Below, piece by piece: positions 1 through 64,000 of a DNA stretch of 64,000 nt. Position 1 is the first letter of the stretch. The number at the start of each line of letters is the position of its first letter. This stretch comes from Natronomonas halophila (GTDB taxonomy: Archaea > Halobacteriota > Halobacteria > Halobacteriales > Haloarculaceae). The notes under the pieces were generated by a model. That model did not search any database and was not told the origin of the DNA. It saw only the letters and a list, made by a program, of their open reading frames with translations. The stretch covers positions 2,170,001 to 2,234,000 of the forward strand of contig NZ_CP058334.1 of NCBI RefSeq assembly GCF_013391085.1, in the 5' to 3' direction. Made by a program: the position numbers and the translations under genes.

Positions 1-1301
1 CCCTCCTCGTCCTGTTCGGCGAGGTCACCCGTGAGGTGCCACTCGGCGACGCGGACGCTGTCGGTCTTTTCGGGCTGGTTCCAGTACTCCTCGAAGAGGA
101 CGGGGTCGCCCTCGCGTTTGACGGCGATTTCGCCGACCTCGCCGCGCGGTTGTTCCTCGCCGGTCTCCGAATCGACGATGCCGACGTCGTGGCCCGGCAC
201 CGGCTTGCCCATGCTGCCCGGTTTCGCGGTGAACCACGACTGGCAGTTCGACACCAGCAGGTTCGCCTCCGTCTGGCCGTAGAGTTCGTTCATCGCGACG
301 CCTTCCAGTTCCGAATCGGCCCACTCCATAATCTCGGGCGTCAGCGGTTCGCCGCCGGAACAGACCGCTTCGAGGGCGAGGTCGTAGTCGTCGGCGTCGA
401 CGTTCATCATCATCCGGATGGCCGTCGGCGGCAGGAACGCCGAGGTAATTCGGAACTCCTCCATGAGGTCGAAGGCGGTTTCGGCGTCGAACTCGCCCAT
501 CGGGTAGCCGACGACGGGTCGGCCGTAGTGCCACGCCGGAAACAGCAAGTCCCCGAGGGCGCCGATCCACGCCCAGTCCGCGGGCGTCCAGCAGACCGTC
601 CCCGCGAGGTCGAGTTCGAAGTACATCTTGAAGGCCGGACAGTGGCCGAGCCAGACGTCGTGGCTGTGGAGGGCGCCCTTCGGCGGGCCGGTCGATCCGC
701 TGGTGTACATGATGATGGCCGGCGTCTCCGGGCCAGTGTCGACGGCCTCGAACGACGGCGAGGCCTCCGTCAACATGTTGCTGAAGGAGTTCGGCGCCTC
801 GTGGCCCCCGTCGTGTTTCCAGTCGACTTCGATGACCTCCTCGAGGTCCGGGCAGTTCTCGCTGGCGGCGTCGACGGCCTCGTAGCGGTCGGTATCGACG
901 AGGACGGCCGTTGCAGCGCTGTCTTCGAGGCGGTATTCGAGCGCGTCGGGGCCGAACAGCACCGACAGCGGCATCGAGATGGCGCCGAGTTTCCAGCAGG
1001 CCAGATGCGTTATCGGGTTGGCCGGAACCTGTGGGAGGACGACACCGACCCGGTCGCCGCGTTCGATGCCCGCATCCGCGAGCGCGTTCGCAAAGCGGTC
1101 CGAGAGGCGGTCGAGGTCCGCGAAGGTGTATGTCTCCCGGCGGCCGTCCGGATAGGCCTGAAAGAGGGCGACTCTCGCCTCGGGGTCCTCGTGCTTGCCG
1201 ACGAGATCGTGGGCCGCGTTGTAGTCGGCCGGCACGTCCCAGTTGAACTCCTCGCGGGCCGTCTCGTAACTGCCGGTCGGAAGCGTGATGTTCCAGGTCA
1301 T
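1..1301 (-). CDS. AMP-forming acyl-CoA synthetase, C-terminus cut by window edge
   Basis: An adenylate-forming enzyme of the acetyl/medium-chain acyl-CoA ligase family, which makes acyl-CoA from a carboxylic acid, ATP and CoA. The reverse strand reads openly from ATG at 1301 (MTWNITLPTG) to base 1. It carries the A3 motif YTSGSTGPPKGA, the A5 motif NELYGQTEAN and the A7 motif HLTGDLAEQ, so only the C-terminal lid domain is missing. It lies 34 nt downstream of livF on the same strand and is probably cotranscribed with livHGF. This suggests that the importer delivers a carboxylate that is then activated. Substrate chain length cannot be read from the sequence; the tryptophan-rich stretch after A3 (CWTPADWAWIGAL) fits acetyl- to medium-chain members. 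Confidence 0.9.
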   Translation of the reverse strand, partial: MTWNITLPTGSYETAREEFNWDVPADYNAAHDLVGKHEDPEARVALFQAYPDGRRETYTFADLDRLSDRFANALADAGIERGDRVGVVLPQVPANPITHLACWKLGAISMPLSVLFGPDALEYRLEDSAATAVLVDTDRYEAVDAASENCPDLEEVIEVDWKHDGGHEAPNSFSNMLTEASPSFEAVDTGPETPAIIMYTSGSTGPPKGALHSHDVWLGHCPAFKMYFELDLAGTVCWTPADWAWIGALGDLLFPAWHYGRPVVGYPMGEFDAETAFDLMEEFRITSAFLPPTAIRMMMNVDADDYDLALEAVCSGGEPLTPEIMEWADSELEGVAMNELYGQTEANLLVSNCQSWFTAKPGSMGKPVPGHDVGIVDSETGEEQPRGEVGEIAVKREGDPVLFEEYWNQPEKTDSVRVAEWHLTGDLAEQDEE

Positions 1302-1335
1302 GGCTATGTCGGTGAGTATCGTATATTCGGGGTGC

Positions 1336-2052
1336 TTACTCCGCCTCGCCGCCCCCGACGGAGAGGTACTCGTCCAGCAGGTCCTCGCGTTTCCGGAGGT
1401 TGGAGACGGGGCCCTCCCAGACGTTCGACCCCTTGTCGATGATGTAGGCGGTCTCGCCGAGGTCGAGCGCGAAATCGACGTTCTGTTCGGTCATCAGGAC
1501 GGTCACGTCCCGGTCGACGACGTCCCCGAGGACCTCCCGGAGGTCCTCGACGATGACCGGTGCGAGGCCCTCTGTCGGTTCGTCGAGCAACAGGAGGTCG
1601 GGGTTCTGGACCAGCGCCCGGGCCACCGACAGCATCTGCTGTTCGCCGCCCGAGAGGTTCTCGCCCTGATTTTTCCGGAGGTCGTCCAGCACGGGGAATA
1701 TCTCGAACATCTCCTCGATTTCCCGGGGGTCTTTGGCGAGTTCGTGGGCCAGTTGGATGTTCTCGACGACGGTTAGCGTCGGGAAGACCCGACGTTCCTC
1801 CGGGACGAGTTTGATGCCGCGCTTGCTGATCCCCTCGACGGACATGTCACTGATGTCGTCGCCGCGGAACTCGATTCGGCCCTCCCGGCGCGGGACCGTC
1901 CCCGTAATCGAACGGAGGGTCGTCGTTTTGCCGGCGCCGTTCCGTCCCAGCAGCGTCACGACGTCGTTTTCCTCGATGGCCATCTCCAGGTCGAACAGCA
2001 CGTGGCTGTTGCCGTAGTAGGCGTTCACCTCGGAGAGTTCGAGGATGTTCAT
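1336..2052 (-). CDS. livF: ABC transporter ATP-binding protein, LivF type
   Basis: A 238-residue cytoplasmic ATPase of the hydrophobic amino acid/amide uptake family. It has Walker A (GRNGAGKTT), a canonical signature (LSGGEQQM) and Walker B (LLLLDEPTEGL). The short length without a C-terminal extension is typical of LivF. Its ATG overlaps the livG stop by 4 nt, so the two are translationally coupled. With LivG it powers import through LivH/LivM. The transported solute cannot be told from the ATPase; urea, amides, amino acids and aromatic acids all use this family. Confidence 0.92.
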   Translation of the reverse strand: MNILELSEVNAYYGNSHVLFDLEMAIEENDVVTLLGRNGAGKTTTLRSITGTVPRREGRIEFRGDDISDMSVEGISKRGIKLVPEERRVFPTLTVVENIQLAHELAKDPREIEEMFEIFPVLDDLRKNQGENLSGGEQQMLSVARALVQNPDLLLLDEPTEGLAPVIVEDLREVLGDVVDRDVTVLMTEQNVDFALDLGETAYIIDKGSNVWEGPVSNLRKREDLLDEYLSVGGGEAE

Positions 2053-2870
2053 GCCTGCTCACCTCCTTCGAACCCGGCAGGTCCATCGGGTGTGTCCTCC
2101 TCGTCGTCGATTCCGAGGTAGGCCTTGCGGACGCGTTCGTTGGCCATTACGTCCTCCGGCGTGCCGCGGGCGATGAGTTCGCCGTTGTCGAGCACGAGGA
2201 TGCGGTCGGAGATGCCCAACACGACGTCCATGTCGTGTTCGGTCAGGACGAACGTGGTCTCGGTCGTCTCATCGAGGTCCCGAACCAGTTCCACCATCCG
2301 GTCGGTCTCGCTGGGGTTCATCCCCGCGGTCGGTTCGTCCAGCAGGACAACCGAGGGGTCGGTGCCGAGCGCGACCGCGATTTCGACCTTTCGGACGTCA
2401 CCGTGTGAGAGGTTCGCGCACTCTTCGTGGGCGACGTCTTCCAGATTGGTCAACTCCAGAATCTCGTGGGCCCGTTCGGTCAGTTCGGTGTCGTCCCGCG
2501 CACGAGAGCGTACGTCGAGGGTCCGTCCCTCGTGGCTGATACGGGCGATGCGGACGTTGTCGATGACCGACAGCCCCTCGAAGACGTTGTTAATCTGGAA
2601 GGCCCGCGAGAGACCGAGGCGGTTGATTTCGTGGGGCGGGTTGCCAGTCGTCTCCACGAGTTCGTCGCCATCCCGGGGACGGATGTGAACCGACCCCGCC
2701 GTCGGTTCATACTGGCCGGCAAGCAGGTTGTAGAAGGTCGTCTTGCCGGCGCCGTTCGGTCCGATGATGCTGGTGATGTCCTCGGAGTCGATCTCGACGG
2801 TGACGTCGTCGACGGCGACGAGGCGGCCGAACTCCTTGGTGAGTCCCCGCGTTTCGAGCACGTTAGTCAT
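2049..2870 (-). CDS. livG: ABC transporter ATP-binding protein, LivG type
   Basis: A 273-residue ATPase partner of LivF. Walker A is GPNGAGKT near residue 38. The signature is LSHGDVRKVEIA, a departure from LSGGQ that is common in LivG. Walker B is VVLLDEPTAG, followed by the LivG-type LTEHDMDVV switch histidine region. A 4-nt overlap joins it to livH upstream and another to livF downstream, giving one livH-livG-livF message. Confidence 0.92.
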   Translation of the reverse strand: MTNVLETRGLTKEFGRLVAVDDVTVEIDSEDITSIIGPNGAGKTTFYNLLAGQYEPTAGSVHIRPRDGDELVETTGNPPHEINRLGLSRAFQINNVFEGLSVIDNVRIARISHEGRTLDVRSRARDDTELTERAHEILELTNLEDVAHEECANLSHGDVRKVEIAVALGTDPSVVLLDEPTAGMNPSETDRMVELVRDLDETTETTFVLTEHDMDVVLGISDRILVLDNGELIARGTPEDVMANERVRKAYLGIDDEEDTPDGPAGFEGGEQA

Positions 2871-3748
2871 GCTTCAGCACCCCCGAAGAGGCCGGTCGGA
2901 CGCCAGACCAACACGGCGATCATCGCCAGGAAGGGAAAGAGAACACCCGCGCCCGCGACGCCGCTGCCGAGTGCGATGAGCAGGCCGATAATCATCGCGC
3001 CCACGAACGCACCCGTAAAGGAGCCGAGGCCACCGATGACGACGACGACGAACGCGTCGACGATGACCTGATTGCCGAGCCCCGGCGAAACCGATTGCAT
3101 GGGCGCGGCGAGAGCGCCGCCGAGACCGGCCAGCGCTGCGCCGACGATGAAGACGCCGGTGTAGAGCTTCGGCACGTTGATGCCGAGCAACCGTGCCATC
3201 TCACGGTCGCTCGTGGTCGCACGTACGATACGCCCGATGTTCGTATACCGGAGCGCCGCGAGGATGCCGGCCAACACGAGTACCGCCATCACGATGACGA
3301 AGGCCCGATAGACCGGAATCGCGAGGCTCGAGGTGAACCGGACCGAGCCGCTCAACACCTCGGGGGCGCTGACCAGCCGGGATTGGGACCCGAATACCGC
3401 CCGAACCCCGTCGGTGATTATCAACACGAACGCGAAGGTCAACAGCAACTGGTCGAGGACCTCCTCTTCGCGGCCGTATAACCGTCGTATGAAGACTATC
3501 TCCAGGATTCCACCGATGACCGCGACGACGACGATTGCGGCGACGATGCCGAGGAAGAAGTTCCCGACCGCGCTCTCGACGGCCACGACGGCCATGTAGG
3601 CGCCGACCATATAGAGGACGCCGTGGCTGAAGTTGAGGACGTCTAACACCCCGAAAATCAGGCTCAGTCCGACTGCCACCAGAAACAGCCGACTCCCGAT
3701 ACTGACTCCCGTGATAATCTGATCGAAGACCAGAGAGTGGAACGACAT
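2867..3748 (-). CDS. livH: ABC transporter permease, LivH type
   Basis: A 293-residue multi-spanning permease that pairs with LivM. The repeated small/hydrophobic helices and the EAA-like loop (GGLGSFTGAFVGAMIIGLL) are typical of this permease family. I chose ATG 3748 (MSFHSLVFDQ) because an AT-rich box (3771-3779, reverse strand ATTTAAT) lies about 27 nt upstream, which fits a leaderless message. The ATG at 3760 is the next candidate, and a longer open frame reaches 3808. The last 4 nt overlap livG. Confidence 0.9.
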   Translation of the reverse strand: MSFHSLVFDQIITGVSIGSRLFLVAVGLSLIFGVLDVLNFSHGVLYMVGAYMAVVAVESAVGNFFLGIVAAIVVVAVIGGILEIVFIRRLYGREEEVLDQLLLTFAFVLIITDGVRAVFGSQSRLVSAPEVLSGSVRFTSSLAIPVYRAFVIVMAVLVLAGILAALRYTNIGRIVRATTSDREMARLLGINVPKLYTGVFIVGAALAGLGGALAAPMQSVSPGLGNQVIVDAFVVVVIGGLGSFTGAFVGAMIIGLLIALGSGVAGAGVLFPFLAMIAVLVWRPTGLFGGAEA

Positions 3749-3910
3749 AACATGGACCATTGTCAGATATAGATTAAATCTTTCGCCGAAAACCGGTGTT
3801 TCGGCCACTACCAGCGACCTTGACTGGAGTTCTATCGTATCATATTAGTGGTGGGTTTGTATATCAACCCGTACTATTATGTGAGTCATTCACGAAGGTA
3901 TCGGGAGTCC
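3749..3910. promoter_or_regulatory. Divergent promoter region between livHGF and livJM
   Basis: These 162 bp separate the two divergent halves of the transporter. The minus-strand box is at 3771-3779. A candidate plus-strand box (TTTGTATATC) lies around 3856-3865, about 50 nt before livJ, so livJ would have a short leader. No clear operator palindrome was found. Confidence 0.5.
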
Positions 3911-5257
3911 ATGTTAGACAAACACACGGACGGTTCGGGACCGGAAGAAAACGGCGGGCGCGCGGGCGTTCGACGCCGCGGGTTCCTGGCTGCCGCCGGG
4001 GCCGGTGCGACGGCTGCGTTCGCCGGCTGTATCGGTGATGGTGGCGGCGACGATACGATTACGCTCGGGGCAGTGTATCTGCTGTCGGGCGTGGCCGAAC
4101 AGTTGGGGGCTTCCTCACGTGCGGCCGCAGAGGTCGCCGTCAACGAGATCAACGAGGACGGAGGCATCGACGGCCGGGAGGTCGAGGCCATCTTCCGGGA
4201 CCACGGTGAGGACCCACAGGGCCAGATGCGAAGCCTCGTCCAGGAGGAAAACGCCGACCTCATGCTGGGGCTGACCTCCTCGGGGGTGACGTTGAACTCC
4301 GGGCCAACCATCGAGCAGTTGGGCGTGCCCTTTACGCTGACCGACATCGGGACGCCGTTCGCGACCGAACCCGACGTCGAGACCTACGGCAACTACTACG
4401 AGGACGAGGGGACGGCCGCGGCAGTGCCGAACCTCTTCCGGACGAACGCGAACACGTCCATCAACTGCTATGCCATCGCGAAGTGGATCAACGACAACTA
4501 CGGGTCGGCCCGCATCGCGAACCTCGGGCCGGACTACGCCTACGGCCAGCAGTGTTGGGACTACTTCAAGGCCTACTCCGACGGACTCGGTGCCGGCCAC
4601 GAGTACGTCGCCTCGGCGTTCCCCGCCCTCGGTGCCAGCGACATGACGCCGCAGATCAATCAGGTACTCGACGCCGACCCCGACCTCGTGTTCACGAGTT
4701 TTTGGGCCGGCGACGTCGTCACCTTCGTCCAGCAGGCCGACGAGCAGGGCCTGTTCGACCAGGTCGACGACGTCTTCGACACCATCGGCGCCGACCCCAA
4801 CGGCTTCGAAGCCCTCGGCGATACGATGCCCGAAGGCCTACACTACTCCGGGTGGTACTGGGGGTCGGCCTTCGACAATCCCGAAAACGAGGCGTTCCTC
4901 CAGGCGTACGAGGAGGAATACTCGGGGACCGACGTCAACCCGTACCCGTCCTTTACAGGCGGCAGTTCCTACGCGGCTCCCTTCCTCTACAAGGAGGCCA
5001 TCGAGGCCGCCGGCAGCACGAACCCCGACGACATCATCTCCGAGATGGAGGGCATGGAGTTCACGGGCCCGCGCGGAACGTGGACCATCGACGAGGACAG
5101 CCATCAGGCCTCGGCGCCGACGGTCATCGGTGAGACGTCGATGGACGCCGACGTGCCCTACGAGGGCGTCGGCCTGACCAACACCGAGACCTACACCCTC
5201 GACCGGAGTACCGCCGAGGACCTGCTGTCCGGAAGCGACCTCCCGCCGGGTATCTAA
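3911..5257 (+). CDS. livJ: ABC transporter substrate-binding Tat lipoprotein, LivJ/amide type
   Basis: A 448-residue periplasmic-binding-protein fold of the type I branched-chain amino acid family. The N-terminus has a twin-arginine signal (RRRGFLAAAG) and a lipobox ending AFAGC, so it should be exported folded and lipid-anchored. The mature part opens ITLGAVYLLSGVAEQLG, the usual start of the family. ATG 3911 is chosen because it places the twin arginines about 20 residues in; the open frame continues upstream to 3848 with non-signal-like sequence. livM follows 7 nt later. The ligand is unknown. Confidence 0.92.
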   Translation: MLDKHTDGSGPEENGGRAGVRRRGFLAAAGAGATAAFAGCIGDGGGDDTITLGAVYLLSGVAEQLGASSRAAAEVAVNEINEDGGIDGREVEAIFRDHGEDPQGQMRSLVQEENADLMLGLTSSGVTLNSGPTIEQLGVPFTLTDIGTPFATEPDVETYGNYYEDEGTAAAVPNLFRTNANTSINCYAIAKWINDNYGSARIANLGPDYAYGQQCWDYFKAYSDGLGAGHEYVASAFPALGASDMTPQINQVLDADPDLVFTSFWAGDVVTFVQQADEQGLFDQVDDVFDTIGADPNGFEALGDTMPEGLHYSGWYWGSAFDNPENEAFLQAYEEEYSGTDVNPYPSFTGGSSYAAPFLYKEAIEAAGSTNPDDIISEMEGMEFTGPRGTWTIDEDSHQASAPTVIGETSMDADVPYEGVGLTNTETYTLDRSTAEDLLSGSDLPPGI

Positions 5258-5264
5258 GACATCG

Positions 5265-6380
5265 ATGAGTATCAGCATGCGCAGACGGCTGTTGACGGAT
5301 GAGGACCCGAAGACGTTGTTAGCGATTGCGACGGTGGTCCTCCTGCTGATTCCGCTGCTGTTTCAGGTCATCTTCGTAGGTAGACTCGCGGGCTACCACA
5401 TCTCCCTGCTTACCGAGACGCTGATCTTCGCCATCTTCGCGTCGGCGTTCAACCTGCTGTACGGGTACACCGGCCTGCTGTCGTTCGGTCACGCGATGTT
5501 CGTGGCCGTCGCCGGCTACACGGCCGCGAAGACCTTCACCGTCCTCGGGGCCTATCTCGACCTCTTCGGCGGTGTCGCGCCGATAGCCACATGGCTACTC
5601 GCGATAACCCTCGGCATCATCGTCGCCGGTATCTTCGCCGTCTTCATCGGCTATCTGGCCGTCCAACTCGAAGAGATATACTTCGCGTTGATCACGCTGT
5701 CGTTCAGTATGGCCATCTACGCGATGGCGAATCAGGACGTCCCCGGCCAACTCGGGGCAATCCTCGGCATCGGCGACGGGAACTTCACCAACGCGTCCGA
5801 CGGCCTGACGTTCATCCCCGGGGACGTCACGCTCTTCGGCGTCGAGTTTGCGCTTGTCAACCTCACGAACCCGCTGGCGTACTACTTCCTGACGGTGTTC
5901 GTCTTCATCGCCAGTATCTACGCGCTGTGGCGCATCGTCCAGTCGCCGTTCGGGATGGTGTGTAAGGCCATCCGTGAGAACCCCGAACGCGCCAGCGCGG
6001 TCGGGGTCAACGTGACCTACCACCAGTGGATGACGTTCATCATCTCGGGGCTTTTCACCGGGCTGGCCGGTGCGATGCTCGTCGTCCTGGGCGGCAACGT
6101 CAACCCGCAGGACCACGCCTACTGGACGGCCTCGGCGGCGCCCGTCGTCATGACCGTCATCGGCGGGCCGTTGTCGTTCATCGGCCCCGTGGTCGGTGCG
6201 TTCACCTACGAGTACATCCGCTGGGCTATCAGTCAGTTCCCCCTGCTGGAGGAATACTGGGAGTTCTCCTTCGGCGTACTCCTGCTCATCGTCGTGCTGT
6301 TCTTCGATAACGGCGTCGCGGGCGGTATCGACCGCCTCCGTGACCGCCTCCTCGGGGACGACGACGGCGACGCTCCCTGA
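5265..6380 (+). CDS. livM: ABC transporter permease, LivM type
   Basis: A 371-residue permease with about nine predicted membrane segments. It has the LivM signatures FNLLYGYTGLLSFGHAMF and a cytoplasmic loop containing AIRENPERASAVGVNV. It starts 7 nt after livJ and is cotranscribed with it. Heterodimerisation with LivH is expected from the family. A T-rich terminator follows 10 nt after the stop. Confidence 0.93.
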   Translation: MSISMRRRLLTDEDPKTLLAIATVVLLLIPLLFQVIFVGRLAGYHISLLTETLIFAIFASAFNLLYGYTGLLSFGHAMFVAVAGYTAAKTFTVLGAYLDLFGGVAPIATWLLAITLGIIVAGIFAVFIGYLAVQLEEIYFALITLSFSMAIYAMANQDVPGQLGAILGIGDGNFTNASDGLTFIPGDVTLFGVEFALVNLTNPLAYYFLTVFVFIASIYALWRIVQSPFGMVCKAIRENPERASAVGVNVTYHQWMTFIISGLFTGLAGAMLVVLGGNVNPQDHAYWTASAAPVVMTVIGGPLSFIGPVVGAFTYEYIRWAISQFPLLEEYWEFSFGVLLLIVVLFFDNGVAGGIDRLRDRLLGDDDGDAP

Positions 6381-6390
6381 GGCCGCGCCG

Positions 6391-6400
6391 CTTTTTTGCC
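6391..6400 (+). terminator. Poly-T terminator after livM
   Basis: CTTTTTTGCC lies 10 nt after the livM stop. The same C-T(5/6)-GC core occurs just after tfb, aIF6 and leuA in this window, so it looks like the genome's usual 3'-end signal. Confidence 0.5.
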
Positions 6401-6451
6401 GCTCGCCCGTTCCGCGAACAGATTCAAATACGCAGCGCGGCATCTCCCGGT

Positions 6452-7414
6452 ATGGACGTAACCGAGGCGTCAGCCGTCTGTTCGGACGTTCTCGACGCCG
6501 TCGAGGAATGCGTCGTCGTCGACCGGCGCGTCCTCGAAACGGTGCTGACGGGCGTCCTCTCGCGAGGCCACGTCCTGCTGGAGGACGTGCCCGGGACCGG
6601 CAAGACGCTGACCGCACGCAGCCTCGCGACCGCGCTCGGACTCTCGTTCAACCGCATCCAGTTCACGCCGGACCTCCTGCCCGGCGACATCACCGGGTCG
6701 CATATCTACCGGGAGGAGACCGGCGAGTTCGAGTTCGCCGAGGGGCCGGTCTTTGCGAACGTCGTGTTGGCCGACGAAATCAACCGTGCGCCGCCGAAGA
6801 CGCAGGCCGCCCTGCTCGAAGCGATGGCCGAACGGCAGGTCTCCGCCGACGGCACCACCTACGACCTTCCCGAACCCTTCTTCGTCATCGCCACGCAGAA
6901 CCCGGTCGAACAGGAGGGAACGTTCGCCCTCCCGGAGGCCCAGCGGGACCGCTTCGCCCTGAAGACGGCCCTCGGGTATCCGGACCGGGAGGGCGCCCGC
7001 CGGCTCATCGACCGCCGGGCCGACCGGACGACGCGGGCACCGGACCCGCGGACCGTCCTCGGCGAGGGCCGCGTCAGCGAATTGCAGGTGGCCGCCGAGG
7101 AGGTGCGCGTCGACGGCGCCATCCGCGATTACGTCATCGACCTCGGGCGGGCGACCCGCGAGGACGACCGCGTCGACGTCGGCGTCTCCCCGCGCGGCAT
7201 CCAGCGCCTCTTCGAGACCTGTCGCGCCCGTGCCCTCATCGAGGGGCGGGACTTCGTCGTCCCCGACGACGTGAAGGGGATGGCCCGCCCGACCTTCGCC
7301 CATCGCCTCGTGCTCACTTCGGAGGCGGCCGTCCAGGGCGTCGCCCCGGAGACGATTATCGACGCCGTCCTCGACGAGGTGGAGGTACCGGCCGTCGCGA
7401 CCGACGACGACTGA
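6452..7414 (+). CDS. MoxR family AAA+ ATPase
   Basis: A 320-residue chaperone-type ATPase. Walker A (VPGTGKT, about residues 46-52) and Walker B (VVLADEINRAPP, D108-E109) are intact, with the MoxR-specific ALLEAMAERQV and ATQNPVEQEGTF. The C-terminal lid follows. ATTCAAATA (6422-6430) is centred 26 nt before the ATG, so the message is probably leaderless. It is convergent with the DUF58/transglutaminase operon rather than part of it, but MoxR, DUF58 and transglutaminase genes commonly sit together. By that family precedent it may remodel a complex at the membrane. Confidence 0.93.
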   Translation: MDVTEASAVCSDVLDAVEECVVVDRRVLETVLTGVLSRGHVLLEDVPGTGKTLTARSLATALGLSFNRIQFTPDLLPGDITGSHIYREETGEFEFAEGPVFANVVLADEINRAPPKTQAALLEAMAERQVSADGTTYDLPEPFFVIATQNPVEQEGTFALPEAQRDRFALKTALGYPDREGARRLIDRRADRTTRAPDPRTVLGEGRVSELQVAAEEVRVDGAIRDYVIDLGRATREDDRVDVGVSPRGIQRLFETCRARALIEGRDFVVPDDVKGMARPTFAHRLVLTSEAAVQGVAPETIIDAVLDEVEVPAVATDDD

Positions 7415-7420
7415 GGCGAC

Positions 7421-8596
7421 TTATCGCAGCGCAACGAAGAGCAGTAGCGTTCCGACCGTCGCCGCCAGCGTCGCCACCACGAGGAGCGGCGACGGTGCTG
7501 CAGGGACGACGCTCGCGGCCCGGACGACGGCCGTCGCGGCGAGGACGGACGCGCCGGCCACCGCGAGCGCGCCGACCGCGTGGACGAGTTCGCCACGTCG
7601 GGTGTCGCCGCCGCGACCCACCTCCCGGCCGAGGGTGGCCGCGAACTCCCCGAGGTCCCACACCAGCAGACTCACCGCGACGGTCGCGAAGACGGCGACC
7701 GGATGCAGGCCATCGACGGCGGCGGCGACGGCGGCCGCGAAGACGCCGAGACTCGCGAGTTGGACGCCGGCCGCCCCACCGAGCACACCGACCGCATCGG
7801 CGGCCCGAACCCCAAGCAGGAAGAATCCCGAAACCGCCAGCGCGGCCGTCAGGACCGCGAGTACGGCGCCGGCCGTCCCGAGCGCACCGAACAGGGATTC
7901 GAGCGCCCGGCGACCCGATTCGGTCTCGGCGGCTGCGAGAGCGATATCCCCGAGGCGGCCGTGAAGCGGCCAGACGGCGGCGGTAAGTGCCGCTCCCGTC
8001 CCGCCGTAGACGAACGCCGAGGGGCCGAGACGGACCTCGTCGCCGCCAGAGCGCGTCAGACGAGCGGCGAGGGGTGCGAGGATGACGAGGAAGACGGCGA
8101 GGACGACGACATTTATCGGCGGTGCCGGGGCGACGACGAGCAGGGCGACCGCGGGCACGACCGCCACCACGAGAACCCGGCTTCCGGCCGGCCCAGCGTG
8201 GGCGGTCGGCGGCGACCCACCGAGGACGGTGAGTGCGCCGAAGCCGACCAGGACGGCGGCGCCGAACGCCGCGAACGGCGCGAAGGGCAGGTACTCGATG
8301 GGCGGAATCGGCGGCCACGGCACCCTGACGGCGGCGACTGCCAGCGGCCCGGCGAGTCCGGCGAGGCCGCCCAGCGCGCCGAAGACGCCCGCGAGCGGTA
8401 TCGCGGCCCCGTAGTCGGTTTCGGCGGTCGCCAGCACGGCGGTGGCGAGACACGCCCCGGCGAACAGGCCGGCGAGTCCCGGGACGGTCCCGTCGACGGC
8501 GACTGCCACCACGAGCGTGCCGAGGACGGCAGACAGGGCGGCCGCCGCTGCGGTCAGTGTGGGCCGGCTCGGAGCAATCGTCCCTGCGTCGCTCAC
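7421..8596 (-). CDS. Haloarchaeal multi-spanning membrane protein of the MoxR/DUF58 locus
   Basis: A 391-residue, very hydrophobic, alanine/valine-rich protein with around ten predicted membrane segments and no recognisable catalytic motif. The start is GTG 8596, whose GTGA overlaps the DUF58 stop by 4 nt, so it is the last gene of the operon. It ends 6 nt from the convergent MoxR gene. It may be a structural or scaffold partner of the DUF58 protein; that is inferred from context only. Confidence 0.75.
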   Translation of the reverse strand: MSDAGTIAPSRPTLTAAAAALSAVLGTLVVAVAVDGTVPGLAGLFAGACLATAVLATAETDYGAAIPLAGVFGALGGLAGLAGPLAVAAVRVPWPPIPPIEYLPFAPFAAFGAAVLVGFGALTVLGGSPPTAHAGPAGSRVLVVAVVPAVALLVVAPAPPINVVVLAVFLVILAPLAARLTRSGGDEVRLGPSAFVYGGTGAALTAAVWPLHGRLGDIALAAAETESGRRALESLFGALGTAGAVLAVLTAALAVSGFFLLGVRAADAVGVLGGAAGVQLASLGVFAAAVAAAVDGLHPVAVFATVAVSLLVWDLGEFAATLGREVGRGGDTRRGELVHAVGALAVAGASVLAATAVVRAASVVPAAPSPLLVVATLAATVGTLLLFVALR

Positions 8597-9927
8597 GCCG
8601 ACCCCTCCATCGCGACCGAAAGCGGGCCGGTCGTCTCCCAGTCAACGACCCGGATATCGCGCGACCGGAGTCGCCGGAGGCGGAGGTCACGCTGGATGCC
8701 TGCGACCCGGGCGCCGATGCCGTTCTCGGTGGCGTCGCGCGCACGGTCGGCCATGTTCGGACTCACGACGACGACGGCGTGGCCGGCGGCCGACAGGGTC
8801 CGGGCGAGCGACAGCGGCGCGTCGTCAAGCAGCGGCGAGACGAGGACGACGTCCGAAGCGCGAGGGAGGCGGTCGCGGAGAGCGGCGGCGTTGGTCGCTT
8901 CGGCGCGGTGGCGGACGCTCCCGGCGAAGGCGGGTTGCGGCGCCGCCCGCTCGGCCGCGGCAGCGTCGATGACCGCCTTCAGCACCGCCTCGGTTCGCGT
9001 CCGCGTGGTCGCATCGTCGCCGATAGGCACCCACGGCCGGCCGGCACGGTCGCTCGGCGTCGTCGCGCCGACGGCCTCGGCGTCGATACCGAGCGCGGCG
9101 AGCCCGACGCGGTGGTCGGCTGCGAGCAAGCGGTCGACCAGTTGCTCGGCGGCGTGGGCCGCGAACTCGGCGGCAGTCGGATGCCCCGGCGCGCGGACGA
9201 CCCGTCCCGGGGTGCGCGCATCGACGACGACGGCCGTCTCCGAGGCGTTCGTCTCCCGGAAGTTGACCGTCGTCATGTCGCCGGTCTTGGCGAATCCCCG
9301 CCAGTCGACCCGGCTTGCAGCGTCGCCGTGGCGGTGCTCGCGGACCGAGTGGAACTCCAGGCCACTTCCGGGGGTGTCGGCCGTCCGGATGCCGATTCGC
9401 TGGTCGGCGGCCGCCCGAATCTCGGGGGCCGTCGTCAGCGGCCGACACCGAAGCGTCTCGTCGCCGCTCGCCGCCAGTCGGTCGGTGCGGGACTCGACGG
9501 CCGACAGCGGCCGAAAGCGGGCCGTCGGGTCGCCGAAGTCGTATTCGCCGTCGCCGGCGACGACCTCGTAGGAGATAGTATCCGTCTCGCCGGGCCGAAG
9601 CGATAGACACCCGCAGGGCCGGCCCATGACTCGGACCTGCTCGGGCGGTCGGTCGTGGACCCGGACGTCGGGGAGGATGCGGTCGCCCTCGTTGCGGACC
9701 GTGAGCGTGACGGTGGTCGGCTGGCCGGGGGTGACAACTGCGGGGTCGAAGGACCGCTCGACGGTTATCGAGGGCGGGGGCGGCCGCGAGACGGTCGCGG
9801 CGACGGCGTAGACGAAGGGGACCGTTGCCGACATGAAGAGGACGCCGTTGCCGAGGACGGCGCCGGTCGTCACGAGGACGACGCCAGCCAGCACCGCCGC
9901 GTCGAACCGACCGAGCGCCGACGCCAT
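8593..9927 (-). CDS. DUF58 domain protein
   Basis: A 444-residue protein. Two N-terminal membrane segments (about residues 8-45) are followed by a beta-rich region with conserved-looking ERSFDPAVVTPGQPTTV. The DUF58 core is RHGDAASRVDWRGFAKTGD, and a von Willebrand-A-like end contains VVLVSPLLDD. Start ATG 9927 shares one base with the stop of the upstream gene (TGATG). DUF58 proteins are partners of MoxR ATPases; their biochemical activity is not established. Confidence 0.9.
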   Translation of the reverse strand: MASALGRFDAAVLAGVVLVTTGAVLGNGVLFMSATVPFVYAVAATVSRPPPPSITVERSFDPAVVTPGQPTTVTLTVRNEGDRILPDVRVHDRPPEQVRVMGRPCGCLSLRPGETDTISYEVVAGDGEYDFGDPTARFRPLSAVESRTDRLAASGDETLRCRPLTTAPEIRAAADQRIGIRTADTPGSGLEFHSVREHRHGDAASRVDWRGFAKTGDMTTVNFRETNASETAVVVDARTPGRVVRAPGHPTAAEFAAHAAEQLVDRLLAADHRVGLAALGIDAEAVGATTPSDRAGRPWVPIGDDATTRTRTEAVLKAVIDAAAAERAAPQPAFAGSVRHRAEATNAAALRDRLPRASDVVLVSPLLDDAPLSLARTLSAAGHAVVVVSPNMADRARDATENGIGARVAGIQRDLRLRRLRSRDIRVVDWETTGPLSVAMEGSA

Positions 9928-10541
9928 CAGCGACCCTCCCCGTCCATCCGTGCCTCGATTGCTCGGACGGTCCGCCCGATGCGCCGTTTCGTCGTCCGCC
10001 GCGGCCGGAACCACGTCCGGAGGCGCCACCGGAACGGCGCCTCCCGACCCTGGGCGAGATACGCCGCCGCGACGGGGTCGTCCGTCCAGTCGCCACGCCT
10101 GACGCGCTCGGCGGCGGCCTCGTGGGAACAGCCCTCGGCGTGGACGAGGACGTCGGCCGCGAGCGAGCGGAGCGTCTCCTTCGCGTCGTCGTGGTCGTCG
10201 CCTTCGGCCGCGGCGTCGGCGGCCGCCTCGACCGCGGCATCGAACCCGCGGCCGACCGTGGGGACTGTCCCGTCATCGATGGGATAGCGCGAGACGGCAC
10301 CGAAATCGCCCGTCTCGGTCTTGGAACCGGCCGTTCGGGCGACCCACAGCAGACAACAGACCCCGAGCGCGGCCAACCAGAAGGCGCGGTCGCTGGCCTC
10401 GCTCACCGACCGGGCACTCGCTATCGCGCCGACGCCGAGCGATTCGGCGAAACCGGGCGCGATGACGAGCAGCACGCCCGCGAGGATTCCCGCGATGCCG
10501 AGGCCGGCGAGGAGCGCCCCCGTTTCGACCCGCCCGTTCAC
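9927..10541 (-). CDS. Small membrane protein between DUF58 and transglutaminase genes
   Basis: A 204-residue protein with an N-terminal membrane helix (about 8-30), a second helix (about 53-68), then a soluble part ending in a basic stretch (WRLRTWFRPRRTTKRR). The start is GTG 10541, and its GTGA overlaps the transglutaminase stop. Neither family nor function could be read. Tight coupling on both sides argues that it belongs to the same complex as the DUF58 and transglutaminase proteins. Confidence 0.75.
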   Translation of the reverse strand: MNGRVETGALLAGLGIAGILAGVLLVIAPGFAESLGVGAIASARSVSEASDRAFWLAALGVCCLLWVARTAGSKTETGDFGAVSRYPIDDGTVPTVGRGFDAAVEAAADAAAEGDDHDDAKETLRSLAADVLVHAEGCSHEAAAERVRRGDWTDDPVAAAYLAQGREAPFRWRLRTWFRPRRTTKRRIGRTVRAIEARMDGEGR

Positions 10542-13213
10542 GCCTCGGTCCCTCCGTCCTCGGTCGATGCTTCGCGTATCCGCTCGATGGCTGCCTCGAC
10601 CGCCGCCGTCCGTTCCTCGGCCTGTCGGTCGCCGTACTCGACTTCACGGAAGGCCGAAAGCAGCGTGGCGACGTCATCCTCCGGGAGACCGTCGTGTTCG
10701 ACGGCCCATCTGGCGATTTCGCCCGGCGTCGAGGTCCGCCACGAGGGGACCGACGCGTGGTCCCGGAGTTCCGCCCACGCTTCGCGAATCGTCGGCCGGT
10801 CGGCGTCGGTGGCCGTCACCGCGCCGGCCGCGTCATCGCCTCGCAGGATAGCGGGGACGCATCGTCGGAGGCCCCGACCCATCGCGGCCGCCAGCATCGC
10901 CCCGAGCGTCGCGATGCCCCCCGGGCCGTCGGTCAGGAGTGCGATGCCGGCCTCGATTCGGCGCCGAAGTTCGGGTAGCGTCGCGTCGACGGCGGCGCCG
11001 ATGCCGACGACGCCGCTCAGGGCCGACTGGACCGCCGCCGCGAGGAGGCGGTCACGGTCGGCCAGGAGTCGACGGGCACGGATATCGCGGCGCCGGCCGA
11101 GGCCGACGAGGCCGCCGACGAGACCCAGGCCGAGACCGAGGACGCCGGCGGCGTTCCAGTAGAGGCCACCGAGTCGCGCCGTCCCCGTCAGGCGGGCGCC
11201 GCCGAGTTCGGTGCTGGCCGTCTCGCCGAGCGGGTTCGACGCCGAGTCCGAAGCGTTGACGTAGCCCTCCGGCGCGGCTGCGGTGACCGTCACGGGGTCC
11301 GAAAGCGGGAGACGGATGACGGCCGTGCCGTCGGCGTCGGTTTCGGTGACGGGCGCGCCGTCGACGGTCACCGTCGCGTTCGCCACCGGTTCGTCCTCGT
11401 ATTCGACCCGGACGCTCGCCGAGGTGTAGGGGAGGGCGGCCGGCCCTTCGGGGGTGACCGAAACCGAGAGCGGACCGGTCGTGCCCGCCTCCGAGTCGTT
11501 CGACCGCAGGACGACCGTCCGGTCGCCGCTGACGGCCTCGCGCTCGACGGCGATGTCGGTCGTTTCGGCGTCCGGCAACTCGATGGCCGCGCTGCCGCGG
11601 TCGTCGGTGGTGGCGACCCGCTCGCCGTCGACGGTGACCGCGGCGCCGGGTATCGGCCGTCCCTGAATGGTTGCGACCAGCTCGATAGGTTCGCCGGGCG
11701 CGGGGTCGTCGAGCAGGTCGATATCGGCGGTCGTCGGCAGGGCGAAATCGACGATTGGGGCGGCTTCGCCCTGATTTCGGGTGCCGTAGGCGGAGGCCCC
11801 TTCGTCGGTATCCTGCGCCAACCGGACGGTCCCCTCGGTGAGTCGAATCTGGATGCTCAGCGTCTCGGCGTAGGGGACGGTGCCGGTGACGCTGCCGACG
11901 CGGTTCGTTCCGCCGACCAGTTCGCCGTTGAACAGCACGTCCGCGCGCCGGACCGGCGTCCCGTCCCGCGTCACCACGGCCGTCGTCGCCTCGCCCGGAA
12001 CGGGGTCGTCAGTCAGCGTGACGGAAATCGAACTCCCGGTCTCGTCGTTTCTGGTCAGGGGGTCGGTCTCGTCGTCCCCGGTGTCGGTGCTGGTGTTCCA
12101 GCCTTCGTCGAGTTCATCGAGCGGTGCCGGGTCGCGGCCAGCCGCGACGCGCTCGTCGGCCGGCGTCGGGTCGAAGGTCACCCACCCGACGTCGGCGATA
12201 TAGACTTCGACCCACGCGTGGGCGTTCGCGCCGCGGACGAGATACCGCTCCTCGCCGACGCGTTCGCCGGGGCTGTAGCCCGTGACGTAGCGGGCCGGTA
12301 TCCCCTGGGTCCGCAGCATCGCGACCATCGAGGTGGCGAAATACTGGCAGTAGCCGGCCTCCATCCCGAAGACGAACTCCGTCGCGACGTCGTTGCCCCG
12401 CTCGTGGGTGGCGTTCAGCGAGTAGTCCTTGTTGGCCTCCAGCCAGCGCTCGACGGCCAGCGCCGACTCGTAGGGGGTCTCCGCGTCGGCGGTTATCGTG
12501 TCGGTGCGGTTGGCCAGTCGCTCGGGCGTGTCTTCGGGGAGTTGGGTGTACCGCGCCTCGATTTCTTCGGGGTAGTCGCCGTCGCTGGCGACCGCCGCCG
12601 AGGGCCGCGATACCGGCCCGTAGGTCAGCGTGGTGTACGTCTCGCCGGCTCGAATCGGCTCCTCGACGGTGAAGGCCCGCTCCGCGTCGACGAAGACCTG
12701 CCTGTCGCCCGCAGTCGCGAAGGCGGGGCGGTTGACCGTCACAAGCGACCGGAACGACCGGCGGACCTGGATGTCGATTTCGTAGGCCGGCTGGTCGGCG
12801 CCGGCCGCCGGTACGGGGGAGGAGAGTGGTTCGCGCGAGGCGGCGTCCCGCTCCCAGCCGTCGCCGGTGTAGGTGGCGTAGGCGCCGAGGCGCCACCGCG
12901 AGGGCTCGGGGCTTTCGACGACCAGTTCGGGACTGTCGCCCAGTTCGAGGCGGCCGCCGACGGTCGCCCGCTCGGGGTAGCCCCCCGTGGAGACGCCGCC
13001 GTAACTACTGACGCCCGAACTGTCGTTCGCACCGGGGCCGTCGTCGCCGACCATCGACTCGCCGTCCCCGTCGAATCCGAGGCCGCCGTCGTCGATGCCC
13101 TCGCCCTCGACGCCGAGGTCGGGGATTGGCGTCTGTATCCCGGCGGCCGGCGCGAGGCCGCCGCCGAGAACGAGGCCGACGAGACAGCAGGCTGCGAGTA
13201 TCGCCCGTCTCAT
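10538..13213 (-). CDS. Surface transglutaminase-like protein with Ig-like repeats and DUF4129-like tail
   Basis: An 891-residue protein and the first gene of a four-gene minus-strand operon. An N-terminal signal sequence (about 1-25) leads to a transglutaminase-like core with the full triad: Cys289 in GYCQYF, His332 in NAHAWVEVY and Asp348 in TFDPTP. Several carboxypeptidase-regulatory-like beta repeats follow (about 400-650). Then come a membrane helix (about 665-690) and a cytoplasmic tail (WAVEHDGLPEDDVATLL) resembling DUF4129. The catalytic domain should face outside. Bacterial relatives are protease- or crosslinking-like enzymes; the substrate is unknown. A weak box lies near 13240-13250. 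Confidence 0.9.
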   Translation of the reverse strand: MRRAILAACCLVGLVLGGGLAPAAGIQTPIPDLGVEGEGIDDGGLGFDGDGESMVGDDGPGANDSSGVSSYGGVSTGGYPERATVGGRLELGDSPELVVESPEPSRWRLGAYATYTGDGWERDAASREPLSSPVPAAGADQPAYEIDIQVRRSFRSLVTVNRPAFATAGDRQVFVDAERAFTVEEPIRAGETYTTLTYGPVSRPSAAVASDGDYPEEIEARYTQLPEDTPERLANRTDTITADAETPYESALAVERWLEANKDYSLNATHERGNDVATEFVFGMEAGYCQYFATSMVAMLRTQGIPARYVTGYSPGERVGEERYLVRGANAHAWVEVYIADVGWVTFDPTPADERVAAGRDPAPLDELDEGWNTSTDTGDDETDPLTRNDETGSSISVTLTDDPVPGEATTAVVTRDGTPVRRADVLFNGELVGGTNRVGSVTGTVPYAETLSIQIRLTEGTVRLAQDTDEGASAYGTRNQGEAAPIVDFALPTTADIDLLDDPAPGEPIELVATIQGRPIPGAAVTVDGERVATTDDRGSAAIELPDAETTDIAVEREAVSGDRTVVLRSNDSEAGTTGPLSVSVTPEGPAALPYTSASVRVEYEDEPVANATVTVDGAPVTETDADGTAVIRLPLSDPVTVTAAAPEGYVNASDSASNPLGETASTELGGARLTGTARLGGLYWNAAGVLGLGLGLVGGLVGLGRRRDIRARRLLADRDRLLAAAVQSALSGVVGIGAAVDATLPELRRRIEAGIALLTDGPGGIATLGAMLAAAMGRGLRRCVPAILRGDDAAGAVTATDADRPTIREAWAELRDHASVPSWRTSTPGEIARWAVEHDGLPEDDVATLLSAFREVEYGDRQAEERTAAVEAAIERIREASTEDGGTEA

Positions 13214-13334
13214 CGGTCGCCGGTGTCGCCCTCCATACTTCCTCTAAACTACGGTTGCGGGACCATTAGTTCGTCGGGGGCCCCGCTCTGTGGCTTCCGC
13301 CACGTTAAATACCGCCCCACCCGACCGGACGAGC

Positions 13335-14501
13335 ATGACACGCTCCGTTTGGCTGAAAGCCGACGACGCCGTCGGCGACTGGGAGGCGCGCAAGCGCCGT
13401 ATCACCGCCGGTATCGAAGCCGGCGTCGACTGGGTCCTCGTCGACCAGCGCGACGTGGGCCGCGTCCGTGACCTCGGCCGGGTCAATATCGCTGCCTTCG
13501 CCGGCGACGACGTCCACGTGATGGACGCCGAAGCCCAGGAGGACGCCGAGGCCGACGCGATTATCGTCGGCAAGGACGGCGAGGGCGACGGCACCGTCGA
13601 CCTGCCGAACGACTTCTCGGGGTCGGCGGACCTCACCACGCTCCGCCGCACCGACGGCCCCGCGGGCGCCTACGTCCGCATCCTCGATTCGGACTACGAG
13701 GCCTTCGCCGAGGAAGCCGCCAAAGACGCCGATTTCACCATCGTCATCGGCGAGGACTGGCAGATTATCCCCCTCGAAAACCTCATCGCCCGAATCGGCG
13801 ACGAAACTGACCTGATTACGGGCGTCCAGAGCGCCGAAGAGGCCAGAACGGCCTTCGAGACGCTTGAACTCGGCGCCGACGCCGTCCTGCTGGATTCGGA
13901 TAATCCCGACGAGATTCGGGAGACCGTCGAGGTCCGCGACGAGACCGAACGCGAACGGCTCGACCTCCAGACGGCGACGGTCACCGCCATCGAACAGACC
14001 GGGTCGGCCGACCGCGTCTGCGTGGACACCGCCACGATGCTCGAACACGACGAGGGGATGCTCGTCGGGTCGATGTCCCGCGGGCTCTTTTTCGTCCACG
14101 CGGAAACCGCCGACTCGCCCTATGTCGCCTCCCGGCCGTTCCGGGTCAACGCGGGCGCCGTCCACGCCTACGTCCGGACGCCGGGCGGCGAGACGAAGTA
14201 TCTCGCCGAACTCAAATCGGGCGACGAGGTGCAGGTCGTCGATACCGACGGCAACACCCGCGAGGCCATCGTCGGCCGCGCGAAAATCGAGAAGCGCCCG
14301 ATGTTCCGCATCGAGGCCGAAACCGAGAACGGCGACCGCATCGAGACGCTCCTGCAGAACGCCGAGACCATCAAGGTCGCCACCAGCGAGGGCCGCAAAG
14401 CCATCACGGACCTCGAGGAGGGCGACGAGGTGGTCATCTACTACGAGGAGGTCGCCCGCCACTTCGGCGAGGAAGTCGACGAGAGCATCATCGAGAAATA
14501 G
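13335..14501 (+). CDS. 3-dehydroquinate synthase II (archaeal type)
   Basis: A 388-residue enzyme of the archaeal shikimate route. It converts 2-amino-3,7-dideoxy-D-threo-hept-6-ulosonate to 3-dehydroquinate by oxidative deamination with NAD. The N-terminus MTRSVWLKADDAVGDWE, the middle segment SMSRGLFFVHAET and the end EEVARHFGEEVDESIIE are characteristic. ATG 13335 is preceded by GTTAAATAC at 13304-13312, centred 27 nt upstream, giving a leaderless start. An in-frame ATG at 13290 lies upstream of this box and is unlikely. aroD, the next pathway step, lies at 19301-19975. Confidence 0.93.
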   Translation: MTRSVWLKADDAVGDWEARKRRITAGIEAGVDWVLVDQRDVGRVRDLGRVNIAAFAGDDVHVMDAEAQEDAEADAIIVGKDGEGDGTVDLPNDFSGSADLTTLRRTDGPAGAYVRILDSDYEAFAEEAAKDADFTIVIGEDWQIIPLENLIARIGDETDLITGVQSAEEARTAFETLELGADAVLLDSDNPDEIRETVEVRDETERERLDLQTATVTAIEQTGSADRVCVDTATMLEHDEGMLVGSMSRGLFFVHAETADSPYVASRPFRVNAGAVHAYVRTPGGETKYLAELKSGDEVQVVDTDGNTREAIVGRAKIEKRPMFRIEAETENGDRIETLLQNAETIKVATSEGRKAITDLEEGDEVVIYYEEVARHFGEEVDESIIEK

Positions 14502-14533
14502 GGTTCGCGTTCGGCTATTTCACCGGCCGGCTC

Positions 14534-14983
14534 TCAGCCATCGAGGGCTTTTCGCATACAGGTCGCCGACTTCGGACAGAGGTCGGTGAATTCGCCGGTT
14601 TCCCGAATCTCCGGCGGCACGGTCTCACGGTCGATTACGTCGTAGCCGTGCGCGTCGAAGAAGGCCTCCGCGGTCGTGGTGAGTAGATAGAGCGTCTCTA
14701 CCCCGTTCGCTTGCGCTCGGGCTTCCAGCGCATCGCAGAGTGCCGTCCCGTAGCCCTGTCCCCGCTTCGATTCCGGAACGACGACCGAACGCAGGAGCGC
14801 GTCCGGGCCGTAGATTTCGAGGCCTCCGCCGCCGACACGCTCGGTTCCCACGCTGGCAACGAAAAACCGGCCCTCGCTCGTTCGGAGGTCTCCTGTCGGC
14901 AGTCCGCTGGCTTCCAGCAGGTCTTCGAGCCACCCCATCCGCTCTGCGTCGGCGCTCGTGAGCGTTATCGAGCCGGGCAGCAT
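14534..14983 (-). CDS. arsN2: Arsenic-resistance GNAT acetyltransferase, ArsN2 type
   Basis: A 149-residue GNAT enzyme. The acetyl-CoA loop is the form V..ESKRGQGYGTAL, and the tail contains TDLCPKSATCMRK, a cysteine pattern shared by ArsN2 proteins. ArsN-type enzymes acetylate glutamate-analogue arsenicals; that specificity is only inferred here. It is the last gene of arsR-arsM-orf100-arsN2 and overlaps orf100 by 19 nt. Confidence 0.82.
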   Translation of the reverse strand: MLPGSITLTSADAERMGWLEDLLEASGLPTGDLRTSEGRFFVASVGTERVGGGGLEIYGPDALLRSVVVPESKRGQGYGTALCDALEARAQANGVETLYLLTTTAEAFFDAHGYDVIDRETVPPEIRETGEFTDLCPKSATCMRKALDG

Positions 14984-15267
14984 CGGTCATCGGTCGGCGC
15001 TTGCCGAATCGTGATTCGGGCCTTTCCGCCGAGGTCGAACGCCATCGACTCGCAGTCGTAGAAACAGCGGACCAGTCGGTAGCCACGCCGCGCGCCGACA
15101 CCAAGCGCGACGACGGCGGCAAGCGCAAGGGTGGCGATAACCGGTTGGCTGACTGCCCAGAGGAGTATCGGGACGGCGGCGACGACGCCGAATCGGGCGA
15201 AAATCGCTCTCCATGTCGGTGCTGTACGGCTTGGACGGTCGCGTGGGTCGAGTGGTGGCTTGTGCAT
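14965..15267 (-). CDS. Uncharacterised 100-residue cysteine-containing membrane protein of the ars operon
   Basis: A small protein with one long or two short hydrophobic segments (about residues 24-58). A soluble tail has Cys68 and Cys72 (CFYDC) and a near-terminal Cys96-Cys97 pair. It starts 2 nt after the arsM stop and overlaps arsN2 by 19 nt, so translation is coupled to arsenic genes on both sides. I do not recognise the family. Paired thiols next to arsM and arsN2 would suit arsenite or organoarsenical binding at the membrane, but this is inference. Confidence 0.7.
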   Translation of the reverse strand: MHKPPLDPRDRPSRTAPTWRAIFARFGVVAAVPILLWAVSQPVIATLALAAVVALGVGARRGYRLVRCFYDCESMAFDLGGKARITIRQAPTDDRCCPAR

Positions 15268-15269
15268 CG

Positions 15270-16136
15270 TTATTCGGTGGTCTTCGGTCGGTTACTCGGT
15301 TCGGATGCCGGCTTTTCGGCTTCGATGCGTGCGGCGGTGACGTAGTCGCTCAAATCGAGTTCGTCGTCCCATTCGCGGATGAACTCGCTGTCGTCCGTTT
15401 TCGGGGTGATGGAGACGTCGACGAACCCGGCGTCGGTCAGCATCGCTTCGAGCGCCGAAACGGTGGCGGCCCCGCCGATACAGGCCGATACCGACGTCGG
15501 GTCCGCCCGGAGGGCCTCAAATCGGTCATCCGGCGGGTCGGCGGTCCGGACCACGTCGGAGACGGCGAGGCGGCCGCCCGGTCGAAGGACGCGATGGGCC
15601 TCGCGGAACACCTGCGGTTTGTCGGGCGAGAGGTTGATGACGCAGTTCGAGAGGATGACGTCGACGGACGCGTCGGCGACCGGGAGGTGTTCGATTTCGC
15701 CGAGGCGGAACTCGACGTTCGAGGCGTCGTTCTTCGCGACGTTTTCGCGGGCCTTCGCGACCATCTCGGCGGTCATATCGACGCCGATAACGCGGCCGGA
15801 CTCCCCGACTTCCTGCGCGGCGAGGAAGCAATCGAAGCCGCCGCCGGAGCCGAGGTCGAGGACGGTCTCGCCCGACTCGAGGGTAGCGATGGCGGTCGGG
15901 TTCCCACAGCCGAGGTTCAGGTTCGCCCCCTCGGCGACGGTATCGAGGTCCGCCTCCGTGTAGCCGCGGTCGGTCGCGCCGTCAGCGGCCGTCTCACCGC
16001 AGACATCGGTGCTGGAACAACAGGACGAGTCCGCATCGGCCGCGATTCGGGAGTACCGCTCACGGACGGCGGCGTGCTGTTCCGCGGCGGTGAGCATGCC
16101 GTCGTCCGAATCCGGAGTGGTAGTGTCGTCGGTCAT
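15270..16136 (-). CDS. arsM: Arsenite S-adenosylmethionine methyltransferase
   Basis: A 288-residue ArsM that methylates As(III) using SAM. The SAM motif is VLDLGSGGGFDCF. ArsM-type cysteines are visible: Cys39, Cys40 and Cys46 in the N-terminal region, Cys165 in SNCVINLSPDK and Cys219 in SACIGGA. The last two match the conserved arsenic-binding pair of the family. The ATG overlaps the arsR stop by 4 nt. It detoxifies arsenite to methylated species in the cytoplasm. Confidence 0.95.
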   Translation of the reverse strand: MTDDTTTPDSDDGMLTAAEQHAAVRERYSRIAADADSSCCSSTDVCGETAADGATDRGYTEADLDTVAEGANLNLGCGNPTAIATLESGETVLDLGSGGGFDCFLAAQEVGESGRVIGVDMTAEMVAKARENVAKNDASNVEFRLGEIEHLPVADASVDVILSNCVINLSPDKPQVFREAHRVLRPGGRLAVSDVVRTADPPDDRFEALRADPTSVSACIGGAATVSALEAMLTDAGFVDVSITPKTDDSEFIREWDDELDLSDYVTAARIEAEKPASEPSNRPKTTE

Positions 16137-16495
16137 GGTCTGGTCTCATCGAGAACGTCGAGCAGTCGTTCCGCCCGCGGCGTCGCGGTGTAGTAGCGCC
16201 AGCGGCCCTCCTTTCGCCGCTCGACTAAGCCGGCGCTGAAGAGCTTCGAGAGCGCCTGACTGACCGCGCTCTGGCTCACGCCGAGTGCGGGCTCTATCTC
16301 GCAGACGCAGAGGTCCTCGTCGGCCTCGGCGATGAGCCGAAGCGCCTCGTACCGGGTGTCGTTGCCCAGCGTCGACAGCGCCCGGACGTCATCGGCGATG
16401 TCATCGTTGGTCAGGCCGTGGCTCGCCGTAGAGCAGCCGTTCGACGTCTGCGGTCGGGCATCCTGTGTCGGGGAGTCCGGCTTTTGCTCACTCAT
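16133..16495 (-). CDS. arsR: ArsR family arsenic-responsive repressor
   Basis: A 120-residue winged-helix repressor. The metalloid motif DLCVCEIEPALG (Cys63, Cys65) matches the ELCVCDL signature of arsenite sensors. The recognition helix reads SQSAVSQALSKL. An extra cysteine (Cys21) in the N-terminal arm could be the third ligand. It heads the ars operon. Its promoter contains a TATA box (16524-16533, reverse strand) overlapping an inverted repeat, so autorepression relieved by As(III) is expected. Confidence 0.95.
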   Translation of the reverse strand: MSEQKPDSPTQDARPQTSNGCSTASHGLTNDDIADDVRALSTLGNDTRYEALRLIAEADEDLCVCEIEPALGVSQSAVSQALSKLFSAGLVERRKEGRWRYYTATPRAERLLDVLDETRP

Positions 16496-16509
16496 TTTAG
16501 TATATGCTA

Positions 16510-16529
16510 ATATTAGAATACTCTAATAT
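16510..16529. promoter_or_regulatory. ArsR operator palindrome overlapping the ars promoter
   Basis: A 20-bp inverted repeat with perfect 8-bp arms, ATATTAGA and TCTAATAT, separated by ATAC. It lies 15-34 bp upstream of the arsR ATG and overlaps the TATA box, so a bound repressor would block TBP/TFB. Size and symmetry fit ArsR-family operators. Confidence 0.75.
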
Positions 16530-16603
16530 AAAAGTTCCCCCGAACTGCCGGCTGGTCGTGATGGCGAGGGAATGCTATGGAAGAATGCTCTCTACAAGCC
16601 CTC

Positions 16604-17296
16604 TCACGGTTCGGAGAGGTCGTAGGTTCGGACCGTCTCGTAGGGCGGGAACCGCCCGTCGGAGAAATCCAGCGCGACGAGTTCGAGCTCGGAGACGGGT
16701 CTCGGTGGAAGGTCCAGTGAACGGTTCCGTTCGAGGTACTGAAGCAGTCGTTCGTAGCCATCCCGTCGTGTGAAGTGGCCGAGCGTCAGATGCGGGATGA
16801 ACCCCGTTCGGTCGCGTTCCCGGACAGGAACCCCGGCGATGGAACAGACGCGGTGGTTCAATGCCGCGAACCGTCCGTCATCCGCTACCTCCGCGTAGAC
16901 GACGTCCGGGAAGAGGTTGAGTCGTGGAATGTCGACGGCAAACGAGGTGGCCTCCTCGAGTGCGTCATCGAGTTTCGCGACGAGTTCCGCCTCTTCCTCC
17001 GGGGCGAACTCGGCTTCGTCCTGCGGGTTTTCGACGACGTTTCCGAGCACTTTGACGGTGATATGGAGGTTCCGCGTCGGTTGTGCTGCGAAGCAATCGA
17101 ACCCATCGAGCCGTTTCAGGATGGGTTCGACTCGGGACCGGACGGTATCGTCCGTGATTCGGGCCAGCAGGACCAGATGCCGCCCACGGCCGCCCGCCCG
17201 CTGGCGCACGTCCTCGTCGGTTATCGGGGCAAGCGATAGCTCGTGGCGACGATTCCAGAACGTTGCGGGGTTGGAAGCCAGCCCGTCGTCGGCCAT
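16604..17296 (-). CDS. 2H phosphoesterase (2'-5' RNA ligase/LigT-like)
   Basis: A 230-residue protein with the two HxT motifs of the 2H fold, HITVKV and HLTLGH, about 100 residues apart. Such enzymes act on 2',3'-cyclic or 2'-5' linked nucleotides; the substrate is unknown. It is longer than ThpR and has an N-terminal extension (ATFWNRRHELSLAP). ATG 17296 is preferred; the open frame extends to 17368. It is distinct from the canonical ThpR at 26174-26722. Confidence 0.8.
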   Translation of the reverse strand: MADDGLASNPATFWNRRHELSLAPITDEDVRQRAGGRGRHLVLLARITDDTVRSRVEPILKRLDGFDCFAAQPTRNLHITVKVLGNVVENPQDEAEFAPEEEAELVAKLDDALEEATSFAVDIPRLNLFPDVVYAEVADDGRFAALNHRVCSIAGVPVRERDRTGFIPHLTLGHFTRRDGYERLLQYLERNRSLDLPPRPVSELELVALDFSDGRFPPYETVRTYDLSEP

Positions 17297-17449
17297 ATCC
17301 GGCGCTGCATCCGCGTCCGAAAAAAGGCTTCGTCGGTCGACTCGTGGCTCTCGGAGCCGCCGAACCACAGGTGGTTCACGCGGATGGTAAGGCCGTATTA
17401 CCAGTATATATCCCCGTATAACGAACTGTACGTTCGCCGTCCAACAGGT

Positions 17450-18445
17450 ATGGAACCGGCTCTGAAGGTGTGTCTCGTGGTGAGCCTATCGATAGTCGGC
17501 CTGCTGGCAGCCCCCGCCTTCGGGGCTGGCGGCACCACGACGGTTCTCGCTGACGACCACGGTGATGGCGATGATGACTGGGAGGACGACGAAGATGAGG
17601 ATGAGGATGAGGATGAGGATGAGGATGAGGATGAGGATGAGGATGAGGATGAGGATGAGGATGAGGATGAGGATGAGGATGAGGATGAGGATGAGGATGA
17701 GGATGAGCGAGACGAGCGGAGGGCGGAGCCGGACCGACCGGACGTCGCTCAGGAGAGGTCCAATCGGAACGAGAGGCCACGAGACGAGCAGACGCTACCC
17801 CCCGCGACAGAAGTTACGGTCGAGACGCCGTCTCGGTCGACGCCGACGCCGACCTCGACGGCCACTCCAACGCCGACGCTAACGCCAACGGTGACTGCGA
17901 CGGCCACCCCGACGCCGTCGCCGACCGCCACACAGCCACCGCCGACGCCGCGACCGACGGCGGAACCGTCACCCGAACCGCCGTCGACACCGATACCGAC
18001 GCCTACACCGAGTAGCGTCTCGTCGACGGATGGGTCGCCTCCCACGGTTGTCGACGCGTCGGTTCCGGTCGAGTGGCTTCGAGTGGGCCATTCGGCCACG
18101 GTGCGAGTGACCGTCACTAACCCCGGAGCGCGGTCGGAGCAGTCGGAGGCGACCCTCCGGGTGACACACGCCGATAGCAACGTCTCGACGCACGTCGTGA
18201 CGGTCGGACCAGCGGAGACAGTCGAACTGAAACTGGACGTCCCCTTCGAGGAATCGAACGACGGCGTCGTCGAAGTAAACGGCGTCCCGGCGGGCGAACT
18301 GACCGTCGGCAGCGGTGACGAGGAAGCGGAGACGGTGCCGCCCACCGAACCGGCCGACCAGCCTGGATTCGGCGTCATCGTGGCGTTACTCGCCGTCCTC
18401 GCTGGGACGCTATGGGTATGGCGGGGTCACGACGGGACCGAGTAA
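17450..18445 (+). CDS. Secreted Asp-Glu repeat protein with probable PGF-CTERM anchor
   Basis: A 331-residue protein. A signal peptide (LKVCLVVSLSIVGLLAAP) is followed by about 40 residues of alternating Asp-Glu encoded by a perfect hexanucleotide repeat. Next come a basic linker, a long Thr/Pro-rich stalk and a CARDB-like beta domain (LRVTHADSNVSTHVVTVG). The end reads QPGFGVIVALLAVLAGTLWVWR, resembling the PGF-CTERM archaeosortase sorting signal. It should therefore be processed, lipid-anchored and exposed on the surface. ATG 17450 gives the signal peptide directly; the frame extends to 17243 without one. Partner and function are unknown. Confidence 0.8.
   Translation: MEPALKVCLVVSLSIVGLLAAPAFGAGGTTTVLADDHGDGDDDWEDDEDEDEDEDEDEDEDEDEDEDEDEDEDEDEDEDEDEDEDERDERRAEPDRPDVAQERSNRNERPRDEQTLPPATEVTVETPSRSTPTPTSTATPTPTLTPTVTATATPTPSPTATQPPPTPRPTAEPSPEPPSTPIPTPTPSSVSSTDGSPPTVVDASVPVEWLRVGHSATVRVTVTNPGARSEQSEATLRVTHADSNVSTHVVTVGPAETVELKLDVPFEESNDGVVEVNGVPAGELTVGSGDEEAETVPPTEPADQPGFGVIVALLAVLAGTLWVWRGHDGTE
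17594..17707 (+). repeat. Perfect (GATGAG)19 hexanucleotide repeat
   Basis: There are nineteen uninterrupted copies of GATGAG (114 bp) inside the surface-protein gene, encoding (Asp-Glu)19. As a multiple of three, copy-number changes alter length without breaking the frame. The absence of synonymous drift suggests recent slippage expansion. Confidence 0.95.
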
Positions 18446-18475
18446 CCGCCGGCTGGCTCTACTGGGGTTCTTCGC

Positions 18476-18880
18476 TTACTCCCCGTCGAGTCGTGCGGTA
18501 CACCAGTGGCAGAACTCCAGCGTGGGGTCGAGTTCCTTGCCGCAGTTCGGGCAGCGCGGAACCTCGCCGGTGCGGTGGTTCTCGCGGGCGGCGAGCCAGT
18601 AGGCATCCATCGTCGCGAGGACGGTCACCGCGAACATCGCCAGCGCGGCCTCGATCGGGAAGCCCTCGACGACCGAGAAAAAGCCCGCCGTAGTCGCAAG
18701 CAGGTTCCGGGCCGAGAGTTCGACGCCGGCCGTCGTCAGGACGATGAGTAACGACCCGGCCCACACGATACCCCAGAGGGCCGCGCGGAGCCACTCCCGG
18801 AGGTAGACGTGGCCGATGCCGGGCTGGAGAAACGACAGCATCGCCGCCACGAAGCGCCGTCGGTTGCCACGTCCGTTCAT
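18476..18880 (-). CDS. Membrane protein with C-terminal zinc ribbon
   Basis: A 134-residue protein with three hydrophobic segments and a C-terminal zinc ribbon (CPNCGKELDPTLEFCHWC). The N-terminal part (LSFLQPGIGHVYLREW) resembles the TM2-like or integral zinc-ribbon proteins common in haloarchaea. A TATA box (GTTTATAAGC, 18905-18914 reverse strand) predicts transcription starting at about 18883. There a GTG immediately precedes the ATG, so either codon could be used. Function is unknown. Confidence 0.75.
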   Translation of the reverse strand: MNGRGNRRRFVAAMLSFLQPGIGHVYLREWLRAALWGIVWAGSLLIVLTTAGVELSARNLLATTAGFFSVVEGFPIEAALAMFAVTVLATMDAYWLAARENHRTGEVPRCPNCGKELDPTLEFCHWCTARLDGE

Positions 18881-18965
18881 CACGGGGGAGGGTATTCGAT
18901 ACGTGCTTATAAACTCATGGAGTGGCGTGGCGACCGTTTTTATGACTCACCGTCGGAGTGGGCGT

Positions 18966-19304
18966 ATGGGCGAGAACGGCGACAGCAACGACGGAGACGG
19001 CGACGTGTTGTTCCCCTTCTTCGTCGCCGAGTTGCTCACGCTCGTCGGCGCCTTCGCCGTCGTTTCGGCCAGCGTGCTCGGCTGGACGACGCTTTTGGGT
19101 TCGGTCTCCCGGCCGGTCCGCCTCCTCGCACTTGGCTTCCTGACCGTCGAACTACTCGTTCCGGCATGGGTGTACTACGACGTCCGACGCCGCGGCGACG
19201 AGGCGGACCGGGTGTGGCTCCACGCCTCCGTGATGCCGGTCGTGAACCTGCTTGTGGTCCTCGCGTATCTCGCCGAACGGGACGCGAAAACGGACGGCGA
19301 TTAG
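18966..19304 (+). CDS. Small integral membrane protein, function unknown
   Basis: A 112-residue protein with an acidic N-terminus (NGDSNDGDGD), then three to four predicted helices and an acidic tail. GTTTTTATG (18936-18944) is centred 26 nt before the ATG, supporting this start as leaderless. It is convergent with aroD and overlaps its 3' end by 4 nt. No family was recognised. Confidence 0.7.
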   Translation: MGENGDSNDGDGDVLFPFFVAELLTLVGAFAVVSASVLGWTTLLGSVSRPVRLLALGFLTVELLVPAWVYYDVRRRGDEADRVWLHASVMPVVNLLVVLAYLAERDAKTDGD

Positions 19305-19975
19305 GTGAGTCGGTCGACCAGTTCGCGGAGCGTTTCGAGGTCGTACTGGCCGGGCGCGGTCGCCTTCTCGGGGTCGACCGGCGCGTAGCCGATTTTCGAC
19401 CCGTAAACCGGCGCGACGGCGCGGGTGTGGCTGCCGGCCTCGCCCATCGCCATCGTCGCCACGCGCTCGCCGCGCCCGGTCATCTCGTGAGTGGCCCCGA
19501 GCAGCGCCAGTGCGTCCGCCCGGCTTTCGGCCGTCACCGCGAGTTTGGCCACGTCGCCGTAGGTCGACGCGCGTGTCAAAAGCGACTGGAGTTCCCCCTT
19601 CGAGGGCGTCCCCTCGAAATCGTGGGTCGAGACGACGACCGAGACGTCGCGTTCCTCGGCGGCCTCGACGAGGTCCAGCCCCTCGCCATCCTCCAGCGCC
19701 GCGAGTTCGATGTCGACGGCTTCGACCGCCTCGTGTTCGATGGCCCGCTTCAGCGCGTCGATACGGCCGCCGTCGTCGGCTTCGCCGCCCTCCCAGTCGG
19801 CCCGGTTGGTCACGAGTAGCGGGAGCTCGCCGTCGTATTCCGCGAGCGCATCGAGGGGGTCGTCGGCGAGGTCCATCCGGAACTCCACGCAGTCGGCGTG
19901 CTCGCGGGCCGCCGACTCCTCGGAGAGGTCCGCGGTCGAGGCCGCGAGGCGAAACGAATCGAACGTCAGGGTCAT
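19301..19975 (-). CDS. aroD: 3-dehydroquinate dehydratase, type I
   Basis: A 224-residue Schiff-base enzyme converting 3-dehydroquinate to 3-dehydroshikimate. Motifs in order are VEFRMDL, VVVSTHDF (catalytic His) and VAKLAVTA (Schiff-base Lys), then MAMGEAGSHTR. A reverse-strand CTTTTAATATC box (19994-20004) lies about 25 nt before the ATG, giving a leaderless start, and overlaps the end of zim. The preceding pathway enzyme is encoded at 13335-14501. Confidence 0.95.
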   Translation of the reverse strand: MTLTFDSFRLAASTADLSEESAAREHADCVEFRMDLADDPLDALAEYDGELPLLVTNRADWEGGEADDGGRIDALKRAIEHEAVEAVDIELAALEDGEGLDLVEAAEERDVSVVVSTHDFEGTPSKGELQSLLTRASTYGDVAKLAVTAESRADALALLGATHEMTGRGERVATMAMGEAGSHTRAVAPVYGSKIGYAPVDPEKATAPGQYDLETLRELVDRLT

Positions 19976-19997
19976 GGCCGAACTGTGGACGCCGATA

Positions 19998-21023
19998 TTA
20001 AAAGGGCTCGTGGGTCGCGGTAAACCGGATGGGCTCCTCGCCGGCCCGTTCGACCTCGGCGACTGTCGGCAGGCGAATCCGCCGTTCGTTCTTGGTCACG
20101 ACGCGGGTATCGTAGTGTTCGGCCTCATATTTCGGTTCGTCGTCGCGGTCGGCGACGAACTCGCGGTGGCGGTCGAGGCGCTCGTCGGCGATGGTCACAG
20201 AGAGGCCGGGCGCTTCCGTCGCCCGCTTTTCGAAGGCCTCGGCGAGTTCGGCGTTCCGCTCGATGCCGATGGAGTTGCGGCCCTCGACGAGCGCCGCCAG
20301 CGACGTGGTGCCGGTGCCGACGAAGGGGTCCAACACGGTATCGCCGCGGACCGAGTACATCCGGACGAGCCGAAGCGGGATTTCGAGGGGAAAGGCTCCG
20401 GAGCGTTCGCGGGCGCCGTTCTCGAGCGTCTGGCCGGTGCCGCGAACCTCCCAGCAGTCGGAGAACCATTCGTTGCGCTCCTCCCAGAAGAACGCCGAGG
20501 CGTAGCGGTCCTCGTCCTTGGCCGGGAAATCGCGGGTTCCGCCCTTCCGAAAGAGGAGGATGTGCTCGTGTTCCAGCGTCGCGTAGGCGTTCGTCGGCAG
20601 GGTGCCCGACCCCATGAACTTCGCCGTGCTGTTGGTTGGTTTGCGCCAGACGATTCCCGGCAGTTGGTCGAGGCCGGCGTCCGCGAGCCCCTCGATAATC
20701 CGGGCATGGTTCGGATACAGTCGGAACTGCCCGTCGATGCGCCGGGTGGCGTCGCCGACGTTGATGGCTGCGATGCCGCCCTCCGAGAGTGCGTCGGCGA
20801 CCCGCTCCCAGACGTCGTCCAGCAGGTCGTGCATCGCCTCGAAGGCGGCCTCCCCGTCGCCGGATTCGAGGGCATCGGCGACGGCGGGGCTCTGGGCGGC
20901 GAAACTCTCGTCCCACATCTCGACCATCGGATACGGCGGCGACGTGACGACGAGGTCGACGCTTCCCGACACGACCTCGAACTCGCGGGCGTCGCCGACG
21001 CGTATCTCGTGGGTCGTCTGCAC
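19998..21023 (-). CDS. zim: DNA methyltransferase, probable CTAG m4C methylase Zim
   Basis: A 341-residue beta-type amino-methyltransferase. Motif IV is TSPPYP, early in the protein, and motif I is DPFVGTGTTSLAAL, near the C-terminus. TSPPY is typical of N4-cytosine enzymes. The start VQTTHEIRVGDAREFE (GTG 21023) and the overall layout match, from memory, the orphan CTAG methylase Zim conserved in haloarchaea. In Haloferax volcanii that gene also lies near aglD, as here. There is no restriction endonuclease nearby, so it is an orphan. The open frame runs upstream to 21344 with arginine-rich antisense-like sequence that I exclude. Confidence 0.82.
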   Translation of the reverse strand: MQTTHEIRVGDAREFEVVSGSVDLVVTSPPYPMVEMWDESFAAQSPAVADALESGDGEAAFEAMHDLLDDVWERVADALSEGGIAAINVGDATRRIDGQFRLYPNHARIIEGLADAGLDQLPGIVWRKPTNSTAKFMGSGTLPTNAYATLEHEHILLFRKGGTRDFPAKDEDRYASAFFWEERNEWFSDCWEVRGTGQTLENGARERSGAFPLEIPLRLVRMYSVRGDTVLDPFVGTGTTSLAALVEGRNSIGIERNAELAEAFEKRATEAPGLSVTIADERLDRHREFVADRDDEPKYEAEHYDTRVVTKNERRIRLPTVAEVERAGEEPIRFTATHEPF

Positions 21024-21072
21024 AGGTGGTGATTCAGGGGGCGGGTAAGGTGTCTTGCGGTTTTCCGACCCT

Positions 21073-21453
21073 CTATGCCCGCCCGATGAAATGCGCCTGT
21101 GCGGTCGTCCCCTCGGTCCCGTAGTCGACCACGCGAACCCGGACCGTCTCACCTTCCGACAGCGCGTCGCTGCTGCCGGGGGCCGGCACCTCGCGAACGA
21201 ACGTCTGGAGGCCGTTGATGGTGCCCCGGACCTCCGGGGGCGAGCGGTCGTACTGGGTCTCCTTGACGACGAGTTCGTAGGTCTCGCCCTTCTCCGCGGC
21301 CTCTTCGGGCGGTCGCTGTTGGGCCTGTTCGTGGGCGCGGTCACGTTTCTTCTGAGCCTCGCTTTTGCCGCCGAAGGCGACCTTGAGGATGACCAATAGG
21401 ACGAGAAGCCCGAGCACGACGGCGCCGCCGATGACCAGCGTCTGCGTCTGCAT
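21073..21453 (-). CDS. TRAM-like domain protein with N-terminal membrane anchor
   Basis: A 126-residue protein. One membrane helix (about 4-25) precedes a basic/glutamine-rich linker (KSEAQKKRDRAHEQAQQR). A C-terminal TRAM-like beta barrel follows (YELVVKETQYDR to VRVRVVDYGTEGTTAQAHF). TRAM domains bind RNA, which would place RNA binding at the membrane. ATG 21453 is used because the frame upstream has only a TTG. The role is unknown. Confidence 0.75.
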   Translation of the reverse strand: MQTQTLVIGGAVVLGLLVLLVILKVAFGGKSEAQKKRDRAHEQAQQRPPEEAAEKGETYELVVKETQYDRSPPEVRGTINGLQTFVREVPAPGSSDALSEGETVRVRVVDYGTEGTTAQAHFIGRA

Positions 21454-21544
21454 TGGCGACCCTACTCCTGGGTTCACCAAATCGATTGTGGCACCGGACG
21501 CGCAGACAGAAGGTTGATACCCGGCCCAACCCCAGCAAACACCG

Positions 21545-23353
21545 ATGACAGACCGGGAGGTAAGCGTCGTGCTGCCCGCCTACAACGAGGCGGACACTAT
21601 CGAGTCCACCGTCGAGGTGACCATCGAGACGCTCGCCTCCTTTTTGCCGGCCGATGCCTTCGAGGTGCTCATCGCCGAGGACGGCTGTGCGGACCGGACG
21701 CCAGAAATCGCCGACCGGCTAGCCGCCGAGGACGACCGAATCCGGCATTTCCACAGCGACGACCGGCTGGGCCGCGGCGGCGCCCTCGAACGCGCCTTCG
21801 AGGAAAGCGACGGCGACGTCCTCGTCTACTTCGATACCGACCTCGCGACGGACATGGCCCACCTCGAAGAACTCGTCGAGGCGATTCGAACCGATGGCTA
21901 CGACGTCGCCACTGGCTCGCGGTGGATGCCCGGCAACGTCGCCGAACGACCCTTTAAACGGGATATCGCTTCCCGTGGCTACAACTCGCTCGTGCGTCTT
22001 TTCCTGCGCTCGGACGTCGAGGACCACCAGTGCGGCTTCAAGGCCTTCGACCGCGACGCCCTGCTGTCGCTGGCCGACGACGTCGAGGACGACCACTGGT
22101 TCTGGGACACCGAGATACTCGTCCGCGCCCAGCGGGCCGGCTACGACATCAAGGAGTTCCCCGTCGACTGGGAGCCCCAAGAGGACACGAAGGTCGACCT
22201 CGTCCGTGACGTCTTCGGGATGGGCAGCCAGATTCTGCGCCTGTGGTGGCAACTCGGCGTCCGCCCGAAAATCGACCGCCGGGTGACGATGGCCGCCGGG
22301 ACGCTACTCATCGTCCTCGCCGTCGCGCTGATGACCGTCTATCTCGACCCGACGGAGGTCCTCGAAGAGATGCGCAACGCTGACCCGGCCCTCGTCGCGG
22401 TCGCGACGCTGGTGTATCTCGCCTCCTGGCCCTTCCGTGGCCTCCGGTATCGCGACATCCTCTCGGAGTTGGGCTATCGGGAGAGTATCGGCTTCCTCAC
22501 AGGGGCGGTCTTTATCAGTCAGACCGGCAACCTCGTCTTCCCCGCGCGGGCGGGCGACGCCATCCGCGCCTACATCGTCAAAGCCCGCCGGGACATCCCG
22601 TATCCGACCGGCTTTGCCTCGCTGGCCATCGAGCGCGTCTTCGACCTGCTGACGATTACGGTGATGGCGGGGACCACGCTGCTCGCGCTGGCGGCCGCTG
22701 GCGTCGACGTAACCGCGCTCCAGTCGGCCGGTCCCGGTGGCGATGTCGAGCAAAGCGGCCGACAGGCCGTCCTCGTCGCCGGGGGCGTCGGCCTCGCGGC
22801 CCTGCTTGCAGTGGGGGTCATCCTCGCGACGGCCCGCTCCGAGCGCAACCTCGTGCGGTCGGCGCTCGGCCGCATCAGCAGCGACTCCTACGTCGATTAC
22901 GTCGCGGGCGTCGTCGAGCAGTTCGCAGGCGACGTCCAGACCATCGCCGAGGACCGCCGGGCCTTCGCCGTCGTCGGTGCGACCAGCCTCCTCATCTGGG
23001 GCATCGACGTCGTCACCGCCATCATCGTCTTCGCGGCCTTCGGCGTGGACGTCCCGCTGTGGGCGCTGGTCGCGGTCGGCTTCTTCGCCGTCAGCGTCGG
23101 TAACCTCGCCAAAGTGTTGCCGTTGTCTCCGGGGGGTATCGGCCTCTACGAGGGTGCCTTTACGCTCATCGTCGTCGCGCTGACGCCCGTCGTCTGGCCG
23201 GTCGCGCTCGGCGCGGCCATCGTCGACCACGCCATCAAGAACCTCGTGACCGTCGCCGGTGGCATCGCCTCGACGCTGTTCTTCAACGTCTCGCTGACGA
23301 CGGCCGTCGAAGGTGCAAGCGAGGCAGAACGTGACACGCCACCCCACGATTAA
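21545..23353 (+). CDS. aglD: AglD-type glycosyltransferase fused to flippase-like membrane domain
   Basis: A 602-residue protein. The N-terminal GT2 domain (about 1-235) resembles dolichol-phosphate-mannose synthases: SVVLPAYNEADTIE, a DTDLATD metal motif, GSRWMPGN and QCGFKAF. The C-terminal half (about 245-590) is a multi-spanning UPF0104/lysylphosphatidylglycerol-synthase-type domain containing SPGGIGLYEGAF. This architecture is that of AglD, which charges dolichol phosphate with the last mannose of the Haloferax S-layer N-glycan. GTTGATACC (about 21512-21520) lies roughly 27 nt before the ATG. Confidence 0.88.
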   Translation: MTDREVSVVLPAYNEADTIESTVEVTIETLASFLPADAFEVLIAEDGCADRTPEIADRLAAEDDRIRHFHSDDRLGRGGALERAFEESDGDVLVYFDTDLATDMAHLEELVEAIRTDGYDVATGSRWMPGNVAERPFKRDIASRGYNSLVRLFLRSDVEDHQCGFKAFDRDALLSLADDVEDDHWFWDTEILVRAQRAGYDIKEFPVDWEPQEDTKVDLVRDVFGMGSQILRLWWQLGVRPKIDRRVTMAAGTLLIVLAVALMTVYLDPTEVLEEMRNADPALVAVATLVYLASWPFRGLRYRDILSELGYRESIGFLTGAVFISQTGNLVFPARAGDAIRAYIVKARRDIPYPTGFASLAIERVFDLLTITVMAGTTLLALAAAGVDVTALQSAGPGGDVEQSGRQAVLVAGGVGLAALLAVGVILATARSERNLVRSALGRISSDSYVDYVAGVVEQFAGDVQTIAEDRRAFAVVGATSLLIWGIDVVTAIIVFAAFGVDVPLWALVAVGFFAVSVGNLAKVLPLSPGGIGLYEGAFTLIVVALTPVVWPVALGAAIVDHAIKNLVTVAGGIASTLFFNVSLTTAVEGASEAERDTPPHD

Positions 23354-23427
23354 TACTTAAGGACCCGTTTCCGTTCCGCTGAATCGCTCAAAAACGGGGC
23401 TGTCGGGTTCCAGCACTCGAAAATATC

Positions 23428-23448
23428 GTGGCATTTAAATACTGCCAC
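23428..23448. promoter_or_regulatory. Palindrome enclosing the tfb TATA box
   Basis: GTGGCA-TTTAAATAC-TGCCAC: perfect 6-bp inverted arms flank a TATA-like core at 23434-23441, about 80 nt before the tfb ATG. A second AT-rich box (TTGTATATG) sits at 23452-23460. A protein bound to the palindrome would compete with TBP. Confidence 0.5.
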
Positions 23449-23523
23449 TACTTGTATATGATAGCGAACCGCTGACCGGGCTTTTTCGGGGCGTATCCCA
23501 CCTGGTAGCACCCGCCTTGTAGC

Positions 23524-24486
23524 ATGAGCAAGCACACTCGAACACGAACGACCGAGACGGAAACGGAATCCGAACGAGACGAAGAGGAGGTCGGCTGTCC
23601 CGAATGCGGCGGGAAACTGAGCGCCGACACCGAACACGGGGAGACCGTCTGCCGCGATTGCGGTCTCGTCGTCGAGGAGGACGAAATCGACCGCGGACCC
23701 GAATGGCGCGCCTTCGACAGCGCCGAGAAGGACGAGAAATCGCGCGTCGGTGCCCCCACCACCAACATGATGCACGACAAGGGGCTCTCGACGAACATCG
23801 ACTGGCGAGACCAGGACGCCTACGGCAACTCGCTTTCGTCCAACCAGCGCCAGAAGATGCAGCGCCTCCGCAAGTGGAACGAGCGCTTCCGGACGCGTGA
23901 CTCCAAAGAGCGGAACCTCAAGCAGGCGCTGGGCGAAATCGACCGGATGGCCTCCGCCCTCGGCCTCCCGGACAACGTCCGAGAGACCGCTTCGGTCATC
24001 TACCGCCGCGCGCTCGACGAGAACCTCCTGCCGGGCCGCTCCATCGAGGGCGTCTCGACGGCGTCGGTCTACGCCGCCGCCCGGCAGGCCGGCGTTCCCC
24101 GAAGCCTCGACGAAGTCGCCGGCGTCTCCCGCGTCGAGAAGAGCGAAATCGCACGTACCTACCGCTACGTGGTCCGCGAACTGGGTCTCGAAGTCCAACC
24201 CGCCGACCCCGAAAGCTACGTACCCCGCTTCGCCAGCGACCTCGAACTCTCCGACGAGGCCGAAAACCGCGCCCGCAAACTCCTCCAGAACGCCAAAGAG
24301 CAGGGCGTCCACTCCGGCAAATCGCCCGTCGGCCTCGCGGCCGCTGCGGTCTACGCCGCATCCCTCCTGACCAACGAGAAAACCACGCAGGCCGCCGTCA
24401 GCGAAGTTGCCGACATCTCCGAGGTCACCATCCGGAACCGGTACCACGAACTGCTCGAAGCCGAGCAGGACCTCGCCGTAGCTTAG
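23524..24486 (+). CDS. tfb: Transcription initiation factor IIB (TFB)
   Basis: A 320-residue general factor that bridges TBP and RNA polymerase. The zinc ribbon is CPECGGKL...CRDCGLVV (about residues 22-45). The B-finger region contains RGPEWRAF. Two cyclin repeats follow, the second ending EVTIRNRYHEL. The acidic N-terminal arm (TETETESERDEEEVG) is typical of halophiles, which usually have several TFBs; which paralogue this is cannot be told. There is a leader of about 60 nt if the 23434 box is used. Confidence 0.97.
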   Translation: MSKHTRTRTTETETESERDEEEVGCPECGGKLSADTEHGETVCRDCGLVVEEDEIDRGPEWRAFDSAEKDEKSRVGAPTTNMMHDKGLSTNIDWRDQDAYGNSLSSNQRQKMQRLRKWNERFRTRDSKERNLKQALGEIDRMASALGLPDNVRETASVIYRRALDENLLPGRSIEGVSTASVYAAARQAGVPRSLDEVAGVSRVEKSEIARTYRYVVRELGLEVQPADPESYVPRFASDLELSDEAENRARKLLQNAKEQGVHSGKSPVGLAAAAVYAASLLTNEKTTQAAVSEVADISEVTIRNRYHELLEAEQDLAVA

Positions 24487-24507
24487 AACACCCACTTTCT
24501 ACACCGA

Positions 24508-24546
24508 ACTTTTTGCACGGCGAGCCTTCGGCTCGCCGGCAAAAAC
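24508..24546 (+). terminator. Terminator of tfb
   Basis: ACTTTTTGCAC leads into a stem GGCGAGCC-TTC-GGCTCGCC followed by GGCAAAAAC, starting 21 nt after the tfb stop. The flanking T and A runs also pair. Confidence 0.6.
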
Positions 24547-24948
24547 TTCGATGAAAAAGACACTTCGGGCCTCCCGATGGTCGGCCCTCGGTCCCGCGCC
24601 TCACTTGGCTCACGGCTCACTTCGTTCGCCGTTCGCCTTTTCGAGACGCTCCCTATGGTCGCGTCTCGCTATCGCTCGGCGCGGCGAACCGCTTCGGGCG
24701 GGTTCTTCGACCCCGCCCTCGCGGATGCTCCGATATTTTAATTTAAATAAAGCGTAGCGAGAGGTCTGCTTCCTCTCGCTCCGTGCTGACAGAGTTACTA
24801 TCCAGAGAAGCATCCGCCTCGGGGGCGTCCGGAGGTCGCCCCCGAGGCGGTTCCCGCACCGAGCGAAGCGAGGTGCCGTAGCGCGCACGGACTGGAGCGG
24901 CGCCGAAGGCGCCGCGGAAGGAGTACGCGCGCATATTTTCCCCACGTT

Positions 24949-25009
24949 TTTGCCGAGAACCGGGGTCGCGCCCCGAAGCGGGCGCGACCCGCGTTCTCGT
25001 GCAAAAAGT
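24949..25009 (-). terminator. Terminator of the L39e-L31e-aIF6 operon
   Basis: Read on the reverse strand, ACTTTTTGCACG begins 5 nt after the aIF6 stop. It is followed by a strong stem: GAGAAC and an 11-bp GGGTCGCGCCC arm with their complements. It mirrors the tfb terminator at the other end of the island. Confidence 0.6.
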
Positions 25010-25013
25010 GGCT

Positions 25014-25676
25014 TCAGATGTAACCTAAGGCGTCCTCGATGCGACCCAACTCTGGGCCGGTCGTGGCGTCGCCGGTGATGTAGCCATAGGAGTTGGCGAC
25101 GAGGCCGGACCCGACGAGCGGGCCGCCGTAGTTGACGGTCCCGATGTCGGCGTAGACGCCGAAGAGGTCCTCGAGGAAGTCGAGTTTCTCGTCGGTGGTC
25201 TTCGGGTGACAGAGCACGCCGTCGTTCGTGACGACGGCGGCGGTGCCGACCGTCCGCACGTCGGCTATCATCCCACGCTCGACGGGCACGTCGAGGGCGT
25301 CCCTGACGGCCTGGACGGCCTTTCGGGAGAGGTCGGGATGGACGTACGCGCCCTCGTCGTTGGCGAGGACGACGTTGCCGGCGGCGTTGATGCGGCCGGG
25401 GAGTTCGACGACCGGGAGGTCGATTACGTCGGCGATGCGGTCCCGTTCGCGGTCACGAACGCGTTCGGTGACCAGCAGGCCGTTTTCGTTGCCCGCGACG
25501 AGGGCGCCGACGGTTCCGGACCCGGCGATGGTGGTCTGGACGCTCGGAACCTCGAGTTCGTCCTCGAAATCCGAGAGTAGGGACTCCTCGATGTCGGGCC
25601 GAGCGAGTAACACGTCGTCGGTGGCCCGCGCGAAAACGCCGACGTAGTCGGAACCGGAAAGCGCCGCCCGGAGCAC
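25014..25676 (-). CDS. eif6: Translation initiation factor aIF6
   Basis: A 220-residue anti-association factor that binds the 50S subunit. It opens [20 protein letters not shown], and the pentein-like repeats show as [23 protein letters not shown] and [13 protein letters not shown]. It lies 1 nt downstream of rpl31e. The L39e-L31e-aIF6 order is a conserved archaeal operon for large-subunit assembly. Confidence 0.96.
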
Positions 25677-25677
25677 G

Positions 25678-25950
25678 TTATGCGGTCTCTGCTTCGACGA
25701 CCGCTTCGCCCTCTTCTTCGAAGCGAGCGGCCCGGACGCGGAGTTTCTTCGGCGGCTTCGAACGGCCGCGGGACCAGACTTCCTCGTTGATGGAGGGGTC
25801 CAGTCGGACGGCGTCCTCGTCGACGTTGAAGTGCTGTGCGAGGTGCGAGCGAACGAGGTTCATGGCCTTGTCTGCGCGCTGGCCCTTCGACTCTGCGAGG
25901 ACGTCGCGAAGCGGGACCGTCATGACGCGCTCGTCGAATTCAGCGCTCAT
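25678..25950 (-). CDS. rpl31e: 50S ribosomal protein L31e
   Basis: A 90-residue ribosomal protein: [33 protein letters not shown] and the end [13 protein letters not shown] are diagnostic. Its ATG overlaps the L39e stop by 2 nt (ATGA arrangement), and aIF6 follows directly. Confidence 0.97.
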
Positions 25951-26099
25951 TCGTCCGTGTCACTCCGCCGCCAGTTGCGGCGCTTGTGGTTGCGAAGCGT
26001 GTCGCGGTCCGTCTTCATGATGACCCACGCGGGCACGCGGCTGTTCTGGTTTTCGAGCTTCGACAGCCGCTTCTTCTGCGCCTTCGATTTCTTACCCAT
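25947..26099 (-). CDS. rpl39e: 50S ribosomal protein L39e
   Basis: A 50-residue, very basic protein. It starts [19 protein letters not shown], continues [10 protein letters not shown] and [14 protein letters not shown], and is unmistakable L39e, which lines the exit tunnel. It is the first gene of the operon. TTTAAA at 26125-26130 sits about 28 nt before the ATG, so the message is nearly leaderless. Confidence 0.97.
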
Positions 26100-26173
26100 A
26101 GTAGACGAGTCTTCCCTCGCTGTGTTTAAATTCTTGTTCCTTTGGGTCCCGCAACGGTCGCCGATGGCCCCGC

Positions 26174-26722
26174 TCAGAGCGGGAACCGCTCGACGGTCTC
26201 GTATTCGGGCCCCTCCTCGGTCAGCGTGCTCTTTTTCAGTCGTAGTTCGTCGACGTGCAAGGTGCCGGCCTCGGGGTCTTCCTCCCGGACGAGTCGCTGG
26301 ACGTCTTCCTTGGCGGCCGCGTGGTCCATCCGGCCCAGCGTGACGTGCGGCGTGAACTCGTGGCGTTCCTCGTCGTAGCCGAGCGCGGTCGTCTCGAATT
26401 CGAGGTTCTCGTGGAGGGTGGTGAGCGGTTCGGTCCCCTCCGAGACGCCGAGCCAGATGACGCTGATGTAATCCAGCGAGGGGAAGACGCCCAGACCCTC
26501 GAACGTCGCCTCGAAGGCGCCGGTATCGGCGCCCTCCACGGCGGCCTCGATGGCGCCGGTGAGGTCGTCGAGGTCGTGGTCGCTCTCGCCGAGGAACTTC
26601 ATCGTGATGTGGGCCTGTTCGGGGTCGGTCGGGTTGATGCCCGGCAACTCCCGAAGCGGCGCCTGAATCCGGTCGACCTCCGAGGCGAGGTCGTGGATGT
26701 CGACGCTAACGAACAGTCGCAT
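26174..26722 (-). CDS. thpR: RNA 2',3'-cyclic phosphodiesterase (ThpR)
   Basis: A 182-residue 2H phosphoesterase. It starts [11 protein letters not shown] and has HITMKFLGE and HVTLGRM as its two catalytic HxT motifs, the normal length and layout of ThpR. It hydrolyses RNA 2',3'-cyclic phosphates and can ligate tRNA halves in vitro. A reverse-strand GTTTAAGA box near 26747-26755 supports ATG 26722 as a leaderless start. The frame stays open far upstream to 28174, but that part is antisense to the R2lox gene. Confidence 0.92.
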
Positions 26723-26839
26723 ACACATGTATTGGGCGCCGACGGTCTTAAACGCCGGTTTCGGCCCGCTCCCTTTTGAACGGGCCTTTCCTTTGGGGTG
26801 TAACACCTTTGTGGATGCCCACGTACTAGCTACCGGACC

Positions 26840-27769
26840 ATGAATATCGATAGCACACGACACCTGCAACTCGACCGGGAGAGTCGCGGGACGCGCTACT
26901 ATCGCAACGCCGTCGAACGCCACTGGGACCCCTTCGACATCGACCTCGATACCGACCGCGAGCGGCTCATCTCGTACTTGGAGGGCGAGGACCGCGCCGA
27001 GGCCATGCTGGATTCGATGCGGATGGGCGTCGCCCGCTTCGGCGCCGGCGAGCAGGCGGTCACCGAGGACCTCGCGCCGCTGGCGACGGCGCTGGATGAC
27101 CTCGACGACCAGATGTTCATCACGACCCAGATTTACGAGGAGGCCAAACACACCGACCACTTCGACCGCTACTGGCGGGAGGTCATCCATCCAACCGAGG
27201 AGGCGCTCGGCTTCGAACTCTCGTCGCCGACCGACGACAAGTGGTTCAACGACGCCTACCACGAACTCTTCGAGCGCAACGAGGAAGCGACCCACCGCCT
27301 GCTGGATGACCCGACGCCCGAGGACTTCGCGCGGGCGTACTGTCACTACCATCTCGTCATCGAGGGTATCCTCGCCCAGACGGGCTACTACGGGATGCAG
27401 CAGTCCTACGCGAAGGACAGCCACACCGACCTGCCGCATCTGCCCGGCATCTACGAGGGCTTTACCAAGATTCGACAGGACGAGGGCCGCCACGTCGGCT
27501 TCGGGATGGCGAAACTGAAGGAACTGGTCGCCGAGGAGGGCGTCGACCCCCATCTGCTGGACGAGACGGTCAACGAACTCCTGCCCTTCGTCAACAAAAT
27601 CGCCGCCAACCCCGAGGACCAGTACGTCGAGAACGTCGGCCCGCAACCGGCCGAACTCCAGCAGTTCGCCACCGAGAAACACGTCGAGCGGATGGAACAG
27701 ATCAAAGACGCCGCCCAGGACGTGCCCGACCTCGAATCGCTGACCGAACTCGAAGGCGTCGGCGACTGA
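26840..27769 (+). CDS. R2-like ligand-binding oxidase (R2lox family)
   Basis: A 309-residue ferritin-like protein, usually annotated as a ribonucleotide reductase beta subunit. Metal ligands are Glu71 (GEQAVTED), Glu101 and His104 (EEAKH), Glu175 (VIEGILAQTGYYG), and Glu215 and His218 (DEGRH). Val74 and Tyr170 sit where R2lox forms its Val-Tyr ether crosslink, while the RNR radical-transfer tyrosine context is absent. It should therefore hold a Mn/Fe centre and do two-electron oxidation of an unknown substrate. It is monocistronic, with no RNR large subunit nearby. Confidence 0.85.
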   Translation: MNIDSTRHLQLDRESRGTRYYRNAVERHWDPFDIDLDTDRERLISYLEGEDRAEAMLDSMRMGVARFGAGEQAVTEDLAPLATALDDLDDQMFITTQIYEEAKHTDHFDRYWREVIHPTEEALGFELSSPTDDKWFNDAYHELFERNEEATHRLLDDPTPEDFARAYCHYHLVIEGILAQTGYYGMQQSYAKDSHTDLPHLPGIYEGFTKIRQDEGRHVGFGMAKLKELVAEEGVDPHLLDETVNELLPFVNKIAANPEDQYVENVGPQPAELQQFATEKHVERMEQIKDAAQDVPDLESLTELEGVGD

Positions 27770-27869
27770 CGACGCGGCCCCGGTTTCGGAAGCGCGGGAA
27801 ACCGGACTGGTCGTCCGTTCCGACTCGTCTCCCGCAAACTCAAGTTCCTGCCGTCTGACAATCCCGGTA

Positions 27870-29747
27870 ATGGACGACTCCGACCGGTCGCCCCCGGGCA
27901 ACGGGGACGTAGACGAGATTCGCCAGGAGGAACTGGACGAGTCGGTCCGGGAGGCCATCGAACGCTCGAAACTCGGCGCACCCGCGGTCGGCGAGGCGGT
28001 CCGGGACCGCTTTTCGGCCGACGAGGTGTTCCAGCGCATCATCGCCGCCGCCGACGAGGAAGTCACCTCCGGCGGCCGGGAACTCCTCTTCAGCGGCATC
28101 GCCGCCGGCTTCGCCATCAGCATCACGTTCCTGCTATACGCGTCGATGTCCGCGGCGAGCGACAGCAAGGTCATCGGCGCGATGCTCTATCCGCTCGGCT
28201 TCATCTACATCATCATCGGCGGCTACCAACTGTACACCGAGAACACGCTGCCGCCCGTCGCGCTGACCATCGAACGCCTCGCGAGCCTGCCAACGCTGCT
28301 CCGTCACTGGACCATCGTTCTCGCCGGGAACTTCATCGGCGGCGCGGCCGGTGCCGTGGTGCTCACATACGGCGGCGTCTTCGAACCCGCGGCCGCCGAG
28401 GAAGCCCTCTATATCGCCCGCAAGGGCGCCTTCGAGACCGCGTGGTGGTCGCTGTTCTTCAAGGCGCTTTTCGCCGGGCTCATCGTCGCTGGCGTCGTCT
28501 GGGTCAGTTTCGCCTCCCGCGACACCATCTCACGGATGGTGGTCGTCTATCTCGCGTTCCTCGGGATTCCGCTCGGTAACCTCTTCCACGTCGTCGTCTC
28601 CTTTACCGAAGCGCTCTACCTGATGTTCCACGGCGAGTTGGCCTTCGTCCCCGGGATGACCGGCTTCGTGTTGCCCGTCCTGTTGGGCAACACCATCGGC
28701 GGAATCGTACTCGTCACCGTCGTCAACTACTTCCAGACGAGCGAGCAGCGGCTCGAATCCGCGCGGTTCGAGGGTATCGAACGCCGGTTATCGCCGGCCG
28801 AGTGGATGCTCGGTCGCGTGGCCGGCCGTTCGTACGTGCCCATCCTCGACCCCTCCGAGACGGACCTGACAGAGGAAGGCGACTACCGTATCATGGTGCC
28901 CATCTCGAATCCCCGGACCGAGTCCCGGACCGTCGAACTCGCGTGCATGCTCGCCAGCAGCCACGAGAACGCCGTCGTTCACGCCGTTCACGTGGTACAG
29001 GCGCCTGAGCGGATGTCGCTGGGAAGTAAACAGCGCCGCCGCATCACGGCTGCCTCCGAGAAGCAACTCGAAACCCTCCGCGACGACGCCGCGGCGTACG
29101 ACATCACCTTCGAGACGTCGACGACGGTTACGCACCGCTCGTTCGAGGAGGTGTTCAACATCGCCCGCCGGACGGACCCCGACCTCGTGTTGATGGGCTG
29201 GACCCATGGCCGCCTGTGGAGCGCCGCCCGCGCCGAACGGCCGCTGGCGGAGTTGACCAACCAACTGCCCTGCGATTTCCTCGTCGTCAAGGACCGCGGG
29301 CTGGACACCTCGAAGTTCCTCCTGCCGACGGCGGGCGGCCCCGACTCCGACCTGAGCGCCGAGGTGGCCCGCGGCCTGCAGGAGATCGCCGACACCGAGG
29401 TGACGATACTCCACGTCGTCGATGGCCCCGAGGACAAGGAGGCCGGCAAGCGGTTCATCCGTGAGTGGGCGGTCGACCGCGGCCTCAGTGACGCGGACAT
29501 CATCGTCGACGACTCCGGTGACGTCGAGGGGGCTATCGAACGCGAGGCCGAGAATCACACCATCGTCGCCCTCGGTGCGACCGAGCAGGGCCTGCTCTCG
29601 CGACTGGTCACCGAGACGCTCCATCTCGACGTCGTCGGCGAGGTCGACTGCTCGATAATGCTCTCGGAGCGACCCTCCGAGCGGTCCATCCTCGAACGCC
29701 TCTTCGGGAGCAGTCACCGCGAAAAGCCGGAGAAGGCGGAGCCCTGA
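27870..29747 (+). CDS. Formate/nitrite-type channel fused to two Usp domains
   Basis: A 625-residue protein. Residues about 50-300 form an FNT channel: AVGEAVRDRF, a long six-helix region and PLGNLFHVVVSF. The rest holds two universal-stress-protein-like modules (about 330-475 and 485-605), with DPDLVLMGWTHG and TIVALGATEQGLLSRLV as ATP-loop-like segments. FNT proteins pass formate, nitrite or hydrosulfide. The cytoplasmic Usp pair may gate or sense nucleotide state; that is inference. Confidence 0.88.
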   Translation: MDDSDRSPPGNGDVDEIRQEELDESVREAIERSKLGAPAVGEAVRDRFSADEVFQRIIAAADEEVTSGGRELLFSGIAAGFAISITFLLYASMSAASDSKVIGAMLYPLGFIYIIIGGYQLYTENTLPPVALTIERLASLPTLLRHWTIVLAGNFIGGAAGAVVLTYGGVFEPAAAEEALYIARKGAFETAWWSLFFKALFAGLIVAGVVWVSFASRDTISRMVVVYLAFLGIPLGNLFHVVVSFTEALYLMFHGELAFVPGMTGFVLPVLLGNTIGGIVLVTVVNYFQTSEQRLESARFEGIERRLSPAEWMLGRVAGRSYVPILDPSETDLTEEGDYRIMVPISNPRTESRTVELACMLASSHENAVVHAVHVVQAPERMSLGSKQRRRITAASEKQLETLRDDAAAYDITFETSTTVTHRSFEEVFNIARRTDPDLVLMGWTHGRLWSAARAERPLAELTNQLPCDFLVVKDRGLDTSKFLLPTAGGPDSDLSAEVARGLQEIADTEVTILHVVDGPEDKEAGKRFIREWAVDRGLSDADIIVDDSGDVEGAIEREAENHTIVALGATEQGLLSRLVTETLHLDVVGEVDCSIMLSERPSERSILERLFGSSHREKPEKAEP

Positions 29748-29800
29748 CTCCCCGACCGGAAATCCGGGTATAAAAGTATCCCCGTCGCCCACCTCCGAAC

Positions 29801-30973
29801 GTGTCCCACGAAGAACGGCTGGTCGGCGGGTACACCGGACGGATGCTGGCGGTGTTGGTGCTGGCGTGGGCTACCCTGCAGTTGGCCCGGTTCGCGATTC
29901 CGCCGCTGTTGCCGGAGGTTCGGGCGGACCTCTCGATGTCGCTTACCGAGGCCGGCATCGCGATGACGGTTCTACAGGGCGTCTATGCCGTCTTCCAGTA
30001 TCCGAGCGGCCGTCTCTCGGACAGTTGGAGTCGGGCGACCCTCCTCGCGCCGTCGTTTCTCGTCCTCGCGGTCGGTTGTGTCCTCATGGGCGGCGCGCGC
30101 GGCTTCCTGTTTTTCGTCGCCGGCACGGCCGTTTTCGGCCTCGGAAAGGGCCTCTATGCCATCCCCTCGCGGGCGGTGCTTTCGGACCTGTTCGTCGAGC
30201 GACGGGGCCGCGCGCTGGGCGTCTTCAGCGCGGGCACCGACCTCGGCGGCGTCCTCGCCTCGATTGCCGCCGCGGCCGCCATCGCCTACGCGACGTGGCG
30301 GGTCGTCTTCGTTCCCGTCGCGGTACTGTTGGTCGCCCTGCTCGTGCTTTTCGTCGTCTGGAATCGCGAGGAATACGTCGTCCACGATTCGGACCTCGAA
30401 ATCCTCGCGACGGCCCGGCGCCTGCTGGCGACGCCCCGACAGCGCTGGACTATCGTCGCCTTCGTCTGCTTTTACTTCATGGTCAACGGCGTGTTGAACT
30501 TCCTGCCGGAGTATCTCCGTGAGGCGAAGGACTTCTCGCCGGCGCTGGCCAGCGGCACCTACGCCCTGCTTTTCGCCTTCGGACTGTTCATCAAACCCAC
30601 CTCGGGCGCGCTCAGCGACCGCTTTGCGCGACACACCGTCGCCGTCGTCGGGATGGTACTGGCCGCCGCGTCGCTGGCGCTGCTCGTCGTCGCTGGGGCG
30701 TTCGTCGGCGTCGTCGCCGCCATCGTCCTCTTTGCCTTCGGCTACAAGGCGCAGTTTCCCGTCATCGACGCCATCCTGCTGGACGCCGCCCCCGACGCCA
30801 AGACGGGCGCGGACCTCGGCGCGGCCCGGACCCTCTTTTTAGGTATTGGCAGCCTCGGCCCCACCTTCGTCGGCGTCGTCGCCGAACGGATGAACTTCAC
30901 CGTCGCTTTTGCCGGTCTCGCGGGGACGCTCGTCGTCGCCGCAGCCATCCTGCTGTGGATGGGCAAGGAGTGA
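29801..30973 (+). CDS. MFS transporter
   Basis: A 390-residue, 12-helix major facilitator. The motif-A-like loop is YPSGRLSDSWSRATLL, and its second copy is KPTSGALSDRFARHTV. The start is GTG 29801. TATAAAAG (29769-29776) sits about 28 nt upstream, so the message is leaderless, and no ATG start fits. It ends 7 nt before the convergent carbonic anhydrase gene. Substrate is unknown. Confidence 0.88.
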   Translation: MSHEERLVGGYTGRMLAVLVLAWATLQLARFAIPPLLPEVRADLSMSLTEAGIAMTVLQGVYAVFQYPSGRLSDSWSRATLLAPSFLVLAVGCVLMGGARGFLFFVAGTAVFGLGKGLYAIPSRAVLSDLFVERRGRALGVFSAGTDLGGVLASIAAAAAIAYATWRVVFVPVAVLLVALLVLFVVWNREEYVVHDSDLEILATARRLLATPRQRWTIVAFVCFYFMVNGVLNFLPEYLREAKDFSPALASGTYALLFAFGLFIKPTSGALSDRFARHTVAVVGMVLAAASLALLVVAGAFVGVVAAIVLFAFGYKAQFPVIDAILLDAAPDAKTGADLGAARTLFLGIGSLGPTFVGVVAERMNFTVAFAGLAGTLVVAAAILLWMGKE

Positions 30974-30980
30974 GCGACCC

Positions 30981-31676
30981 CTACGTCAGCAGGCGCCGGA
31001 CGTGGGTCCCGTACTCGTCGGGGACCTCCTCGCGGAGCCGTTCGAGGTCCGTCTCGCCGTCGTGATTGACCAGATAACAGCGGCCGCGCGTTTCCCCATA
31101 GACGCCCTGAAAATCGTATACGAAGCCGAAAACCGTCGTCTCGTCGGGCACTTCTTCGTTCGACTGGAGGTAGGCCACCTGCCGGTCGACGTTGTATTCG
31201 ACCAGTTGGTCGACGAGGTTGCCGTCCCCGTCGGCCTCGATGCGCGGGTCATCGAGACCGTCCTCGATGACCGAGCGGAGCCAACTGACGCGCTGTCTGA
31301 TGCCGGGGGGCAACTCCCCGTCCGTCTCGCCGTGGACGTCGTCCAGCGTGGCGGTAATCGCGCCACAACCGGTGTGGCCGACGACGGCGGCGGTGTCGGT
31401 CTCCGTATAGCGGAGCGGGTAGAGGACGTCGCCGTTGACGACCCGCTCGTCGCCGACGGCGTCCCACGTCTGATTGCCGATATTGGCGACCGAAAAGAGC
31501 CAGCCCGGTTCGTCGACGTCCCACATGCCCTCCTGTGAGACCCGCGAGTCAGAACAGCAGACCGAGACCATCGCGGGCGACTGGACCTCCTCGACCGCCG
31601 AGAAATGGTGTTCGGGGAGCGATTCGACGTGCCGCCGGTTTCGTGCTAGCAGTTCAGCGAGGGTGGTTCGTGGCAT
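30981..31676 (-). CDS. Beta-class carbonic anhydrase
   Basis: A 231-residue enzyme interconverting CO2 and bicarbonate. The zinc ligands are Cys41 (CCSDSRV), His101 and Cys104 (HTGCG), with the Asp43-Arg45 dyad. The usual RNAGN is replaced by ANIGNQ, and the C-terminal part is unusual (FGFVYDFQGVYGETRGRCY). It diverges from the Lrp gene, and dabBA follow 1 kb away. A role in inorganic carbon supply with the Dab pump is inferred. No good TATA lies close to its ATG; the shared AT-rich box at 31778-31786 would give a leader of about 75 nt. Confidence 0.9.
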   Translation of the reverse strand: MPRTTLAELLARNRRHVESLPEHHFSAVEEVQSPAMVSVCCSDSRVSQEGMWDVDEPGWLFSVANIGNQTWDAVGDERVVNGDVLYPLRYTETDTAAVVGHTGCGAITATLDDVHGETDGELPPGIRQRVSWLRSVIEDGLDDPRIEADGDGNLVDQLVEYNVDRQVAYLQSNEEVPDETTVFGFVYDFQGVYGETRGRCYLVNHDGETDLERLREEVPDEYGTHVRRLLT

Positions 31677-31804
31677 TGTCGCCGTCGTCGTGCTCTCCTC
31701 GCGCCTCTCAGGAGCCGAGAGTGGTGGCGCGGCGGTCCGAGCCGAGAGTCGACTGAAGCATACAGAGCCGAAGTACCTTATATTTTCGAGGAGAAGCAGG
31801 GGGT

Positions 31805-32281
31805 ATGCCGGACTACGACCCCGACGACGTCGACCGGGAAATCCTCTATGCGCTCCAGGAGGACGCTCGAAACCTCTCCTCGGGCGAGATCGCCGAGCGC
31901 ACCGAGGCCTCGTCGAGTACCGTCCGCAAACGGATCCAGCGGCTGGAGTCCGAGGGCATCATCAAGGGGTACAGCGCCGATATCGACTACCAGCAATCCG
32001 GTTATCCCCTCCGGATGCTCCTCTTCTGTACGGCCCCGATTCCGGACCGTGGCGAACTCATCGACGATATCCTCGATATTCCCGGCGTCGTCTCGGTGCA
32101 GGAACTGGTTACCGGCGAGGAGAACCTGCTGGTCACGGCCGTCGGCGAGAACGACGGCGACATCACGCCCGTCGCCCAGAAACTCCTCGAAATGGGCCTG
32201 ACCGTCGCCGACGAGGTACTCGTCCGGAGCCACGAGACGACACCGTTCGACGACTTCACGTCCCGGGACGCCGACGAGTAG
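31805..32281 (+). CDS. Lrp/AsnC family transcriptional regulator
   Basis: A 158-residue regulator. The N-terminal winged helix-turn-helix reads DVDREILYALQEDARNLSS and SSSTVRKRIQRLESEGII, and an Lrp-type RAM ligand domain follows. TTATATTTT (31778-31786) is centred about 24 nt before the ATG, so it is leaderless. Placed between carbonic anhydrase and dabBA, it is the obvious candidate regulator of the inorganic carbon genes. The effector is unknown. Confidence 0.92.
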   Translation: MPDYDPDDVDREILYALQEDARNLSSGEIAERTEASSSTVRKRIQRLESEGIIKGYSADIDYQQSGYPLRMLLFCTAPIPDRGELIDDILDIPGVVSVQELVTGEENLLVTAVGENDGDITPVAQKLLEMGLTVADEVLVRSHETTPFDDFTSRDADE

Positions 32282-32738
32282 CCCGTTCGACGCAAGGGCG
32301 AACAGTTCGTTCTCCCACTCCGTCTTTCGTATCGGACTGTTCGATATGGGTGGTTTTATATTCCGGTCTGGCGCAACGCTGAACCAGATACCCCCGTTCC
32401 AGCTATGATACGTGATGCTCCGGTCGGGCGATTCGGTAGCGATACTGGCCGCGTTGAGGCGGCTCGCCGGTTATCCGATGACTGCGCGCACGTATTGAGC
32501 ACGAACCTGATGGGTCCCACCGCGAGCCACGACGGCTCGTCACCCTCGCCGTCTCCTTTCCCAACCGTCAATATTTGACCAATCTGTTCAAAAATCATTA
32601 TAGTTAGAACAAATTGGTCGTATCGGTAGGTATATTAACCGGACTGTTCATAGACGAAGTAGAACCAGTCGCTCCGTTCGAAGCCTCCGACGACGCACCG
32701 GGAACGGGGCACGGCTGGACGGACGACGAATCAGAAGG
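32282..32738. promoter_or_regulatory. 457-bp regulatory intergenic region upstream of dabBA
   Basis: No convincing gene is seen. Contents: CGGACTGTTC at 32333-32342, repeated directly at 32640-32649; an AT-rich box (TTTTATATTC, 32353-32362); the 13-bp inverted repeat at 32577-32619; and a promoter TATATTAA at 32631-32638. From the last, transcription should start near 32660 and leave a leader of about 80 nt for dabB. A 57-codon frame (32405-32578) has poor codon use and was not called. Confidence 0.55.
32577..32619. promoter_or_regulatory. Inverted-repeat operator next to the dabB TATA box
   Basis: The left arm GACCAATCTGTTC (32577-32589) and right arm GAACAAATTGGTC (32607-32619) are complementary except at one position. 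The arms are 30 bp apart, about three helical turns. The right arm ends 11 bp before the TATA box, a typical activator position in archaea. The neighbouring Lrp protein is the likely binder. Confidence 0.65.
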
Positions 32739-34223
32739 ATGACCGGACAACCACACTCGAACGACGGCGTACAACTCCCCGAAACACCTTCCCCGACGTC
32801 GGTCGTGCCGCGAGCGTCGACGTACGGTGTCTGGGCGCTCTTCGTCGCCTGTCTCGGGATGCTCGTCCTCTCGGTGTGGCGCGGCTACGAGTGGGGCATC
32901 CCGGGCTACGTCGTCATCGACGGCCTGACGGTGGTGATGTGGGTCGTCATCTCGTTTTTCAGCGGCATCGTCCACTCCTACTCCCGCCGCTACATGGCCG
33001 GCGACAGCAACCTCGACGGCTTCTTCGGGCGGATTCTGGTCTTCACGCTCGCGGTCATGACCATGACGGCGGCCGACCACGTGCTGGGGTTCGTCGCCGC
33101 GTGGCTGGTGATGGGGCTGACGATGGCCTCGCTCATCGGCCACGTTCGTGGCTGGGAGCAGGCACAGGCCGCCGCGTCGATAGCCCGCCGGTATTTCCTC
33201 GCCAGTAGCGGTCTGCTCGCCGTCGGCCTGACGGCGCTGGTCTGGACGACGGGTACGACCTCCATCACCGGGATTCTCGGGCAGGCCGAGAGCCTCCCGC
33301 CGCGTTTCTCGCTTCTCGCCGTCGGGGCGATTTTCCTCGCCGCGATACTCCAGTCGGCGCTGTTCCCCTTCCAGAACTGGCTGCTCTCCTCGATGACCGC
33401 GCCCACGCCCGCGTCGGCGCTGATGCACGCCGGCTTCGTCAACGCCGGCGGCATCCTGCTGACGCGCTTTGCCCCGCTGTTCGCCGAGGACCTCGCGGTC
33501 ATGTCCGTCATCGTCGTGGTCGGCGCCGTCAGCGCCCTGCTGGGACAGGCCCTCCTGCTCGTCCAGCCCGATATCAAGCGCAAACTCGGCGCCTCGACGG
33601 TCGCCCAGATGGGCTTTATGATACTGCAATGCGGCCTCGGCTTCTTCGCGGCCGCCATCACACATCTCATCCTCCACGGTTTCTACAAGGCGTATCTGTT
33701 CCTCTCTTCGGGCGCGACCGTCGAACCGACGGCCCCATCCGGCTCGAAACGCGCCAGCCTCGGCTTTCTCGGCCTCGGGGTCAGTCTCCTCACGGCAGTC
33801 GGCGGCGGCGTCCTCTTCATGACGCTTACCGGGAAAGGAACGAATCTGGACTCCGGCCTCGTCCTGACGCTCGTGGTCGTCCTGACGACGCTGCACGCCG
33901 CGCGGGACATCCTCCGCCGGTCGAAACTGTCGCCGCCGCTCAGACTGGTCAGCGTCCCCCTCGTCGTCATGTCGGCTATCGGCATCTACAGCGTCATGTT
34001 CAACAGCATCTCCGCGCTGCTGTCGGAGGTGCCGATGACGACGGCACCGACCGAACTCACGGTCGTCCACGGCGCGGTCGCCGCCGCCTTCGTCGTCGCG
34101 TATCTGGCGACCGAACTCGGCTGGCATCGCTCCAGCAGGCGGCTCTACGTGGCGCTGCTGAACCTCTCACAGCCGAATCCGGACACCATGCTGACCCAGA
34201 AGGAGGATTACAATGACGCATAA
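32739..34223 (+). CDS. dabB: DabB-type proton-conducting subunit of an inorganic carbon pump
   Basis: A 494-residue member of the NuoL/MrpA proton-translocating family with around 13 membrane segments. Conserved parts include SFFSGIVHSYSRRYMAGD, FPFQNWLLSSMTAPTPASA, LMHAGFVNAGG and KLGASTVAQMGFM. The only partner present is a DUF2309 protein, overlapping by 11 nt, with no other Nuo or Mrp gene nearby. That pairing defines DabAB, an energy-coupled DIC accumulation complex. DabB is expected to couple a cation gradient to bicarbonate formation by DabA. Confidence 0.9.
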   Translation: MTGQPHSNDGVQLPETPSPTSVVPRASTYGVWALFVACLGMLVLSVWRGYEWGIPGYVVIDGLTVVMWVVISFFSGIVHSYSRRYMAGDSNLDGFFGRILVFTLAVMTMTAADHVLGFVAAWLVMGLTMASLIGHVRGWEQAQAAASIARRYFLASSGLLAVGLTALVWTTGTTSITGILGQAESLPPRFSLLAVGAIFLAAILQSALFPFQNWLLSSMTAPTPASALMHAGFVNAGGILLTRFAPLFAEDLAVMSVIVVVGAVSALLGQALLLVQPDIKRKLGASTVAQMGFMILQCGLGFFAAAITHLILHGFYKAYLFLSSGATVEPTAPSGSKRASLGFLGLGVSLLTAVGGGVLFMTLTGKGTNLDSGLVLTLVVVLTTLHAARDILRRSKLSPPLRLVSVPLVVMSAIGIYSVMFNSISALLSEVPMTTAPTELTVVHGAVAAAFVVAYLATELGWHRSSRRLYVALLNLSQPNPDTMLTQKEDYNDA

Positions 34224-36651
34224 AACGACCCTCGACGAACGCATCGACCACGCAGCCCAGTCCGTCGGCTCCGTCTGGCCGCTCCACTCGTTCGTGACGG
34301 CCAACCCGCTGTCCGGGCTCGAAGACCAGCCGTTTCACGAGGCCGTCAGCGAGGCCGAAGGGCTCTTCGGCGGTCGGGGCTATCCGCACGCTTCCGTCTT
34401 CGAGCAGGCCTGGGCGGACGGCCGCATCGACCCCGAGATACTGGCCGCCGAACTGGACGCTCACGGTATCGATAGGGAGCCCGAGGCGCTCCTGGCGGAG
34501 ATGGCCGAGGCCGAGGAGGAGGCCGAGTCGGACACCGAAACGGACCCCGCGACCGATGCGGTCGACCGGGTCATCTCGAAGTGGCTCTCGGTCTTCCTCG
34601 ACCAGGGCAACGCCCAGTGGGCGATGCCGGACCGCGAGGACGGCTTCTATACGGCCTGGCGCGCGGTGGCGCCGTACGACGACGAGATTCCCGGCTGTGA
34701 GTCCCCATCGGACCTCCCCGAAACGCCAAAAGACGCGCTGGAAGCGGTCCTCGCCGACTACTCGCAGGACCGCTGGGAGACGATTCTCGAACACCACCTC
34801 GCCGCGCTGCCCGGCTGGACGGGCTTCATCAAACAGCGCGCCGATGGCGATGGCGACCCCTGGCAGTCGACGTATCCGATAACGCTCACCGAATACCTCG
34901 CGGTCCGCCTGACGCTGGCCGACCTGCTGGATGCACCCATCGAACCGGATGACACCGACGGTGCCGACGCGGCGTCCGAGGACACGGACGACGTACCGCT
35001 GCCCGAACTCTGGCTGCACGCGTGGGAGAAGAGCCACCGGGAGCGCCTCGTCGAAGTGACCGCCGAACCGGACGACGAATCGGCCTCGGAGGCGGACGCC
35101 CGCCCGGCCGCCCAGTTGGTGTTCTGTATCGACACCCGTTCGGAAATCATCCGCCGGCACATCGAAGCCGCCGGCCCCTACGAGACCCACGGCTACGCGG
35201 GCTTTTTCGGGATTCCGATGCGCTATGAGGGCTACGACGCCGACGTCAGCATCGACGCCTGTCCGCCCATCGTCGACCCCGAACACTACGTTACCGACCG
35301 TCCGGACCCAAACGAGGCCGATAGCCGCGACGTCTACGACCAGTGGACACGGCTGGTGTCGGCCGGCCGCAAACACCTCAAGACACTCAAGAGCAACGTC
35401 GCGGCGGCCTTCACGTTCGTCGAGGGCGCCGGGACTACTTACGGTGCGGCCATGGCGACGCGGACGCTGCTGCCTTCCGCGGTGTACGACGGGATGAAGG
35501 CCGTCGATAGCGCCGTTCCCAGCACCCCCGAGTTCGCCACGCCGACGCTGGACCGGCCGGCGGACCACGACCACGACCACGGCGACCTCCCGCAGGGGAT
35601 GACACTGGAGGAGAAGGTCACCTACGCGCAGAACGCCTTCGAGTTGATGGGCTGGGAGGAGTTCGCCCGCCTCGTCGTCTTCACGGGCCACGCCAGCCAG
35701 ACGACGAACAACCCGTTCGATTCGAGTCTGGACTGTGGGGCCTGCGCCGGCAACCCCGGTGGTCCCAACGCCCGCGTGCTCACGACAATCTGCAACGACG
35801 AGGCCGTCAAGGCCGAACTCCGTGACCGCGGCATCGAGGTTCCCGAGGAGACCGTATTCCTCGGGGCCGAACACAACACGACCACCGACGAGATAACCCT
35901 CTTCGACAGCGAGGTGCCCGAAAGCCACCAGGACGACGTCGAGAGTCTGCGCGAGGACCTCGAAACCGCGCGGGCCGGCGCGACGGCCGAACGCGCCGAC
36001 TCGATGGCCGCTGAGACGGACGATGGCGTCCGGGACACCCAGCGCCGTGCGGCCGACTGGGCGGAGACGCGCCCCGAGTGGGGGCTCGCCGGTAACTCTT
36101 CGTTCGTTATCGGTCCCCGCGAGTTGACCGAAGGCGAGGACCTCGATGGCCGTGCGTTCCTCCACTCCTACGACTGGACGACCGACCCCGACGGCGAGGC
36201 CCTCGAAGCCATCATGACCGGGCCGCTGGTGGTCACCCAGTGGATCAACAACCAGTATTACTTCGCGACGGTCGACAACGCCGTCTACGGCAGCGGTTCG
36301 AAGGTGACCCAGAACCCGGTCGGAAACGTCGGCGTCTACCAGGGCAACGGTGGCGACCTGATGACCGGCCTCCCGCTGCAGTCGCTGTATGCGGACGCCG
36401 ACCAGCCGTACCACCAGCCCCTGCGCCTGACGGCGGTCATCCACGCGCCGGTCGAACAGGTCAACGACATCCTCCGCGAACACGAGCAACTCCAGCAACT
36501 GCTCGACAACGGCTGGATTCGGTTGACGGTGCTGGACCCCGAGCAGGACAACGCGCCGGTCCACTACGAGGAAGACCTCGAATGGACGCCGACGCAGGGC
36601 GAAACACCCACCGTCGAGGAGCCGATGGTCGTAGGTGGCGCTGCTGACTAA
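34213..36651 (+). CDS. dabA: DabA (DUF2309/UPF0753) zinc subunit of an inorganic carbon pump
   Basis: An 812-residue protein distantly related to beta-carbonic anhydrase. The zinc/catalytic residues are visible: Cys305 and Asp307 in FCIDTRSE, His493 in FTGHASQT and Cys508 in DCGACAGN. Their spacing (2 and 15 residues) matches, from memory, Cys351/Asp353/His524/Cys539 of Halothiobacillus DabA. A His/Asp run (DHDHDHGD) lies near residue 455. It overlaps dabB by 11 nt. It should make bicarbonate from CO2 one way, on the cytoplasmic side. Confidence 0.93.
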   Translation: MTHKTTLDERIDHAAQSVGSVWPLHSFVTANPLSGLEDQPFHEAVSEAEGLFGGRGYPHASVFEQAWADGRIDPEILAAELDAHGIDREPEALLAEMAEAEEEAESDTETDPATDAVDRVISKWLSVFLDQGNAQWAMPDREDGFYTAWRAVAPYDDEIPGCESPSDLPETPKDALEAVLADYSQDRWETILEHHLAALPGWTGFIKQRADGDGDPWQSTYPITLTEYLAVRLTLADLLDAPIEPDDTDGADAASEDTDDVPLPELWLHAWEKSHRERLVEVTAEPDDESASEADARPAAQLVFCIDTRSEIIRRHIEAAGPYETHGYAGFFGIPMRYEGYDADVSIDACPPIVDPEHYVTDRPDPNEADSRDVYDQWTRLVSAGRKHLKTLKSNVAAAFTFVEGAGTTYGAAMATRTLLPSAVYDGMKAVDSAVPSTPEFATPTLDRPADHDHDHGDLPQGMTLEEKVTYAQNAFELMGWEEFARLVVFTGHASQTTNNPFDSSLDCGACAGNPGGPNARVLTTICNDEAVKAELRDRGIEVPEETVFLGAEHNTTTDEITLFDSEVPESHQDDVESLREDLETARAGATAERADSMAAETDDGVRDTQRRAADWAETRPEWGLAGNSSFVIGPRELTEGEDLDGRAFLHSYDWTTDPDGEALEAIMTGPLVVTQWINNQYYFATVDNAVYGSGSKVTQNPVGNVGVYQGNGGDLMTGLPLQSLYADADQPYHQPLRLTAVIHAPVEQVNDILREHEQLQQLLDNGWIRLTVLDPEQDNAPVHYEEDLEWTPTQGETPTVEEPMVVGGAAD

Positions 36652-36663
36652 GCCGTTCCCCCG

Positions 36664-37953
36664 TTACTGCGGTTCGATTCTGATAACGCGGTCGTCGTCG
36701 TCCTTCGGGAACTCCTGAATCGTCCGGCCGTCGCGGTTCGACGTGAGCAGGTAGAGTGCACCCTCGGGTCCGACCTCGACGTGGCGCAATCGCCCGTATT
36801 CGCCGTCGTAGAACTGGTGGACCGTCACCGTGTAGCGGTCGTCCAGCCAGTCGGCATCGAAGCGGTTGCCGCCCGGCGGACTCGCCCCGTTGGCCGACAG
36901 CGTCACACAAAACAGCGTCTGCGAACGCAGCCCGGCGACGAACAGGCGGTTGTGCCACGCCGGTATCGCCTCTTGCTTATAAAAAGCGATGCCGGAGGGC
37001 GCCCACGTTCCCAGTTCCCCGGTGTTGAGCAGCGGCGGCGTGAACTCCTCGTAGTCGGCGTAGGCGTCGTACTGGGTGTCGGTCGGCCCGCCGCGGGCGA
37101 CGTCCCACCCGTAGTTTGCGCCGGGTCGGAGCGCCGACACCTCGTCGCGGGACTGGGGGCCGTGTTCGGCGACGATGGGTTCGCCGTCCGGTGTGAAGTC
37201 GATACCCTGCGGGTTCCGGTGGCCCACCGAATAGAGTCGCGGATCGGTGCCGTCGCCGAAATCGGGGTTCTCGGCGGGGGCTTCGCCATCGAGGCCGACG
37301 CGGAGAACGGCCCCGCCGAGCGACGTCGCGTCCTGTGCGTGGGCCGGGTCCGTCGCGTCGCCGGCACAGACCCAGAGCCGTCGGTCCGGGCCGACAGTAA
37401 TCCGACCGCCGTTGTGGTATTCCGCAGCGGGGATGTCGTCGACTATCGGCGTCAGTTCGTCGGCTAAGATGTCGTAGCGGACGACCCGGTTGCGAAGGTC
37501 GTCGTCGGCCGTATAATAAACGAAAACGACGGGCGGGTCGGGGTAATCGGGATGAGCGGCCACGCCGAGCGTGCCGCCCTCGCCGGGGCCGGTTCGGTCC
37601 GGTAGTTCGGCGTCGCGGAGGATGCGTTCCCCATCCGAGGGTGCCAGTTCCGAATCGGTCCGAAGCGTTTCGGCGTCGAACCGTCGAAGCCCGCCCGTTC
37701 GCTCGGTGAGGAGAGCATCACCGCCAGCGAAGGTCAGGTCCCACGGAATCGAGAGGTTCTGGACGGCCGTTACCTCACGGATGTCGGCGGCTTTTGGCGA
37801 GCCATCGGCGGGCTCCCACGTCGGGTCGGCGGGCCACGGTGCCTCGCCGTCGCCGACCGGCCGTTCGTCGTAGGAACTGGAGAGACACCCGGCGAGCGCG
37901 CCAAGTGCCGCCACGCCGCTTCCGAGGACCCCGCGCCGCGTGGGTTGCTGCAT
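36664..37953 (-). CDS. PQQ-type sugar dehydrogenase lipoprotein
   Basis: A 429-residue exported protein of the soluble aldose (glucose/sorbosone) dehydrogenase family. A Tat signal (TRRGVLGSGVAALG) and a lipobox (LAGC) anchor it outside the membrane. Beta-propeller signatures include IPWDLTFAGGDALLTERTGG, GTLGVAAHPDYP, HNGGRITVGPD and GHRNPQGIDF. PQQ is the usual cofactor, but no PQQ biosynthesis genes are in view. CTAATACTTG (37975-37984) fits a leaderless ATG. Confidence 0.9.
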   Translation of the reverse strand: MQQPTRRGVLGSGVAALGALAGCLSSSYDERPVGDGEAPWPADPTWEPADGSPKAADIREVTAVQNLSIPWDLTFAGGDALLTERTGGLRRFDAETLRTDSELAPSDGERILRDAELPDRTGPGEGGTLGVAAHPDYPDPPVVFVYYTADDDLRNRVVRYDILADELTPIVDDIPAAEYHNGGRITVGPDRRLWVCAGDATDPAHAQDATSLGGAVLRVGLDGEAPAENPDFGDGTDPRLYSVGHRNPQGIDFTPDGEPIVAEHGPQSRDEVSALRPGANYGWDVARGGPTDTQYDAYADYEEFTPPLLNTGELGTWAPSGIAFYKQEAIPAWHNRLFVAGLRSQTLFCVTLSANGASPPGGNRFDADWLDDRYTVTVHQFYDGEYGRLRHVEVGPEGALYLLTSNRDGRTIQEFPKDDDDRVIRIEPQ

Positions 37954-38061
37954 ACCTCGTCTGAGGACTACTCGCTAATACTTGCTTGGCTGGTGCCGGG
38001 GTGGTCGAATGCGGGCACTCGGACGGCAAGATTGAGGCCCACGCGTTGCCAAGGGCCGTCG

Positions 38062-38502
38062 ATGGTCGACTGGGCCGAACTCAGGGCTGGCCTCCGTGAG
38101 ACGCGGCGCTACCTCCTCGCCCACCACGAACCGTCGGAGTGGTACCGCTGTTATGCGCCGACGGTGTTCGGGCGCCGACTCCACATCTGTGCGCGCTGTG
38201 CCGGCATCTATTCCGGTATCGCCGCCGGCCTCGCGGCGTATGCGTTCGGCCCCGCGTGGCTGGCTCACCTCGCGTTCGTGGCGCTTCTGCCAGCCCCGGC
38301 GCTGGTCGATTGGGTCCTGACGTCGTTTTCGGACCGGCGCGGCTACAATCCGGTTCGGACTGTCACCGGCGGACTGCTCGGATACGGCTACGGTCTCGGC
38401 CTCCTGCTGTTCTTCCTGAAAGGTGATATGCGCGTCCCGATTATCGGCGTCGTCTACGGGGTTCTGGCGGGCGTGTTGCTCGCCGTCCAGCGGTCCCGGT
38501 AA
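38062..38502 (+). CDS. DUF2085-like membrane protein
   Basis: A 146-residue protein with a cysteine-rich N-terminal motif (RCYAPTV...HICARCAGIYSGI) typical of DUF2085, then four hydrophobic segments. The cysteines may bind a metal. ATG 38062 is chosen because the upstream continuation (to 37945) is not conserved-looking. Function is unknown. Confidence 0.78.
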   Translation: MVDWAELRAGLRETRRYLLAHHEPSEWYRCYAPTVFGRRLHICARCAGIYSGIAAGLAAYAFGPAWLAHLAFVALLPAPALVDWVLTSFSDRRGYNPVRTVTGGLLGYGYGLGLLLFFLKGDMRVPIIGVVYGVLAGVLLAVQRSR

Positions 38503-38571
38503 CGACGGAACACGTGCCACCGGGGTGATGCGACGGCTAGTTATATAAGTCCCGGACTGCCAGCAAATTCC

Positions 38572-39009
38572 ATGTCCGAGCGAGACGAAAGCGGCGACGA
38601 CACCGACGAGGAACGCGGCAGCGGGTTCGACGAGCCGGCGAGTGAGCCGGCCAGCGACCCGGCAGGTGGGACGGCTGCGCAGTCAACCGACACTCCCGGC
38701 CCGGACGAGCAGTACTGTTCCAGTTGTGGGGAGATAATCAAGAAGGAAGCCGAAATCTGTCCGGAGTGTGGCGTCCGGCAGAAGTCCGCCGCTCCGAGCA
38801 GTTCGAAGGACCGGACGACGGCGGGCATCCTCGCTCTCCTCCTCGGCGGCATCGGCGCCCACAAGTTCTACCTCGGCGAGACGGGCCTCGGCGTCCTCTA
38901 TCTCTGCTTCTCGTGGACGCTCATCCCCGCAATCGTCGGGTTCATCGAGGGACTGCTCTATCTCACCAAGACCGACGAGGAGTTCCAGCGCCAGTACGTC
39001 AGCGAGTAA
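38572..39009 (+). CDS. Zinc-ribbon TM2 domain protein
   Basis: A 145-residue protein. It has an acidic disordered N-terminus (about 1-45), a zinc ribbon (CSSCGEIIKKEAEICPECGVR) and a TM2 domain with two helices (LLLGGIGAHKFYLGETGLG). TTATATAA (38541-38548) lies 27 nt before the ATG. Its stop overlaps the next start by 1 nt (TAATG), so it is coupled to a second zinc-ribbon protein. Role is unknown. Confidence 0.85.
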   Translation: MSERDESGDDTDEERGSGFDEPASEPASDPAGGTAAQSTDTPGPDEQYCSSCGEIIKKEAEICPECGVRQKSAAPSSSKDRTTAGILALLLGGIGAHKFYLGETGLGVLYLCFSWTLIPAIVGFIEGLLYLTKTDEEFQRQYVSE

Positions 39010-39452
39010 TGGGGCGGCAGAAAGGCGCCGACGAGGTCTTCTGTACGTCCTGCGGCGCCGCCATCAAGAAGGAAGCCGAGATCTGCCCGGAGTGCGGCGT
39101 TCGAAACGAGAACGCGACGGGACGCCGGAGTTCCCCTACCCCCACGGAGACGACCGTCTCGGATTCGTGGTGGTACGGCGTCGCCATCTGTACCGGTCTC
39201 TGGGTGCTGGTTCTGCTGACGGCGTCGGTCGAACTGCCCGGCGTGTTGGATTCGCTGTTCGGCCTCGTGACCATCACTGCCTGGGTCGGCCTGCCGCTGT
39301 CGGCGTATTTCGACATCAAATACGTCAGCAGTCGAAGCCAGTGGCGACCGAACGCGGCGCTGTGGGTCATCGGCCTGCTGGTCTGGTTCGTCAACATCGT
39401 CCTCGGTGCCGTCTATCTCTACCGGCGCCACGAGGTCCTCGGAGAACCGTAG
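39009..39452 (+). CDS. Zinc-ribbon membrane protein, partner of the TM2 protein
   Basis: A 147-residue protein with an N-terminal zinc ribbon, CTSCGAAIKKEAEICPEC, almost identical to that of the preceding protein. About three membrane helices follow. It is probably a partial duplication of the ribbon joined to a different membrane part. It is translationally coupled to the upstream gene. Function is unknown. Confidence 0.8.
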   Translation: MGRQKGADEVFCTSCGAAIKKEAEICPECGVRNENATGRRSSPTPTETTVSDSWWYGVAICTGLWVLVLLTASVELPGVLDSLFGLVTITAWVGLPLSAYFDIKYVSSRSQWRPNAALWVIGLLVWFVNIVLGAVYLYRRHEVLGEP

Positions 39453-39468
39453 CCCCCCACGGCCGACT

Positions 39469-40179
39469 TTAACAGAACAACTGCGTCACGTAGATGGCAT
39501 CGTCACCGATAGCGACGCCGACGCCCTGTCGGGTGAACCCTTCTTGAAGGAGTGTCCGGCGGTGGCCCGGCGAGTCCATCCACGCCCGGACGATGTGGTC
39601 GGCCAGCGCGGTCTCGGAGCTGGCCAGCGCGCCGCGCGGTGCCTGATAGATGTTCTCGCCGGGGAGACAATCGAGGCCGGCCTCCCGAACCCTGTCCTCT
39701 GGGTCCTGTCCGTCAGGGTTGGTGTGATTGACGAAACCGCGGTCGCGCATATCGCGGCTATGGTTGCGGGCAACGGCGGCCAGCGCCTCGTCGTGGGTGG
39801 TGTCGCCGACGCCGGCGGCGAGTCGTTCCTCGTTGCTCCGTGTTTCGATGTGGTCTTCGACAGCGCCCGAATCCAGGGGTACACCGAGCGGGCCACCCCA
39901 CGCAACGGCGGCCAGCGCCGCGACGACGAGAATGACGGTGAGGGCGGCGAGGCCGAGTCCGGGTCGGAAAAGCGACGAGAGCGGTTCGACGGGGCGGTCG
40001 GCCGACTGCCCGTCGCTGGCATCGAGGTCGAGGCGCCACCCGGAGGTGTCGCCGGCGTCCGTCCCGGGACAGTCGTGGGCCTCGGGCGGCCGATGGTCGG
40101 CACAGCAGGCCGCACCGCAGTGAGGGCAGGCGTCGCTGACCGGGGTTTCGGCGCCGCAGACGACACACTCCGTGGACAC
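39469..40179 (-). CDS. AN1-like zinc finger, membrane helix and CAP domain protein
   Basis: A 236-residue protein. An N-terminal zinc finger reads STECVVCGAETPVSDACPHCG and CADHRPPEAHDCPG. A membrane helix (about 85-105) then leads to a CAP/SCP domain with NEERLAAG, HSRDMRDRGFVNH, GENIY and the end AIYVTQLFC. The finger would be inside and the CAP domain outside. The GTG at 40179 gives MSTECVVCG and is preferred to a TTG at 40206. Confidence 0.82.
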   Translation of the reverse strand: MSTECVVCGAETPVSDACPHCGAACCADHRPPEAHDCPGTDAGDTSGWRLDLDASDGQSADRPVEPLSSLFRPGLGLAALTVILVVAALAAVAWGGPLGVPLDSGAVEDHIETRSNEERLAAGVGDTTHDEALAAVARNHSRDMRDRGFVNHTNPDGQDPEDRVREAGLDCLPGENIYQAPRGALASSETALADHIVRAWMDSPGHRRTLLQEGFTRQGVGVAIGDDAIYVTQLFC

Positions 40180-40217
40180 GAGCGTCGGTACGGGCCGGCG
40201 GGTCAAAACGGCGGCGG

Positions 40218-41297
40218 CTACAGGCCGAGCATGGCGTCGGGCAACTGGAGGAAGGCGGTCTCGTAGCCCTCGTGGCGGGAGACCTGCGGGTGCGTATCGA
40301 CCGCGAGCGTCAGGTCGTCGCCCGATTGGGCGTCGACGGCCGCGCCGAAGTGATAGCCGAGTTCGCTGTCGAAGGTCCGTTCGAGTCGGCCATCGAAGAC
40401 CGATTCGCCGTCCCGCTGGATGGTGGCCGACAGAGCCATGGCGGGCAGCACCAGGTCGTTGTACGGGGTATGCGCCAGAACGGCGAGATAGCCGTCACCG
40501 TCGATGCCGGCCGGCGGCGAATCCAGGGAGAGCACCTCGAAGCGGGCGTCGCCGCTCTCGGCGGTGCCGTGGTGTTGGCCCGAAAGCGAGGCGGGGTCGG
40601 GCGAAATGCCGAGCGGGACGTCCATGTCCATGACCGGAGGCACGCCGGCCTCGCCCGCGCGGTCGGTCGTTCGCTCGACGGAGAGGCTGTTGCGTGTTTC
40701 GACGCTGAACGGGAAGTCGACGGTCGCGCTGCCGGGCTCTTCGAAGCGGTCGCTGTAGTCGCCGGTCCGGCGGACGCTCGGCGCGCCGACGGAGACGGTC
40801 ACCTCGTAGTCGCCGTCGCCGTCGAGTCGGAAGTTTGCGCCGTAGTGAAAGCCCATCCGCGGCGAAATCATCGGATAGATGACCTGCTCGTCGAGGGCCT
40901 CGCCGTCCTTCGTAATGTCGATGGTGACGCCCGTCTCGGGGAGGACCCGCTGGGTCTGGGGGTCCCAGACCAGCGCCATCAGGTGGACGTCGTCGCTGCC
41001 GTCGGGGGCATGGAGGTTCGCGTCCTCGACGGATTCGGTGGTCGCGTCGACGCGCCAGAACCGGTGGGGGAAGGTGTAGGTCACGGCCACGGCGTACTCG
41101 TCGTTCGCCGAGCGACCCATCCCGACCATCTCCATCCCGTCGACGTGGGTCGGGAAGTAGACGCGCTCCGGTCGGTCCTCGAGGATGGGTGGTGTGGACG
41201 CGACCTCGCGGGTTTCGAACAGGTCGGTACAGCCGGCGGTGGCGGCCGTCACTGTGACTCCACCGAGACACGCCCGCAGGTACTGGCGGCGCTGCAT
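40218..41297 (-). CDS. Tat lipoprotein with P19/Tp34-like metal-binding domains
   Basis: A 359-residue exported protein. The signal is RRQYLRACLGGVTVTAATAGC, a twin arginine followed by a lipobox. The first half (about 40-185) resembles the periplasmic iron/copper protein P19: MEMVGMGRSANDEYAV, then IYPMISPRMGFHYGANF before YEVTVSVG. The second half (about 235-355) looks like a degenerate repeat (LGYHFGAAVD). Met/His-rich motifs favour copper or iron binding. No permease is adjacent. Confidence 0.7.
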   Translation of the reverse strand: MQRRQYLRACLGGVTVTAATAGCTDLFETREVASTPPILEDRPERVYFPTHVDGMEMVGMGRSANDEYAVAVTYTFPHRFWRVDATTESVEDANLHAPDGSDDVHLMALVWDPQTQRVLPETGVTIDITKDGEALDEQVIYPMISPRMGFHYGANFRLDGDGDYEVTVSVGAPSVRRTGDYSDRFEEPGSATVDFPFSVETRNSLSVERTTDRAGEAGVPPVMDMDVPLGISPDPASLSGQHHGTAESGDARFEVLSLDSPPAGIDGDGYLAVLAHTPYNDLVLPAMALSATIQRDGESVFDGRLERTFDSELGYHFGAAVDAQSGDDLTLAVDTHPQVSRHEGYETAFLQLPDAMLGL

Positions 41298-41376
41298 TGT
41301 CAGCGATTCAGGGCGCGATGGCTATGCCGATTTCGGTCCGGGGAAGAGAGAACGGTGGAAAAGAGCGAACGGCCGG

Positions 41377-41523
41377 TCAGAGTTCGATTTCCTCGTCCTC
41401 GTAGAGTTCTTCGAATTCGAGGTCGCGGTCACGTGCTTCGAGCGTCCGCTCGATCTCGTATTCTCGGCGCTGTTCCCGCTTCTTCTGCCCTTTCCGTTCG
41501 CGGCCTCGTTTCGTGTCCGGCAT
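41377..41523 (-). CDS. 48-residue highly charged small protein
   Basis: A short gene reading MPDTKRGRERKGQKKREQRR and then an acidic second half (LEFEELYEDEEIEL). The bipolar basic-acidic pattern suggests a helical or RNA/ribosome-associated protein. ACATATATG (41548-41556) is placed about 26 nt before the ATG, which supports expression as a leaderless message. It looks like a conserved haloarchaeal small ORF, but I cannot name it. Confidence 0.7.
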   Translation of the reverse strand: MPDTKRGRERKGQKKREQRREYEIERTLEARDRDLEFEELYEDEEIEL

Positions 41524-41612
41524 TGCGTGTGAGAGTATACCACGCACACATATATGCGTAACGCATGCGGCGGGTCCTGCACAGGGCGGAGAAAACGGCC
41601 GAAAGCGGCGGC

Positions 41613-42575
41613 TTAGACCGGCGGTTCGCCGGCCAACTCGTCGCGGTCGTGCGGCGCCTCGAAGTCAGGGTCAGGCCCCATCGGGATGATGCGCTTGGGG
41701 CTCACGTCGGGGTGGGTCGTGTAGTAGTGTTCCTTGATGTGGTCCATGTGCGTCGTCTCGCCGAAGCCCGCCGTCTGGTAGAGGTCACGCAGGTACGGCC
41801 AGAGGTTGTCGTACTCGCGGATGAGTTTGTGGTTGCACATGAAGTGGGTGTGGTAGACCTCGTCGAAGCGGACCAGCGTGGTGTACATCGCGATGTCGGC
41901 TTCGGTGAGGCGGTCGCCGACCAGATACCGCTGGTCGGCCAACACGCCGTCCCAGTAATCCAGCGCGTCGAACAGTTCGCTCACCGCATCGTCGTAGGCG
42001 TCCTGTGTCTCCGCAAAGCCGGTCCGGTAAACGCCGTTGTTGATGGGTTCGTAAATCTCGTCGAGGGCGTCGTCGATATCGTCACGCAGGTCGACAGGCG
42101 CGAGGTCGGCGCCGTTGCCCAACTCCGCGAAGACCGTCGTCAGGTTCCGCATGATTTCGCGGGACTCGTTGTTGACGATGGTCCCCTCCTGCTTGTCCCA
42201 GAGAACGGGCACCGTCACTCGACCCGTATACTCGGGGTCGGCCTCGACGTAGACCTCCCGGAGGTAATCGAAGTCGTTGATGGAGTCGGTCGTACACCCC
42301 TCCTTCCCGGGGGTGAACTGCCAGCCGCCGTCGTCGCGATAGGGGTCGACGACGTCGACCGAGATGGCGTCTTCGAGGCCGAGCAGTTTCCGCGTCACGA
42401 GCGCCCGGTGGGCCCACGGACAAGCATACGAGACGTAGAGGTGATAGCGGCCCGCTTCGGCCTCCGCGGGGTCGACGTGGTCACGGAAACTGGTCGGTTG
42501 CCGTTCGAACTCGCCGGCCTCGTTGGTCGGGTCGTAATCGGTGACCCACTCGCCGTCGATGAACTGGTTGACCAT
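41613..42575 (-). CDS. Glutathionyl-hydroquinone reductase-like GST (Xi class)
   Basis: A 320-residue omega/Xi-class transferase. The active-site motif is YACPWAHRALV (Cys52), with the Xi-class signatures WQFTPGKEGCTTDSIN, VPVLWDKQEGTIVNNESREI and DRLTEADIAMYTTLVRFD. Relatives reduce glutathionylated quinols. Haloarchaea mostly use gamma-glutamylcysteine, so the thiol partner here is probably not glutathione; that is inference. Confidence 0.9.
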   Translation of the reverse strand: MVNQFIDGEWVTDYDPTNEAGEFERQPTSFRDHVDPAEAEAGRYHLYVSYACPWAHRALVTRKLLGLEDAISVDVVDPYRDDGGWQFTPGKEGCTTDSINDFDYLREVYVEADPEYTGRVTVPVLWDKQEGTIVNNESREIMRNLTTVFAELGNGADLAPVDLRDDIDDALDEIYEPINNGVYRTGFAETQDAYDDAVSELFDALDYWDGVLADQRYLVGDRLTEADIAMYTTLVRFDEVYHTHFMCNHKLIREYDNLWPYLRDLYQTAGFGETTHMDHIKEHYYTTHPDVSPKRIIPMGPDPDFEAPHDRDELAGEPPV

Positions 42576-42710
42576 ACTGAGATTAGGGCCTCATCGGGGA
42601 TATGCCTGCGGCCGAACACGGTGCTTTGCCGAGAGTCACGACGTGGCGCATGGCCACGACGGACGCGAGGGAACGGGAGCCTTTTATTATGCCGTCGCGG
42701 AACTCCAGCC

Positions 42711-43478
42711 ATGACTGACGCGGAGATTCCGGAGTCACATCCCCGCTATGAGTCGCTCATCACGCGACACCGCATCGAGGAGGGGGTCGACCTCGGTATC
42801 ACCTCCCGACAGGGACTCATCGCACAGGGTCGCGGCGAGGCCTTCGATTACCTGCTCGGCGAGGAGACGATTCCGAGCGCCGACGAGGCGGAGCGAGCGG
42901 CGGCTGCCCACCTCCTGCGGGCCGACCACGCCGTCCTCTCCATCAACGGAAACGTCGCCGCGCTGGCGCCCAGCGAGATGGTCGACCTCGCCGAGGCAAC
43001 GGGCGCGGACCTCGAAGTCAACCTCTTCAACCGCACCCGCGAGCGCATGGAGAAAATCGCCGCCCACCTCCGTGAACACGGTGCCGAGGGGGTCAAGGGC
43101 CTCACCGCGGACGGCCGGATTCCCGGCCTCGACCACGAGCGCGCGAAGGTCGACGCCGACGGCATCGGCAGCGCCGACGTCGTCCTCGTCCCGCTGGAGG
43201 ACGGCGACCGCGCCGAGGCCCTCGCCGAGATGGGCAAGACCGAACTCGTCGTCGACCTCAATCCGATGTCCCGGTCGGCCAAATCGGCGGCCGTTCCCAT
43301 CATCGATAACCTGATTCGCGCGGTCCCGAACATCACCGACCACGCCCGCGAGTTGGCCGATGCCAGCGACGAGGAACTCGACGCGATTATCGAGGCCTTC
43401 GACGCCGACGTCGCCCTCGACGCCGCCGAGCGAGCGATTCGCGAGATGGACGATGAATCGGGCAGCATCGACGACTGA
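42711..43478 (+). CDS. 4-phosphopantoate--beta-alanine ligase (phosphopantothenate synthetase)
   Basis: A 255-residue archaeal CoA enzyme of the DUF137 family. It joins 4-phosphopantoate and beta-alanine with ATP. Characteristic parts are SHPRYESLITRHRIEEGV, GLIAQGRGEAFDYLLGE, INGNVAALAP, VNLFNRT, DLNPMSRSAKSA and PIIDNLIRAVPNI. TTTTATTAT (42682-42690) is centred 26 nt before the ATG. Its pathway partner, pantoate kinase, lies at 58995-59816. Confidence 0.95.
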   Translation: MTDAEIPESHPRYESLITRHRIEEGVDLGITSRQGLIAQGRGEAFDYLLGEETIPSADEAERAAAAHLLRADHAVLSINGNVAALAPSEMVDLAEATGADLEVNLFNRTRERMEKIAAHLREHGAEGVKGLTADGRIPGLDHERAKVDADGIGSADVVLVPLEDGDRAEALAEMGKTELVVDLNPMSRSAKSAAVPIIDNLIRAVPNITDHARELADASDEELDAIIEAFDADVALDAAERAIREMDDESGSIDD

Positions 43479-43534
43479 GGCGCCGCTTATCGGCGCTCGA
43501 ACTCGGAGAAAGTTTCACTATCGATCCGAACGGG

Positions 43535-44728
43535 GTGTCTGCCGTGACGTTGGGTCTCCGCCTCCGGGTTTCGCTCCTCTTTCGGACCGCCTTCGCCCTC
43601 TGTATTCTCGGGGTACTGACGCTGGTTTTGAGCCTCATCATCAGCGTCTTCGGGGCCATCTTCGGCTTCATCGTCTGGGGGTGGCTCTTCCGCATCTACG
43701 AGTTCGTCCTCACGATGCCGCGGGTTTCGGCGGTGACGCCGGCCCCGTCGACGGTGATGGCACCGCTTGCCCTGCTCGTTCTCGTCGGCATCGTCTACGG
43801 CTGGGAGCACATTAGTCCATATACGAGCGCCGACACGCTTCTGCCGCCGACCGACGCGGTGTCAGCGGGCCTTTTGGTCGTCGCGCTCGGGAGTCTCTAT
43901 CTCCTCGTCATCGAGGGTATCGTCGCTATCGCCGTCGCGCTCTCGATGGCCCTGACGGCACTGGACGGCCTGCTCGTCGTCTTCCTCGTGGGGGCGGTGC
44001 TGGCCATCGCTGGTACCATCGGCGAGGTGCGCCACGAAATCGGCGACCTTCGGGAGAACCTGCTCCATGAAACCGTACTGGCCAAAGACATCGCCCCCGA
44101 GGTCGAGCGGACTACCCACCGCCTCGCCCAACTCGCGGACGTGCCGCCGCCGGAGGTGCGAATCGCCGAGACCGAGCGGCCGGAGTCCTTTACTATCGGA
44201 ACCGGCACGAACGCCGTCGTGGTCGTCTCCGGCGGACTCATCAACACCCTCGACGAGGCGGAACTGGAAGCGGTGTTGGCCCACGAGGTGAGCCACCTCG
44301 CGAATCAGGACAGTCGTATCATGGGCGCTGCCTTGGCGCCGGTGCTGGCGGCCGACGACTGGATCGACCAGAACCCCGACGACTACGACGTCGGCGACTG
44401 GCTGTGGAACCGGATGTTCGGCGGCCTGAAGTGGTTCGGCCAACTGGGCGTCGCCGTCTTCTCTCGCGGTCGGGAGTTGAGCGCCGATACTGCCGCGGCC
44501 ACCCTCACCGGGTCGCCGTCGGCACTGGCGAGCGCCCTCCAGCGCCTCGACGAGGAACGTCGGACGCCGGAGACCGACCTCCGGGAGTGGGAGGATTCGG
44601 TTACGGCCATCGACATCCTGCCGCCCTCCGAGCGGGAGGGCGCGACCGGCCCGTTCCGTACTCATCCGTCGACCGACGCGCGTATCGAGCGCCTCCGGCG
44701 ATTAGCTGCAGACGCCGAACGCGAGTGA
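43535..44728 (+). CDS. M48 family membrane metalloprotease, HtpX-like
   Basis: A 397-residue protein. Four to five hydrophobic segments (about 1-165) precede a zinc protease domain with AHEVSH (HExxH) and a downstream RGRELSADTAAA, which supplies the third ligand Glu. It probably degrades membrane proteins from the cytoplasmic side. The start is a GTG; 43544 is as likely as 43535. Confidence 0.88.
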   Translation: MSAVTLGLRLRVSLLFRTAFALCILGVLTLVLSLIISVFGAIFGFIVWGWLFRIYEFVLTMPRVSAVTPAPSTVMAPLALLVLVGIVYGWEHISPYTSADTLLPPTDAVSAGLLVVALGSLYLLVIEGIVAIAVALSMALTALDGLLVVFLVGAVLAIAGTIGEVRHEIGDLRENLLHETVLAKDIAPEVERTTHRLAQLADVPPPEVRIAETERPESFTIGTGTNAVVVVSGGLINTLDEAELEAVLAHEVSHLANQDSRIMGAALAPVLAADDWIDQNPDDYDVGDWLWNRMFGGLKWFGQLGVAVFSRGRELSADTAAATLTGSPSALASALQRLDEERRTPETDLREWEDSVTAIDILPPSEREGATGPFRTHPSTDARIERLRRLAADAERE

Positions 44729-44848
44729 GCGGTCGCCGTATTCGGTATCGACGAATCGGCCTCGCGCGGGCCGAACGGGGGGAAAACCGCCCGCCGTCTT
44801 GCGCGCGTCTGACGTAGTGTTTTGTGTGTTGAGACGGAACGAAACCCT

Positions 44849-45805
44849 ATGGCTAGCCTCACGGAGGTCTATGAGGGAGGAAACGGGGCCAGCCTCCGGC
44901 GGCTGTATGCCGGTGTCGCGCTGTTTGGGGTCGGCGCGGTACTGCTCGTTGCGGGCATCGTCATCGCAGCCACCGAACTGTCCCAATCGCTCGGCCTCGG
45001 GTTGTTCGAGGCACGGAACTACGCGGGGGTCCTGGGCGGCCTCGGGCTTCCAGCGCTGCTGCTCGGTACGATAATCGTCCTGCCGCGGGCCGAACGCCAC
45101 GTTAGAGTCGGCGCCGCGGCGGGCGGCCTCGTCTGTCTCGTTGGGGTCGTCCTGTTCAACGCCGCCTACCCTGTCGACTGGGTCGGCGGCTCCGGCAACA
45201 CCTCGATGACGCTTGCCGTCGCCGCGGTCTACTTCACCGGTGCCATCATCACCAGTTGGAGCCTCTTCGCATCGGTCGCGAGTTTCAAGGCTCGCAACGA
45301 CCCCGGCGGCACCGTCAAACTCGAAATCACGAAGGAGGGGGAAACGAAGGTGGTCGAAGTCTCCAACGACGACCTTCGCGGCAAACTCGGCGGTATCGGC
45401 CTCCTCGGCAGCACGCCTGACGGCGACGTCGAGACACAGACCAACCGCGACAAGGAAACGACGGGGACGGAATCGGACCGAACGACGGGCCGCTCCCGTT
45501 CGGCCTCGAACGCACCCGAAAACGACGCGCAGGCCCGCTCGCGGTCCCAATCCCGCTCACAGCCTGACTCCGGGTTCGGCGACGACCTGAGCGTCACCGA
45601 CGGCGGCGCGACGACCGACGACGCCGAGTTCCTCGACGAGGGCCCGACCGGCGCCCCCTCGCCCGACGACCGCTACTGCGGCAACTGCGGGCACTTCCGC
45701 TACGTTCGGACCGACGAAGGCATGGTGCCCTACTGTGGGTACCACGGCGAGGCCATGGACGACATGGAAGCCTGCGACGAGTGGACGCCGAACACCCAAT
45801 CCTAA
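44849..45805 (+). CDS. Membrane protein with cysteine-rich C-terminus, CdpA-like
   Basis: A 318-residue haloarchaeal protein. It starts MASLTEVYEGGNGASLRRLY, then has four to five helices (about 25-145). A short folded stretch (VKLEITKEGETKVVEVSNDD) and a long charged disordered linker follow. A conserved C-terminal zinc-like module ends it: YCGNCGHFRYVR...YCGYHGEAMDDMEACDEW. From memory it resembles CdpA, the membrane anchor of FtsZ2 in the Haloferax divisome; I cannot verify this. It is convergent with the Mut7-C gene, overlapping by 4 nt. Confidence 0.7.
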   Translation: MASLTEVYEGGNGASLRRLYAGVALFGVGAVLLVAGIVIAATELSQSLGLGLFEARNYAGVLGGLGLPALLLGTIIVLPRAERHVRVGAAAGGLVCLVGVVLFNAAYPVDWVGGSGNTSMTLAVAAVYFTGAIITSWSLFASVASFKARNDPGGTVKLEITKEGETKVVEVSNDDLRGKLGGIGLLGSTPDGDVETQTNRDKETTGTESDRTTGRSRSASNAPENDAQARSRSQSRSQPDSGFGDDLSVTDGGATTDDAEFLDEGPTGAPSPDDRYCGNCGHFRYVRTDEGMVPYCGYHGEAMDDMEACDEWTPNTQS

Positions 45806-46296
45806 TCGAGCGCCTTCTTCATCCGCTCGTAGTGGCTGCCTTTCCAGAACACCTGTCCACAATCCCGACAGCACCAGCAGTCGGTGTCGGCGGGGTCCGG
45901 CGCGTACTCGGGAGTGTCGGCGTCTTCGGGAACCGCATCGAGTCGGCCGTTACACCGCCCACAGCGTGACGGCTCCTCGTCGGCTTCCAGTTTGACGCCT
46001 GCTTCCCGGAGTTCCACCAACTGTGATTCGACGTCGCGTTTCGTGAGCAGAATCGAGTCGTCGGCCCGTTCGGCTAACTCCACGTCCCGAGTGAGGAGGA
46101 TGCGGTCTTCGGCGTCGGCCAGTTCGAGAATTCGGTCGTCGGCCTCGATGTCCCTGTCGCCTGCGTAGGCCGTATCGTAGCCGGCGAGTCGGAGGTGGAC
46201 CGCGAGTTTGCCGAGCATCACGTCGAGGACGAAGGCGTCCGTTTCGGGTCGAACGGAGGTGGTGTCGTTTTCATCGGGTTCTTTTTCGGTCGTCAT
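45802..46296 (-). CDS. Mut7-C RNase domain protein
   Basis: A 164-residue protein. A PIN-like fold (FVLDVMLGKLAVHLRLAGYDT, then DDRILELADAEDRILLTRDVEL) is followed by a zinc ribbon (CGRCNGRLD and CWCCRDCGQVFWKGSHYERM). This is the Mut7-C architecture, a predicted RNase. An acidic N-terminal arm is haloarchaeal. It is monocistronic. Confidence 0.88.
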   Translation of the reverse strand: MTTEKEPDENDTTSVRPETDAFVLDVMLGKLAVHLRLAGYDTAYAGDRDIEADDRILELADAEDRILLTRDVELAERADDSILLTKRDVESQLVELREAGVKLEADEEPSRCGRCNGRLDAVPEDADTPEYAPDPADTDCWCCRDCGQVFWKGSHYERMKKALD

Positions 46297-46489
46297 CTCC
46301 GAAATCTTATTCCCGGCAGGACAGCCACCATCTCGGAAGCCCTCGTGCGCTGCGGTCGAGGGCCTCGCTGCGCGCGCCTCCCTCCGGTCGGCGTGCTTGC
46401 GTCGGCCGTCTTCCCGCAGCGCACTCGCCCTTCCATTCCACCAGGGAATGGAAAGTCGGTTGAGCTATGCACGTGGAAAAGTCGCCCAG
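46297..46489. other. Intergenic region with a 9-bp hairpin
   Basis: 193 bp between the 3' end of polX and the start of the Mut7-C gene, both on the minus strand. TTCCATTCC (46431-46439) pairs perfectly with GGAATGGAA (46445-46453) across a 5-nt loop. It could shape the polX 3' end. No clear TATA box was found for Mut7-C. Confidence 0.4.
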
Positions 46490-48235
46490 TCACAGTCCGA
46501 GGAAGTCCCGGAGGCCGTCGGCGTCCCGGCAGTTGAGCACGTCGTCGGGTTCACACCAGCCGCGGCGGGCGGTGTGGACGCCGAAGCGGATGTAATCGAA
46601 GGCGCCGGGGCGGTGGGCGTCGGTGTTGATGCTGATTGTCGCACCCGCTTCGATTGCAGCCTTGACGTTACTCGACCGGAGGTCGAGGCGATGCGGGTCG
46701 GAGTTGATTTCGAGGGCGGTTCCGTTGTCGGCGGCCGCGTCGGCAACCCGGTCGATATCGATGTCGTGGCCGGGCCGCTGGTTGAGTTTGCGGCCCGTTG
46801 GATGGCCGATGATGTCGACCTCGGGGTGTTCGATGGCGGTGATGAGGCGGTCGGTACCGTCGCCATCGAGGGCGCTGTGCGGGGAGGCGACGACGCAGTC
46901 GAGGGCATCGAGCGCGTCGTCGCCGACCGAGATACCGCCGTCCTCGTCGATGTTGGCTTCGACGCCCGCGAACACCTCGATGTCGGCCTCGTCGGCGACG
47001 GCGCGAACCTCCGCAATCTGGTCGAGCAGTTCCTCGTCGGAGAGGCCGACGCCGCCGACCATCCCGGGGCCGGTGGCGTGGTCCGCGATTGAGACGTAGT
47101 CGTGGCCGAACTCGGCGGCCGCTTCGACCATCCGCTCGATGGACTCGTCGCCGTCCGAGTAGTTCGTGTGGAAGTGGAGGTCACCGTTGACGTCCTCGGT
47201 CGTCAGGAGGTCAGGCAACTCGCCCTCGGCGGCGGCCGCAACTTCACCGCGGTTCTCGCGGAGTTCGGGCGGAATCCACGCCATATCGAGGGCGGCGTAG
47301 ACGTCCTCTTCGGTCTCGCCGGCGACGCGCTCGCCGACGCGCTGGCCGGCATCGGGGTCATCGACGTCAGAAATGTCGAAGACACCGTACTCGTTGACCT
47401 TCCGGTCCATGTCGATGGCCCGGTTGCGGACCGCGATGTTGTGATCCTTGCTGCCCGTGAAGTACTGGAGGGCGGCGCCGAACTCCTCAGGAACGACGAC
47501 CCGCAAGTCGACGCGAAGACCGTTCGAGCGGACGCTGGCCTTGTTCGTGCCGGCCTCGATGACCTCGTCGGCTTCGTCCCAGTTCTCGAAGGCGTCGATG
47601 ACCGCCTCGTCGTTTTCGCTTGCGGCCAGTACGTCGACGTCGCCGATGGTCGGCCGCCACCGACGGATGGAGCCACCGACCTTCGCGCGCTCGACGGCGT
47701 CGATGCCGGCCACGAACTCCTCGACGCAGTCGGCGACGGGCCGGGCCTCGCCGAGCAGGCTCCGGGCCTGTGACTCCCGGGCAAAGGGGATGTTTTCGAG
47801 GATGTTTTGCTCGGTCTTGGGGCCGAAACCCTTGATTTCCTGAATATTACCGGCTTCGGCGGCTTCTTCGAGGTCGTCCAGCGTCTCGATTCCCAAGGCG
47901 TCGTGGAGGGATTTGACCGTCTTCGGGCCGACGCCTTCGACTGCCGTGAGGGCGCCCATCTCGACGGGCAACTCCTCGCGGAGTTCCTCCAGCTCCTCGA
48001 TGTGGCCGGTTTCGATGAACTCCGCGGTCTTCGAGGCGATGGCGTCGCCCACGTCCTCGATTTCCTTGAGTGCGTCTTCGCCGCCGTCCTCGTAGAGGGT
48101 CTCGACGGCGACGGTGTGGCCGCGGATGCTGTCGGCCGCCCGTCGGTAGATGTTCGGCTTGTAATCGACGTCCCGTGCCTCCAGATGGTCGGCCATCGCT
48201 TCGAGTTCGGCCGCGACTTCGGCGTTCCTGCTCAT
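46490..48235 (-). CDS. polX: DNA polymerase/3'-5' exonuclease PolX
   Basis: A 581-residue family X repair polymerase with a C-terminal PHP domain. The N-terminal helix-hairpin-helix region (AVEGVGPKTVKSLHDALG, GFGPKTEQNIL) precedes the polymerase palm (GGSIRRWRPTIGDVDVL, with the GDVD acidic pair). The PHP nuclease has DLHFHTNYSDGD, ADHATGPG, EANIDEDGG and INTDAHRP. The PHP metal ligands appear complete, so exonuclease activity is expected. It lies 6 nt downstream of the DUF5788-type gene and is cotranscribed with it. Confidence 0.96.
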   Translation of the reverse strand: MSRNAEVAAELEAMADHLEARDVDYKPNIYRRAADSIRGHTVAVETLYEDGGEDALKEIEDVGDAIASKTAEFIETGHIEELEELREELPVEMGALTAVEGVGPKTVKSLHDALGIETLDDLEEAAEAGNIQEIKGFGPKTEQNILENIPFARESQARSLLGEARPVADCVEEFVAGIDAVERAKVGGSIRRWRPTIGDVDVLAASENDEAVIDAFENWDEADEVIEAGTNKASVRSNGLRVDLRVVVPEEFGAALQYFTGSKDHNIAVRNRAIDMDRKVNEYGVFDISDVDDPDAGQRVGERVAGETEEDVYAALDMAWIPPELRENRGEVAAAAEGELPDLLTTEDVNGDLHFHTNYSDGDESIERMVEAAAEFGHDYVSIADHATGPGMVGGVGLSDEELLDQIAEVRAVADEADIEVFAGVEANIDEDGGISVGDDALDALDCVVASPHSALDGDGTDRLITAIEHPEVDIIGHPTGRKLNQRPGHDIDIDRVADAAADNGTALEINSDPHRLDLRSSNVKAAIEAGATISINTDAHRPGAFDYIRFGVHTARRGWCEPDDVLNCRDADGLRDFLGL

Positions 48236-48241
48236 GGTCTG

Positions 48242-48682
48242 TTAGGGGCCGCGAACCTGCGGTCCGTCGTCGTCGTGACCCAGCGCCTGCTTCAGGAAGT
48301 TCATCCACCGCTTCTGGTCCATCGTCTCCTGCCTGTCGGCTTCGGCCTGAACGTCCTCGTGGCCCAGGTTCTCGAGCGCTTCGAGCGCCCGGTCGATACC
48401 GATGATGCCCTCGGCGATTTCCTCGCCTTCCTCGAAGGAAACGTCGCCGTCTTCGATTTTCTGACGGCGTTCGAGGCGCTCCCGTCGGAGGTTCTTCTTG
48501 GCCTGTTCGACCCGGTCGCGCTCGCCGGGTGGCACCGTCTCGCGGCGCTTGATTTCGAAGACGAACTCCTGTAGTTCCACCTCCTCGCCCTGCACGTCGA
48601 TGCGCTCGGGGATGTCGACGCCGACCGTCGAACTCTCGCGGTCGACGCGTTCGAGAAGTTGCTTGCGCTGGTACTCCTGCAC
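48242..48682 (-). CDS. DUF5788-like charged protein, cotranscribed with polX
   Basis: A 146-residue soluble, highly charged, mostly helical protein (VEQAKKNLRRERLERRQKI) ending near KRWMNFLKQALGHDDDG. The start is GTG 48682. A reverse-strand CTTATTTG box (48706-48713) is centred 27 nt upstream, so it is leaderless. Being first in an operon with PolX hints at a link to DNA repair, but nothing in the sequence proves it. Confidence 0.75.
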   Translation of the reverse strand: MQEYQRKQLLERVDRESSTVGVDIPERIDVQGEEVELQEFVFEIKRRETVPPGERDRVEQAKKNLRRERLERRQKIEDGDVSFEEGEEIAEGIIGIDRALEALENLGHEDVQAEADRQETMDQKRWMNFLKQALGHDDDGPQVRGP

Positions 48683-48764
48683 GAATCATGTTTCGACCCG
48701 GAGGCGCAAATAAGAATCGCCACCGGGGACGCACCCCCGTTCGACACGACTGGACCGACCGTCG

Positions 48765-49184
48765 CTACGAGGACCGTGAGGTACCGCTGCGGGGACTTCC
48801 CTCACAGAACTCGACCTGGTACTCAATCAGGCCCGATGACCGAAGCGTCACGACCGTCAAAGCCGAATCACAGATTGGCCGGGTCGGAAACTCGACGGAG
48901 TGGCTGTCTCGTTCGACGCGCACACGGTACTGGTCTTCCTCTGCCGTAAAAACCTCGAGATTCCTCGTATCCGAAGCGTCGACTGAAACAGTATCGTCGA
49001 AGACGAGTTCCTCGGTTCCCTCGCCGACGAACTCTCGGTGTATCGTGAGGCGAACTTCGGCGGGTTCGGGGACCGGGTTGCGAAAACGGAGTATCGGATT
49101 GTGACCCTGCCTGTCGACACAGCCCGCAATCGCGAGTGACGTCGCAATAGCGCCAAGCAGGCGTCGGCGCCTCGGACACGCCAT
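48765..49184 (-). CDS. Small exported lipoprotein, function unknown
   Basis: A 139-residue protein. PRRRRLLGAIATSLAIAGC is a lipoprotein signal with lipobox. A single beta-sandwich-like domain follows (VRLTIHREFVGEGTEELVF). It belongs to the many small halophile lipoproteins without assigned function. ATG 49184 positions the signal correctly; the frame extends to 49265. Confidence 0.72.
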   Translation of the reverse strand: MACPRRRRLLGAIATSLAIAGCVDRQGHNPILRFRNPVPEPAEVRLTIHREFVGEGTEELVFDDTVSVDASDTRNLEVFTAEEDQYRVRVERDSHSVEFPTRPICDSALTVVTLRSSGLIEYQVEFCEGSPRSGTSRSS

Positions 49185-49306
49185 GAGGCTCTTTACCACG
49201 ATATCGGGTAAGTGCTTTCCGGCAGAAGGTGGGAACGCCGGCCCCGGGTTCAGCCGAATCAACACACCTGCGTCTTCGACAGCGGTCCTCCCTCGGGTTT
49301 CGCTGG

Positions 49307-49858
49307 CTATTCGCCCGCCGTTTCGTCGGTATCCTCACCGTCGAACCGCTCGGCGGCCGTCTCGAAGGACAACTCCTCGTGTTCCTTCGACCGTCGGCCC
49401 TCCGCCGCGGCGATGGCCTCGGGGTCCGGCGACGCGTCGTCGTCGATGCGCGCCCACGAGTTGTGAATCTTCGCGTGACACCACCGGCAGAGATACACCG
49501 TAATCTCGTGGGCCAACTCCCGCCGGTCGTCGTCGGGGTATTCGAGGTGATGCTCCTCCAGCAGCGGGCGGTCGTCGTCGTGGGCGATTCGGCGCTCCGC
49601 GATGCCACAGCGGATGCACTCCTTGGCGCGCTGGCGGGCACGGAAATGCGGGCAGTCGCTCCAGTCCCACTCGCCTTCGGGGTCAGCGGCCGGACACCGC
49701 AAATCGTCCTCGTGGCGCTCGCGGGCGAATTCGGGGTCGTGGTGGCCGTGTTCGGCCGCGTAGCGACACCGGCCGTCGTCGGTGAGGTAATCGCACCGCT
49801 CGATTACCTCGTAGGGGTCGTCGACGCCCACCGACGTCCCCTGCGGTGTCTTCTCCAT
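49307..49858 (-). CDS. HNH-type zinc-binding nuclease-like protein
   Basis: A 183-residue protein. The N-terminal half carries spaced Cys/His (ERCDYLTDDGRCRYAAEH, DWSDCPHF). The C-terminal core CIRCGIAERRI...EEHHLEYP...YLCRWCHAKIHN fits an HNH/beta-beta-alpha-metal site with a structural zinc. Nuclease activity is possible but unproven; it may be a zinc-binding regulatory protein. The tail is acidic. Confidence 0.72.
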   Translation of the reverse strand: MEKTPQGTSVGVDDPYEVIERCDYLTDDGRCRYAAEHGHHDPEFARERHEDDLRCPAADPEGEWDWSDCPHFRARQRAKECIRCGIAERRIAHDDDRPLLEEHHLEYPDDDRRELAHEITVYLCRWCHAKIHNSWARIDDDASPDPEAIAAAEGRRSKEHEELSFETAAERFDGEDTDETAGE

Positions 49859-49936
49859 ACCGGGCGTGAGGCGTCGCGGGATTTCAACCCTTGCGCTCGG
49901 GATGGGTTTTTATTCGCTGCCGGTCCAGCAGGCAAC

Positions 49937-50296
49937 GTGCGCGTCGTACACGAGGCGGACGGCGAGGAACGGACGCTGGCCAGCGACGTCGAACTCGCCG
50001 ATGGGCTGCTCTCACAGGGCCTCGGCCTGATGTTCCGGCGGTCGGTTCCCGACGACTACGCGCTGGTGTTTCCCTTTTCGCGGGCCAGCAAGCGAGGCCT
50101 CCACATGGTCTGTGTCCCCTTCGATATCGACGCGCTGTGGCTGGTCGACGGCGAGGTCCAGCAGGTGAAACGGCTCTCGGCGTGGACGGGCCACGGCCGT
50201 GCGCGGGCCGACATGGTCATCGAAATGCCGGCCGGCGCAGCCGATGGCGTCGAAACCGGTGATACAGTCCGCGTTGAGGGCTACGACCGCAGTTGA
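49937..50296 (+). CDS. DUF192 family protein
   Basis: A 119-residue compact beta protein. GLLSQGLGLMFRRSVPDDYALVF and MVCVPFDIDALWLVDGEVQ are the DUF192 signatures. The start is GTG 49937; TTTTTATT (49907-49914) is centred 26 nt upstream, giving a leaderless message. Biochemical function of the family is not known. Confidence 0.85.
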   Translation: MRVVHEADGEERTLASDVELADGLLSQGLGLMFRRSVPDDYALVFPFSRASKRGLHMVCVPFDIDALWLVDGEVQQVKRLSAWTGHGRARADMVIEMPAGAADGVETGDTVRVEGYDRS

Positions 50297-50367
50297 GCGG
50301 TTCGTATGCCAAACCTGCGGCAACCCGCAACTTAATCAATACCCACCACATTGTGGGAGGTACAGCC

Positions 50368-50445
50368 ATGCCGAACTCCAACCCGGCAGAGGATAGAGTA
50401 AGTCGCCGCAAGGCGGCTGGTCGAGAAATTCGACCGCTCGTCTAA
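50368..50445 (+). CDS. Possible 25-codon leader ORF upstream of leuA
   Basis: MPNSNPAEDRVSRRKAAGRE and five more residues, then TAA. A strong Shine-Dalgarno (GGAGGT, 50356-50361) is spaced 6 nt from the ATG, which is rare in this window. The mRNA around it can fold: CCCAC/GTGGG before the SD, GCCGC/GCGGC at about 50406-50418 and GGTCGA/TCGACC at about 50419-50435. Codon use is atypical (AGA, GTA, CGA). The next start (GTG 50465 or ATG 50498) belongs to leuA. It could be a regulatory leader, or chance. Confidence 0.35.
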   Translation: MPNSNPAEDRVSRRKAAGREIRPLV

Positions 50446-50497
50446 CACACAGGTTGATTCTACCGTGACCCGCTTATTCGAGGACCATCCCACAGCG

Positions 50498-52000
<1,503 letters not shown>

Positions 52001-52017
52001 AACCCACCCGTAGCCCG

Positions 52018-52028
52018 CTTTTTGCACG
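52018..52028 (+). terminator. Poly-T terminator after leuA
   Basis: CTTTTTGCACG lies 17 nt after the leuA stop. It is identical to the motif at both ends of the 24.5-25.0 kb island. Confidence 0.55.
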
Positions 52029-52105
52029 CTCGGCGGATGTCACGCGTGCTTCTTCGACTCGGCTGAACTATTCGAGAGTATTCAGCAAATCACGAGTTGC
52101 CCGTT

Positions 52106-52987
52106 TCAGTCGCCCGAAACCCCCTCGACCTCTCCGTCGCTCGCGATTTCTATCCCCCCCGAGAGTTCCGTATTGGGATACGGCATGTCGATTCCTTCGC
52201 TATCGAAGCGCTGCTTGACCGCTTCGAGGAATTGTGCGCGTATCGCCCCGTAGCTACTCTCTGTCGGGCCGATCCAGATTCGCCCCTGGAGTACGACAGC
52301 CGAGTCACCGAGTCCCGTGACGGGCGCGGTGGGTGACGGCTCCTCGAGAACGCCGTCGATCTGTGCCCCCTCGTCGATGATGGCATCCCGGGCCTGATCG
52401 ATGTCGTCGCCGTACCCGATTCCGAAGTCGACCGACACCCGGCGTTGATCGTGCTCTACGTTATTGATGACCGCTGCACTGGCGAGGTCGCTGTTCGGAA
52501 CGGTGACCAGTTGGTTGTCGAACGTATCCAGTCTCGTCACCCGCAGTTGGATGTCCCGGACCACGCCGCTGTTCCCGTCCCATTCGATCCAGTCGCCGAC
52601 CGTGAACGGTTCATCCTGAATGATGAACACGCCGGCGACGAAGTTGGCGATGAGGTCCTGGGCGGCGAACCCGACCGCGAGCGCGAGCGCACCGGCGAGG
52701 GTTGCAAACGCCGCCAGCACCACGCCGAAGCCGGCCACCGTCGCAGCCAGCGCCACCGCCACGACGGCGACGATGACGACCGTCGTGCTTACCACCAGTC
52801 CGACGAGCGTCTCGTCGAAGTCCCGACGCCTGAGACTGCGTTTCACCGCTCGGGTCACGAAATACTTCCCGAGCAGGTAGATGATGACGAACACGACGAC
52901 GAACAACACGACCGTCGTGACCGCACTCACCAGTGCCGGGACGTACTGTTGTGGGTCGAGAGAAATCCCTTGTTGAATCGGTATCAT
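52106..52987 (-). CDS. mscS: Small-conductance mechanosensitive channel, MscS family
   Basis: A 293-residue channel with three membrane helices. TM3 is glycine/alanine-rich (LAGALALAVGFAAQDLIANF), leading into the beta domain (VGDWIEWDGNSGVVRDIQLR and VTVPNSDLASAAVINN). It opens on membrane tension to release solutes on hypo-osmotic shock. A reverse-strand GTTTTTAAGC box (53015-53024) lies about 30 nt upstream. Confidence 0.93.
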   Translation of the reverse strand: MIPIQQGISLDPQQYVPALVSAVTTVVLFVVVFVIIYLLGKYFVTRAVKRSLRRRDFDETLVGLVVSTTVVIVAVVAVALAATVAGFGVVLAAFATLAGALALAVGFAAQDLIANFVAGVFIIQDEPFTVGDWIEWDGNSGVVRDIQLRVTRLDTFDNQLVTVPNSDLASAAVINNVEHDQRRVSVDFGIGYGDDIDQARDAIIDEGAQIDGVLEEPSPTAPVTGLGDSAVVLQGRIWIGPTESSYGAIRAQFLEAVKQRFDSEGIDMPYPNTELSGGIEIASDGEVEGVSGD

Positions 52988-53139
52988 GCCACAAGGTTGT
53001 TTCTCCTGATAGTGGCTTAAAAACTCGCCACGTCAGGGGCCTCAACGGAGGATTGGAAACCTGTCACCGACCGAGGGTTTCGACAAGTCCGGTTCTTTAT
53101 AAATGAAACAGAACAGAGGCGTTGTTCAGACCGGCCGAG

Positions 53140-54435
53140 TTACGGCCACAGGCCGCGTGCGTCGTGGGCCTTCGAGAGCCGTTCGAGGGCGACGACGTAG
53201 GCGGCGTCCCGCCAGGTCGCCTCGGGGTGGCGCTCGTAGGCGTCCTCGATGGCGCTCCAGGCCTTCTCCATCTCGGCGTTCAGTTCGCTGTTGACCTTCT
53301 CCAGCGACCACGAGCGGCGGTTGATGTCCTGCAGCCATTCGAAGTAGGAGACGGTGACACCGCCGGCGTTGGCGAGGATGTCCGGGATGACGGGGACGCC
53401 GCGGTCGGCGAGAACCGTGTCGGCAGCGAAGGTCGTCGGGCCGTTGGCGCCCTCGACGATGAGGTCGGCGTTGATGTCGTCGACGTTGTCCTCGGTGATG
53501 ACGTTCCCGATGGCACAGGGCGCCAGCACGTCCACGTCGAGTTCGAGCAGTTCGTCGTTGGTGATGATTTCGCCGTCCTGCTTCGTGACGGCCTCGGGTT
53601 CCTCCTCGTGGGTCGGGATGGTCTCGATGTCGAGACCCTCGGGGTCGTAGACGGCGCCGTTGACGTCGCTGACGGCGACGACGTCGGCGCCCCAGTCGTC
53701 CAGCAGGCGGGCGGCGTTGGCGCCGACACTACCGAAGCCCTGGACGGCGACGGTCGTCTCGTCGAGGGGTTTGTCGTAGTAATCCAGCGCCTGCCGGGTG
53801 GCGATGGCGACGCTCCGTCCGGGGGCCTCGTCGCGGCCGTAACTCCCGCCGACGACGGGGGGTTTTCCGGTGACGACGCCGGGCTGGGTTTCGCCTTCCT
53901 GCATCGAGTAGGCGTCCATAATCCACGCCATCGTCTGGGCGTCGGTGCCCATGTCGGGCGCGGGTATGTCGGTGTTCGGGCCGATGACGTCCCGGAGTTC
54001 CTCGGTGAAGCGGCGGGTAAGCCGTTCCTTCTCGTCGGTCGAGAGGTCCTTGGGGTCGACGACGATGCCGCCTTTCGCGCCGCCGAAGGGGAGGTCCATG
54101 ACGGCGCATTTCCAGGTCATCCACATCGAGAGGCCGATGCTCTCCTCACGGGAGACGTCGGGGTGGTATCGGAGGCCGCCCTTGTGCGGGCCGCGGACGC
54201 TGTTGTGCTGGGCGCGATAGCCGGTGTAGGTCTCGACGGTGCCGTCGTCGCGCTCGATGGGGACCGTTACCTCGTGGACGGCGGAGGGGTCTTCGAGTCG
54301 TTCGACGACGTTCGGGTCGATATCGACGAACGCCGAGGCACGACGGAGTTGGCGGCGAGCGACCGCGAGCGCCGAGTCGGGTTCGGTCTGTGTCGGGTTC
54401 TCGACCGGATTGGGTGTGGACGTGTTGGATGACAT
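53140..54435 (-). CDS. gdh: Glutamate dehydrogenase (Glu/Leu/Phe/Val dehydrogenase)
   Basis: A 431-residue enzyme interconverting glutamate and 2-oxoglutarate plus ammonia. Catalytic and substrate motifs are [29 protein letters not shown] and [17 protein letters not shown]. The Rossmann nucleotide site is [15 protein letters not shown]. The cofactor cannot be assigned. The promoter is very AT-rich (54475-54520). It lies downstream of, but probably apart from, the lipoprotein gene at 54534-54932. Confidence 0.95.
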
Positions 54436-54533
54436 GGGGACTGATTCCTATGGGGAGAAACGTGCCGACCACTAAAGTATTAATTGTAAAAGGTGATTAA
54501 TTCACAACACAGGACATTATATGTCGTCCGGGT
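54436..54533 (-). promoter_or_regulatory. Promoter region of gdh
   Basis: AT-rich DNA between gdh and the upstream lipoprotein gene. AATTAATAC (54477-54485, reverse strand) is a candidate TATA box, implying a leader of about 20 nt. ATTAAT recurs 18 bp away (54479 and 54497), which may mark a regulator site. Confidence 0.45.
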
Positions 54534-54932
54534 TTACTCCTCGCGACACTCGGTGTCGACGGCCGGTTCGCCGCCGCTGATGGTGACGTCGGCGAACAGA
54601 CGGCGACACTCCGAAGGGTCCCACGGCTGGGATTGCGCGCCGTTGTCCGACTCGGCGTAGACCTCGATGTCCTCGCCGCGACGCATCCCCATGAGCCCGA
54701 CGTCGGTGGTTTCGCCCGCCGGCAGCGTGCTGTAGGCGGCCGCCACGTTCCCGTTTCCCGAGCGCGCTTCGACGCGCCAGTCCCGCGGCTGGTCGTCGGT
54801 GTTCTCGATGCGGGCCCGGAGTTCCCACTCGCCGTCCGGCGTCCCGCTTTCGTCGCCGTCGTCCCCGATACAGCCCGCCAGGAGGGCTGCCGACCCGGCG
54901 CCGGCGGCCGCGATGAATGCTCGTCTGTTCAC
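54534..54932 (-). CDS. Small Tat lipoprotein, function unknown
   Basis: A 132-residue exported protein. NRRAFIAAAGAGSAALLAGC is a Tat-type lipoprotein signal. A beta-rich domain follows (WELRARIENTDDQPRDWRVE). The GTG at 54932 begins this signal directly; an in-frame ATG at 54974 would add 14 non-signal residues. No family was recognised. Confidence 0.75.
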   Translation of the reverse strand: MNRRAFIAAAGAGSAALLAGCIGDDGDESGTPDGEWELRARIENTDDQPRDWRVEARSGNGNVAAAYSTLPAGETTDVGLMGMRRGEDIEVYAESDNGAQSQPWDPSECRRLFADVTISGGEPAVDTECREE

Positions 54933-55026
54933 TCCCTCTACTGGGGCCGCAGCGGACAAAAGCCTTCGTCGCACGTTGGCACGCCTTTCAGACGCTTTTT
55001 AGGGGTAGACCCGATACGAGTACCTA

Positions 55027-55578
55027 ATGACGCGAATCGTCGTGGTTGACAACCACGGGCAGTTCACCCATCTCGAACACCGCGCGCTGCGGGACCTCGG
55101 CATCGACACCGACCTCATCGACAACGACACCGCACCCGAAGATATCGACGCCGACGGCATCGTCATCTCGGGCGGCCCCGACATGGACCGCGTCGGCAAC
55201 TCCCGGGAGTATCTGGACCTCGACGTCCCGGTTTTCGGCATCTGTCTCGGCATGCAACTCATCGCCGACGAACTCGGCGGCCGGGTCGATTCGGGCGACT
55301 ACGGCGGCTACGCCGACGTCACCGTCGATATCGACGAGGACGGCGACCCGCTCGTCGGGTCGCTGGCTCCCGACACCCGCGTGTGGGCCAGCCACGCCGA
55401 CGAGGTCAAGCAGGTTCCCGAGGGCTTCACCCGCACCGCCCGAAGCGACATCTGCGGCGTCGAAGCCATGAGCGACACCGACCGCGACCTCTACGGCGTC
55501 CAGTGGCACCCCGAAGTCGCCCACACCGAGGAGGGCGACGAGGTCTTCGAGAACTTCATCGACATCTGCGAGAACTGA
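55027..55578 (+). CDS. guaAA: GMP synthase glutamine amidotransferase subunit
   Basis: A 183-residue class I amidotransferase, the separate GuaA-A subunit found in archaea. It hydrolyses glutamine to feed ammonia to the XMP-aminating subunit. Cys73 is the nucleophile (FGICLGMQLIADELGG); the His-Glu pair is QWHPEVAHTEEG. CTTTTTAGG (54995-55003) is centred 27-28 nt before the ATG. The synthetase subunit is not in the window. Confidence 0.95.
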   Translation: MTRIVVVDNHGQFTHLEHRALRDLGIDTDLIDNDTAPEDIDADGIVISGGPDMDRVGNSREYLDLDVPVFGICLGMQLIADELGGRVDSGDYGGYADVTVDIDEDGDPLVGSLAPDTRVWASHADEVKQVPEGFTRTARSDICGVEAMSDTDRDLYGVQWHPEVAHTEEGDEVFENFIDICEN

Positions 55579-55581
55579 GTC

Positions 55582-56877
55582 TCAGACGACGTCGGCCACC
55601 CGCTCGCAGTAGCGGTCGGCGAAGGTATCCGCTTCTTGCCCGTCGAACGCCGACTGCGCGTACCGAAAGCCGAGTTGCATCTCCCCGCCGACGGTCACCA
55701 CGCCGATGCTGACCGGCGTCGGCAGCCAGCAGGGCGGCGTACACCACAGCGATTCGGGACGCTCTCCGGAGAGCGCGGGCAACGGCTCCGGCAATCGGCC
55801 GAGGTTCGAAAGGACGGCGGTATCGAGCAATCGCTCACCGGGGCCGTCGAGGAGTTTCGGCAGGCGCTTTTTGACCGACAGCGGTACCGCTTCGGGAACG
55901 AGGTTCAGCCACTCCAGATAGCCGAGATACGGGCGCTCGGACTTGATTCGCTGCGTCTGGTCGGTAACCCGAGCGACCGCCTGCGCCGCACTCCGTCGGT
56001 CGGCGGCTTCGGTCGTGACGCTCTCGAAGAGGGTGTAGAGCCCCACACCCTCGTAGAACCACTCACGCGGGCGGAGGTTCACGGGCATCATGACGCTCAA
56101 TTTCTCGGCCGCGGTGCCGGCCTCGCGGTTCCAGCGGTCGAGAGTAAGATGCATCGCCACGAGCAGGTAGTCGTTGACCGAGGCGTCGTCACCGTCGAGG
56201 AGCGCGTCAACGACACGCTCGTCGAGTCGCCGATGGCGATACCGCCAGCCGACCACGGCGGGGTCCTCGGCGCCCGTCAGTCGCGACGGCGGGTCGAACA
56301 GATAGCCGAGACGGCCCGCAGTCTTCCCGAGCAATCGCGCCCGCCGACGGCGTGAATCGGGCCGAAACCCGTCCAGTACCTCTCCGGACTCCTCGAACCC
56401 AAACCGGCCCGTAGCCGGGTCCTCCCCTCGGTAGGCGGTACAGATAGCCTGCAAAATCCGGTAGGCGCCCATCCCGTCGACGGGAACGTGACTCGAACAG
56501 AACCACAGCAGGTCGCCCGATTCACCCCCGTTCCGGACCACGAGCAGGCGAAGCGGCGGTGCCGTCGAGAGGTCGATGCCGTCGCCGTAGAACCGCTGGC
56601 GAAGCGCATCGAGGTCGACGTCGCTCGCTTCGACTACCTCGATGGGGACCGGTGCCTCATCAGGTACCTCCCAGTCGTAGTCGGTCCCGCCCTTCCCGCC
56701 CCGCCGTTTGTGCGCCTTGGCGATAGGGTGGACGTCGTAGGCCTCACGGACGGCCGCCCGGAGTCGGTCGCGGTCGATGCGCTCGCGCGTCTCGATTTCG
56801 ACCTGAATGTTCCACGGCGTGTACATCCGCTCGACGTGGTAGACTGCCTCTTCGAGGCGGGTGAACGCCCGTTTCAC
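55582..56877 (-). CDS. HXXXD-motif acyltransferase/condensation-domain protein
   Basis: A 431-residue protein. FCSSHVPVDGMGAYR carries the HxxxD catalytic motif (His130, Asp134). The later segment SVMMPVNLRPREWF corresponds to the family's second conserved region. Relatives include polyketide-associated acyltransferases, wax ester synthases and NRPS condensation domains. No carrier protein or NRPS lies nearby, so it is probably a stand-alone transferase. GTG 56877 is used; the open frame upstream to 58707 is antisense to the disulfide reductase gene. Confidence 0.8.
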   Translation of the reverse strand: MKRAFTRLEEAVYHVERMYTPWNIQVEIETRERIDRDRLRAAVREAYDVHPIAKAHKRRGGKGGTDYDWEVPDEAPVPIEVVEASDVDLDALRQRFYGDGIDLSTAPPLRLLVVRNGGESGDLLWFCSSHVPVDGMGAYRILQAICTAYRGEDPATGRFGFEESGEVLDGFRPDSRRRRARLLGKTAGRLGYLFDPPSRLTGAEDPAVVGWRYRHRRLDERVVDALLDGDDASVNDYLLVAMHLTLDRWNREAGTAAEKLSVMMPVNLRPREWFYEGVGLYTLFESVTTEAADRRSAAQAVARVTDQTQRIKSERPYLGYLEWLNLVPEAVPLSVKKRLPKLLDGPGERLLDTAVLSNLGRLPEPLPALSGERPESLWCTPPCWLPTPVSIGVVTVGGEMQLGFRYAQSAFDGQEADTFADRYCERVADVV

Positions 56878-57036
56878 GGCTGGCCTCCCGTCGTGGGCCG
56901 CGTCGCCGTTGGCATACGATACCCGACGCACGCGTACCGGAAAAACGCACCCGCTGGCCGGCCATGGTTCGCCGGTCGTGTGCCCCACATACGGGACCGG
57001 AACCCCGTTTAATGCGCTGGAGGCCCTACTGGACAC

Positions 57037-58497
57037 ATGGACGAATACGACTTTCTGGTCATCGGTTCCGGGTCGGGCCTCGACGTCGCGAACGTCGCGG
57101 CCAATCAGGGACAGTCGGTCGCCGTCGTCGAGAAAGGGCCGCTCGGCGGCACCTGTCTCAATCGCGGGTGTATCCCCTCGAAGATGCTGCTGTACCACGC
57201 GGAGGTACTGGAGACCGTCGAGCGCGCCGAGGAGTTCGGCATCCACGCGGAAATCGAAGACGTCGATTTCGCGGATATCGTCCGCGAGGTCAACGAGGAC
57301 GTCTCGGGCGACGCCGAATCGATTCGGCGCGGCCTCGAATCCTCCGCCAGCCACGACCTCTACGACGGCGAGGCCCGATTCATCGACGACAAGACCGTCG
57401 AAATCGCCAGCGGCCCCGACGAGGGCGCCGAACTCCGCGCGGAGACGGTTCTCGTCGCGGCGGGGACCCGGCCGTCGATACCCGACATCGACGGCATCAA
57501 TTCGGTCGAGTACCTGACGAGCACCGAAGCCCTCCAACTGGAGGCGCCGCCCGAGCACCTCGTCATCGTCGGCGGCGGCTACATCGCCGCGGAACTCGGC
57601 CACTTCTTCGGCACGTTCGGTAGCGACGTCAGCATCATCGGCCGGCGCCCCCACCTGCTGCCGGAGGCCGACGAGGAGGTCGGCGAGGCCTTTACCGGTC
57701 GCTTCGCCGACCGCTTCGACGTCTACACGGGCTACGAGGCGGTCGCTGCCGAGGAAAGCGATGGCGAGGTAACCGTCGAGGCCCGGCCCTACCCCGAGTC
57801 GCCGACGGTCCGGACGGCGGGCGGCGAAGTCGCCGACCCCTCCGAATCCGACCGGGTCGAGATTACGGGTGACACGCTGCTGGTCGCGGCGGGCCGGCGG
57901 CCCAACACGGACACGCTGAACCTCGATGCGACGGACGTCGAGACCGACGACCGCGGATTCATCGAGACCGACGAGTACCTGCAAACCGACGCCGACGGCG
58001 TCTGGGCACTCGGCGACATAGTCGGTGAGTACCTGCTGAAACACAGCGCGAACCACGAGGCCAGCGCGGTGGCGGGCAACATCTTCGGCGACGAGATGGA
58101 AGCCGTCGATTACAGCGCGATGCCCTTCGCGGTTTTCGCCTCGCCGGAGGTCGCCGGCGTCGGGTCGCGCGAGCAGGAACTTCGGAAGTCGGACGTCGAC
58201 TATGCGACCGGAACCTACCCCTACGAGGATACCGCACGCGGGGACGCGATGCACGCCGACGGCTTCGTGAAGGTGCTCATCGACCTCGACGGCGAAATCC
58301 TCGGCTGTCACATCATCGGCCCCGAGGCGTCGAACCTCATCGAGGAGGTCGTCGTCTCGATGAAAGCCGGCTCCGGCACCGTCCGGGACATCCGGGAGTC
58401 TGTCCACATCCACCCGGCGCTGTCGGAGGTCGTCCAACGGGCCTTCTCGGGGCGGTTCAGCCGTCCGGACGACCACAGCCATCACCACCAGCACTAA
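57037..58497 (+). CDS. Flavin disulfide reductase, possible bis-gamma-glutamylcystine reductase
   Basis: A 486-residue member of the dihydrolipoamide/glutathione reductase family. The FAD site is VIGSGSGLDVANVAANQG. The redox disulfide is GGTCLNRGCIPSK (Cys40, Cys45), and the NAD(P) site is VIVGGGYIAAELG. The C-terminal His-Glu dyad is HIHPALSEVV, and the tail is histidine-rich. No lipoate or oxo-acid dehydrogenase genes are adjacent. The N-terminus resembles, from memory, the Halobacterium gamma-glutamylcysteine disulfide reductase, so that role is likely but unproven. GTTTAATG (57007-57014) gives a leaderless start. Confidence 0.85.
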   Translation: MDEYDFLVIGSGSGLDVANVAANQGQSVAVVEKGPLGGTCLNRGCIPSKMLLYHAEVLETVERAEEFGIHAEIEDVDFADIVREVNEDVSGDAESIRRGLESSASHDLYDGEARFIDDKTVEIASGPDEGAELRAETVLVAAGTRPSIPDIDGINSVEYLTSTEALQLEAPPEHLVIVGGGYIAAELGHFFGTFGSDVSIIGRRPHLLPEADEEVGEAFTGRFADRFDVYTGYEAVAAEESDGEVTVEARPYPESPTVRTAGGEVADPSESDRVEITGDTLLVAAGRRPNTDTLNLDATDVETDDRGFIETDEYLQTDADGVWALGDIVGEYLLKHSANHEASAVAGNIFGDEMEAVDYSAMPFAVFASPEVAGVGSREQELRKSDVDYATGTYPYEDTARGDAMHADGFVKVLIDLDGEILGCHIIGPEASNLIEEVVVSMKAGSGTVRDIRESVHIHPALSEVVQRAFSGRFSRPDDHSHHHQH

Positions 58498-58589
58498 CCG
58501 GTAATCCCTGCGCCGTCTTTCGGTGGTCTGTCCGGCCGGCGCACGAGCGAGGCGTCCTTTTGCCCGCTCCCCCGCTATGCTTGGCTGTA

Positions 58590-58939
58590 ATGACGAAAGC
58601 AGCAATCCTGATTCTGGCAGGGACGGACACGAGAACGCCGGTCGCATCTTCAACGCTCTGGAGGCCGCCAAGGAGTTCGTGGAGGCCGGCGACGAGGTCG
58701 AAATCATCTTCGACGGCGCCGCGACGCAGTGGGTCGAACTGCTCGAAGACCCCGACCACGACTACCACGAACTCTACTCGGCCGTCAAGGACGATATCGG
58801 CGTCTGTGACTTCTGTTCCGGCGCCTTCGAGGCCGAAGAGGCCGTCAACGACTCCGGCCTTGTCGTCCTCGACGAGTACGACGGCCACCCGAGCATGAAG
58901 TCGCTCGTCGACGACGGCTACGAAGTCATCACGTTCTAA
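58590..58939 (+). pseudogene. DsrE family protein with a frameshift near the N-terminus
   Basis: ATG 58590 opens MTKAAILILAGTD, a normal DsrE-like start. The frame then runs into unrelated Thr/Pro/Ser-rich sequence, while the family continuation (GHENAGRIFNALEAAKEF) is in another frame from about 58622. That frame runs to the end DDGYEVITF at 58939 and includes CDFCSGAF. The break is at GGGACGGACAC (58620-58630), where loss of one GGAC copy or of a single base restores the family sequence. It could be a recent mutation, a sequencing error or, less likely, programmed shifting. Confidence 0.75.
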
Positions 58940-58994
58940 CGGCGGCCGGTCGGCCCATCTCTTCCTTTTATATCCGGCCCGACAGCGCCGCCTC

Positions 58995-59816
58995 TTATAA
59001 CAGGTGCGCGCCGGCGAGATGGACGTCACACCGCTGGGCGTCGTAGCCGGCGTCAGTGAGGCCGCTGCCGAGGGCGAAGGCCGTCTCGCCGAGCATCGCC
59101 ATCGAGGCCTCGCCGCCCGCGTCGGCGACGTCCTGAATCGCCCGCCGGAGTTGCGGCGTCAGCAGGTCCGCCTCGCGGGCGAAGCGGCGAGAGGCGTGCA
59201 TGAAGGTATCCAGCATCGGTTCGGCGACCAGTTGGGAGAGCGCGTTCTTGCCGGCGGCGGTCAGTTCCTCGGTATCGCCGCCGATGACCTCCTCGGTGGA
59301 GAGTTCGCCGAAGGTGACGTACTCGATTTCGCGGCGGGCGGGTATCCCGTCCATCGTGCCGTACTGCGGTGCGCCGGGGTCGAGTCGGATGGGGAAGCAA
59401 CCACGGGCCTGCCCGACCACGTCGCCGAGGCCGGTGCCGGCCTGTACCTCCGCGCCGTGAGCGATGGTGACGAGTTCGTTCTCCGAGAGGCCGCGGTCGA
59501 AGGCGTCGTTGGCCGCCAGCGCCGTCCCCAAGGCGAGCGCGCCGGAGACGCCGAACCCGGAGCCTAAGGGCAGGTCGGTTTCGGCGACGACACGTGCGTT
59601 CGTCCGGAGCGCGGCCAACACCCGGTCGACCGCCTCGATGTCGATGTTCTCGCCGTTGAGTTCGAGACCCTCGCCCGGTTCGACCCGAACCGTCACTCCC
59701 TCAGAAAGCGCGATGCCGGCGCCTCGAGACCCCGCCTTCGTCGGGTCGTCGTCGGGGTGGGCGCTGAAAAAGCCCGTAATGTGGCCGGGAACGAACGCGC
59801 GTGCCGACTGCGTCAT
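58995..59816 (-). CDS. Pantoate kinase
   Basis: A 273-residue GHMP-fold kinase that phosphorylates pantoate in the archaeal CoA route. It starts TQSARAFVPGHITGFFSAH. The ATP loop is DLPLGSGFGVSGALALG, followed by GTGLGDVVGQARGC. CTTAAATC (59839-59846, reverse strand) is centred 26 nt from ATG 59816, supporting this over longer forms to 60017. Its pathway partner is the phosphopantothenate synthetase at 42711-43478. Confidence 0.93.
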   Translation of the reverse strand: MTQSARAFVPGHITGFFSAHPDDDPTKAGSRGAGIALSEGVTVRVEPGEGLELNGENIDIEAVDRVLAALRTNARVVAETDLPLGSGFGVSGALALGTALAANDAFDRGLSENELVTIAHGAEVQAGTGLGDVVGQARGCFPIRLDPGAPQYGTMDGIPARREIEYVTFGELSTEEVIGGDTEELTAAGKNALSQLVAEPMLDTFMHASRRFAREADLLTPQLRRAIQDVADAGGEASMAMLGETAFALGSGLTDAGYDAQRCDVHLAGAHLL

Positions 59817-59949
59817 GTCACGGCCTCGGAGGGCCGCCGATTTAAGCGTTGTTCGACGCTTTGGCGGGCGAGTCTGGTCGTCCACGTCGCCGTCCGGAAG
59901 ATAAACCGTTTTGATGCGGGTGGTGAAATACACGGGATAGTGACTAGCC

Positions 59950-61074
59950 GTGCCTGACGCAACCTCCGAGACGGATGCAAGCGGTGCGGTGCTCGTCCCC
60001 GTTGGCCAGTCGGTCACGCTGCGGCAGACGGTCGGCTACGCCGTCGACGCCGCGCTGGAGGCCGACGACCCGCGACTCCACTTCGTCGCACCCGTCGCTT
60101 GGCACGATATCGGCGACGTGGGCGCCGACGTCTACGACGAAACCGAGGACCTGCTGGAGCGGGTCGAAGTATGGGCCCGCGAGGACGCCGGCGACACCTC
60201 GATTACCGTCGAGACGGCGCTTATCGGGACGGACGAGTACCTGTTCAGTCCGGACGACTACGCCCGCGTCATCGCGGAGTACGCCGCCGACCACGGCATC
60301 TCGGAGGTCGTCGTTGACCCCGAGTTCAGCCCCGGCGGCAACGTCCCGCTGTTGCGGCCGATGGAGGTCGACCTCGTCAGACGCGGTCTCTCCGTTCAGG
60401 AGGCGTCGGTCGACCGGCAGACCCGCCGCGCGCGGTTGACCCGGGCCGGCGGCCTCCTGCAGTTCGGCCTGCTGTTCGGCGTCGCCTTCGCCTTCTATCA
60501 GTTGCTCGGGGGCTTCAAAATCGCCAGCGGCGACAGCTATTATTTCTACTACGAACTCGTCACCGGCGCCGTCTCCGCCGGCATCGTTGCGGGCGCGCTC
60601 CACCGCATCTCCCTTTCCAGCCGCCCCAACGTCCCGCGTATCTTCCGTCAGGGCCTCCGTCTCGTGCTCTACGTGCCGTATCTGCTCTACGAGATTATCG
60701 TGGCGAACATCGCCATCACCTACATCATCCTCCATCCGAAGATGCCAATCGAACCCCGAATGACCCGCGTTCGCGCGGCGGTCGGCGACAGCACCGCGCT
60801 GACGACGCTGGCCAACAGCATCACGTTGACGCCGGGGACGCTGACGGTCCAGTCGGAGGGCCAGGACCTCTACGTCCACGCACTCTTCGAGAGCGCCCGC
60901 GAGGGCCTTTTCGACGGCGCGCTCGAACGCGCGGTCCGGTTTGCCTTCTACGGCCGGTCGTCGGCCGCCATCGCCACGCCGCGGGAACGCGATGACTGCG
61001 AGATACTCCAGAACCCCGACGAGGAAGAGGAGACCGAAGCCGAAGCAAACGCCGCCGAGGAGGGCGGTAACTGA
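59950..61074 (+). CDS. mrpE: Mrp antiporter subunit E fused to an N-terminal Usp-like domain
   Basis: A 374-residue protein and the first gene of an Mrp operon. Residues about 10-155 form a Usp-like nucleotide-binding-type domain (GAVLVPVGQSVTLRQTVGYAV). Three to four helices and the MNHE core follow (VLYVPYLLYEIIVANIAITYIILHP quoted in part as LLYEIIVANIAITYI). A negatively charged tail ends it. Free-standing MrpE is about 160 residues, so the fusion doubles it. The start is GTG 59950. It is immediately followed by mrpF. Confidence 0.88.
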   Translation: MPDATSETDASGAVLVPVGQSVTLRQTVGYAVDAALEADDPRLHFVAPVAWHDIGDVGADVYDETEDLLERVEVWAREDAGDTSITVETALIGTDEYLFSPDDYARVIAEYAADHGISEVVVDPEFSPGGNVPLLRPMEVDLVRRGLSVQEASVDRQTRRARLTRAGGLLQFGLLFGVAFAFYQLLGGFKIASGDSYYFYYELVTGAVSAGIVAGALHRISLSSRPNVPRIFRQGLRLVLYVPYLLYEIIVANIAITYIILHPKMPIEPRMTRVRAAVGDSTALTTLANSITLTPGTLTVQSEGQDLYVHALFESAREGLFDGALERAVRFAFYGRSSAAIATPRERDDCEILQNPDEEEETEAEANAAEEGGN

Positions 61075-61344
61075 ATGCTTGAAACCGCCTTCCTCGCGAC
61101 GGCGGCGGCGCTCGTCGTTCTCGCCATCGTCGTCCTCTACCGTGCGGTGAAGGGCCCGACGATGCAGGACCGCGTCGTTGCGGTCAACGTCCTCGGGACG
61201 AACACCGTCGTCATTCTCGCGCTGCTCGCGGTGGCGATGGACACCGAGGCGTTCCTCGATATCGCGCTCGTCTATGCCCTGCTGAACTTCCTGATGGCAA
61301 TCGCCATCTCCAAGTTCACCGTCAAGCGAGGTGACGTGATATGA
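61075..61344 (+). CDS. mrpF: Mrp antiporter subunit F
   Basis: An 89-residue three-helix protein. YRAVKGPTMQDRVVAVNVLG is the MrpF signature. Its ATG follows the mrpE stop directly, and the 3' end overlaps mrpG by 4 nt. Confidence 0.93.
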   Translation: MLETAFLATAAALVVLAIVVLYRAVKGPTMQDRVVAVNVLGTNTVVILALLAVAMDTEAFLDIALVYALLNFLMAIAISKFTVKRGDVI

Positions 61345-61658
61345 ACGACATCCGGATGGGCATCATCGTCGCGATGCTCGCCGGCGGCGTCTTCTTCACG
61401 TTCGTCTCCGCCGTCGGCGTGATTCGACTCCCGGACGTCTACTCGCGGGCCCACACCGCATCCCAGACGGACACACTCGGGGCCGGCCTCGTCGTCGGCG
61501 CCGTCGTCCTCGCCTACGGCTTCGAGTCGGAGGTCATCAAGGCGGTCCTGCTGCTCGTGTTCATCTTCATCACGAACCCGACGGCGGCCCACGCCGTCGC
61601 TCGCGCCGCCTACGAGGAAGGCATCGAGCCGTGGACGGAGGGGGACGAGCGACGATGA
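61341..61658 (+). CDS. mrpG: Mrp antiporter subunit G
   Basis: A 105-residue three-helix protein with the MrpG signature FVSAVGVIRLPDVYSRAHTA and LLLVFIFITNPTAAHAVARA. It overlaps mrpF by 4 nt and the next gene by 4 nt. Confidence 0.93.
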   Translation: MNDIRMGIIVAMLAGGVFFTFVSAVGVIRLPDVYSRAHTASQTDTLGAGLVVGAVVLAYGFESEVIKAVLLLVFIFITNPTAAHAVARAAYEEGIEPWTEGDERR

Positions 61659-62212
61659 GTCTCGTCGGTCTCGCCCTCGCGGTGTTCGTCGTCGTGACCG
61701 GCGTCGCGACCGCCCTCCTTCGGAACACGCTGGCGGCCATCATCGTCTTCGCCGCCTACAGCCTCGGGATGGCGCTGTTCTACTCGCTTTTGCTCGCGCC
61801 GGACGTCGGTCTCACGGAGGCGGCCATCGGCGCGGGCGTGACGACCATCCTGTTGCTGTTGACCATCGCCAAGACCTCCCGTCCGGCCGAGGGGGTCGTC
61901 CTCGCGGACATCAACTGGCCCGCCGCCACGGTATCAGCCGGACTGGCGGCGGTGCTGCTCTACGTCGTCGGCGCCATCCCCGCCGACAACTTCCGCGGCG
62001 GGACCACGCCCGTCACCGGCGCGGCCGGCACGCCCGGCGAGTCGGTGACGGCGTACTATCTGGCGTCGTCCTACGTCGACACCGGCGTCCACAACACGGT
62101 GACGGCAGTGCTGGCCGCCTACCGTGGTTTCGACACCTTCGGCGAGGCCGTCGTCGTCTTCGCGGCCGGCGTCGCCGTTCTCGTCGTCCTACGCAAGGAG
62201 GTATTCGCATGA
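61655..62212 (+). CDS. DUF4040 (MrpA C-terminal/MbhD-like) antiporter subunit
   Basis: A 185-residue membrane protein. The N-terminal part ATALLRNTLAAIIVFAAYSL with DVGLTEAAIGAGVTTILLL is the DUF4040/MbhD domain. In bacteria it is the C-terminal part of MrpA; here it is a separate gene, with a C-terminal extension of two more helices. It overlaps mrpG and mrpB by 4 nt each. A membrane-arm subunit of the antiporter is expected. Confidence 0.87.
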   Translation: MSLVGLALAVFVVVTGVATALLRNTLAAIIVFAAYSLGMALFYSLLLAPDVGLTEAAIGAGVTTILLLLTIAKTSRPAEGVVLADINWPAATVSAGLAAVLLYVVGAIPADNFRGGTTPVTGAAGTPGESVTAYYLASSYVDTGVHNTVTAVLAAYRGFDTFGEAVVVFAAGVAVLVVLRKEVFA

Positions 62213-62673
62213 GCCAGCAGGACCCCGAAGCACCCTACACGGAAAGCGAGATAATCATGACCGCCGTCCGGGTGGTGACGCCCTTCATCCTCACCTACGG
62301 TCTGTTCATGATCTTCCACGGCGCGGACACGCCCGGCGGCGGCTTCCAGGGCGGCGCGCTGGTCGGCGTCGTCGTCCTCATGCTCGCGTTCGCCTTCGGC
62401 GCCGAACCGACCCGCGAGTGGGTCGGCAACGACGCCATCACCGGCCTCGCCGCGGGCGGCGTCCTCGTCTTCGTGGGCGTCGGCCTCGGCGCCCTGGCCT
62501 ACGGCGGCGCGTTCCTCGAATACGGCCGCTACGCGCCGATTCTCGGCAAGGACGCCACCAAGTACGGTATGGAGGCCATCGAAATCGGCGGCGTCGCCGC
62601 CATCGTCTCCGGCGTCATCATGGGGCTGTTCTTCCTGACGGCCGCCGGCTTCAATGGAGGTGAGGAGGCGTGA
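62209..62673 (+). CDS. mrpB: Mrp antiporter subunit B
   Basis: A 154-residue protein with four helices. VTPFILTYGLFMIFHGADTP and GGGFQGGALVG are the MrpB signature. It overlaps both neighbours by 4 nt, so the whole operon is translationally coupled. Confidence 0.93.
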   Translation: MSQQDPEAPYTESEIIMTAVRVVTPFILTYGLFMIFHGADTPGGGFQGGALVGVVVLMLAFAFGAEPTREWVGNDAITGLAAGGVLVFVGVGLGALAYGGAFLEYGRYAPILGKDATKYGMEAIEIGGVAAIVSGVIMGLFFLTAAGFNGGEEA

Positions 62674-63056
62674 TTCCCGACGTGCCGCTGTTCGTCGACG
62701 TCCTGACGACTCGGTACGCCTACGCCACCTTCGCCGTCCTGCTTGCGGTCGGTCTCTATATGATGATTGCCAGCCCGAACCTCGTCAAGAAGGTCATCGG
62801 CCTCAATCTCTTCCAGAGCGCCATCTTCCTGTTCTTCGTCGCGATGGCGTACGTGCAGGGTGGGTCCATCCCCGTCATCCCCTCGGAGGGCGGCGCGGTC
62901 GGCGAGTACGCCAGCCCCCTGCCGCAGGTCATCGTGCTGACCGCCATCGTCGTCGGCGTCAGCCTGACGGCCGTCGCGCTGGCGCTTATTATCCGCATCT
63001 ACTCGGCGTACGGTACGCTGGACGAGAACACCATCCGGGAGGTGGCCGATGAGTAA
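62670..63056 (+). CDS. mrpC: Mrp antiporter subunit C
   Basis: A 128-residue NuoK-like three-helix protein: NLVKKVIGLNLFQSAIFLFF and PLPQVIVLTAIVVGVS. The start is GTG 62670, overlapping mrpB by 4 nt. It overlaps mrpD by 7 nt. Confidence 0.92.
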   Translation: MIPDVPLFVDVLTTRYAYATFAVLLAVGLYMMIASPNLVKKVIGLNLFQSAIFLFFVAMAYVQGGSIPVIPSEGGAVGEYASPLPQVIVLTAIVVGVSLTAVALALIIRIYSAYGTLDENTIREVADE

Positions 63057-64000
63057 CATCGAGATTCCGCTGCTGGTCGCGGTGCCCATCCTGCTGTCGA
63101 CGCTGCCGCTGCTGTTGGGCCTCCGATTCGAGAAGATCGGGTGGCCGATTGCGGTCCTCGGGGCACTCGTCAACGCCGGCCTCGTCGCGACTATCGGTCG
63201 ACGCGTTGCTACGGAGGGCCGACTCGTCCACAGCCTCGGCGGCTATCCCCGCCAGTACGGCATCGAACTCGTCGCCGACCAGTTCTCGGTCGTCGTCGCC
63301 GCGCTCATCGTCGTCGTGACGCTGGTCGTCCTCGGCTACGCCCGGACGGCGGGCCCCCGTCGCAACAGCTTCTACAGCACGTTCCTGCTGTTGTTCGGCG
63401 GCCTGCTCGGCGTCTCGATGACCGGCGACGTGTTCAACCTGTTCGTCTTCCTCGAAATCACGGGGCTGACGACCTACGCGCTGGTCGCCTCGGACCGCTC
63501 GCCGAAATCGGCCCTTGCGTCGCTGAAATACCTGATCATCGGGACCGCGGGCGCCTCGCTGTATCTGGTCGGCGTCGGCTTCCTCTTGGTGGCGACGGGG
63601 ACGCTGAACATGGTCGAACTATCGACGGCCATCGCCGACTTCGCGGGCTACCGGAACCCGCTTATCGTCGCCGCTTTCGCCTTCATCGTCGTCGGCCTGT
63701 CGGTCAAGGCCGCCGTCTTCCCGCTGCATACGTGGATGCCGGACGCCTACGCCGAATCGCCCGACACCGTCACCGCTTACATCTCGGGTCTGGTCTCGAC
63801 GGTCGGCGCCTACGCCATCGCCCGCCTCGTCTACACCGTCTTCACGCCCGCCTTCTTCGAGGCGGTGCCGCTGGCCCGCCGCGGCCTCGTGGCCGCGGGG
63901 ACGGTCAGCATCCTCGCCGGTTCCATCCTCGCGGTCACCCAGTCCGACGTCAAGCGAATGTTGGCCTACTCCTCGGTCGCCCAGTTCGGCATGATAATCG
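63050..64000 (+). CDS. mrpD: Mrp antiporter subunit D, C-terminus cut by window edge
   Basis: The first 317 residues of a NuoN/MrpD-type proton-conducting subunit. GDVFNLFVFLEITGLTTYALVA carries the transmembrane glutamate. LKYLIIGTAGASLYLVG and VKAAVFPLHTWMPDAYAESP follow, then VKRMLAYSSVAQFGMII at the edge. ATG 63050 overlaps mrpC. Together with E, F, G, B and C it forms the Na+/H+ antiporter for pH and sodium homeostasis. Confidence 0.93.

Follow-up and report, generated by a model that had tools for sequence, protein, structure and literature searches.

How converging and adjacent transcripts stay apart in dense archaeal genomes is poorly known, and one gap in the genome of Natronomonas halophila gives this question a concrete form. 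In the window (the whole stretch of 64,000 nucleotides that was analysed), a hairpin island of about 0.5 kb (24487-25013) lies between two convergent genes, tfb, encoding a TFIIB repeat protein (23524-24486, plus strand), and aIF6, of the eIF-6 family (25014-25676, minus strand). Both neighbors had been recognized in a preliminary description of the sequence and are confirmed here; the closest relatives by aIF6 protein are Natronomonas species (80-82% identity). The same description considered that the island could be a non-autonomous element, a structured RNA locus, or an insulator between converging transcription units. What, then, is this DNA, and what might it do between two genes that are transcribed toward each other?

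Two inverted arms between tfb and aIF6

The hairpins of the island are real. The perfect 14-bp arms noticed previously were recovered (24814-24827/24837-24850) within a 17-bp arm pair of 94%, as was the perfect 12-bp inverted repeat at the island ends (24508-24519/24998-25009). The earlier count of at least seven inverted repeats holds as an excess, its exact value depending on the cut-off: when arms must reach 8 bp and loops span 3-40 nt, the island has 6 perfect hairpins, versus a mean of 0.56 and a maximum of 3 in 200 dinucleotide shuffles. Its minimum free energy is -291.8, versus -214.7 +/- 6.2 after shuffling (z = -12.4). None of 4,227 Rfam models scored over its gathering threshold on the island. 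The sole Rfam match in the window is the leuA-Halobacteria RNA leader (RF03001, 72 bits, 50382-50434).

A BLASTN search for second copies in the same genome returned 68 pieces, spread over about 40 places. These form two blocks of the island (left, ~1-125; right, ~319-527) and, when the places are read side by side, each block corresponds to an arm, and the arms share one architecture: a foot stem, the hairpin P1, an A-rich linker, the hairpins P2 and P3, a GAACC motif, and the hairpin P4, which terminates in GCGGATGC. The foot stem occurs as CGAA/TTCG, CCAC/GTGG, or GAAC/GTTC, P1 begins with TTTTTGC and finishes with GCAAAAA, and the linker reads ATGAAAAAGACAC in type A and TGAAAATATGCGCG in type B. 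Genome-wide, the P1 pattern has 49 occurrences and its reversed control has none. In the island, two copies of this haloarchaeal repeat arm, which is about 150-270 nt long, are joined in inverted orientation as a dimer. The ends previously described as mirror-image terminators are indeed inverted, being two copies of a single P1 hairpin with a T5 run on both strands, and their role in termination is predicted from those runs.

On the tfb side, the island opens with AACACCCACTTTCTACAC (24487-24504, plus strand), flush with the tfb stop codon. We interpret this segment as what is left, after decay, of the outer end of a former B-type arm, because the closest relative of this tfb gene (G317, L211) carries an intact B arm there, CGCACCCACTTTTTGCACGCTCC. 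Similar degenerate ends of 14-19 nt precede the arm at other sites of the genome. Arm A follows (24505-24730, plus strand), consisting of P1, linker, P2, P3 with a nested extension, P4, and ATGC, and is matched by the covariance models R2 (130 bits, 24505-24654) and R1 (54 bits, 24504-24731). Its P1 (24505-24550, plus strand) has the foot CGAA/TTCG, the T5GC...GCA5 frame, and the stem-loop GGCGAGCC-TTCG-GGCTCGCC. The nested extension of P3 is a three-way hairpin module of about 72 nt (24603-24674, plus strand, boundaries approximate), which recurs in closely similar form in P3 at two other loci (L012 and L029); different nested hairpins are found in P1, P2, or P4 of further arms (L015, L032, L034, L036, L043, L044).

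Arm B, on the minus strand (24806-25013), consists of the foot CCAC/GTGG, P1, the linker TGGGGAAAATATGCGCG, P2, P3, GAACC, P4, and ATGC. R1 matches it with 197.8 bits, its BLASTN copies elsewhere in the genome have 71-95% identity, and its outer end lies 1 nt from the aIF6 stop codon. The two arms are separated by a spacer of about 76 nt (24729-24805, no strand assigned) with an AT-rich core (24731-24750) and a small hairpin (24753-24783). The proposal of an RNA locus with this core as its promoter is not supported, since the spacer is the least conserved part of the dimer and the AT run is absent from the other pairs.

Placement, gain, and loss of the arms

With R1 and R2, 97 arms were found in 83 intergenic regions of the genome; such arm counts are lower bounds, taken from stretches around matches that were picked because they bear arms. 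Two arms are present at 14 places, every pair being arranged tail-to-tail, with a spacer of 57-63 nt in 8 of the 14. Beyond this genome, R1 arms are present in at least 113 of 293 genomes of the order, belonging to 34 of 87 genera, in a survey that scored eight candidates per genome, and every covariance-model match in a sample of the phylum fell within the same order. Together, these repeats apparently constitute a large family of self-folding DNA at the ends of haloarchaeal genes that has so far gone undescribed; the open-access literature yielded no earlier description of it. Beside arms in other haloarchaea, a second, larger family of nested hairpins (CCTCGAAAGCCCTCG ... CTGAAAGGGCGAG) is also inserted (L056, ~4700-5700; L201, upstream of 1501).

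The position of the arms relative to genes is precise. The outer end lies between -2 and +5 nt from a stop codon in 66 of the 97 arms, about two thirds, and a further 7 are found at 14-19 nt, mostly behind the apparent decayed end of an older arm. Another 16 outer ends lie 35-51 nt upstream of a start codon, adjoining the promoter, as judged from genes called by a codon-usage script trained on the window, for which start codons and some small genes are uncertain. In a sample of 27 arms from four further genomes (two congeneric, two from a different family), 21 lie at most 6 nt from a stop codon, and the same register is seen in most top matches elsewhere. A T5 run within 12 nt of the stop occurs at just 4 of 122 arm-free gene ends. 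Divergent gaps account for only 3 of the 83 arm-bearing regions, versus 38% of the usable spacer, that is, the spacer left after removing 40 nt per promoter (p = 2e-13). The neighboring genes are often core genes, including those for the thermosome, an EF-2-type factor, the large subunit of DNA polymerase D, the proteasome, S19e, glutamine synthetase, and FttA. Thermosome-type genes (C terminus GGMGGMM or similar) carry a flush arm at the 3' end in several genera (L117, L119-L121, L123, L125, L126) as well as in this genome (L036, L158), and this 3' end may be an old, retained arm site. Compared with arm-free genes, genes beside arms in this genome have T-rich codons before the stop (TTC, CTC, TAC) and prefer TAA or TAG over TGA, which may reflect either a target preference or a co-adaptation to termination.

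Related genomes reveal sites with and without arms. At one gene pair (L024), N. halophila (G000) has a 434 nt dimer, versus a spacer of 39-41 nt in four armless relatives (G284, G314, G315, G316), and the stop codon is common to all five; two further genomes (G318 and G321) have a B arm there. In the arm-bearing genome the ancestral 39 nt spacer was replaced and not simply interrupted, and no target-site duplication was seen at this site, where the spacer differs between species. Downstream of tfb, the B arm is intact in G317; in the window, an A arm comes after a degenerate B-type end; and no arm is present in G314, G315, G054, G041, and others, so that the site shows what appears, from the genomes compared, to be arm turnover. 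The guess of a dispersed non-autonomous element is strengthened by both the many copies and the empty sites in relatives. No very recent insertion of an arm was found, and plasmid and phage collections contained no DNA resembling the island. Three matches to the P1 pattern in viral contigs were judged to be chance, none being an arm by either model.

U-tracts, stems, and competing explanations

Each arm offers different signals to the two directions of transcription. The strand leaving the gene has one T5 soon after the stop of that gene, and the opposite strand has a pair of U-tracts in the foot and the linker, separated by 6-8 nt in nearly all arms. Two U-tracts at most 20 nt apart are found in 89 of the 97 arms and in 31 of 31 arms of relatives, versus 3.8% of random 200-mers. 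In Haloferax, a T5C sequence terminates 95% of transcripts (PMC7237163), and efficient binding by aCPSF1 of Methanococcus requires an RNA that carries two U4 tracts (PMC8716108).

The arms are best regarded, with fair but far from complete confidence, as dispersed, probably mobile, non-autonomous palindromic DNA that is kept as a bidirectional terminator or insulator. They would have spread as mobile palindromes and been retained where they act as terminators. The transcript of the adjoining gene would meet a T5 directly after its own stop codon, and an opposing transcript would come upon a pair of U-tracts with 6-8 nt between them, the arrangement that the archaeal termination factor FttA/aCPSF1 prefers, just before it could run antisense into the gene or read through into the next promoter. 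At the island, transcripts of tfb would first meet the T5 at 24510-24514 (plus strand), 24 nt past the stop and conserved in all A1/A2 arms, and those escaping it the T4 at 24936-24939 and T5 at 24947-24951, 7 nt apart (24936-24951, plus strand). Transcripts of aIF6 would meet the T5 at 25007-25003 (minus strand), 7 nt past the stop, and then two T5 tracts facing leftward transcripts such as aIF6-side read-through (24558-24554 and 24545-24541, minus strand, 8 nt apart). A dimer between converging genes, with U-tracts for each transcript, would thus close both directions, each of them twice. The earlier suggestion of an insulator between converging units gains from these U-tracts and from the placement of the arms, from which a stop of the polymerase in vivo is predicted. 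Since most genes of the genome lack an arm, termination in general does not require one.

A broader proposal, which we advance only tentatively, is that arms serve throughout haloarchaea as mobile, direction-selective transcription gates: palindromic arms spread by copying, placed with base precision at stops and promoters, and blocking transcripts that would enter the adjoining gene from behind. If this is true, genome insulation would be supplied by a domesticated transposable element.

The strongest competitor, rather unlikely in our judgment though not by a wide measure, is a purely selfish non-autonomous element (REP-, PATE-, or SMR-like), whose U-tracts would serve transposase recognition and not termination. 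It could have a short target preference (approximately TTCTAR) or be tolerated only outside genes and promoters. The dispersed and nested copies, the patchy presence, the empty sites, and the palindromes paired only by Watson-Crick rules, as expected for recognition of single-stranded DNA or cruciforms, all agree with it, as do the T-rich or TTC-rich codons before the stop and the preference for TAA or TAG over TGA; bacterial GTAG REPs likewise supply stop codons (PMC3733652). The stop-flush placement could accordingly arise from a preference for T-rich pre-stop codons without any function, and the promoter-near arms, which count against the terminator reading, would also fit a selfish element confined to tolerated DNA. 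Such an element does not readily explain the near absence of arms from divergent gaps despite much free space, nor the arms at thermosome 3' ends in several genera. Although a TTCTAR-like target accounts for the dispersal and for some of the register, a function better fits the avoidance of divergent gaps and the thermosome arms. No target-site duplication was seen. The Y1 transposase considered as a driver was rejected, the genome having a single Y1_Tnp gene with no adjoining arm motif (ACTTTTTGCA) in its 3.4 kb locus.

The covariation proposed as a check on the stems is strong both within the genome and across species; with second copies and compensatory changes both present, two of the conditions named beforehand as refuting do not hold. 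Double compensatory changes affect 17 of 42 pairs in type A (alignment A1) and 26 of 50 in type B of this genome (alignment A2). Across species they affect 41 of 50 pairs, and 94% of cells pair, in an alignment of 33 distinct arm matches from 29 loci of other genomes that was fitted to the model, which favors pairing. In shuffle controls, 0 of 500 reached the observed value, and no slide came close either. The P1 foot covaries between CGAA/TTCG and GAAC/GTTC, whereas the T5:A5 pairs of P1 are invariant (21 of 21 in A1, all in this genome, and nearly all elsewhere) while other stem pairs vary.

These changes, together with the multi-hairpin fold, the conserved single-stranded linkers, and the start of the arm right past the stop codon, would also suit a structured non-coding RNA or a 3'UTR element acting as RNA, for example as a stability or regulatory domain. 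This explanation is improbable because the stems are almost purely Watson-Crick: 12 G-U pairs in about 1,940 cells versus 51 mismatches, compared with 25 G-U pairs and 0 mismatches among the 648 pairs of 30 tRNAs from this genome (p = 3e-13, a value that is indicative only, as cells are non-independent and the ARAGORN bracket notation may omit mismatched tRNA positions). The same scarcity disfavors the earlier RNA-locus proposal. Moreover, the T5 lies ahead of the fold, so that sense transcripts should often stop before reaching it, and the island has no match in Rfam. Stems of this kind suggest a DNA palindrome, and we read the scarcity of G-U as selection on, or mutational upkeep of, palindromes in DNA. 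That GC-rich intergenic hairpins arose as noise without family kinship, their palindromes sharpened by replication template switching, is scarcely credible: short GC palindromes are abundant in haloarchaeal spacers and loops such as CTTCG recur, but the fixed order of four hairpins, the P1 motif counts (49 versus 0 reversed), the invariant linkers, and model matches of up to 228 bits, also across genera, refute it.

Because the family is widespread, sits at a fixed place at gene ends, has built-in U-tracts, and offers presence/absence pairs in sister species, it would be a ready system for testing termination. The arms would equally suit studies of FttA/aCPSF1 signals and of the conversion of mobile DNA into regulatory punctuation, and a fold that covaries strongly yet has almost no G-U pairs raises the question of what keeps DNA palindromes perfect.

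Comparison with known systems

Mobile GC-rich hairpins in spacers are also known from mitochondria, as GC clusters and double-hairpin elements, which resemble the arms and differ from them in domain and architecture. Closer are the bacterial REP, BIME, and REPIN sequences tagged by GTAG or CGTC: short palindromes in many copies, located at or overlapping stop codons, forming inverted pairs, and thought to affect termination. GTAG REPs frequently provide the TAG stop itself (PMC3733652). Unlike these, the arms are 150-270 nt long, with four hairpins and two U-tracts at fixed spacing, and their feet are CGAA, CCAC, or GAAC and not GTAG or CGTC. No RAYT-like gene lies beside an arm, and no cognate Y1 transposase (TnpA-REP) flanked by the repeat was found, so membership of the REP/BIME class fails on both the foot motif and the transposase.

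The PATEs, SMRs, and MITEs of Haloquadratum, as far as covered by the portion of their description consulted here (PMC3119063), are likewise non-coding dispersed haloarchaeal repeats with near-terminal palindromes or inverted ends and mutual nesting, and PATEs and SMRs have no target duplication. In that portion they are defined by length, ends, and high identity, and the arms are set apart from them by description only: the stop-codon register, the compensatory stems, and the terminal U-tracts are features of the arms that do not appear there. PATEs, which derive from IS605 elements, are characterized by the lack of terminal inverted repeats and by near-terminal palindromes of the IS605 kind; solo arms have no inverted ends, and paired arms do.

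In function, the arms would parallel the U-tract terminators of archaea, which also place a T5 directly past the gene or two U-tracts within about 20 nt (PMC7237163, PMC8716108), and the arms do have such tracts just downstream of genes. The T-run of an arm starts a few nt past the stop, whereas the median 3'UTR of Haloferax is 97 nt. Ordinary archaeal terminators, unlike the arms, are not dispersed homologous repeats and have no reported hairpin requirement.
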